From Balneolaceae bacterium (GTDB lineage Bacteria; Bacteroidota; Rhodothermia; Balneolales; Balneolaceae): a stretch of 38,144 nt of DNA. Both the position numbers and the translations under genes were made by a program. Location of the stretch: assembly GCA_020832225.1 (NCBI GenBank), contig JAFIFA010000021.1, positions 1-38,144 of the forward strand. Reading direction: 5' to 3'. Below, piece by piece: positions 1-38,144 of the stretch (within the stretch, counting starts at the first letter, position 1; the number at the start of each line of letters is the position of its first letter). Below the pieces are notes generated by a model. That model was given only the letters and a program-made list of their open reading frames with translations. It made no database searches and was not told where the DNA came from.

Positions 1-2
1 AC

Positions 3-2216
3 TTCTACCGTTTCAACATCGATGTCTATCATCGCCAGACCGGGCAGGTTGAACAGTTTGAAGTGACCGACCCTTACTCCGTGAGTCTGGCAACCGACAG
101 TGAGTACAGCCAGTTTGTTGATCTATCCGGCGACTCCGACCTGAAACCAAATGGTTGGGATGAGCTAATCAAGGAGCTGCCGGTTCATACCGACATCTCG
201 CTCTATGAGGCCCATATGCGTGACTTCAGCGTCATCGATCAAACTGTACCCGAAGCACATCGCGGAACCTACATGGCCTTCACCCACAACGGGGTTAACG
301 GTGCTGACCTTTCAGACGGCATGAGTCACCTGAAGCGGCTCTCCGATGCCGGGCTCACACACCTTCACTTACTGCCAATCAACGACATCGCCTCCATCTG
401 GGAGAGTGAAGAGAAACGGGTTGATCTCCACCACCCATACCGCGAACTCTGCGATAAACTGGAGATTGAAGGACTTAAGGAGAAGTGCGAACAGTATGGC
501 GATACCCCGATTCGGGAAGTGTTTGAAGAGTGGGCCGATGAGGATCCGATCACCCAAAAAATTCAGGATACCTATTATGAAGACTGGCCCGGAGAGCATT
601 TTGCCCGCTACGACGGTTTCAACTGGGGCTATGATCCCTTCCATTTCAACGCACCACAGGGTAGCTACTCCACCGATCCAGACGGAGCACAGCGCATTCT
701 GGAGACCCGTAAAATGGTTCAGTCTCTCTATGAAATAGGCCTCAATATTGTGGTCGATGTGGTCTACAACCACACCCACGCAACCGGTACATCACGCTTT
801 TCGGTTCTCGACAAGGTAGTTCCCGACTACTATCATCGCCTCCACCCCGATACCGGGGAAGTGGAAAACTCCACCTGCTGCCCCAACACAGCGGCTGAGT
901 TTAAGATGATGGAGAAGCTGCTGATCGACTCGATCCTCCTGTGGGCCACTGAGTATAAGATCGACTCCTTCCGGTTTGATCTGATGGGGCACCATCCCAA
1001 ATATGTGATGGAGAATCTTCTTGATGCCATCGCAGAGCTGACAGTGGAAGAGCATGGAGTGGATGGAAAGAATATCTACATCTACGGCGAGGGCTGGAAT
1101 TTCGGTGAGGTTGCCAACAACCGCATCTTTGATCAGGCAACACAGTTTATGACAGGCGGTACCGGAATCGGAAATTTCAACGACCGGATTCGGGATGCCA
1201 TTCGAGGCGGCTTTTTTGCCGGATCTGGCCGTGACCAGGGTTTTGCCAACGGTCGCTACCTCTTCCCGAATGAACATGCCGAGGACCCGGGTGAAGACCG
1301 GCAGACACTGCTCGATCAGGCCGACCGTATCCGGGTGGGAATGACCGGTAATCTGAGCACCTACCCCTACCTGAACCACCTTGGCGACCCTGTGGATGGC
1401 AGTCACGACATGATTGGCTATGCACTGATGCCCCAGGAGTCGGTAAACTACATCGACAAGCATGACAACGAGACGCTCTGGGACAATACGCAGGCGAAAC
1501 TCCCGGCTAATCTCGGTATGGATGAGCGGGTTCGTATTCATATGCTGAGCAACGCCTTTCTTAATTACGGACAGGGAATTCCCTTCTACCAGCTCGGCAG
1601 CGACATCCTCCGATCCAAGTCGATGGACCGCAACAGCTACGATTCCGGCGACTGGTATAACGCCATCGACTTCACCCTCGAAACGCACCTCTGGGGCCAT
1701 GGACTTGCACCGGCCTGGGATAACGAAGATCTCTGGGAAGATCACCGGGAGTTCATGACCAACGAAAATATCAACGTTGAGAAAGGCCATATGGAGCTTG
1801 CGCATGAGCTTTTCCTGGAACAACTGCAGATCCGCTACAGCACACCGCTCTTCAGGCTTCCGGATGCTGAAGCGGTTCACACACGCGTTGGGTACCACAA
1901 CACCGGTCCGGATCAGGAACCGGGCATTATCGCCATGACCATCTCCGACGGTCAGTGCGCCGGCGAGCCGCTCGATGACGAGCTGGATGGAGTTATGGTG
2001 CTTTTCAATTCCGACCTCGAACCCAAGAGCTTTGACGCAGGTATTGAGGGACTTCAACTCCACCCACGCCACCTCGACAGTGCAGACGGGCTACTGCGCG
2101 AAACGGCAATCAGCGGTAGCAGCGTAGAGATCCCACCGCTTACATCGGTGGTTCTTGTCAGAAAGTCTGATGGTGCACAGGGTGATTTTCCTTGCAACCC
2201 GACCAGGCTGCCCTGA
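3..2216 (+). CDS. pulA: Pullulanase-type alpha-1,6-glucosidase (GH13), 5'-partial (frame open to window edge)
   Basis: Frame open from nt 3 (FYRFNIDVYHRQTGQVEQFEVTDPYSVSLATDSEYSQF...); GH13 motifs VVDVVYNHTH, DSFRFDLMGHH, YGEGWNFGE, DKHDNETLWD. The track's GTG at 63 is unlikely to be the true start. Confidence 0.92.
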   Translation, partial: FYRFNIDVYHRQTGQVEQFEVTDPYSVSLATDSEYSQFVDLSGDSDLKPNGWDELIKELPVHTDISLYEAHMRDFSVIDQTVPEAHRGTYMAFTHNGVNGADLSDGMSHLKRLSDAGLTHLHLLPINDIASIWESEEKRVDLHHPYRELCDKLEIEGLKEKCEQYGDTPIREVFEEWADEDPITQKIQDTYYEDWPGEHFARYDGFNWGYDPFHFNAPQGSYSTDPDGAQRILETRKMVQSLYEIGLNIVVDVVYNHTHATGTSRFSVLDKVVPDYYHRLHPDTGEVENSTCCPNTAAEFKMMEKLLIDSILLWATEYKIDSFRFDLMGHHPKYVMENLLDAIAELTVEEHGVDGKNIYIYGEGWNFGEVANNRIFDQATQFMTGGTGIGNFNDRIRDAIRGGFFAGSGRDQGFANGRYLFPNEHAEDPGEDRQTLLDQADRIRVGMTGNLSTYPYLNHLGDPVDGSHDMIGYALMPQESVNYIDKHDNETLWDNTQAKLPANLGMDERVRIHMLSNAFLNYGQGIPFYQLGSDILRSKSMDRNSYDSGDWYNAIDFTLETHLWGHGLAPAWDNEDLWEDHREFMTNENINVEKGHMELAHELFLEQLQIRYSTPLFRLPDAEAVHTRVGYHNTGPDQEPGIIAMTISDGQCAGEPLDDELDGVMVLFNSDLEPKSFDAGIEGLQLHPRHLDSADGLLRETAISGSSVEIPPLTSVVLVRKSDGAQGDFPCNPTRLP

Positions 2217-2232
2217 GATTAATAGCTTTTCC

Positions 2233-2268
2233 AAACCTGACTGCGTAAAAAGCACAGTCAGGTTTTTT
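2233..2268 (+). terminator. Rho-independent terminator after pullulanase
   Basis: AACCTGACTG...CAGTCAGGTT stem (2234-2243 / 2255-2264) followed by a T-run. Confidence 0.8.
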
Positions 2269-2282
2269 GTTGAGTGGGAGCC

Positions 2283-2432
2283 GTGCTTATTTTGGCCATA
2301 TTTGAAAATCAGCAGGAAATAAACCGCAAGGTACTGGCACGATTCAGTGATGTCTCAGATAAACAGTTTTCAAACCTGATCTCAAACAGAGACAGAATTA
2401 GAAAATATCTGCGATCAACCATTTCCTTTTGA
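2283..2432 (+). CDS. Possible 49-aa small ORF (GTG start), unknown
   Basis: VLILAIFENQQEINRKVLARFSDVSDKQFSNLISNRDRIRKYLRSTISF*; non-ATG start, just after the terminator; protein-like composition only. Confidence 0.2.
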   Translation: MLILAIFENQQEINRKVLARFSDVSDKQFSNLISNRDRIRKYLRSTISF

Positions 2433-2540
2433 GTACCCACTTTCGGTTTGACCGTCATGAAATTTTTCGGCAGAACGATCCACCCATTCCTCCTTGTTAT
2501 TTCAACACATATCTAACTGCAATAAAACAAGGAGAACATT

Positions 2541-3125
2541 ATGGGAGCAAAGAGAATTCTGATGATCGTAGGTGATTACGGCGAAGATCTGGAGATCATG
2601 GTGCCGTTTCAGGCGCTTCAGATGGTGGGGCATGAAGTGCATGCGGTCTGTCCCGATAAGAAAAAGGGAGATCACTACCCGACTGCCGTTCACGATTTTG
2701 TGGGAGATCAGACCTACAAAGAGACAACCGGGCACAACTTTACACTGACCCACAATTTTGACAAGATCAAGCCGAAAGATTACGACGCACTGGTTGTTCC
2801 GGGTGGACGTGCTCCGGAGTATCTTAGGCTAAACAAGGAGGTAATCAAGATGGTGAGGCACTTTATTGATGAGGATAAGCCGATCGCCGCTATCTGCCAC
2901 GGTCTGCAGATACTTGCAGCAGCAGGAGGAATCGAAGGGAAAAAACTGACCGCCTACCCCGCTTGCGGACCCGAGATGAAGCTTGCCGGTGCCGACTATA
3001 AAGATGTACCACCAACAGAGGCCGTGCGAGATGGAAATCTGGTAACTTCACCAGCATGGCCGGGACATCAGAAATGGCTCACTGAGTTTCTGGATGTGCT
3101 CGGCACAAAAATCAGTCACAACTGA
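2541..3125 (+). CDS. DJ-1/PfpI family protein
   Basis: [26 protein letters not shown]..., [14 protein letters not shown], nucleophile-elbow [22 protein letters not shown] upstream. Confidence 0.93.
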
Positions 3126-3152
3126 CGGGCGATATAAACCGTTCAGAATTTA

Positions 3153-3185
3153 AAAAGCCTCCCACTCAACCGGGAGGTTTTCTTT
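3153..3185 (+). terminator. Rho-independent terminator
   Basis: AAGCCTCCC-actcaac-CGGGAGGTTTTCTTTTT. Confidence 0.7.
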
Positions 3186-3235
3186 TTGAAAATTCCCCCA
3201 CTACTACTCTCTGCCACTCACCCACTCTCAAAGAT

Positions 3236-5614
3236 TCACCCACCCAACGTATTAAATCTCCAGATAAAGTTCAGCCTTACAGAACGGGTTCTCCACCTTC
3301 GCTCCCGTTCGCTGTAGAAATTGGGCTCATCTACAATGTTGGTACGTCCACGGGTATTGAACAGATCAAACCCACTTAGCGAAAGTGTTGCATCGCCATC
3401 AAAGAGCTGTTGGGAGAGAGTAAGGTTCATCCCCTGTGACGAAGTATTTCGTCCCTGAGTTGTTGTCCGGGGGCTACTGTAGAAGTAGGTAGTCTGCAGG
3501 TTTAGTCCCTCAGTCACCTCCATCTGAAATCTCAACCGGCCAAAAAATGCTTCTGTTGAACGCTCAAAAACCTCGCCCAGATAGGTGCCATCGGTTTCTG
3601 AGAAAAAGTAGTTGCCGCTTGCCCGAAAATTCACAAGCCCAAATAGGCGCTGACTCAGCGCAAGCTCGGTTCCCCAGTTGCTCTGTGTGGAGAGATTAAC
3701 CGGAAAACGGCGGCTTACACCTTGTGAATCGAGATCGGTGATTCGCTCTACCACACCGGTACGGTACCGGTGATAGACGCTGCTTGAAATCGATCCGCTC
3801 TCCCATAGCCTCAGATAGCTGAGCTCATAGGAATTTGAATAGACCGGCTCCAATTCCGGGTTGCCCGTGAAGATATCCCTGGAGTCGCGGAAGTTGGAAA
3901 AGGGAAGAATATTGCGGAATCTCGGTCGCGACAATCTCCTGCTATAGCTGGCCTGAATCGAGTTTCTGTCGTTGAACTCATAATTGGTAAAGAGGCTGGG
4001 GAAGAGATCCAGGTAGTTTTGAGTGTTTCTCTCACCGGTCTCCGTCAGTTCAGTTTCAATACTGCTCTGTTCCAGCCTCAGACCACCCTGAACTGAAAAC
4101 TGTCCAAACTGTGATGAGAGAATAGCGTAAGCCGCATTGATATTTCGTGAGTAGTTAAAATCATCATTGAACCCTTCAAACGGCCGCCACTCTCCATCAA
4201 TCCTCTCCTCAACACGATAGATATTATCAACCCAGCGAAACGAGGACCGGGCACCAAGCTCCATTTCAGCACGTCCACCAAGCAGCCTTGTGTAGTCAAC
4301 CTGCATCAATATGTTGGTGATCTCTTCGCTGTTGTCCGTGCGTTGACGCGCAATATCCTCTCCCGTAAGCCGATTGAATTCTCTGAGGTCTGACGCCTCC
4401 GATTGTGGCTGATAATCGATCTTGAAATCAGCCGTGAGTTCCTGATCCCTGCTCCCGCCGATATCGAAATTATAGGCTAAGTCAAATTCTATGTTGGTTC
4501 GGTCTTCATCCTCAAGGTCCTCTCGGAAAATTTCACGAAGCAGATTTCCACTCAAATCCATATCCCTGTAAAAGGTATCTGTAGAGTTATCCCGCGACCG
4601 CAATCTGAAAAAAGCGGAGGGCGTAAGCGTCTGCCTCTCTGATACAAAAAACTCAGCGCCCATACGGATATCTCCTCTCAGCTCCTGACGTATCCGGTCC
4701 TGATTTTGCGTGTACATGTAGGAGGTGTCGGGCGACTGAAACTGCTGAAAGCGGTTTGTCTCGGAGGGACGATCGCGGTAGCGCACTCCGATGTTGGCAA
4801 AATAGTTAGCCGAATTGGTCATCGTATTCAAATTGGTCGAGAGCCTGTGATCACCGGGAATACCGGTTCGCGCCACAACCGATCCATTCAATCCCGCAGC
4901 GCGATTTCGTTTCAGCACAATGTTGATCACTCCTGCATCTCCCTCCGCTTCATACCGGGCCGAAGGGTTGGTAATCACCTCCACACGTTCGATGCTCTCA
5001 GAGGGGATAGAAGCTAGTGCCTCCGTACCACTGCTCAGCAGGGCTGATGGCCGGCCATTGATCAGCACCCGCACATTTTCGCTTCCCCGCAGGCTGATGT
5101 TTCCTTCAATATCAGATTCCACCGAAGGAATCGTCTCCAGCATATCGAGAGCCGATCCGCCCATCGCTTCCACTTCTGCATCTGCGCGGTAAATTCTACG
5201 GTCGAATCGCATCTCTACAGCTGCTGCCTGAGATTCGACAACCACTTCATCCAGCTCCTGCCGCTCTTCATCCATGCGGATTTCGCCCATATCGTAGAGC
5301 TCACCATCATCGATCTCAACCTTGTCATCGTGGGTTCGAAAAGAGACATATGAAATGACGATGCGATAATTTCCGGGATCGAGCTCAATCATGAACTCAC
5401 CATCCGGTGAGGTATTTGTTCCTGTAACCATCTCTTCCGAATCGTCAAAAACAGAAACTGTAGCGCCGGGTATTGGATTGCCCGTATGGTTCAGCACAAC
5501 ACCCTCAAGCCCTGTTAATCGATCAACAGGATCTGCCTCAGCCACTTGCAGAGATACAAGTAGTAATAAAAAAGGAATTATAAGCGTAAGTCTAGTCAGT
5601 ATCTGTCTTTCCAT
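3236..5614 (-). CDS. TonB-dependent receptor / outer-membrane beta-barrel protein with carboxypeptidase-regulatory-like N-terminal domain
   Basis: Signal peptide, LEGVVLNHTGNPIPGATVSVFD... CarboxypepD_reg-like repeat, plug-like ALDMLETIPSVESDIEGNISLRGSENVRVLINGRPSALL, ESIERVEVITNPSARYEAEGDAGVINIVLK, C-terminal barrel. Confidence 0.93.
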   Translation of the reverse strand: MERQILTRLTLIIPFLLLLVSLQVAEADPVDRLTGLEGVVLNHTGNPIPGATVSVFDDSEEMVTGTNTSPDGEFMIELDPGNYRIVISYVSFRTHDDKVEIDDGELYDMGEIRMDEERQELDEVVVESQAAAVEMRFDRRIYRADAEVEAMGGSALDMLETIPSVESDIEGNISLRGSENVRVLINGRPSALLSSGTEALASIPSESIERVEVITNPSARYEAEGDAGVINIVLKRNRAAGLNGSVVARTGIPGDHRLSTNLNTMTNSANYFANIGVRYRDRPSETNRFQQFQSPDTSYMYTQNQDRIRQELRGDIRMGAEFFVSERQTLTPSAFFRLRSRDNSTDTFYRDMDLSGNLLREIFREDLEDEDRTNIEFDLAYNFDIGGSRDQELTADFKIDYQPQSEASDLREFNRLTGEDIARQRTDNSEEITNILMQVDYTRLLGGRAEMELGARSSFRWVDNIYRVEERIDGEWRPFEGFNDDFNYSRNINAAYAILSSQFGQFSVQGGLRLEQSSIETELTETGERNTQNYLDLFPSLFTNYEFNDRNSIQASYSRRLSRPRFRNILPFSNFRDSRDIFTGNPELEPVYSNSYELSYLRLWESGSISSSVYHRYRTGVVERITDLDSQGVSRRFPVNLSTQSNWGTELALSQRLFGLVNFRASGNYFFSETDGTYLGEVFERSTEAFFGRLRFQMEVTEGLNLQTTYFYSSPRTTTQGRNTSSQGMNLTLSQQLFDGDATLSLSGFDLFNTRGRTNIVDEPNFYSERERRWRTRSVRLNFIWRFNTLGG

Positions 5615-5696
5615 AGTTCAATAACTACAAAAACTATGTGCAGACTTCTCCCAAACAGCGGAGAATTTTCCTGAGTCGACAATGTTTTACATTAAA

Positions 5697-5852
5697 CTAC
5701 CTGTATTTATCTGACTGAATCGACTTTTTATTCCTTCGGCAGCGCTCACTGCAGTACTTCACATTTTCCCAATCTCTCTCCCACTTTTTCCTCCACGTAA
5801 ACGGAAGTCCACATACCGGACAGACCTTTTCCGGAAGATTTTTCTTTGACAT
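5697..5852 (-). CDS. DUF2256 domain-containing mini-protein (51 aa), below ORF-track length cutoff
   Basis: Manual reverse-strand translation: [51 protein letters not shown]; paired CPVC and CSERC zinc-ribbon-like motifs with W-rich linker. Confidence 0.88.
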
Positions 5853-5903
5853 AAAACCTCAGAGTCTGCTTTGTGAATGTTGATTAGGTAGTTGGTCTGG
5901 GTT

Positions 5904-6959
5904 TCAGCTAATAAAGCCTTTCTTAACCAGAAGCTCAGCATTTAGAATAGCGCCGCCGGCCGCGCCGCGAACCGTATTATGCGCCATTGCGACATAGGTG
6001 ATATCGAGCACGTTGGCATTTCTGACGCGGCCTACCGCAGTCTGCATTCCCTGTTCGCTATCAGCGTGCAGTCTTGGCTGCGGATAACGCTCATCGTCGT
6101 GAACCTTGATCGGCTTGGGTGGTGCTGAAGGAAGACCCAGATCCGCAATCGGACTCTCCCAGTCACGCATCAGTTTTTCCGCTTCCGCTGCATCCGCACT
6201 CTTTTCAAAACCGACGGTAACAGTAAGCAGGTGTCCGTTGATGACAGGCACCCTGGTAGCTGTAGCCTGAACCGGGAAATCGGTATGGATCAACTTGCCA
6301 TCTTTCAGTTCGGCCAGGAGTTTCAACGGCTCCTCATGAATTTTTGACTCTTCGCCGCCAATCAGCGGAATCACATTACCCAGAATATCGAGGCTGGGCA
6401 CACCCGGATAGCCGGCACCGGAGATCGCCTGCATTGAGGTCAGGATCACCGATTTAATGCCAAACGCTTCATGCAGTGGCTTCAAGGTCGTTACAAGCGG
6501 CACCACCACACAGTTCGGATTGGTCACGATCCATCCCGATCCATCCTTGGTAAAATTCTGCTCGCGGATCAGCTCAATATGATCCGGATTCACTTCCGGA
6601 ATAAGCAGCGGCACGGTTGGATCGGTGCGGAAATTCTTCGCGTTGCTGATCACCGGAATACCGGCCTTAGCAAACTCACCCTCAATCTCAGTGGCCACGG
6701 ATGAGTCGAGTCCCGAAAAGACAAAATCGACATCCTTAAACTCTTCAGCTTTGCAAGAGCGAACTTTCATTCCCGCAGCCAGTTCAGGCATCGGCGTGCT
6801 CTCAATCCAGTTCGCCGCCTCACGGTACGATTTACCGGCAGAGCGCTCAGAGGCCCCAAGAGCTTTTACGGTGAACCATGGGTGGTTTTCAAGAAGTCGG
6901 ATAAATTTCTGTCCTACAGCGCCTGTTGCGCCGAGAACACCTGCGTTGTAGCTGGGCAT
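5904..6959 (-). CDS. asd: Aspartate-semialdehyde dehydrogenase
   Basis: MPSYNAGVLGATGAVGQKFIRLLENHPWFTVKALGASERSAGKSY; catalytic VTNPNCVVVPLVTTLKPL; QAISGAGYPGVPSLDI. Confidence 0.95.
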   Translation of the reverse strand: MPSYNAGVLGATGAVGQKFIRLLENHPWFTVKALGASERSAGKSYREAANWIESTPMPELAAGMKVRSCKAEEFKDVDFVFSGLDSSVATEIEGEFAKAGIPVISNAKNFRTDPTVPLLIPEVNPDHIELIREQNFTKDGSGWIVTNPNCVVVPLVTTLKPLHEAFGIKSVILTSMQAISGAGYPGVPSLDILGNVIPLIGGEESKIHEEPLKLLAELKDGKLIHTDFPVQATATRVPVINGHLLTVTVGFEKSADAAEAEKLMRDWESPIADLGLPSAPPKPIKVHDDERYPQPRLHADSEQGMQTAVGRVRNANVLDITYVAMAHNTVRGAAGGAILNAELLVKKGFIS

Positions 6960-7094
6960 TGGTCAGTTCTGTTTTTTTGAGTCAAAATAGATCGCTTTCG
7001 TGCAGCCGGTCCGAATTTGGAGACCAAAAAACTGCAAGTCTCCAAAATAACAAATGATCGGTACAAACGATTCATCAAAGGGCAGATTTTTCCT

Positions 7095-7102
7095 TATCTT
7101 TG
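7095..7102 (+). promoter_or_regulatory. Candidate Bacteroidota-type -7 element (TAnnTTTG) for glycyl-tRNA synthetase
   Basis: TATCTTTG 62 nt upstream of the proposed ATG at 7164; no clear -33 TTG seen. Confidence 0.4.
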
Positions 7103-7163
7103 TCCCCTTCAAAACGCTGAATCGATAATCACACCCATTGGTGTGGCAATTACAAATCAGGAT

Positions 7164-8621
7164 ATGCCCGAAAAGAATTTAGACAGCCTCGACAGCATCG
7201 TATCACTCTCGAAAGCGCGTGGATTTATATTTCAATCTTCAGAAGTATATGGCGGCTTAGCCGCGGTTTACGACTATGGCCCGCTTGGTGTTGAGCTCAA
7301 ACGAAACATTCAGTCGGAATGGTGGAAGGCGATGACCCAGGCCAACGACAATATCGTGGGCGTGGATGCAGCCATCTTTATGCACCCAAAAGTGTGGGAA
7401 GCAAGTGGCCACGTGGAGGGCTTCAACGATCCGATGATCGACGACAAGCAGTCGAAAAAGCGATATCGGGCCGATATGCTCATTGAACAGCACATCCTCA
7501 AAATCCGCAACAAGGGCGATGAAGAGAAAGCGGATGAGCTGCAGGAACTGCTCGACACGACCGGAACAAGGGAGGGCCTCTGTGAAGACCTGAAACAGAT
7601 CATCATGGACGAAGAGATCAAGGCGCCGGAATCGGGCGCTTTCGACTGGACCGATGTGCGCCAGTTCAACCTGATGTTCAAGACCAACTACGGCGCAGTC
7701 GCATCGGATGACGACGACGGCATCTACCTTCGGCCGGAGACAGCGCAGGGTATCTTCGTTAACTACAAAAATGTGCTCGATACAGCCCGTGTGCAGGTGC
7801 CGTTTGGCATAGCTCAGATTGGAAAAGCGTTCCGTAATGAGGTGGTTGCCCGGCAGTTTGTATTCCGCATGAGGGAGTTCGAACAGATGGAGATGCAGTA
7901 CTTTGTGGAGCCGGACACTGACGCAGAGAGCTACGACCGCTGGCTGAAAGATCGTATGCAGTGGCACAAAAACCTCGGAATCCGTGAAGAGAACCTCCGT
8001 GCGCAAGATCATCCGCAGGATAAACTGGCCCACTATGCCCGTGCAGCAGCCGATATCCAGTACAAATACCCGATTGGCTGGCAGGAGGTGGAGGGAATCC
8101 ATAACCGGACCGACTTCGACCTTTCACGTCACCAGGAGTACTCCGGCAAGAAATTTGAATACTACGATCAGAAACAGCAGAAGCGCTACATCCCCTATGT
8201 GATTGAGACCTCCATCGGGCTCGACCGCTGTACGCTGATGGTTCTGTGCGACGCCTATCGCGAAGAAGAAGTAGATGGCGACACCCGAACGGTTCTCAAA
8301 ATGCACCCGAAACTGGCTCCGACCAAAGTGGGGATCTTTCCGCTGATCAAAAAGCCGGAACTACAGGAGCTGGCCCACAAGATTGAAGCAGACCTCAAAG
8401 AGGATTATAAGGTTCTCTATGACGAGTCGGGCTCTATCGGTAAACGATACCGCCGGCAGGATGAGGCGGGAACGCCATTCTGCGTCACGGTTGATTTTGA
8501 CGGACTCGAGGATAACACCGTCACAATTCGCTACCGCGACGACATGAAGCAGGAGCGTGTATCTGTGGAGAATCTGGACCGTGTGATCCGCGACGGAATC
8601 AAATCGTGGAAACCCGCCTGA
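7164..8621 (+). CDS. glyQS: Glycine--tRNA ligase (class II, dimeric type); start refined from 7017
   Basis: MPEKNLDSLDSIVSLSKARGFIFQSSEVYGGLAAVYDYGPLGVELKRNIQSEWW; RPETAQGIFVNYKNVL; FRNEVVARQFVFRMREFEQMEMQYF; the 49 extra residues at the 7017 start look like 5'UTR. Confidence 0.95.
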   Translation: MPEKNLDSLDSIVSLSKARGFIFQSSEVYGGLAAVYDYGPLGVELKRNIQSEWWKAMTQANDNIVGVDAAIFMHPKVWEASGHVEGFNDPMIDDKQSKKRYRADMLIEQHILKIRNKGDEEKADELQELLDTTGTREGLCEDLKQIIMDEEIKAPESGAFDWTDVRQFNLMFKTNYGAVASDDDDGIYLRPETAQGIFVNYKNVLDTARVQVPFGIAQIGKAFRNEVVARQFVFRMREFEQMEMQYFVEPDTDAESYDRWLKDRMQWHKNLGIREENLRAQDHPQDKLAHYARAAADIQYKYPIGWQEVEGIHNRTDFDLSRHQEYSGKKFEYYDQKQQKRYIPYVIETSIGLDRCTLMVLCDAYREEEVDGDTRTVLKMHPKLAPTKVGIFPLIKKPELQELAHKIEADLKEDYKVLYDESGSIGKRYRRQDEAGTPFCVTVDFDGLEDNTVTIRYRDDMKQERVSVENLDRVIRDGIKSWKPA

Positions 8622-8647
8622 TTCTTCTACAGGTAACAGATTCGTAA

Positions 8648-8836
8648 ATGCTTATTGTTTATAAGACGGGAACACCTCCCGAGTGGGTCGGGACGTCGCT
8701 ATGCTCCGCCTCCCGGCTTACGCCGTACTCCCCTCCCCGACGGTTCGGGGCAGGCCAAGGGCAGATATATTCTGTCGCCTACTCAATGGACTTGCCCTGC
8801 TCTTCTACGTTTAAACTTCGAAGAGTAGACATTTGG
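8648..8836. repeat. Intergenic palindrome-rich repeat, copy A
   Basis: Shares exact 26-mer CCTCCCGGCTTACGCCGTACTCCCCT (8709-8734) with copy B (8900-8925), plus similar heads (ACAGATTCG-AAATGCTT-TTGTT) and tails (TTCTGTCRCCTACTSAATRG...TTGCCC). Contains CCCCGACGGTTCGGGG hairpin 8735-8750. Confidence 0.75.
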
Positions 8837-8989
8837 GCAAAATTAGTGGCTACCGGTGACAGATTCGAAAATGCTTCTTGTTCACAAGAGGGGAACACCC
8901 CTCCCGGCTTACGCCGTACTCCCCTAAAGGGGAGACTTGTTCTGTCACCTACTGAATAGTGTTGCCCGTTTTTTGCAAAATTAGTGGCT
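8837..8989. repeat. Intergenic palindrome-rich repeat, copy B, bounded by 15-bp direct repeats
   Basis: GCAAAATTAGTGGCT at 8837-8851 and 8975-8989; same 26-mer as copy A; CTCCCCTAAAGGGGAG palindrome. Confidence 0.75.
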
Positions 8990-9008
8990 CAGAGTGATAA
9001 GATATTCA

Positions 9009-9043
9009 GAGGCGATGGGCTAATGCTCCTCGCCTCTTTTTTT
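9009..9043 (+). terminator. Rho-independent terminator
   Basis: GAGGCGA...TCGCCTC stem followed by TTTTTTT. Confidence 0.75.
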
Positions 9044-9052
9044 ACCCCGGAA

Positions 9053-10444
9053 TCAGCGGTCGAGTTTTTCGAGCCACTCAACAATAGCGCTGATGAAGCC
9101 ATCTGCAAACTCACGGTTCAGCATACCATACTCATTGGGAAGGCCAGAACCTGCGTTTTGGAATAGGTGATTCGCCTCAGCAATGGCAATGATCTCCATA
9201 TCCAGTCCGCTGCTCACTTTTAATTCCTGAGCTGCTATGCGGTTAGACTCCTCTATCACCTCCCTGTCTTTTTCTCCAAAAAGAACCAGCATTGGAATCT
9301 GCACAAGAGAACCCGTTACTTCAGCAGGATCAAAATCGATGTAGCTCCGGAACCAGTCCGTTTTTGAACCAGATAGCTGACGATCTACCTGACTCTGTAC
9401 AAAGGTCGTCATATCACCCAGTGCAGCTCTCTGCTGTTCGGGCAGCTCATTGATCTGTGCTTCGAGTCGCTCGGCGAGATCACTTTCAAGCTCTTCCCAG
9501 GAGCCTTCACCGCGCACTGCAGCGTAGATTCTGCGCTGAAAATCCAGGTTCTGTACCATCACCTCCTCTTCGATCCCCTGAGCCTCCGAAAGCACCTCAA
9601 TCTGCTCCTTTATCACTTCATCGCCCGGCAGAAAGGGAGCTGCCATGAAGATGATTCCGTCGACCTCCGTCTGACCGGCGGCCAGAGACGCAACCAGTCC
9701 TCCCTGACTGTGACCAAGAAGAATAATCTTTGAGAACCGGTCGCCGTGGTGGCCACGAAGATGATCAACCATATCGGTCAGATCTGCTGCCAGATCGGTG
9801 AGGGCCGCGTCACTTTCGCCTGTGGAATCCCCGATACCACGATCGTCATATCGGAAGGTGGAATAGCCGAAACTGTTTAGCTGCCTTGAAAGCTCACGGA
9901 AAACCCGAAACCCTGCAACAATCTCATCCCGGTCTTGTGAGCCGTAGCCGTTAAATAGAATAACCAGTGGTGAAGCCTCATCAGCAAGCAACAGCGATCC
10001 ACTGATTTGACCGGCGCGGGTTGGAATTAAGAGGTTCTCCTCAGAAAATCGGTCATCTCCACCCCTTTGCTCCACTTTTTTAATTGAAAACGGGAAGGTC
10101 ATATCTACCTGTTCAAACTCTCCGGAGATCACCATCTCATCCCGATCCCAGCCCCCCTTGAAGGTTGCAGGGCCTGTCCCGGTCTCAAAACGGAAGTGGA
10201 GTGAATCATCACCGGCATGAGTGAACTCAACAGGGATATTGTATGTATCCTGCTGAGGTATATCGATTGTTCCATCTAACTCATTATCAGAATAGCTAAA
10301 GAGAAAACTGATGGCCAGCTCCTGTCCGGTGATTTCAATTGCACCACGCCATGGCCCTTCTACCTCAGTGAGATCCTGGGCGACGAGATTAATTGTGAGC
10401 AAATGAGTAGAGATAAGAAACAGAGTGATGTATATATAGCGCAT
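9053..10444 (-). CDS. Alpha/beta hydrolase, exported (S33-like); start refined from 10543
   Basis: MRYIYITLFLISTHLLTINLVAQ signal peptide; LVILFNGYGSQDRDE, RYDDRGIGDSTGE, LLGHSQGGLVASLAA nucleophile elbow; C-terminal EANHLFQNAG. Confidence 0.88.
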   Translation of the reverse strand: MRYIYITLFLISTHLLTINLVAQDLTEVEGPWRGAIEITGQELAISFLFSYSDNELDGTIDIPQQDTYNIPVEFTHAGDDSLHFRFETGTGPATFKGGWDRDEMVISGEFEQVDMTFPFSIKKVEQRGGDDRFSEENLLIPTRAGQISGSLLLADEASPLVILFNGYGSQDRDEIVAGFRVFRELSRQLNSFGYSTFRYDDRGIGDSTGESDAALTDLAADLTDMVDHLRGHHGDRFSKIILLGHSQGGLVASLAAGQTEVDGIIFMAAPFLPGDEVIKEQIEVLSEAQGIEEEVMVQNLDFQRRIYAAVRGEGSWEELESDLAERLEAQINELPEQQRAALGDMTTFVQSQVDRQLSGSKTDWFRSYIDFDPAEVTGSLVQIPMLVLFGEKDREVIEESNRIAAQELKVSSGLDMEIIAIAEANHLFQNAGSGLPNEYGMLNREFADGFISAIVEWLEKLDR

Positions 10445-10480
10445 GCTGAAATGTATGAATAATGACTGCTTCAGAAAACA

Positions 10481-10513
10481 AAAAGAGCCCCGAAGTTTAC
10501 CCGGAGCTCTTTT
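10481..10513 (-). terminator. Rho-independent terminator between sodC and hydrolase
   Basis: Reverse strand AAAAGAGCTCCGGG-taaactt-CGGGGCTCTTTTT. Confidence 0.75.
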
Positions 10514-10539
10514 CAAACGCTTCAGAATGGAGATGCGTA

Positions 10540-11097
10540 TCAATAATCAGGATTTGCAACACCAATGATTCCACAGCCGATTCGGCCACCGGCATCACCT
10601 ACTGGCTGAGACTCCAGGTCATCACGCTGTTCGTGAACAACCACCGCCAGTCCAAGAATAGAGTTCACACCGCTCAGCTCAATTTTCTCATCAATATAGT
10701 CAAGCTCGGCCACTCCATCTTCATTGGCCTCAAGGTTCCCCATGTCGCCCATATGTCGGTTTTCATCCATCGGTCCGCCATGATCCATCCCGGTGGGGTT
10801 GTAGTGCCCTCCGGCTGATGTAGCGTCGTCTGCACGGCAATCGCCAAATTCATGGATATGAAATCCATGAACTCCATCTTCATCCAGTCCCGAAATATTG
10901 GCCTGAACACGAACACCCTCAGCTGTCTGGGTAAACATAACGGTGCCTTCAACTTCGTTACCTTCTGTAGCATGAACTACGGTTACCAGCTGATTTAAAT
11001 CTGAATCTTCATAGCTCATCTGGTGCTCAGACGTTTCGGGCTCTGCACATCCAGCAGCCATGAATAGAAAAAAGGTTAATAGGGTCAAATATCTCAT
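10540..11097 (-). CDS. sodC: Cu/Zn superoxide dismutase family lipoprotein
   Basis: Lipobox MRYLTLLTFFLFMAAGCAEP; GVHGFHIHEFGDCRADDATSAGGHYNPTGMDHG; GGRIGCGIIGVAN. Confidence 0.94.
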   Translation of the reverse strand: MRYLTLLTFFLFMAAGCAEPETSEHQMSYEDSDLNQLVTVVHATEGNEVEGTVMFTQTAEGVRVQANISGLDEDGVHGFHIHEFGDCRADDATSAGGHYNPTGMDHGGPMDENRHMGDMGNLEANEDGVAELDYIDEKIELSGVNSILGLAVVVHEQRDDLESQPVGDAGGRIGCGIIGVANPDY

Positions 11098-11222
11098 TTT
11101 ATCACACATTTTAGTTAGCGATTTACAGGAGTAACCAGAACCATAAACATATCGTTTAAATTAAAGGGCGTTATTGAGATAAGCGAATGTTTGACCTTGT
11201 TTTTACGAAACACTTACAATCT

Positions 11223-11978
11223 CTACAGATAGATGGAAGACCATTCCGCTATAACTGCTCCTGCATAGAGACTGTAGGTCTCATCGGTGAGAAGGTGATC
11301 GGCTCCATGTAGTGAGATGAAACTCTTTGGGTGCTTCGCCATTTTGTAGAGGTGTGCCGCATTATCAATGCCCACGGTATCATCGAGTGGAGCGTGCATT
11401 ACGAGCAGAGCACGACCTAGATTCTCCATCTGCTTATCCATCTTTGATTTTTCCAGATCGTCCAGAAACTGTTTCTTGATCCGAAAGGGTCGACCGGCAA
11501 GCTTTACAATTGCGGATCCACTCTCTTCGATCTCATCCCGCTTCGACTCAAAATGTTTTTGAACATGGGTTGGATCTGATGGTGCACCAATTGTAACAAC
11601 CGCTCGGGAGCTCTCAATCTTAGATGCAGCCTGAATAACCGCCGCTCCCCCCAGAGAGTGCCCGATCAATATCTCGGGAGCACTCATCTCATCTTCCATA
11701 TATTTTGAAGCGTTGATCAGATCATCAATATTAGAGCTGAAGTTGGTATCCTCAAATTTCCCACCGCTATCCCCCAGTCCGGTAAAATCGAACCTGAACA
11801 CTGCAATCCCTTTCTTATTCAGTGCCTTGGCGATGTTTCCAACGGCTCTGAGGTTCTTCGAACAGGTAAAACAGTGTGCAAAGAGGGCGCAGGAACTATA
11901 CTCCCCCTCTGGCAGATCGATTTTTGCTGAAAGTTTATCTCCCTGTGATCCTTCAAATTGAATCTGTTTGTTAGGCAT
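11223..11978 (-). CDS. Alpha/beta fold hydrolase
   Basis: CALFAHCFTCSKN, FRFDFTGLGDSGG, ILIGHSLGGAAVIQAA; C-terminal LHGADHLL. Confidence 0.88.
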   Translation of the reverse strand: MPNKQIQFEGSQGDKLSAKIDLPEGEYSSCALFAHCFTCSKNLRAVGNIAKALNKKGIAVFRFDFTGLGDSGGKFEDTNFSSNIDDLINASKYMEDEMSAPEILIGHSLGGAAVIQAASKIESSRAVVTIGAPSDPTHVQKHFESKRDEIEESGSAIVKLAGRPFRIKKQFLDDLEKSKMDKQMENLGRALLVMHAPLDDTVGIDNAAHLYKMAKHPKSFISLHGADHLLTDETYSLYAGAVIAEWSSIYL

Positions 11979-12213
11979 AGGTAAATTTATTTGTTCTTGC
12001 GGTTATAAGATCTCTTCTCTCAATTAACATAAGCCAATGTATAGAGAATCTTGTAACAAAAATGTGATCTTCCAAAATCCACACCCTCCTGAACGTGGAC
12101 ATCAACATGTATGCCCTTATCATTATTTTACAAAGTCGGGCTTTTTCCTCTTGTAGGTTTAGACTTTAAATAACACCTTAACCCTGTTAAAACGTTAAAC
12201 TAAATACTTAGGA

Positions 12214-14679
12214 ATGACACAATTACTACAAAAATGTTCCATGCTGGTACTTGCCGCCTTTTTAGTGGTCGGCTGCGCCAGTACTGAGTCTGCACAGGAT
12301 TCCGAGATGCCCGAGCGCCCCTCTCAGAGAGCCCAGGCTGCCTCTTCCAATGATGGCCCAAAAGCTTTTTCAGATGTCATTAAAGATGACTTTGACAAAG
12401 ATGAGGGATTGTTCAATGTCTACAAAGATGGCAACAGTTACTATTACGAAATTCCGGATTCACTTCTTGGCCGTGAAATGCTGATGGTATCCCGAATTGC
12501 ACGAACCGCAGATGGCATCAACTTTGGCGGTATGCGTAACAACAATCAGGTTCTTCGCTGGGAGAAGCGAGATGACAAGATTCTGCTTCGCCGCGTCTCT
12601 TTCAGCAACACCGCCAGCGATACCCTGCCGGTGTTTGAAGCGGTTCGCAACTCCAATTTTGAGCCGATTATCGCCTCTTTCGACGTTGAGGCATTCAATC
12701 AAGACAGCACAGGTTCGGTTATTGAGGTTACAAGCTTCTTTACCTCAGACGTTCCTGCAATCGGACTTCAGCGCAATTTCCGCAGCAACTTCCAGGTTCG
12801 CCGGGTTGACCCAAGCCGTACCTTCATCGAATCGGTTCGATCATTCCCCGAGAATGTGGAAGCGCGTCATATTCTGACCTATGAAGCTGCAAACCCGCCA
12901 TCAAACGCTGATGCAAACACAATTACTCTGGAACTGAACCACAGTATGCTTCTGCTTCCGGAAGAGCCGATGCAGCCACGCCGACCGGATGCCCGTGTTG
13001 GTTACTTCACAGCCAATCAGATCGATTATGGTACTGAGGAGCATCGCGCCAAACCTGTTCGCCATGTAACCAGATGGCAGTTGGTTCCTAAAGACAAGGA
13101 AGCTTATCTGCGCGGTGAACTGGTTGAACCGGAAGAGCCGATCATATTTTACATCGATCCCGCTACACCTGAAGAGTGGAGAGAGTGGCTGATTCAGGGC
13201 GTGGATGACTGGCAGGAAGCGTTTGAAGCAGCCGGTTTCAAAAATGCGATCTACGGTAAAATGGCACCTGAAGACGATCCCGATTTCAGCCTCGAAGATG
13301 CACGTTACCCAACCATTCGGTACTTCGCATCCCCGATTCAGAACGCCTTTGGCCCGCATGTTCACGATCCGCGCTCCGGCCAGATCATGACATCCGCCAT
13401 TGGCTGGTACCACAACGTAATGCGACTACTTCGCAACTGGTACTTTGTACAGACCGCCGCATCCAACCCGGAAGCACGATCCGTACAGTTTGATGATGAT
13501 GTGATGGGCGAGCTGATCCGTTTTGTTTCCGCTCACGAAGTTGGACACACACTCGGTCTTCCGCACAACTGGGGTTCCAGCCATGCGGTTCCTGTGGACT
13601 CTCTCCGGTCTCCAACCTATACCGCAGAGAACGGTACAGCAGCTTCCATCATGGACTATGCCCGTTTCAACTACATCGCACAGCCTGAAGATGGCGTCAC
13701 CAACTTCTTCCCGAGAATTGGCCCGTATGATAAATGGTCAGTAAAATGGGGATACACCTGGTTCGGCGACATGCCAATTGAAGAGCAGGAAGAGATTCTC
13801 CATCAGTGGACCACCGAGCGTGCCGACAACCCATACTATTTCTTCGGAAGTCAAACAGGTAGCCCTGTCGATCCAAGATCACAGCGCGAAGGCCTCGGCG
13901 ACGACAACATGTATGCCAGTGAGCTTGGCGTGAAGAACCTTGAGCGGATCACCAACAATATCATCAGCTGGATTGCTGAAGATGGAGAGGATTTCGCCGA
14001 GCTCGAAGAGCTATATGGTCAGGTGCTTGTTCAGTGGGGCCGTTATATGGGCCATGTTTTCACCAACATTGCCGGTGTATATGAAACTCACAAGACCTAT
14101 GATCAGGATGGCGTGGTTTACGAACCGGTACCGCGCGAGATCCAGAAAGAGGCAATGGAGTTCCTGAAGGAGCACGCTTTTGTAGATCCTACATGGCAGA
14201 AGAACAGTGACATTCTCAATCGTATAGACCGTGATGGTTTTGTGGATGGATTCCGCGGCCGTCAGGTTTCCGTTCTCAACAGCGTTCTGAGCCCAGAGCG
14301 AATTGCTCGACTTATCGAATTTGAGCATCGCGCCGGAGATGGCGTTTATACTGCGTTTGAGTTTATGGACGATATGAAGGATGCCGTATGGAGTGAACTC
14401 TCTTCCAACTCATCGATCTCTGTCTACAGACGAAATCTGCAGCGCGCTTATGTTGAACGGCTTGAGTTTATGATGACCGAAGAGCTTCAGACACCAAGCT
14501 GGTGGCCCGGTACAAGGGTAAATGTGAAGCAGTCTGACATCCGTCCGATTGTTCGCGAACAGCTTGAGACTCTTCTATCCGATGTTCAGAGCACTCGAAA
14601 TAACGTTAGTGACCGTACTACACGCGTTCACCTTAGCGACATTGAGCGACGAATTGAAAACGTTCTTGACGCAGATTAA
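12214..14679 (+). CDS. Zinc-dependent metalloprotease (DUF5117/DUF5118/DUF4953-type), lipoprotein
   Basis: Lipobox LVVGCAST; HExxHxxGxxH zinc motif in SAHEVGHTLGLPHNWGSS; SIMDYARFNYIAQPED Met-turn-like segment. Confidence 0.9.
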   Translation: MTQLLQKCSMLVLAAFLVVGCASTESAQDSEMPERPSQRAQAASSNDGPKAFSDVIKDDFDKDEGLFNVYKDGNSYYYEIPDSLLGREMLMVSRIARTADGINFGGMRNNNQVLRWEKRDDKILLRRVSFSNTASDTLPVFEAVRNSNFEPIIASFDVEAFNQDSTGSVIEVTSFFTSDVPAIGLQRNFRSNFQVRRVDPSRTFIESVRSFPENVEARHILTYEAANPPSNADANTITLELNHSMLLLPEEPMQPRRPDARVGYFTANQIDYGTEEHRAKPVRHVTRWQLVPKDKEAYLRGELVEPEEPIIFYIDPATPEEWREWLIQGVDDWQEAFEAAGFKNAIYGKMAPEDDPDFSLEDARYPTIRYFASPIQNAFGPHVHDPRSGQIMTSAIGWYHNVMRLLRNWYFVQTAASNPEARSVQFDDDVMGELIRFVSAHEVGHTLGLPHNWGSSHAVPVDSLRSPTYTAENGTAASIMDYARFNYIAQPEDGVTNFFPRIGPYDKWSVKWGYTWFGDMPIEEQEEILHQWTTERADNPYYFFGSQTGSPVDPRSQREGLGDDNMYASELGVKNLERITNNIISWIAEDGEDFAELEELYGQVLVQWGRYMGHVFTNIAGVYETHKTYDQDGVVYEPVPREIQKEAMEFLKEHAFVDPTWQKNSDILNRIDRDGFVDGFRGRQVSVLNSVLSPERIARLIEFEHRAGDGVYTAFEFMDDMKDAVWSELSSNSSISVYRRNLQRAYVERLEFMMTEELQTPSWWPGTRVNVKQSDIRPIVREQLETLLSDVQSTRNNVSDRTTRVHLSDIERRIENVLDAD

Positions 14680-14703
14680 AAACTCTGCTAACGATTAGAA
14701 ATA

Positions 14704-14736
14704 AACCCCGCCCGATTAAACGGTGCGGGGTTTTTT
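14704..14736 (+). terminator. Rho-independent terminator after metalloprotease
   Basis: AACCCCGCCCGATTAAACGGTGCGGGGTTTTTT. Confidence 0.85.
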
Positions 14737-14757
14737 ATTAGCTGCATATCCCTAAAA

Positions 14758-14792
14758 CAAAAAAACCCGCACGCTAAGCGTGCAGGCTTTTC
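14758..14792 (-). terminator. Rho-independent terminator for fasciclin gene
   Basis: Reverse strand AGCCTGCACGC-tta-GCGTGCGGGTTTTTTT. Confidence 0.8.
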
Positions 14793-14843
14793 TGTACTCA
14801 AGTAATATCAACTCTTGACGGACATCAATCAGTCAGTCAGGGT

Positions 14844-15362
14844 TTAGTATCCACTCTCATCAGTTTGCGGTAGAATTACCGCATCAATAACATGAATTAC
14901 GCCATTGGATGCTTCAATATCCGCATCTGAAATAGTTGCGCCATCAACGGCAGCATTATAGTCGCTGATTGTTATGGTAACTTCTGAACCTTGTACCGTT
15001 TCGGCTCGCATTCCATCACTAAGGTCGGTTGACATCACTTTACCCGGTACTACGTGGTAGGTGAGGATGTCAATCAGCATATCTCTGTTCTCATACTCAA
15101 GCAGACTTTCGAGAGTGCCTTCAGGCAGTGCTTCGAATGCTGCATTGGTTGGTGCAAAAACGGTAAACGGACCGTCGCCTTTAAGAGTCTCGTCAAGCCC
15201 GGCCGCTTCAAGAGCTGCTACCAGTGTGGAGAAGTTCTCGTTATCAGCAGCAATACTTGTAATGGTATTGTGCTCGTGATCTGCACTGTTCATTACCAGT
15301 GGCGCCATTGCCATCATAAAGAGAGCGGCAGCAGCAACCAGTGTTATTTGAATCGTTTTCAT
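14844..15362 (-). CDS. Fasciclin domain-containing secreted protein
   Basis: [47 protein letters not shown]...[10 protein letters not shown]...[13 protein letters not shown]. Confidence 0.95.
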
Positions 15363-15590
15363 AGTACTGTTAGGTTAAATTGGGGTTAAGGATCTGATAG
15401 ATATCAGACCTCTGTTCTTGCGAACATGATATTTAACGCTACACTTTCAGCTGCTGTTCCCGCTAATTAGCTTACGATAAAGACTCTCTCAAAATGCTTA
15501 TTGTACTGATACACAATCTGTTATAGAGTTATATCAATTATTTACAATGATTAAAATGTCAATGTTGAAGAAAAAGAATCACGTATTCGG

Positions 15591-15626
15591 GGCGGCCGCC
15601 TAAGTGTATACACGTAATGATCATTA
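15591..15626. promoter_or_regulatory. Three consecutive perfect palindromes upstream of ECF sigma operon (candidate operator)
   Basis: GGCGGCCGCC (15591-15600), GTGTATACAC (15604-15613), TAATGATCATTA (15615-15626), each fully self-complementary. Confidence 0.5.
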
Positions 15627-15685
15627 TTTTCCTGAAATGATTAGGTACCCTGCAATCCTCAATTGTAATAGTTGCAGAGATCCTC

Positions 15686-16252
15686 ATGAGTGAAAAAGAC
15701 AGAGAACACATTGAAACCCTAGTTGAGTTAATCAGCGAATCTGACCGGAAGGCGTTTGACCGGCTCTTCCGGCTCTTCTATGAACCGATGGTACGGTATG
15801 CCATTCGCTTCACGAAAGAGAAAGCCGCAGCGTGCGATGTGGCTCAGGAGAGCTTTATCGCCCTTTGGCAAAACCGAAAGCGAATTGACCCTGAACAACC
15901 GCTGAAGGCTTACCTCTATCGTATAGTACGCAACCGGGCCATAAACTGGATTCAGCGTTTAGACAACCGGAATGAACCCCTGGAGAATGCCGGGCCTGTC
16001 AGTGAAGACCCGAAAATCCACGAAGAGGAGAACCAAGACGATTTTTCAGCACCCTTTGAAATCTGGATCCGTGAACTTCCCGATCGGCAGCAGGAAGCGT
16101 TTGAACTAAGCCGTTTCGACGGCCTCAGCCACGAGGAGATCGCATCCGTTATGGATCTGTCACCAAAAACCGTAAATAATCATATTGTTTCGGCACTTCG
16201 CACCCTGAGAGAGAAGTATGAGCAACATCTAAGCAACTACAATGAGGGTTGA
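15686..16252 (+). CDS. ECF RNA polymerase sigma factor (FecI-like / sigma-70 family)
   Basis: DRKAFDRLFRLFYEPMVRYAIRFTKEKAAACDVAQESFIALWQNR; LPDRQQEAFELSRFDGLSHEEIASVMDLSPKTVNNHIVSALRTLR region 4. Confidence 0.95.
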   Translation: MSEKDREHIETLVELISESDRKAFDRLFRLFYEPMVRYAIRFTKEKAAACDVAQESFIALWQNRKRIDPEQPLKAYLYRIVRNRAINWIQRLDNRNEPLENAGPVSEDPKIHEEENQDDFSAPFEIWIRELPDRQQEAFELSRFDGLSHEEIASVMDLSPKTVNNHIVSALRTLREKYEQHLSNYNEG

Positions 16253-16255
16253 GCT

Positions 16256-17158
16256 ATGAACCAAAAGAACCAACATATTAGCGATCCCGATCTGAATGAG
16301 ATTTGGGAAAAGACCGGCCACCTGGAACGTGACCCTGTTGTTACTCCGGAAGAGACTGAGCGGGCGCTTGGTCGCGTTAACCGCCAAATCGGTCCGGATC
16401 AGGGAAGAGCAAACGACCCTTCGAGCCGTGAAGCAATTTGGCTGAAGGCACGATACCTGGTAGCCGCCATCGCCTTGATCGCGTTTGCGGCAGCCTGGCT
16501 CTTCACGCCTAAAACAGTTACCGTACCGTATGGAGAGTTCTCTACCGTACATCTTCCCGACGGATCTACAGTACAGCTCAACAGCGGCAGTACTCTTACA
16601 CATCACCGTATTTTCACCTTCTCGGGTCGCGAAGTATCACTCAATGGCGAAGGCTACTTTGAAGTGCAGCCCGGTAACTCACCATTTCGGGTTGAGGCCA
16701 ACGGCACTACAACTGAAGTGCTGGGCACCAATTTCAATATTCGATCCTGGAGCAGTGACCCCGATCGCAAAACCGTAATCTCAGTCTCCTCCGGACTGAT
16801 TGAGTTCTTCCCCTCATCACTATCAGATAATCGGGTACAGCTCAAACCGGGCACAGCAAGCAGCTGGGCACCGGGGCTCGAATCACCTGCCGACCCTGAT
16901 CCCGTTTCAATTAACGATATCACCGGATGGCTCGATAACCGCATGGTTTTCAGAGATCAGCCTCTTCAGGTTGTCTTTAACGAAATTGAGAGGCGCTATA
17001 ATATTGAGATCGATGTAGAGGTTGAAAGTGTCGTTTCTGAAACCATCACAGCATTTTACAATGAGCCCCGTACAGCTGAAGCGATTCTTGAAGATATCGG
17101 GATGGTGAAGGGCTATCGCCTCTCAGAAACAAGTACAGGATTCCGGATATTTAAATAG
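16256..17158 (+). CDS. FecR-family anti-sigma factor
   Basis: TM segment YLVAAIALIAFAAAWLF; VPYGEFSTVHLPDGSTVQLNSGSTL; GREVSLNGEGYFEV; FRVEANGTTTEVLGTNFNIR; starts 3 nt after the sigma stop. Confidence 0.95.
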   Translation: MNQKNQHISDPDLNEIWEKTGHLERDPVVTPEETERALGRVNRQIGPDQGRANDPSSREAIWLKARYLVAAIALIAFAAAWLFTPKTVTVPYGEFSTVHLPDGSTVQLNSGSTLTHHRIFTFSGREVSLNGEGYFEVQPGNSPFRVEANGTTTEVLGTNFNIRSWSSDPDRKTVISVSSGLIEFFPSSLSDNRVQLKPGTASSWAPGLESPADPDPVSINDITGWLDNRMVFRDQPLQVVFNEIERRYNIEIDVEVESVVSETITAFYNEPRTAEAILEDIGMVKGYRLSETSTGFRIFK

Positions 17159-17161
17159 CCT

Positions 17162-19921
17162 ATGAAACGGATCACCGCCATATCCGGGCTGCTGATGCTG
17201 GCTCTCTTTCCGATACTGGCTCCCGGTCCGGTAGCACAGAGTGCGTCGGCCGACACCACCTGGTCGTTCGACTTCCGTGGCGATCCTCTCGATGAAGTTC
17301 TCGATCTGATTGCCAAAGATACCGGACTCGATTTGGCCTACGATCCCACCCTGGTTTCCGGAATTATTGTCTACCATCGGGTTCGCAGCCAGCCCAGCCC
17401 GGGGCTCCTCACAGAACTTCTGAAACCGTTTGAACTCGACTATGTGACGCTCTCATCAGGCACAATTATTATTGTTCGTGCGGTCCGGTCGAAACCGGCA
17501 CACGGCAGCTTTACAGGCAAAATTGTTGACGCAGAGAACGGCCGGCCACTTCCCGGGGCCACCATTCTCCTCACCGACGCTTCCGGCGGTACCGCAACCA
17601 ACAGTTCCGGCAACTTCTCCATAAACCGTCTTACGAGTGGTTCTTATAATATCCGGGTAAGCTACCTTGGATATGAACCCGTCTATCGTACCATACAGAT
17701 CAACCCGGATGAGCAGGTATTTGAACGCATCTCTCTATCGCCAGAGCCTTATGATATCGCTCCGCTGGTTGTACAGGCACACCAGCCGAATTTTACCGGA
17801 AGCGGTCAGTCGCTCTCCAATGCTGAGCGCAACGAACTGGAGCCCCAAAACAGGAACCCCATCCGAAGCCTGAATCTATTGCCGGGTGTCCAGTATGGCC
17901 TTCCTCTAACTGATCTCCACCTTCAGGGCGGCCAGCAGAGCGAACATCGCATCCGTCTCGATGGTGTCCCAATCTATCACCCCTACAGTTTTGGTGAGAT
18001 GTTCAGCTCATTTAGTCCGTTCGCAATTGGAGATGTTCACTTGAAAAAAGCGGGTTTCGGGACGGCTGAAGGGAGTCAGATTTCCGGCATTGTGGATATG
18101 AATCACGACCTGAAACGGGTGGATCAGTCCGGCGGGACATTTCAGGCCGATCCGCTTACCGTAAACGCTCAGGCTGATTTTTCAATCCCGGTTGGCAATG
18201 GGAATTCAATCAATATGATGACCGCACTGCGAACCAATTTCTGGGACCTTTATCGTGACCCTGCCACCAACCAGATGCTTCGCGACTGGAACCGGATCGA
18301 TCCACTGATCACCAACGCGGTTTACAATCCTGACTTCAACCTGAACGACTTCCGGCCAGACTACCAGAATTCAGAGTTAGATATTCTGGACCTCCACGTG
18401 GCCGCCGCATATGATGCCGGTGATTTCACCACCTGGGAAGGCTCTTTTTATCTTTCCGGAAACTCTGTGCTCACAGAATTAGCCAGCATTTCACAAGACG
18501 CGGACAGCCCGGCACTCTACCTTTTTTCGGCTGATGAATACTCCTGGCAGAATGCGGCCGGACAACTATCCTGGAACCACCTGGCATCACCGCGGCTTGA
18601 TCTCTCTGCAAAGTCAGCCTTCTCAGAGAACCGGTTTCGCCACAGAGGTGCGTTCGGTAGAAGCCAGGTTTTTCCGTTCAGATCATCGGGCAGTGCAACT
18701 CAATCCGATGCCTCGTATTTTCTACCATCTTTTTCTGAATCGATACCGTTGCCCGCTATGGTAGATAAAAACAGAATCCGGCATTTTTTCACCAAAGCCG
18801 ACGCAGAGTACACCTTCTCCCCCTCTTTTTCAGCAGAGGGCGGAATTCAGGCAGATTTCATCCGCACAGAGATGAGTACATCCGATCAAAACTACCAGCC
18901 CGCAACCAGCAACGAAACCGGTACTATCCTGAGTTTTTATGCAAACAGCCTACATTATTTTAGTGATGATCTTCGTCTGAGGTGGGGTTCCCGGTTCACT
19001 CATCTCTCCACATCCGGCAATTTCTATGCTGAACCACGTGCTTCTGTGCAGTACAACCGTTCTGAAAGCACCATAGGAAACTGGTCTGCAAAGCTCGCCG
19101 GCGGACTCTACCGACAGTTTATCAATGAGTATCGAATTACCAACACAGGGGCGACATCGGTTGTACCCTCATTTTCTGTTTGGTCGCTTGCAGGTGAGCT
19201 CGAAACCCCGAAAGCCTGGCACCTTACCGGCTCTTTCTGGCTTGAACCGGCAAGCGAAACCCGCATTACTTTGGAAGGGTTTTACAAATATCAGCCTGTA
19301 ACCCACATCACTACATATGGTGGCACACCCACCACACAGGAATTTTCGGAAAGGGAGCTCAATCCTGCCGCAGAGACAACACGCATGGAGGCCGCTGGTG
19401 GCGGAGTTCGAATTCATCAAAATCTTCCCGGAACAGGCCTCAGGCTGATGGCGGGGTATGACTACAGCTACACACGCGTATTGATGCAGCGTCAGTTTGG
19501 CCGTGAAATGCCTGCTCCCTGGAACGAACCGCACCGTCTTCAGGCAAGGGCAATCTGGCGTGCAGGTGGCGGACTCAGTTTCATTGCGAATTGGCAGTCG
19601 GTAATTGGCCGCACATGGGCGTGGCACCCTGCATATTACAACATTGTTGCATTCTCCGGAGAAGATCAAAGCGGGCTCCCCGATTTTAGAAATCCGGAAA
19701 ATGATCAACTCCCCGCATTTCATCAAGTCGATCTTTCTGTGGTCTGGCAGCCTTCAGCCGGTGGTACAGATCTTGAAGTACGGCTTGATCTGATCAACCT
19801 GCTCAACCGTAAGAATGTCATCCAAAAAGAGCTTCAACCCGAAATCGACGGCTCCTTCACCTCTCAAAACCGTGAAATGCCCGGATTCTATCCAACTGCA
19901 AGTATATCTATAAGCTTTTAG
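17162..19921 (+). CDS. TonB-dependent receptor / signal transducer with N-terminal STN (secretin/TonB) domain and carboxypeptidase-regulatory-like domain
   Basis: FDFRGDPLDEVLDLIAKDTGLDLAYDPTLVSGIIV (STN); GKIVDAENGRPLPGATILLTDASGGTATNSSGNFSI; plug LLPGVQYGLPLTDLHLQGGQQSEHRIRLDGVPIYHPYSFGEMFSSFSPFAIGDV; 3-nt gap from fecR-like gene. Confidence 0.94.
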   Translation: MKRITAISGLLMLALFPILAPGPVAQSASADTTWSFDFRGDPLDEVLDLIAKDTGLDLAYDPTLVSGIIVYHRVRSQPSPGLLTELLKPFELDYVTLSSGTIIIVRAVRSKPAHGSFTGKIVDAENGRPLPGATILLTDASGGTATNSSGNFSINRLTSGSYNIRVSYLGYEPVYRTIQINPDEQVFERISLSPEPYDIAPLVVQAHQPNFTGSGQSLSNAERNELEPQNRNPIRSLNLLPGVQYGLPLTDLHLQGGQQSEHRIRLDGVPIYHPYSFGEMFSSFSPFAIGDVHLKKAGFGTAEGSQISGIVDMNHDLKRVDQSGGTFQADPLTVNAQADFSIPVGNGNSINMMTALRTNFWDLYRDPATNQMLRDWNRIDPLITNAVYNPDFNLNDFRPDYQNSELDILDLHVAAAYDAGDFTTWEGSFYLSGNSVLTELASISQDADSPALYLFSADEYSWQNAAGQLSWNHLASPRLDLSAKSAFSENRFRHRGAFGRSQVFPFRSSGSATQSDASYFLPSFSESIPLPAMVDKNRIRHFFTKADAEYTFSPSFSAEGGIQADFIRTEMSTSDQNYQPATSNETGTILSFYANSLHYFSDDLRLRWGSRFTHLSTSGNFYAEPRASVQYNRSESTIGNWSAKLAGGLYRQFINEYRITNTGATSVVPSFSVWSLAGELETPKAWHLTGSFWLEPASETRITLEGFYKYQPVTHITTYGGTPTTQEFSERELNPAAETTRMEAAGGGVRIHQNLPGTGLRLMAGYDYSYTRVLMQRQFGREMPAPWNEPHRLQARAIWRAGGGLSFIANWQSVIGRTWAWHPAYYNIVAFSGEDQSGLPDFRNPENDQLPAFHQVDLSVVWQPSAGGTDLEVRLDLINLLNRKNVIQKELQPEIDGSFTSQNREMPGFYPTASISISF

Positions 19922-19923
19922 AG

Positions 19924-20424
19924 ATGACTCCCGTCAAAAGACACATCAGATTCCTGATTCTTTTTATCATCGGTTCACTGACACTGAGTGCCTGCGACTA
20001 TTTCAGTTCCGGAACCAAATTCGGCCCTTATCTTTCTGTAGAAACTGACCGTGATCACTATGTGATTGGGGAAGATGAAGTGATCGGCGTGACCATTATA
20101 AACATTTCCGAAATGTCCCTTCGCTACAACACCTGCCTGATGAAAATGCTCGAAGTAATCCGGGACGGGGAGATCATTGAGACGATTGGGCACCCCACCT
20201 GTTATTGCAACTGCATAACGACGCTGAACCCCGGAGAGACCATCAATCCTGAATTCTCTGATTTCAATCTTCAATCCGTCTTATCTCTCTGGGATGAGCC
20301 ATTTGATTACGGTGAGGATGTCGAATATCAAATCATGGTTGGTGTGAGCGGTTCGCCATTGCTTGATGAGGATGATATTCGATCAAACCGTTTTCGTATC
20401 CGCAAGAGCGATAGTGAAAATTAA
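19924..20424 (+). CDS. Cys-containing lipoprotein with Ig-like/BsuPI-like body, unknown function
   Basis: Lipobox SLTLSACDYF; body ETDRDHYVIGEDEVIGVTIINISE...NTCLMKMLEVIRDGEIIETIGHPTCYCNCITTLNPGETI; 2-nt gap after TonB receptor. Confidence 0.75.
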   Translation: MTPVKRHIRFLILFIIGSLTLSACDYFSSGTKFGPYLSVETDRDHYVIGEDEVIGVTIINISEMSLRYNTCLMKMLEVIRDGEIIETIGHPTCYCNCITTLNPGETINPEFSDFNLQSVLSLWDEPFDYGEDVEYQIMVGVSGSPLLDEDDIRSNRFRIRKSDSEN

Positions 20425-20432
20425 TTCTCTGC

Positions 20433-21113
20433 TCAACTCCACCCTTTTTCACCAATGAGCGGTACAAACTTGAAATCGCGTAGCTGCTCCTCTTCAAATC
20501 TCTCCTCGGCAATACGGGTTATTCGAACCATCTTCTGGGTCTCCCTATCGCCAACAGGAACTACAAGTCTGCCACCGATATCAAGCTGTTGAATCAGATC
20601 ATCGGGCACAACCGGGGCTCCGGCTGTTACAACAATCGCATCATAGGGTGCATATGCGCTCCAGCCACGGGTGCCATCGCCCAGCTTAAGCCTCGCTTTG
20701 AAGCCAAGATCCTGCAGCATCTGTCTGGCCTTTTGATAGAGTGTGTCGTGGCGTTCCACACTATAGACATCCGCTCCCATATGGCAGAGTATTGCGGCTT
20801 GGTAGCCAGAGCCTGTCCCAATCTCCAGAACCTTCTCTCCTTCCTTTAGCTCCAGAAGTGATGTTTGTGCGGCAACGGTATAGGGCTGAGAAATGGTTTG
20901 ACCGCACCCAATCGGGAGTGCCGTATCTTCATAAGCCCGCTTTTCGAGGGCGGTATCCACCATAATGTGGCGTGGAATCTCAGCAATCGCTTTTAATATT
21001 CGCTCGTCAGTTATACCCTTCTTCCTGAGTTTTTCAACCAGCTCCTTACGCCGGCGGCCATGCTTTTTGTAGATATGTTTTCCCAGACTCAAATCAATCC
21101 CGGTTCTGTACAA
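20433..21113 (-). CDS. pcm: Protein-L-isoaspartate O-methyltransferase
   Basis: ALPIGCGQTISQPYTVAAQTSLLELKEGEKVLEIGTGSGYQAAIL; YDAIVVTAGAPVVPDDLIQQL. Confidence 0.95.
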   Translation of the reverse strand: MYRTGIDLSLGKHIYKKHGRRRKELVEKLRKKGITDERILKAIAEIPRHIMVDTALEKRAYEDTALPIGCGQTISQPYTVAAQTSLLELKEGEKVLEIGTGSGYQAAILCHMGADVYSVERHDTLYQKARQMLQDLGFKARLKLGDGTRGWSAYAPYDAIVVTAGAPVVPDDLIQQLDIGGRLVVPVGDRETQKMVRITRIAEERFEEEQLRDFKFVPLIGEKGWS

Positions 21114-21297
21114 CGTTCTGCTTTAAACTAAAGTAACACATTCAGGGCAGTCAAACATAGTGAAATAGTTATGGAGCCACCCAGCGGGATTTTTCGATTG
21201 TATTTAATCTCAATGCTTGTATTTTCATCAGGTCGGTTTCATTTAGTTGGCCGGTGGTAATTTCAGTCAACGATTTAACTATTTTGACTTACACTTT

Positions 21298-23043
21298 ATG
21301 AAGAGGAAGCTCTACCTTCTGGCCGGATTTATGGCAATCACCACACTGCTCTTTGGCTGGGTCGACGTTCAGGCCTGGGTTGATGGCGAAACGGGTCAGC
21401 CGGGTGCCTACGGAACCTGGATCAGTCTCATCCCTCCGCTGGTTGCAATTGGTCTGGCGCTCATCACCCGGGAAGTGATCCTCTCCCTCTTTGCAGGCAT
21501 CTGGATCGGTGCCCTTTTTCTGGTTTCCTTCAATCCCTTTGACGGAACCGCACGCAGCCTCGATATTCTGATTGATGCCCTTGTAAATGCGGACCATATC
21601 GCGATCATCGTTTTCAGTCTTCTGCTCGGAGGAATGGTTGGTGTGATGTCGCGCGGCGGCGGTACACAGGGGATTGTGGATCAGCTCAGCAAGTTTGCCA
21701 CCACCCGTAAGAAAGGTCAGCTCTTCTCCTGGTTCTCCGCTTTCTTTATCTTTTTTGATGATTATGCCAATACCCTGATCCGTGGTAATGCGCTTCGGCC
21801 TATGACTGACCGCCTCAATATCTCACGTGAAAAGCTGGCTTATATTGTCGATTCAACCGCGGCTCCCCTGGCGGTAAGTGCGGTTATCACCACCTGGATC
21901 GGTTTTGAGATTACACAGATTCAAAATGCGCTCTCGGGACTAGCCGCTCAAACTACAGATGCTGCCCTGGCTACCCAGCTACAGGCCGGTGCCGACAACG
22001 CCTTCATTATCTTTCTCCACTCCATTCCCTATCTCTTCTACCCTATTCTGGCCCTCGCCTTTGTGGTTATGACCATTGTGATGCGAAAGGAGTTCGGCCC
22101 GATGCTGACGGCCGAACGGCGTGCATACTCCGGGGGTGGGGTAATCCGCCCCGGTTCCACACCTGCCACCGACACCAACCTTGAGACGATGCAGCCTATT
22201 GAGGGGAAACCCAAGCGATGGATCAATGCCGCACTTCCTGTTATCTCGGTAATCGTCGTAGCACTCTACGGTCTCTACACAACAGGAGCGTCAGCATTGG
22301 CTGAAGGGGAGAGCGGCCTCACCAACATTATTGGTAATGCCGATCCCTTTGCAGCCCTTCTCTGGGCCTCTTTTACAGGATGCGCCGTGGCCATCGGGCT
22401 TGTTGTCTTCCAGAAAGTTCTGACGCTTAATCAGGCTCTCGAGTCGTGGGTGGGCGGTATGCAGTCGATGCTGATGGCCGTCATCATCTTAATTCTTGCC
22501 TGGGGACTTGGCGGGGTTACTCAGGAGATTGGAACGGGGACCTACCTCGCCTCACTGCTCGAAGATAATCTGCCATTGGCGCTACTGCCCGGCCTGGTCT
22601 TTTTTATTGCAGCCGTCACCGCTTTCTCAACCGGAACCTCGTGGGGAACCATGGCGATTCTATTTCCGGTGGTTGTGCCACTTGCCGTTGCGATGGGAGC
22701 CGGAATCGGATTTGCCGGCGGCGAGCACTACTCGATTCTGCTCGGGTCCGTCAGCTCCGTAATGGCAGGCGCCGTATTTGGCGACCACTGTTCCCCGATA
22801 TCTGACACCACGGTGCTCAGTTCGATGTCTTCTGCCTGCGACCTGATCGATCACGTACGCACCCAGCTGCCATATGCACTAGTGATTGCAGGTGTGGCAA
22901 TCGTGGTTGGTGAGATTCCGGCCGCATTTGAGTTTATTCACCCGATCTGGGGAATCCTTGCCGGACTCGTGATTCTTTGGTTTATCCTGAAGACGTTTGG
23001 TCGCGATCCTGAGGTTATGCCTGAGAAAGTTACTCAGGATTAA
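21298..23043 (+). CDS. Na+/H+ antiporter NhaC family protein; start refined from 21247
   Basis: Polytopic; FFIFFDDYANTLIRGNALRPMTD; STAAPLAVSAVITTWIGFE; AFSTGTSWGTMAILFPVVVPLA; GDHCSPISDTTVLSSMSSACDLIDHVRTQLPYAL. Confidence 0.93.
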   Translation: MKRKLYLLAGFMAITTLLFGWVDVQAWVDGETGQPGAYGTWISLIPPLVAIGLALITREVILSLFAGIWIGALFLVSFNPFDGTARSLDILIDALVNADHIAIIVFSLLLGGMVGVMSRGGGTQGIVDQLSKFATTRKKGQLFSWFSAFFIFFDDYANTLIRGNALRPMTDRLNISREKLAYIVDSTAAPLAVSAVITTWIGFEITQIQNALSGLAAQTTDAALATQLQAGADNAFIIFLHSIPYLFYPILALAFVVMTIVMRKEFGPMLTAERRAYSGGGVIRPGSTPATDTNLETMQPIEGKPKRWINAALPVISVIVVALYGLYTTGASALAEGESGLTNIIGNADPFAALLWASFTGCAVAIGLVVFQKVLTLNQALESWVGGMQSMLMAVIILILAWGLGGVTQEIGTGTYLASLLEDNLPLALLPGLVFFIAAVTAFSTGTSWGTMAILFPVVVPLAVAMGAGIGFAGGEHYSILLGSVSSVMAGAVFGDHCSPISDTTVLSSMSSACDLIDHVRTQLPYALVIAGVAIVVGEIPAAFEFIHPIWGILAGLVILWFILKTFGRDPEVMPEKVTQD

Positions 23044-23136
23044 TAGTCACTGTCAGTTAAAAATGCTGTTGTATTGCCGGACAGGTTTTCTATATTATCA
23101 ACATAGTAAAGTCTTTATTTAATCTCTCGGGGCATT

Positions 23137-23835
23137 ATGCATAGAAAATACCTGCCACTAATTCTGCTTTCAGCACTCCTTATTCAAGCCTGCAACACCG
23201 GCGAAACAAACAGCATACAGCTTGGCGTAAATAATACGGTGGAGATACCGGTAGAATGCGTTAAGCTTCAAATAACCATTGGAGAGAGAGGTGAGATAGC
23301 TTCAGAAACGGAAGAGAGCGGTTATAACAAGCTTGCGGCAGTGGTAACCGTTCTGCAGGATGCAGGACTCCCTGAAGACGCAATAGAGATTACTGCAGGC
23401 GATTTAAACCGAGTCCCAAATGATAACACATATCAATTCAACTCAACCGTCAGGTTTGATCTGGCCGATCCCGACCTGATCGATACAGTTCGCCGGGCCG
23501 TGATCTCTGCTGGCGGAACCGGATTTCGCGTTATTGGCTACGGAAACGCAGAGGAGGAGGAGATCTTCGACCGAGCATATCGCAACTCGATTGATGTAGC
23601 CAGGGAACGGGCAGAACGGCTTGTATCCGATCAGGATGTGCGTGTGGGCCGGATTCTCAACCTGCATGAAAATATACGTGAGATCGTCAGAACCCCTCAG
23701 ATGGATGGAAGCGTGAACATAGATATAAGTGGCGCCCTCGATTTTGGAACCAGCACTGTTGAGTCGATGTTCCGAAAAGAGACCTACAACCGCTCCATAG
23801 AATTCAATATAGAGTTTGAGCTGGTGGAAAAGTGA
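23137..23835 (+). CDS. SIMPL (DUF541) domain lipoprotein
   Basis: Lipobox ALLIQACNTG; NKLAAVVTVLQDAGLPEDAIEITAGDLNRVPN...YQFNSTVRFDLADPDLIDTVRRAVISAGGTGF; ARERAERLVSDQDVRVGRILNLHE. Confidence 0.85.
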   Translation: MHRKYLPLILLSALLIQACNTGETNSIQLGVNNTVEIPVECVKLQITIGERGEIASETEESGYNKLAAVVTVLQDAGLPEDAIEITAGDLNRVPNDNTYQFNSTVRFDLADPDLIDTVRRAVISAGGTGFRVIGYGNAEEEEIFDRAYRNSIDVARERAERLVSDQDVRVGRILNLHENIREIVRTPQMDGSVNIDISGALDFGTSTVESMFRKETYNRSIEFNIEFELVEK

Positions 23836-23856
23836 TTTGCATTCTAATTGAAGCAG

Positions 23857-24693
23857 TTACCCCAACGTAATATCCAGCACCATCATCACGCAGAATCCGA
23901 CCACAGTTCCCATCGTTGCCAGATCCGTGTTGCCCGCTCGTTGTGATGTAGGAATCAGTTCCTCAACAACAACGAAGATCATGGCACCTGCAGCAAAACC
24001 AAGCGCATATGGCAGTGCAGGCTGAATGAAAATCACAGCAAGGGCACCAATCACGGCAGAGGGCGGATTTACAATTCCAGATAGCTGTCCGTAGTTGAAA
24101 CTAAGTTTCCGGGACACCCCTTCACCTCTTAGCGGCAGAGATACCGCCATTCCCTCCGGCAGATTCTGAAGACTGATGCCGATTGCCAGTGCCAAAGCAG
24201 CGGCTACGGTTGCAGTGCCGGTTGGATCGATACCGGTGGCTGCCGCCCCAAAGAGAACGCCTACCGCCAACCCTTCAGGAATGTTGTGAAGGGTGATCGC
24301 CATAACCAGCAGCGTAGCTCGGCGCCATTTGGTCTCAACACCCTCCGCCTGATCTCTCGGCAGGCCAAGGTGAAGATGAGGAACGTAGGCATCAGCAATC
24401 CGGATTGCCAGTGCACCCACAATAAACCCAATTGTGGCCGGCATCCATTTGATCATACCCAATGATTCAGCCATCTCCATGGAGGGCTCAATTAGAGACC
24501 AGATACTTGCAGCGATCATAATTCCTGCTGCAAAACCCAGCGACATATCCAGAAATTTCCGGCTCACCTCTTTTTTCATGAAAACAACACCGGCTCCAAT
24601 TCCGGTAGTAATCCAGCAGAGTGTGCCGGCAAGAAATGCCTGCATTACGGGGTGTTGATTAAGAAACCATTGAGAAATTTGAAGATCTTCCAT
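23857..24693 (-). CDS. ZIP family metal transporter
   Basis: Polytopic; MAITLHNIPEGLAVGVLFGA and LALAIGISLQNLPEGMAVSLPLR (paired H/Q-N-x-PEG motifs); VVEELIPTSQR. Confidence 0.94.
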   Translation of the reverse strand: MEDLQISQWFLNQHPVMQAFLAGTLCWITTGIGAGVVFMKKEVSRKFLDMSLGFAAGIMIAASIWSLIEPSMEMAESLGMIKWMPATIGFIVGALAIRIADAYVPHLHLGLPRDQAEGVETKWRRATLLVMAITLHNIPEGLAVGVLFGAAATGIDPTGTATVAAALALAIGISLQNLPEGMAVSLPLRGEGVSRKLSFNYGQLSGIVNPPSAVIGALAVIFIQPALPYALGFAAGAMIFVVVEELIPTSQRAGNTDLATMGTVVGFCVMMVLDITLG

Positions 24694-24974
24694 TTACCGG
24701 TAGTTCGTTTTTTCTGAAACTTAAGATTTTTAGCCAAGACTAAAAACTATTTTGAGCACCCTTTCATTCATTGGCCCGCTTTGCATTGGGAAATATTCGA
24801 TTCATATCTGTTGAACATGCTTTTTTTCGGGCTGTCTGTGGTATCAAAAACGGCAAAAAAGCTGTATCTTTAGAGTCTGTAAAATTGGAGCTAAATGAGC
24901 GGCGGCCGAAACCTTGCAGGCGTAACGGCTGTTATACTCACCGAACACCTACACCTTTCTAAAAACCCATTTAC

Positions 24975-27884
24975 ATGCAGATTCAGTTTGGCAAAGAACC
25001 GTTTTCATCCCGCCACATCGGACCGGACGCAGAGCAGATTTCAGAGATGCTCCGGGTTAGTGATGCGGGCTCCCTGGAACAGCTTATCAGCGAGACGATA
25101 CCCGCAGGTATCCGTCTGGAAAAACCGCTCAACCTTCCGGATGCACTCAGCGAGCAGGACTACCTCGATAACATCCGGGCAATCGCTTCAAAGAATAAAA
25201 TTTTCCGCTCATTCATAGGAATGGGCTACTACGGTACTGTCACTCCCAATGTGATTCTCCGGAATGTGCTGGAGAATCCGGGCTGGTATACGGCCTACAC
25301 GCCATATCAGGCGGAGATCGCCCAGGGACGCCTCGAAGCTCTGATCAATTTCCAAACAATGGTATCAGACCTTACCGGTATGGAGCTTGCAAATGCTTCC
25401 CTATTAGATGAGGGAACGGCTGCCGCTGAGGCCGCATCGATGCTCTATGGCCAACGCAAAGGGAAGAAACGTAAGAGCGCTGAGACCTTTTTTGTTTCTG
25501 ATCGCTGCCATCCACAGACGCTCTCCGTTCTGAGAAACCGTCTTGAACCGGTTGGCATTGATCTGAAGACAGGAAATCCGGAAGAGGTGGACGTTACCGA
25601 TCCAAATCTTTTTGGCATTTTACTGCAGTACCCTGAAACCGACGGCACGGTTCGTGATCTCACCTCACTGATTGAAGCTGCCCATGAGAACGATGTCTAT
25701 GTGGCTGTAGCCGCTGATCTGATGGCGCTTGCGCTCCTCACCCCTCCCGGCGAGATGGGAGCCGATGTGGTTGTCGGTTCAACTCAACGCTTTGGCGTAC
25801 CGATGGGCTATGGCGGACCACACGCCGCCTATTTTGCAACCCGTGATAAGTTCAAACGACAAATTCCGGGCCGCATCATTGGTGTAACCCAGGATACTGA
25901 GGGTAACGCAGCACACCGAATGGCACTTCAGACCCGCGAACAGCATATCCGCAGGGAAAAAGCCACTTCCAACATCTGTACTGCACAGGTCCTTCTGGCC
26001 GTTATTGCCGGATTCTACGCCGTCTACCACGGGCCTCAGGGCATCAAACGGATTGCCTCCAAAATTCACGGGTTAACAAAGCTCACCGCAGCAGGACTCA
26101 AAAAGCTTGGGTTCTCCGTTCGCAATGAACAGTTTTTCGATACCATCACTATCGACGGGCTCGATGTAGAGACCGTTGAAGCGATTCGTACCGAAGCGTT
26201 CCGCAACAAGGTCAATTTCCGATATAAAGGCAATTCAATTGGCATCTCCTTTGATGAGGCGAAGCACCTCGAGGATGCTGAATTGGTTCTCGATATCTTC
26301 GCTTCAGCGATCGACACCGCCTCTGACTATAATGTGCGCAAGGCATCTGAAGCGGTAACCGTCGACTACCCGCAGGGACTGGCACGAAAATCGGAGTTCA
26401 TGGGCCATCCGGTTTTCAATCAGTACCACTCCGAGCATGAGATGCTTCGCTACCTGAAGCAGCTTGAGAACCGCGATCTGGACCTCACTCACTCCATGAT
26501 TGCACTCGGCTCCTGCACAATGAAGCTGAATGCAACGGCCGAGATGATTCCGCTCACGCTTCCCGAATTTGGAAATATCCACCCCTTTGTTCCTGAAGAG
26601 CAGGCAGAAGGGTACCATCAGCTGTTTGATGAACTCGGAGAGTGGCTTGCCGAAATCACAGGATTTGAGAAGGTCTCACTTCAGCCAAACTCAGGAGCTC
26701 AGGGTGAATATGCAGGATTGATGACAATCCGCGCCTATCACCTGGCCAATGGAGATAAACAACGTACCGTTACGATTGTGCCATCATCCGCACACGGAAC
26801 CAATCCGGCAAGTGCCGTGATGGCCGGAATGGATGTGGTTGTAACCAAGTGCGACGAGAACGGCAACATCGACCTGGTTGACCTTCGGGAGAAAGTTGAG
26901 AAGCACAGCGACCGGCTTGCTGCACTTATGGTAACCTACCCATCAACCCACGGGGTTTTTGAAGAGGATATCCGTGAGATCTGTGAAGTGATTCACAATC
27001 ATGGAGGCCTCGTCTACATGGATGGCGCCAACATGAATGCTCAGGTTGGGCTAACATCTCCTGCCAACATTGGCGCGGATGTATGCCACCTCAATCTCCA
27101 CAAAACATTCTGCATCCCACACGGCGGTGGCGGACCCGGTATGGGCCCTATCGGTGTGGTTGAAAAGCTGGTACCGTTTCTGCCCGGCCACGATATTGTG
27201 AAAACAGGCGGCGACCAGGCAATCGACGCCGTCGCTGCTGCCCCTTGGGGAAGCGCCAGCATTCTCACCATCTCACACGCTTACATCCGCATGATGGGCA
27301 GTGAAGGGCTCACCAAGGCAACGGAAGTCGCCATCCTCAACGCGAACTACCTGAAAGATCGCCTGAAGGATCACTTTCCTGTTCTCTATACCGGACGCGG
27401 TGGCCGCTCCGCACATGAGTTCATTATCGATATGCGCGGCTTTAAACAAAGCGCCGGTATCGAGGCAACCGATGTGGCCAAACGTTTGATGGACTACGGA
27501 TTCCATGCACCAACGATGTCGTTCCCGGTACCCGGCACGCTGATGATCGAGCCTACCGAGAGTGAATCGAAAGAGGAACTGGACCGGTTTGTTGATGCGA
27601 TGATCGCCATTCGTGAAGAGATCCGCGAGATCGAAAGCGGGTCGGCCGACCAGGAGAGCAACGTGCTGAAGCACGCTCCGCACACCATGCGTGTGGTTAT
27701 GGATGACAACTGGAACCGCCCCTATTCACGCGAAAAAGCGGCATTCCCGCTACCTCATCTGCGGTTCAACAAGTTTTGGCCCGCCGTAAGCCGCGTGGAC
27801 GACGCGTATGGCGATCGCAATCTGGTCTGTACCTGCCTGCCCCTGGAAGCCTACGCCGAAGGACAGGAACCGGCTCAGGCGTGA
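24975..27884 (+). CDS. gcvP: Aminomethyl-transferring glycine dehydrogenase (P protein), single-chain
   Basis: [62 protein letters not shown] site [24 protein letters not shown]. Confidence 0.97.
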
Positions 27885-27895
27885 TATTCTGAGTT

Positions 27896-27927
27896 AGCGC
27901 GGGGATGCAAAAATCCCTGCGCTTTTT
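27896..27927 (+). terminator. Rho-independent terminator after gcvP
   Basis: AGCGCGGGGATgcaaaaATCCCTGCGCTTTTT. Confidence 0.85.
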
Positions 27928-28200
27928 GGACTCACCCCCTGTCCCCCTCTCTTCGCGCTTGCCTCGTTCGCTACACGCGAACTGGCAAACCCGAAAAGAG
28001 GGGGAACTTCACAACTGGATTTGTGCTAGTTTCGAAGATTTTGAATCGCCCAAAATTGACTTAAGGTGTCCCCGCCTTGCGCTACGCGCTTAGCGCAAAG
28101 CGTTAAGACCCATTATCTCACCAAGGAATCCACCTCTTTGCGAACGGAGTGAGCAGAAAGGGGGTCAGAGCCTGTCCCGAGACGTCGGGAGGGTGAGTCC
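27928..28200. repeat. Palindromic intergenic element with perfect 10-bp terminal inverted repeats
   Basis: GGACTCACCC (27928-27937) / GGGTGAGTCC (28191-28200); inner imperfect inverted similarity; nested hairpins TTGCGCT..AGCGCAA and CCCGA-gacg-TCGGG (28176-28189). Confidence 0.6.
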
Positions 28201-28449
28201 TTCCACAGATTTCATATTTTTGACAAAACAAAAGCCATCTACCTACGTATTATCACTGAATCTGCCCTGTTTTTAACATATTTTACAACCTGCCCCCTGT
28301 GTCTTTCCTCAGATTGTATACATTGAAGTGTATTCTTTTAAGTTTATCATCTTAAGGCTACCAATTACCCCCTTTTTCTTTTTAAAGAAAAACTAATTAC
28401 AGCTTTGCGAAATCGTCACTATTTTGATTTCGCACCAATCAACCAGGGT

Positions 28450-28818
28450 ATGAAGAAAAAAGTAGTAATTGTTGAAGATGACCGTCTGCTCTCAATCGTC
28501 TTGAAGAAGATGGCAACCTCCATGAACTTTGAAGTTCTCGATACTTCACAGGGCGGGCAGGATGCTATTGAATCCGTGACCCGGAATAAACCGGATCTGA
28601 TCCTGATGGATATTCTTTTAGCCGATAACGTTACCGGAATAGAAGCGATGAAGAAGATTCGTGAAACGACCAACACGCCGGTTATCTATATCTCTGCCCT
28701 GAGCGATGAAAGTGTTCGTCGTGAAGCCACCGGAATCAGCAACTCATTTTATCTCACCAAGCCGGTGAATATGCATGAGCTCAAGTCTGCTATCGATGAT
28801 GTTCAGTTCGTAGCCTGA
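28450..28818 (+). CDS. Response regulator receiver-domain protein (single domain); start refined from 28405
   Basis: MKKKVVIVEDDRLLSIVLKKMA...PDLILMDILLADNVTGIEAMKKIRETTNTPVIYISALSDESV...FYLTKPVNMHELKSAI. Confidence 0.93.
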   Translation: MKKKVVIVEDDRLLSIVLKKMATSMNFEVLDTSQGGQDAIESVTRNKPDLILMDILLADNVTGIEAMKKIRETTNTPVIYISALSDESVRREATGISNSFYLTKPVNMHELKSAIDDVQFVA

Positions 28819-30323
28819 CGGGGCCAGCCCGGCAGGGCAATCCACCTTACGTTCTCCTCTTGCTCTCTTAATAGTTCGTTCATGCTAACCCCTCCCTTCA
28901 GCTCTTTAACCAGCAGATAGGCTTCATCCAGATCAAGTTCACGAACCGTGAACGACTTTCCCTGATCTCCGGAAGCAACATGTACCTGAATGGTACATAG
29001 CCGCCGAAATCGCTGTATCCAGCTCTGGCTCAGGCTCACATCCTGCACACGGTTCTTTTTGATGTAGGCGGTAGTCTTTGAGAAGGCGCGGCTTCTCAGA
29101 ATCAGCAGGTCGCGCCCCCATGCCGCAGCAGCGTCTTTATATTTCAGCCAGCCCCAAACCAGTGAGAGGGCGGGCAGAATCCAAATCCAGTTATTGAGCT
29201 CAAGCAGCCAGTATAGACCCGCTGTAATAGTGGTCACAATAAATGCAGATCTGAATAGATATCGCCTCAGCGACCGTTTTGGCGGTCGAATCCCCTCCAT
29301 CTCCTTCGTATAATCGGGAAATACATCATCGAGCAGAGCCAGAATTTTTTTTCTATGAATTAGCGGAAAAAGCACGATAGACCCTGTCCCCTTCTCATCA
29401 CCATAGCCCGCACTCTCCAGATGAAGTGAAGCGTAGCCCAGCGGCTGCCGAATCATCCCCTCAGCTACATGTATCGCCTGAAGGCGGTTATAGGGCACCG
29501 TAATCCGCTTCTTCTCAAAGATACCGCGGCTGATCACCAGCTCCTTGTCGGTTATACGGAGCAAAAAGTCACCAAAGGAGAAGAGCGTACTGAAGAAAGA
29601 GAGCAGCCACGCAAAAATCACAAATATCAGTATTACAGAGATGATCAGCAGAACATCCGACTGTGACGGGAGCAGCCCAAACAGATACTCAAAAAGTTCA
29701 GACTGACTGATCACCGGTTCGATCTGTGAAAAGAGTGTGGCAAGAATTGAGAGCGCAATACCAAAGCTTCCCGATGTGGATGCTGCAATCAAAAGCTCCT
29801 TACCCGGAAGCGCAATCTCCTGTTTGAACTCCTGCTCCTGTTGTTCAATATCTCCGGCAACTCCCTCAACTTCACCATTGCCATTGCTATCCGAACTGTC
29901 TCGGAGCAATCTGTTGATCTCTTTCGCGCGCTCGAGCGTAACCGCCTCGATCGCTGCTTCCCTCGAGCTGGATCCTGCTGTCTGGATGTCGAGCTTTACC
30001 AGGCCAAACATCCGCTGAATAATACCGGAGGTGATATCGATCACCTGTATCCTGTCTTTGGTGAGATAGAGATTCTTCCTCACAAAGATTCCGCTTCGGA
30101 TGTGCAGCTCTCCTTCCTCAATTTTATAAAGAAATCGCCACCAGTTGGCAAGCCCCAGCACAAGCAAAAAACCAAAACCGCCACCAATAAACCAGAGAAG
30201 GTTGAACTCATCGGAGCTTGCGCCAACAAAGAGGAAAACCAAAATCGTGATCAGGTTTCCGCGTATCAGGCCTAAAGCGCGACTGATGGCAGCTACCGGA
30301 TGTTGTCGCTGAAATTCAGACAT
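28803..30323 (-). CDS. PH domain-containing membrane protein (YdbT-like, bPH2/DUF304); start refined from 30377
   Basis: Multiple TM segments; repeated bPH2-like blocks LHIRSGIFVRKNLYLTKDRIQVIDITSGIIQRMFGLVKLDIQTAG, LVISRGIFEKKRITVPYNRLQAIHVAEGMIRQPLGYASLHLESAG, AYIKKNRVQDVSLSQSWIQRFRRLCTIQVHVASG. Confidence 0.9.
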   Translation of the reverse strand: MSEFQRQHPVAAISRALGLIRGNLITILVFLFVGASSDEFNLLWFIGGGFGFLLVLGLANWWRFLYKIEEGELHIRSGIFVRKNLYLTKDRIQVIDITSGIIQRMFGLVKLDIQTAGSSSREAAIEAVTLERAKEINRLLRDSSDSNGNGEVEGVAGDIEQQEQEFKQEIALPGKELLIAASTSGSFGIALSILATLFSQIEPVISQSELFEYLFGLLPSQSDVLLIISVILIFVIFAWLLSFFSTLFSFGDFLLRITDKELVISRGIFEKKRITVPYNRLQAIHVAEGMIRQPLGYASLHLESAGYGDEKGTGSIVLFPLIHRKKILALLDDVFPDYTKEMEGIRPPKRSLRRYLFRSAFIVTTITAGLYWLLELNNWIWILPALSLVWGWLKYKDAAAAWGRDLLILRSRAFSKTTAYIKKNRVQDVSLSQSWIQRFRRLCTIQVHVASGDQGKSFTVRELDLDEAYLLVKELKGGVSMNELLREQEENVRWIALPGWPRQATN

Positions 30324-30795
30324 CTTCTTCCGCCAGTCTCGCGTAGGTTGAAATCTTATTGCGAACCCGATCTGCAATCACCTCATCAAGCGCGGGGATC
30401 TCATGCGTGGTAGCCGCGGTGCTGATGGTGACCGTTGCCAGTTTATACCATCGCAAGAAGGGGCCCTGTCTCGTATCTACGTGCTGAACCCGGCTCAGCG
30501 GTATGAGGGTTCGGGTATGAACCAGAACACCCCGTTTCAGGTCAATTTCGTTTGAGTCTACAGAGTAACGCCAGCGCTTCCAGCTCAGGTAGGGGAACAG
30601 CACGATGGAGAGCAGCCAGAGGATAAAGATGACGGTGGTCGATCCGGCCACAACCCAAAAATGAAATCCACTCATCCCGAAAACCCCGGTGTAGACCAGA
30701 GGTATTCCAAAAAAGAAGAGATTCCCGACTGCATTGCCGAGCTGCCACACTCGTATGGCGCGGGGTGTTAGCTTGTGAAAGGGTGTTTTTTTCAT
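30316..30795 (-). CDS. PH domain-containing membrane protein (YdbS-like)
   Basis: TM pair then IDLKRGVLVHTRTLIPLSRVQHVDTRQGPFLRWYKLATVTISTAATTHEIPAL; 8-nt overlap with downstream partner. Confidence 0.9.
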   Translation of the reverse strand: MKKTPFHKLTPRAIRVWQLGNAVGNLFFFGIPLVYTGVFGMSGFHFWVVAGSTTVIFILWLLSIVLFPYLSWKRWRYSVDSNEIDLKRGVLVHTRTLIPLSRVQHVDTRQGPFLRWYKLATVTISTAATTHEIPALDEVIADRVRNKISTYARLAEEDV

Positions 30796-30976
30796 GATGA
30801 AGATCTGCAGATGTTAAGCAGATAAAAGTACGTGAATGATCAGAGAAACGAAACGACATTACCATCTGTCGTCAGAACGGTTTCACAAGATAAAACAATC
30901 CTGCGCTTTCCTTTCTCTCCTCTTTTTAATTGATTGATAGTAACGGTCTTGTCAACGACATTCAAACAAACACGCT

Positions 30977-31462
30977 ATGCTGATTGGCCTCTGTTCCGAC
31001 TCCCACGATCATACTGAAAATATCGAAAAGGCTGTCTCCCTCTTCAAAGAGAAGAATGTGGAGATGGTGATTCACTCCGGTGACTACTGCAGCCCCTTCA
31101 CCATTCCGCTCTATAAAGGTCTGCCTCTTCACGGCATATTCGGAAATAACGATGGTGACCGCTACATGCTTATGAAAAAGTTTGATGAGATTGGCGCCAC
31201 GCTCCACGGAGACTACTACAGTTTTGACGTGGACAGACTCAAAATAGCCGTCTATCACGGAACTTACTCTGAAATTACGGAGGGACTGGAGCAGCACAAC
31301 CGTATCAACGTGGTCATCTCCGGACACACCCATGAGGGTGGGGTCAATATGATTGAGAACACCATCTCCATCAATCCGGGCAGCGTCCGTGGGTTTGAAC
31401 AGGATGCCATGGTCGCTTTTTTCGACAGTGAGTCGAGGAAGGTCAATTTCGTTGAGCTCTGA
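30977..31462 (+). CDS. Metallophosphoesterase, YfcE/MJ0936-like phosphodiesterase
   Basis: MLIGLCSDSHDHTENIEKAV; IHSGDYCSP; GIFGNNDGDR; VVISGHTHEGG; SINPGSVRG. Confidence 0.94.
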   Translation: MLIGLCSDSHDHTENIEKAVSLFKEKNVEMVIHSGDYCSPFTIPLYKGLPLHGIFGNNDGDRYMLMKKFDEIGATLHGDYYSFDVDRLKIAVYHGTYSEITEGLEQHNRINVVISGHTHEGGVNMIENTISINPGSVRGFEQDAMVAFFDSESRKVNFVEL

Positions 31463-31477
31463 CCTGACTACATAAAA

Positions 31478-31532
31478 AAACCCGCAAGCAAACAGGCCTC
31501 ATATCAGACCATTTGCCGCGGGTTTAATTTCC
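31478..31532. terminator. Bidirectional-looking terminator between convergent genes
   Basis: AAACCCGC ... GCGGGTTT arms with A-run on left and T-rich right. Confidence 0.55.
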
Positions 31533-31551
31533 AATCGAGAAGATCTTCCAG

Positions 31552-32562
31552 TTAATCTTTCAGGATGTTACAGATAGCATCGGTGTAGGTTTGGGTGGTT
31601 CCCTCACCTCCGATATCTTTTGTGCAATCCTCCTTGTGGTCCTGCAGTACAGTATAGACCGCTGCACGAATCTTTTCAGCTAGCTTCGGCTGATCCAGAT
31701 ACTCAAGCATCATCAGCGCAGAAAAAAGAAGCGCTGTTGGGTTGGCAAGCCCTTTTCCGGCAATATCGGGAGCTGATCCATGAACTGCCTCAAACATCGC
31801 GGCATCATCGCCGATATTGGCTGCGCCGGTCACACCAAGTCCTCCAACCAGGCCGGAGGCGAGGTCAGACAGGATATCCCCAAAAAGGTTCGTAGTAACA
31901 ATCACATCAAACTGCTGAGGTTTCAGAACCATCTGCATCGCCATGTTGTCGACAATCAGGTCTTCAAACTCAATTTCCGGGTAGTTTACTGCGATCTCTT
32001 TACCAATCTTCAGAAAGAGTCCCGTTGTTAGCTTCAGGATGTTCGCTTTGTGAACCAGGGTCACCTTTTTGCGACCGTGTTTCTTGGCGTACTCAAACGC
32101 AGCGGTAATAATTTTCTCACTGGCATCGCGAGTCACAACAGCGATACTCTCTGCATGCTTCTCCTCCTTATCTACCCAGTGCTCTTTTCCAATGTAGAGT
32201 CCCTGTGTGTTTTCGCGGAACAGCACAATATCAACTCCTCGAAACGGGCTGTCTATATTTGGAAGTGACCGTGCCGGACGAATATTACTATAGAGGTTAA
32301 ACTGTTGCCTTAATGCTACGTTAATTGATCTGAACCCCGCTCCAACCGGAGTGGTTAGTGGGCCTTTAAGAGCGATACGGTGTTTTTTAATTGCTTCAAT
32401 TGTCTCTTCGGGAAGAGGTGTCCCAAGTTCATTGTTAGCCCCTTCTCCCGCCTTACATTCGACCCAATTGATATCCGCTCCCGCGGTGTCCAATATTGTG
32501 GTTACTGATTTGGTAATCTCTTTTCCAATCCCATCTCCGGGGATCAATACAATGTTATGCAT
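31552..32562 (-). CDS. NAD-dependent isocitrate dehydrogenase-like (isocitrate/isopropylmalate dehydrogenase family); start refined from 32652
   Basis: [105 protein letters not shown]. Confidence 0.92.
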
Positions 32563-32605
32563 GACATTTTTTGATTTATAGTAATTTTGCCTGAAGATAG
32601 GGATT

Positions 32606-33649
32606 TTACGCTTTCTTTGTAGCGCCTGAGGCAATATTCTGAACTCTCGCAAAGGGTTTCAGATTCAGATCGCCGAACTCCCCCTCTCTCGCTTTTAGTG
32701 CTCCCGTTATCGCTATCATCGCAGCGTTATCTGTGCAGTACTGCATGGACGGAATCATTAAATTCACCCCGATCTCCCCGGCCAGTGCCGATGCTTTCTC
32801 TCGTAGCATGGAGTTTGCAGAAACACCACCTGCAAGCATCAGATGCTCTGTTTTTCGTTTTTTGACCGATCGCTTCAGCTTTGCAATCAACACATCCGTA
32901 ATAGCCGCCGAAACACTGGCGCAGATGTCGTTCAGGTTCCGGGCAACAAACTCCTCACCCTTCTCCTGAGTGTAGTAGAGCACGCTGGTTTTAAGACCCG
33001 AGAAGCTGAAATCGAGTCCTTTTCGGATCATCGATCGCGGAAAGTCATGAAACGAAGGATCACCGCTTTTTGAGAGCTTGTCCATCTCCGGTCCGGCAGG
33101 ATATGGCAGGCCCAGAATTTTTCCGATTTTGTCGAACGCCTCACCGGCTGCATCGTCACGCGTATCACCCAATACTTCGTGATCAAACGGTTGTTTGACG
33201 TGAACCAGACGGGTGTGTCCACCTGAGACGATCAGCCCGGTAAAGGGATAGACCACCTCATGTTCAATAAAGTTGGCGTAGAGATGGGCGTCGATATGAT
33301 TCACGCCGATCAGCGGCTTGTTGTAGGAGATTGCGAGTCCCTTGGCGAAGCTGAGTCCCACCAGAAGTGACCCCATCAGGCCGGGCCCCTGCGCCACCGC
33401 AATAGCATCCAGATCTTCGGTCTGTTTCCCACTTTCATCCAGTGCCTGAGCCACGGTTTTCCAGATCGTCTTGTGGTGTGCTCTGGACGCCAGCTCCGGT
33501 ACAACACCCCCAAACTGCTCATGAATTGCCTGTGAGGCGATCACATTGGAAAGTATCTCGCCATCAGCCCATACCGATGCGGCGGTTTCATCACATGAGG
33601 ACTCTATTCCCAGTACAGTTTCTATGTTTTTGAATTTCTCTGCGTCCAT
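32606..33649 (-). CDS. tsaD: tRNA N6-adenosine threonylcarbamoyltransferase TsaD
   Basis: VLGIESSCDETAASVW; GVVPELASRAHHKTI; GVNHIDAHLYAN; LIVSGGHTRLV; LAGGVSANSMLR. Confidence 0.96.
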   Translation of the reverse strand: MDAEKFKNIETVLGIESSCDETAASVWADGEILSNVIASQAIHEQFGGVVPELASRAHHKTIWKTVAQALDESGKQTEDLDAIAVAQGPGLMGSLLVGLSFAKGLAISYNKPLIGVNHIDAHLYANFIEHEVVYPFTGLIVSGGHTRLVHVKQPFDHEVLGDTRDDAAGEAFDKIGKILGLPYPAGPEMDKLSKSGDPSFHDFPRSMIRKGLDFSFSGLKTSVLYYTQEKGEEFVARNLNDICASVSAAITDVLIAKLKRSVKKRKTEHLMLAGGVSANSMLREKASALAGEIGVNLMIPSMQYCTDNAAMIAITGALKAREGEFGDLNLKPFARVQNIASGATKKA

Positions 33650-33704
33650 GGCCACTCTAAACCTGTCGATCCATTTCACTGCTGAACTTAAATCAGGTGA
33701 GGCG

Positions 33705-33712
33705 CAAAGATA
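33705..33712 (-). promoter_or_regulatory. Candidate -7 element (TAnnTTTG) for tsaD
   Basis: Reverse strand TATCTTTG, 56 nt upstream of proposed tsaD ATG; identical to the motif upstream of glyQS. Confidence 0.4.
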
Positions 33713-33753
33713 AGCTCTTTCCGGCAGATCAGCGAATTTGCTTCATCAGACAT

Positions 33754-33789
33754 AAAAAAGAGAGCCCCCCGGAATTCACCGGGAGGCTC
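33754..33789 (-). terminator. Rho-independent terminator after Deg protease
   Basis: Reverse strand GAGCCTCCCGGTGAATTCCGGGGGGCTCTCTTTTTT. Confidence 0.8.
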
Positions 33790-33817
33790 GCAACCTTAAC
33801 CATTAACTTATATTGAC

Positions 33818-35296
33818 TTATAACTCAAAAGCCACAAACATGTTCCGACCCTGTCGGTTTACTCTCAGAAGTGCCACATCGGTGCCATCTTGCTTGAGAC
33901 TGCTGATGCTTCCATAAAACTCATCCGGATTGTTTACAGGGGAACCGGATACCTGTGATACCACGTCACCGCGTCTCAGTCCCTGCGCATACGCCCGACT
34001 GCCTTCATTGATCTCATTTACAATAACACCATTTACTGCAGACTGCAGGTTCAGCTGCCGGCGAATTGAGTCGGTTAGCTCCTCAACTGTAAACCCAAGC
34101 TCCTCCTTGAGCTCATCCAGCTCGGATGAACTCATCGATGAAGCAATCTCTTCTACATCCATCTCGCCAAGCTTCACTTTGTAAGTTTTGGTCTCACCGT
34201 CGCGGAACACTTCAATCTCAACTTCGGTACCCGGCTGACGGTTGGCGATATTCACCCGGAAGTCGAGGAAGTCGCGGACCTGATTGCCGTTTAGCTTAGT
34301 CACAACGTCGCCCTCCTGGAGCCCTGCCTTATCGGCCGGTCCGCCATCAACCACCTCACCAATCACAAATCCTCTCGGGCTGCTCATGCCAAGTGCACGG
34401 GCCATGGTGCGGTCTACATCACCCCCGTGACCAATACCCAGGTAGCCTCTTGCCACACGGCCATCGGTAATCAGCGCTTCCATCACGCTGCGCGCCATGT
34501 TCACCGGAATGGCAAAACCGATACCCTGGCTACCACCACTGCGGCTGGCAATCGCTGTATTAATTCCAATCAGCTGGCCATCCACGTTGATGAGCGGGCC
34601 ACCGGAGTTCCCCGGGTTGATTGCTGCATCGGTCTGGATGTAGTTCTCATATTCGTTCAGCCGCACGCCGGATCGTCCGGTCGCGCTGATGATTCCCATC
34701 GATACTGTGTTTGCGAATTGATCGCTCAACGGGCTGCCAATCGCCAGAACCATCTCGCCAACGCGAAGTTCATCGCTGTCGCCTAGCGGAATCGCCTTCA
34801 GATCGGAGTTGCTCACTTTGAGCACGGCGATGTCGGAGCCGGGATCGGTACCGATAATTTCGGCATCGAGTTCCTCACCGTTGTAGAGCGTGATCTTGAT
34901 CTCGTCGGCGTTCTCAATCACGTGGTTGTTGGTAAGAATGTATCCATCCTCCGAAACGACTACTCCCGAGCCCAATCCCTGGCGACGAAACTCACGCTCC
35001 TGATTGAAACGGGGGTCGTTAAAAAAGAGGGAAAATGGCGACTGCTGACGCTGCCTTACCGTGCGTGATGTGTGAATGGTGACAACCGTTGGGTTGGTCA
35101 GTTCAGCTATATCTACAATAGCGTTGTTAAAATCTCTCAGAACATTGCCGGATGTGCTCGGCGCTGTGGTGTTGAATGTCGGAAGATCGGTGGAGGTTGT
35201 ATCAGAAGCTGAATCGCTGCTGCTTCCAAAATTGAGCCCTATCAGGAAAAATGCGATGGCAATTCCGGCAATCACGCTTTTTGTTAATCGATCCAT
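33818..35296 (-). CDS. Do/DegP/HtrA family serine endoprotease with PDZ domains; start refined from 35338
   Basis: GSGVVVSEDGYILTNNHVIENADEI; GSDIAVLKV; Ser motif INPGNSGGPLINVDGQLIGINTAI; two PDZ segments (FVIGEVVDGGPADKAGLQEGDVVTKLNG; GVIVNEINEGSRAYAQGLRRGDVVSQVSG). Confidence 0.95.
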   Translation of the reverse strand: MDRLTKSVIAGIAIAFFLIGLNFGSSSDSASDTTSTDLPTFNTTAPSTSGNVLRDFNNAIVDIAELTNPTVVTIHTSRTVRQRQQSPFSLFFNDPRFNQEREFRRQGLGSGVVVSEDGYILTNNHVIENADEIKITLYNGEELDAEIIGTDPGSDIAVLKVSNSDLKAIPLGDSDELRVGEMVLAIGSPLSDQFANTVSMGIISATGRSGVRLNEYENYIQTDAAINPGNSGGPLINVDGQLIGINTAIASRSGGSQGIGFAIPVNMARSVMEALITDGRVARGYLGIGHGGDVDRTMARALGMSSPRGFVIGEVVDGGPADKAGLQEGDVVTKLNGNQVRDFLDFRVNIANRQPGTEVEIEVFRDGETKTYKVKLGEMDVEEIASSMSSSELDELKEELGFTVEELTDSIRRQLNLQSAVNGVIVNEINEGSRAYAQGLRRGDVVSQVSGSPVNNPDEFYGSISSLKQDGTDVALLRVNRQGRNMFVAFEL

Positions 35297-35451
35297 ATAT
35301 TCAGTTTTGTTCTGTTTTTTATTCGGGCAGGGCGGCACCTCCGCATCTCCCGTAAGCAGGTCCGGTTTTACGGAATTCCTGTTATTGATGATGTCAGACT
35401 CAGTAACCCGGAGTGGGTTCTATTTATTGTGCCGGCCGCCGGTTTACGGCA

Positions 35452-35488
35452 AAAAAATGCCGGAGTCGCATTTCAAAGCAGCTCCGGC
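35452..35488 (-). terminator. Rho-independent terminator downstream of hsp20
   Basis: GCCGGAG (35459-35465) / CTCCGGC (35482-35488) with A7 on plus strand = T7 on minus. Confidence 0.75.
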
Positions 35489-35571
35489 GCTAACTAACCT
35501 GCTCTCTTTAGGGGACTAAGTAGAACAGCTCTTTAATAATTTACTTCAAAACTCTGTATCTATAACGCAGA

Positions 35572-36000
35572 TTACTTCACTTTAATCTGCTTCTTCATTT
35601 TTTGTTCGCTCTTGTTAATAGTAACGTTCAAAATTCCATCTTTGTATGTGGCGGACACACTATCTTCGTCAGCGCTGTCCGGCAGATGGAATGAACGTGA
35701 AAATGAGCCGTAGAAAGTCTCTACTCGATGGAACTTGGTTCCGTTATCTTCATTCTCCATTCTTCGCTCACCGCTGATGGTGAGTCTGCCGTTCTCCATG
35801 TGGATGTCGATATCTTTCTTATCCATTCCGGGAAGTTCAACATCGATCACAAACTGCTTCTCTGTTTCTGAGATGTTGATTCTCGGTGAGAATTCTGCAT
35901 TTCGATTTACAACTGCATCATTGAAAAATTCATCAATAATGTCTGAAAATCTCTTTCCGAACAGATCGGTGTTTGGTTGAGAATATTTGATGAGTGCCAT
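35572..36000 (-). CDS. Hsp20/alpha-crystallin family small heat shock protein; start refined from 36033
   Basis: MALIKYSQPNTDLFGKRFSDIIDEFFND...INISETEKQFVIDVELPGMDKKDIDIHMENGRLTISGER...FSRSFHLPDSADEDSVSATYKDGILNVTINK; SD GGAGG upstream. Confidence 0.95.
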   Translation of the reverse strand: MALIKYSQPNTDLFGKRFSDIIDEFFNDAVVNRNAEFSPRINISETEKQFVIDVELPGMDKKDIDIHMENGRLTISGERRMENEDNGTKFHRVETFYGSFSRSFHLPDSADEDSVSATYKDGILNVTINKSEQKMKKQIKVK

Positions 36001-36043
36001 GACGACCTCCGTTTTTTTGGTTTGTTGTTTCACCTATAAAAGT

Positions 36044-36059
36044 TGCAAGCGAAGTGCCA
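36044..36059 (-). promoter_or_regulatory. Candidate sigma-54 (RpoN) -24/-12 promoter of hsp20
   Basis: Reverse strand TGGCAC-TTCGC-TTGCA, matching the TGGCAC-N5-TTGCW consensus and spacing, 44 nt upstream of the hsp20 ATG. Confidence 0.6.
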
Positions 36060-36082
36060 AACCAATGTCAGGGGGTTCAAAA

Positions 36083-36096
36083 TGGCAGATCTGCCA
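36083..36096. promoter_or_regulatory. 14-bp perfect palindrome upstream of the candidate sigma-54 promoter
   Basis: TGGCAGATCTGCCA, fully self-complementary; outer GTTCA (36075-36079) / TGAAC (36105-36109). Confidence 0.45.
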
Positions 36097-36194
36097 AACT
36101 GTTCTGAACACCTTTCACACTCTATAACGGAGACCGCCCCCTTGTCATTATGCAGAAGTCAGAGTGGCGGTTGAGGGCTGTTATTTTGGCAAAT

Positions 36195-36757
36195 GGGTTT
36201 GGGAGGGGGTGAGAGGGAGAGTGGGGGAGTGGAGGTGAGGGGGGAATTATTGGTCAAATGGGTAATTATTCTGCTTTGAGTATAGTCAGGAAAAAATTAC
36301 AATTAATCTATGCCAAGAGTTAAATCATATCGAAGTCTACGTGTATATCGGTTATCCTTTGATCTGGCTATGGAAATATTTCATAAAACCAAATCCTATC
36401 CATCAGAAGAGTTGTACTCGCTCACAATTCAGATTAGAAAATCCTCCAGATCCGTGTCTGCGAACATATCAGAAGCATTTCACAGCAGAAGGTATCCCAA
36501 TCTGTTTGTCCATAAACTAAATATCTCGGAACGAGAAGCTTGTGAAACACAAAACTGGCTGGATTTTTCAGTGGAGTGCGGGTACCTAAACAAAGCCGAT
36601 TATGATCATCTGACTCAGAGATACGACAAAGTTATTGGAATGCTGATATCAATGATGAATAAGCCCAGGCAGTGGAAGATTTAACAGGAATTGGAGAGAC
36701 AGCATCTTCACCCACTCTCCCACTCAACCACTCACCCTCTCTCCTCCTCCTAAACCC
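36195..36757. repeat. Cassette bounded by 38-bp imperfect inverted repeats enclosing the four-helix-bundle gene
   Basis: Left arm 36195-36232 GGGTTTGGGAGGGGGTGAGAGGGAGAGTGGGGGAGTGG vs reverse complement of right arm 36720-36757 GGGTTTAGGAGGAGGAGAGAGGGTGAGTGGTTGAGTGG: 32/38 ungapped matches by eye. Confidence 0.6.
36310..36684 (+). CDS. Four helix bundle protein (23S rRNA-intervening-sequence-protein / S23-like)
   Basis: YRSLRVYRLSFDLAMEIFHKTKSYPSEELYSLTIQIRKSSRSVSANISEAFHSRR...ISEREACETQNWLDFSVECGYL; hallmark QIRKSSxSVxANIxEG/A-like segment. Confidence 0.92.
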   Translation: MPRVKSYRSLRVYRLSFDLAMEIFHKTKSYPSEELYSLTIQIRKSSRSVSANISEAFHSRRYPNLFVHKLNISEREACETQNWLDFSVECGYLNKADYDHLTQRYDKVIGMLISMMNKPRQWKI

Positions 36758-37855
36758 CTACTCTTCAAACTCATAAAAACCGATTGTGTATTCCATTACG
36801 TCATCGTTTTCCTGTATCAGCATGCGGTTTTTCCAGGTTCCGAGAAGCTTTCCTGGAAGGGTAAATTCACGCGGGTTGGTTAAATCCGGCAGATCGTATA
36901 CTACACCGAAGTAATCAAAGTTTTCAGCTTCGTAAAACGGGTTCTCATAAAAGTTCTGATTGGCGTTATACCAAACCACAACTAATTGATTATCGAGCAT
37001 TCCAATCCCGCTCACATTGGTTAAGTCCATATTGAACTCGCGGGAAAAATTCGCCGTAAAATGATAATTGTTCGTGTGATCAAACTCTATGCTTCGCTCT
37101 CTATGATTTTCAGGCCTGAATCTGGAAGTTGCTTCAATTTCACCACTTTTTAGATTTAGCCTGAATACAGAGTAATCAGTGTTGAAGATGTAATAAAGAT
37201 AATCTCCACTATCATCAGCGGCTATAAAGGGATACTTTTTATGCGAATCCAGTTCGTCAAGTGTCGTTGAAAACTTGCCCAACATCTCTCCAGTTTTAGA
37301 TTCTAAGTCCAGAACAAATATAGCGTTGGCGTCCTTAAAGTTTAATTCATTTACGTGCTGATGATCTTTCACTGCTGAAATAAGCTTCCCATTTGAGTAG
37401 ATACCATAAGTGTTCCGGATCCATATATCTTGAGCAAGGAAACCTTCTTTTTTCCTCGACACATCACCCTCATAAATTTCCGTAATCATATCCAGTGCCT
37501 GATCATTTATATATTGCCGCTCTTCACTGACCAGATAAACCTGGTTAGGCTGTGTCAGTTCTTCCGGTCCTCTGCCACTCTCTCCCAGATGCTTAAAGCT
37601 TCCGTCAACCAATGAAAGTCTGAAAGGAAGTCCCCTTCTGAAATCAATGCCGTATGCTATACCTGAATCTGTTACCTGAAGCCCTTCCATTATGACTTCA
37701 GGCTGGTCAGGTTCATTTTGGACGATTACTTCGTCCACTTTGACTGGCAAGACACTTCCACCACCTAAATCCGAAGCTTCATTGCATCCCAGTTGCGTAA
37801 TTAAAAAAAGGGCCACCATAAATGGCAACCCATTACTTTTTATTAATTTACTCAT
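36758..37855 (-). CDS. 6-bladed beta-propeller lipoprotein; start refined from 37942
   Basis: Lipobox FLITQLGCNEAS; repeated strands GLPFRLSLVDGSFKHLGESGRGPEELTQPNQVYL, DLESKTGEMLGKFSTTL, YSVFRLNLKSGEIEATSRF, GKLLGTWKNRMLIQENDD. Confidence 0.85.
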   Translation of the reverse strand: MSKLIKSNGLPFMVALFLITQLGCNEASDLGGGSVLPVKVDEVIVQNEPDQPEVIMEGLQVTDSGIAYGIDFRRGLPFRLSLVDGSFKHLGESGRGPEELTQPNQVYLVSEERQYINDQALDMITEIYEGDVSRKKEGFLAQDIWIRNTYGIYSNGKLISAVKDHQHVNELNFKDANAIFVLDLESKTGEMLGKFSTTLDELDSHKKYPFIAADDSGDYLYYIFNTDYSVFRLNLKSGEIEATSRFRPENHRERSIEFDHTNNYHFTANFSREFNMDLTNVSGIGMLDNQLVVVWYNANQNFYENPFYEAENFDYFGVVYDLPDLTNPREFTLPGKLLGTWKNRMLIQENDDVMEYTIGFYEFEE

Positions 37856-37874
37856 TTCAAATATCGAGTTACAT

Positions 37875-38144
37875 TTATTCTGGTATGGGTGTACTCGTAC
37901 AGGGAATACATCCATTTCCAGAAAATGAACAGTTAAGTTCATGACCCGGTATATCAGTATAGTTCAGCTGCCGAGGACCCTGATAATCCGGGTCTGATTC
38001 TTCACACTCACCATCATTTGCCAAAACCGTTTCCCCGCACAAAGAGAAATCAAACCCATCTTCGCTCGTGGTTACCGTGAACATCATCAGCATTGCAAAT
38101 GCCCCAACTGTGAAGATTGAGAGAAGGTATGTTTTTAATCGTTT
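37875..38144 (-). CDS. Small exported Cys-rich peptide, 5'-truncated by window edge
   Basis: Frame open to the edge: KRLKTYLLSIFTVGAFAMLMMFTVTTSEDGFDFSLCGETVLANDGECEESDPDYQGPRQLNYTDIPGHELNCSFSGNGCIPCTSTPIPE*; signal-like N-terminus, 5 Cys; 19 nt before the beta-propeller gene. Confidence 0.7.
   Translation of the reverse strand, partial: KRLKTYLLSIFTVGAFAMLMMFTVTTSEDGFDFSLCGETVLANDGECEESDPDYQGPRQLNYTDIPGHELNCSFSGNGCIPCTSTPIPE

Follow-up and report, generated by a model that had tools for sequence, protein, structure and literature searches.

Proteins of the S23 family (PF05635/TIGR02436) are common and their structures have been solved, without a function having been assigned to them. Avd, an accessory protein of diversity-generating retroelements that has a related fold, works with a reverse transcriptase. 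In the 23S rRNA intervening sequence (IVS) of Coxiella burnetii, an S23 open reading frame is carried on 428 nt together with a 28-bp inverted-repeat stem (PMC4990558). Tandem heptads (GACAGAT), the number of which varies between strains, lie just before this reading frame, and RNase III cuts at the first of them; what 23S rRNA intervening sequences do and how they arose is still described as unclear (PMC4990558). Repeats of 7 nt also occur in the P6b stem of the Nostoc tRNA-Leu intron, in which the repeat type (NNTGAGT in Class II, or TDNGATT) has switched repeatedly and the origin of the heptad stem is stated as unknown (PMC4476775).

We examined a related arrangement in a 38,144-nt stretch of a Balneolaceae genome (contig JAFIFA010000021.1; hereafter, the window). 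A sequence-only reading of the segment at 36195–36757 had proposed an undescribed cassette in which an S23/IVP-like four-helix-bundle gene is packaged between inverted GA/CT-rich arms. The gene (36310–36684, plus strand, 124 amino acids) scores well above the cut-offs of both family profiles (PF05635, 100.6 bits against 33.8; TIGR02436, 96.7 bits against 24), and its AlphaFold model and the solved structures 2gsc and 2rld place it in the same family. It is, as had been claimed, the only complete gene in the segment, and the cassette contains no transposase gene. The inverted match of 32 out of 38 ungapped positions was recovered where it had been placed and extends to 37 out of 47 (left arm, 36195–36241, plus strand; right arm, 36711–36757, read on the minus strand). 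The right arm runs up to 36757 and abuts the stop codon (36758–36760) of a convergent gene outside the cassette (36758–37942, minus strand), which had been read as a beta-propeller and has no Pfam match. An HSP20 gene (35572–36000, minus strand; PF00011, 91.4 bits) lies outside the cassette on the other side.

The arms are more than GA-rich sequence. Their alignment score of 27 exceeds the best score (24) among 5,000 mononucleotide and 5,000 dinucleotide shuffles, which keep the GA-rich composition of the arms themselves, and none of 100 shuffles of the 350-nt flanks reached it. Both arms are tandem arrays of about five octads each, with the repeat GAGTGGNN: the identity at lag 8 is 0.67, compared with 0.46 after shuffling (none of 2,000 shuffles was as high), with no enrichment at lag 7. 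Reading inward, the left arm opens with GGGTTTGG and continues through five GAG-type octads (GAGGGGGT GAGAGGGA GAGTGGGG GAGTGGAG GTGAGGG); the right arm, reading inward on the minus strand, opens with GGGTTTAG and likewise continues through five (GAGGAGGA GAGAGGGT GAGTGGTT GAGTGGGA GAGTGGG). The GA/CT-rich description is correct as to composition but does not suffice; the arms beat composition-matched shuffles. The feature that it missed is that the arms are tandem repeats of 7 or 8 nt that are private to each locus. The predicted RNA fold of the window cassette pairs both arms (z = −4.5).

The layout resembles that of the 23S IVS: one S23-family reading frame on approximately 430–560 nt, inverted terminal arms of approximately 28–47 bp and tandem repeats in the arms, the Coxiella heptads lying in the 5′ arm. 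It differs in its period of 8 and in its position between protein genes (the HSP20 gene and the convergent gene) rather than within a 23S rRNA gene. Because an IVS is defined by its location in rRNA, we do not class the window cassette as one, although it is built like one.

Six strong S23 genes are present in the genome that contains the window (3.37 Mb, 231 contigs). All six are armed, and each arm pair scores beyond all 100 of its shuffles. The six copies have six different repeats (AGTCNTG, GTGAGAC, AACCTTN, AGTTGAC, GAGTGGNN in the window and one of approximately GGACAGAAGACC), with no arm sequence common to them; the left-arm region of the window has no other match in the remainder of the genome. 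S23 genes were found in 77 out of 92 genomes of the same family, with up to 16 copies per genome. Among 14 HSP20 loci, a single one (L066, from the relative G048) also has an S23 cassette, which shares the GAG octads of the window and has a different right neighbour. In that locus (L066:1017–1230), the left arm runs on inward as a long array of GCGGGTGA octads, which points to recent slippage. No empty orthologous site for the window cassette was found, as synteny around it is too poor.

In a wider survey, 102 S23 loci of named genomes and of viral contigs could be tested; the genomes are mostly of Bacteroidota but also of Ignavibacteria, Chloroflexota, Pseudomonadota, Nitrospirota, Poribacteria, Paceibacterota, Bacillota and others. 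Inverted arms with a score of at least 16 are present at 72 of these loci, and 77 beat all 60 of their shuffles. Arms also flank nine out of ten plasmid S23 genes (cyanobacterial and Riemerella) and, among S23 genes additionally sampled from other families, about 7 out of the 12 that are intact, one of them marginally. Far from being consistently absent from related S23 genes, arms are therefore usually present. About 30% of the sampled S23 genes lack clear arms, in a sample that leans to canonical S23 proteins because the loci were picked by profile score or tblastn. Of the additional genes from other families, eight have internal stops, and most of these are still armed, so the arms can outlive the gene. 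We found no S23 match in phage records. In one case, the arms of a locus (L038) are identical to those of a Fodinibius halophilus locus (L091), which suggests that the family of the 92 genomes is probably Balneolaceae.

None of 317 ordinary control genes (438 kb) scored 18 or more, and three scored 16. An unbiased scan of the same 438 kb placed the strong periodic inverted pairs either around S23 genes or in two hairpins without a gene, with a few weak pairs close to the threshold elsewhere. The two gene-less hairpins (L048:1122–1188 and L055:14570–14632) have heptad arms and loops of 16–28 nt.

The period is 7 in 83 and 8 in 18 of 104 arm pairs, and mean identity at lag 7 is 0.61, compared with about 0.25–0.30 at other lags below 14. 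Arms usually contain four or five units, in a broad spread of four to six without a sharp preference for five. The inward-reading strand is G-rich and C-poor in 89 out of 96 cases. Heptads mostly follow the skeleton AGnnnTn, the AG anchor of which is inflated because it was picked by maximum, and position 5 is the freest (least conserved in 28 out of 66). Arm repeats differ between loci yet match from left to right within a locus. This agreement is 0.83 in register and 0.69 one unit off, and 0.81 compared with 0.71 when the order of units is shuffled; the in-register value is favoured by the way in which the alignment was chosen. The two arms consequently seem to be inverted copies that have since diverged, and not separately formed arrays of one repeat. 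Cassettes have a median length of 476 bp from end to end. At 63% of loci, no more than 12 nt separate the outer end of the left arm from the stop codon of an upstream frame in the same direction; this is true of 2.5% of random positions. Most cassettes are therefore probably co-transcribed.

The arm repeat follows the lineage of the protein. Periods 7 and 8 cluster on the S23 protein tree (8 changes, compared with 15.9 after shuffling; 0 of 500 shuffles), and one mostly period-8 clade unites Balneolaceae, Flavobacterium and a Nitrospirota genome. The more alike two S23 proteins are, the more alike are their arms (Mantel r = 0.41); this also holds between collections (0.30) and below 60% identity (0.26), and in each of the three tests none of 1,000 permutations was as high. 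Arms and gene thus form one evolving unit. Such co-variation is joint inheritance of the two and needs no binding; a natural reading of these sequence comparisons would be that the S23 protein recognizes the arm repeat, and the self-recognising module put forward in the sequence-only reading is to that extent a good conjecture.

A single orthologous site documents the presence and absence of the cassette. Between two genes that we take, from their translated sequences, to be fadB-like and fadA-like (L203–L232), S23 cassettes recur across several genera. The junction is filled in G003, G007 and several other genomes; it holds a truncated cassette with both arms kept in L220 and L222, only short AT-rich repeats or hairpins of approximately 30–68 nt in L211–L215, L217, L218, L224 and L227, and almost nothing (2–14 nt) in L216, L221, L225, L226, L229 and L232. 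This series of filled, truncated, gene-less and empty states, together with the recurrence of armed genes across phyla and an arm repeat that follows protein lineage, gives good support to the proposal of a packaged cassette. In the 15 junction cassettes, the match between left and right arms within a locus beats the left–left plus right–right matches between loci in 98 out of 105 comparisons, and on the tree their S23 proteins cluster into a small number of groups (4 label changes, compared with 13.7 after shuffling). Protein lineages at this site thus largely stayed in place while both arms were renewed together; alternatively, the junction may have undergone repeated replacement by related cassettes. 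Between close pairs, 0 to about 5 of 20–31 arm positions change while dS is 0.2–2. A fadB-like end also precedes cassettes at several named Bacteroidota loci.

The suggestion that the cassette is mobile is supported in part. Presence and absence at one site and occurrence on plasmids and viral contigs speak for it. Against it, there is no target-site duplication signal in 79 loci (mean 2.89 nt, compared with 2.78 nt in swapped flanks), there is no mobility enzyme, no fresh insertion turned up among the loci compared, and the best-studied site mostly shows persisting S23 lineages. In lacking a transposase, a target-site duplication and terminal repeats common to copies, the S23 cassette differs from insertion sequences and MITEs.

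Pairs of S23 genes have dN/dS values of 0.02–0.11, and this purifying selection indicates that the protein is kept for a function. The AlphaFold model of the window S23 protein, predicted as a monomer, has four helices and a pLDDT of 95.9. Its best PDB matches are 2gsc and 2rld, each of which contains five chains, and by analogy with these two solved relatives the window protein is probably a pentamer. The next match is Avd (4dwl), with which the protein shares the four-helix fold (TM 0.78/0.90, E = 0.05) but only 12% identity. In contrast to the setting of Avd, this genome has no reverse transcriptase gene (no RVT_1 match), and the number of S23 genes does not correlate with that of RVT_1 genes after correction for genome size (−0.05).

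We consider it probable that the segment at 36195–36757 is an S23 cassette, that is, a repeat-armed, IVS-like element between protein genes, the protein of which reads its own arm repeats. An S23 pentamer would bind the tandem repeats of its own arms, which have four or five units each, perhaps with one unit per subunit. Binding could take place in the transcript or in single-stranded DNA, in either of which the arms can pair as a hairpin. The cassette would be a selfish or self-regulating element whose presence is tolerated in the gap after a stop codon and before the next gene. Slippage, and copying from one arm to the other, would renew its repeats, and an enzyme supplied in trans would be needed to move it. 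For the more specific idea that a pentamer binds about five units per arm, to which the number of units, the linkage of period to protein and the five-chain crystals point, we would put the chances at slightly below even.

The arms might instead act as RNA alone, pairing in the transcript to form a stem that RNase III cleaves, so that the S23 message is cut out or shielded. The host operon could then tolerate it, and protein binding would be unnecessary. The predicted pairing of the window arms, the cleavage of the Coxiella IVS at its first heptad (PMC4990558) and the probable co-transcription of most cassettes all agree with such a process. However, mismatches between left and right arms show no G:U bias (121 compared with 130), a promoter-like motif separates the left arm from the start codon at 9 out of 139 loci, where the message may thus not include that arm, and pairing gives no account of why repeat and period follow the protein; we regard this explanation as unlikely. 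Neutral simple-sequence repeats that lie beside S23 genes by chance would also vary in sequence and copy number and could expand by slippage, as in the long octad run of L066. That the left and right arms share a locus-specific repeat in register, that the inward strand is so consistently G-rich, that no control gene reaches a score of 18 and that repeat and period follow the protein across phyla is hard to reconcile with chance, and the control genes and the co-variation between phyla in particular largely refute this possibility, to which we give almost no weight.

A further alternative is that a Y1 (HUH) transposase, acting in trans on single-stranded DNA hairpins as has been proposed for REP elements, moves the cassette as a non-autonomous element, with S23 as cargo or as an end-binding protein. 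S23 cassettes resemble RAYT/REP systems in having a single gene between inverted repeats and gene-less hairpin relatives. Moreover, S23 and Y1_Tnp copy numbers correlate over 89 genomes (0.78; 0.66 after correction for genome size, in statistics that ignore phylogeny), more strongly than S23 does with phage integrase (0.26) or DDE_Tnp_1 (−0.24). Yet S23 is not a Y1_Tnp transposase, and five genomes with at least three S23 genes have no Y1_Tnp gene. The inverted, REP-like flanks found at 19 out of 19 Y1_Tnp genes tested in relatives (L265–L284) are of another, non-periodic kind, whereas S23 arms are tandem arrays; nor is S23 arm sequence common to copies. We therefore judge transposition in trans by a Y1 enzyme to be improbable, and the preferred explanation remains that of a cassette whose protein reads its arm repeats.

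Repeat-armed S23 elements, usually with 7-nt and sometimes with 8-nt units, make up a widespread and apparently undescribed class; in the open-licence literature text that we searched, repeat arms are nowhere described for free-standing S23 genes. Taken together, the armed cassettes, the arm repeat that follows the protein and the heptads of the Coxiella IVS merge the questions of S23 and IVS function into one of binding. Tentatively, and with a probability that we put below even, S23 proteins may be repeat-reading pentamer rings (about five 7- or 8-nt units per arm, with private repeats) that define a cross-phylum class of elements, including free-standing cassettes, 23S rRNA intervening sequences and gene-less heptad hairpins such as the trnL P6b stem. 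The Class II repeat of that stem, NNTGAGT, becomes AGTNNTG on rotation, which is common in S23 arms, and the stem resembles gene-less arms. It has no S23 gene, and the link is one of resemblance in repeat type only. Such elements are a possible source of the heptanucleotide stems, so far unexplained, in cyanobacterial introns.

Some individual loci have further features. The promoter-like motif (TGTAAGG...TTCATACA) is not general, being confined to L001, L019, L021, L029–L032, L037 and L094, and a TGTAAGG-like element is dispersed in relatives (query 1179–1216). In L001, a thiolase-like frame 3′ of the S23 gene can begin within the right arm (ATGACTCAAGACTCAAG...), so that arm repeats may encode its first residues. 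On cyanobacterial plasmids of Pseudanabaena and Anabaena (L234 and L239), an S23 cassette lies between cas6 and cas4 of a CRISPR operon.
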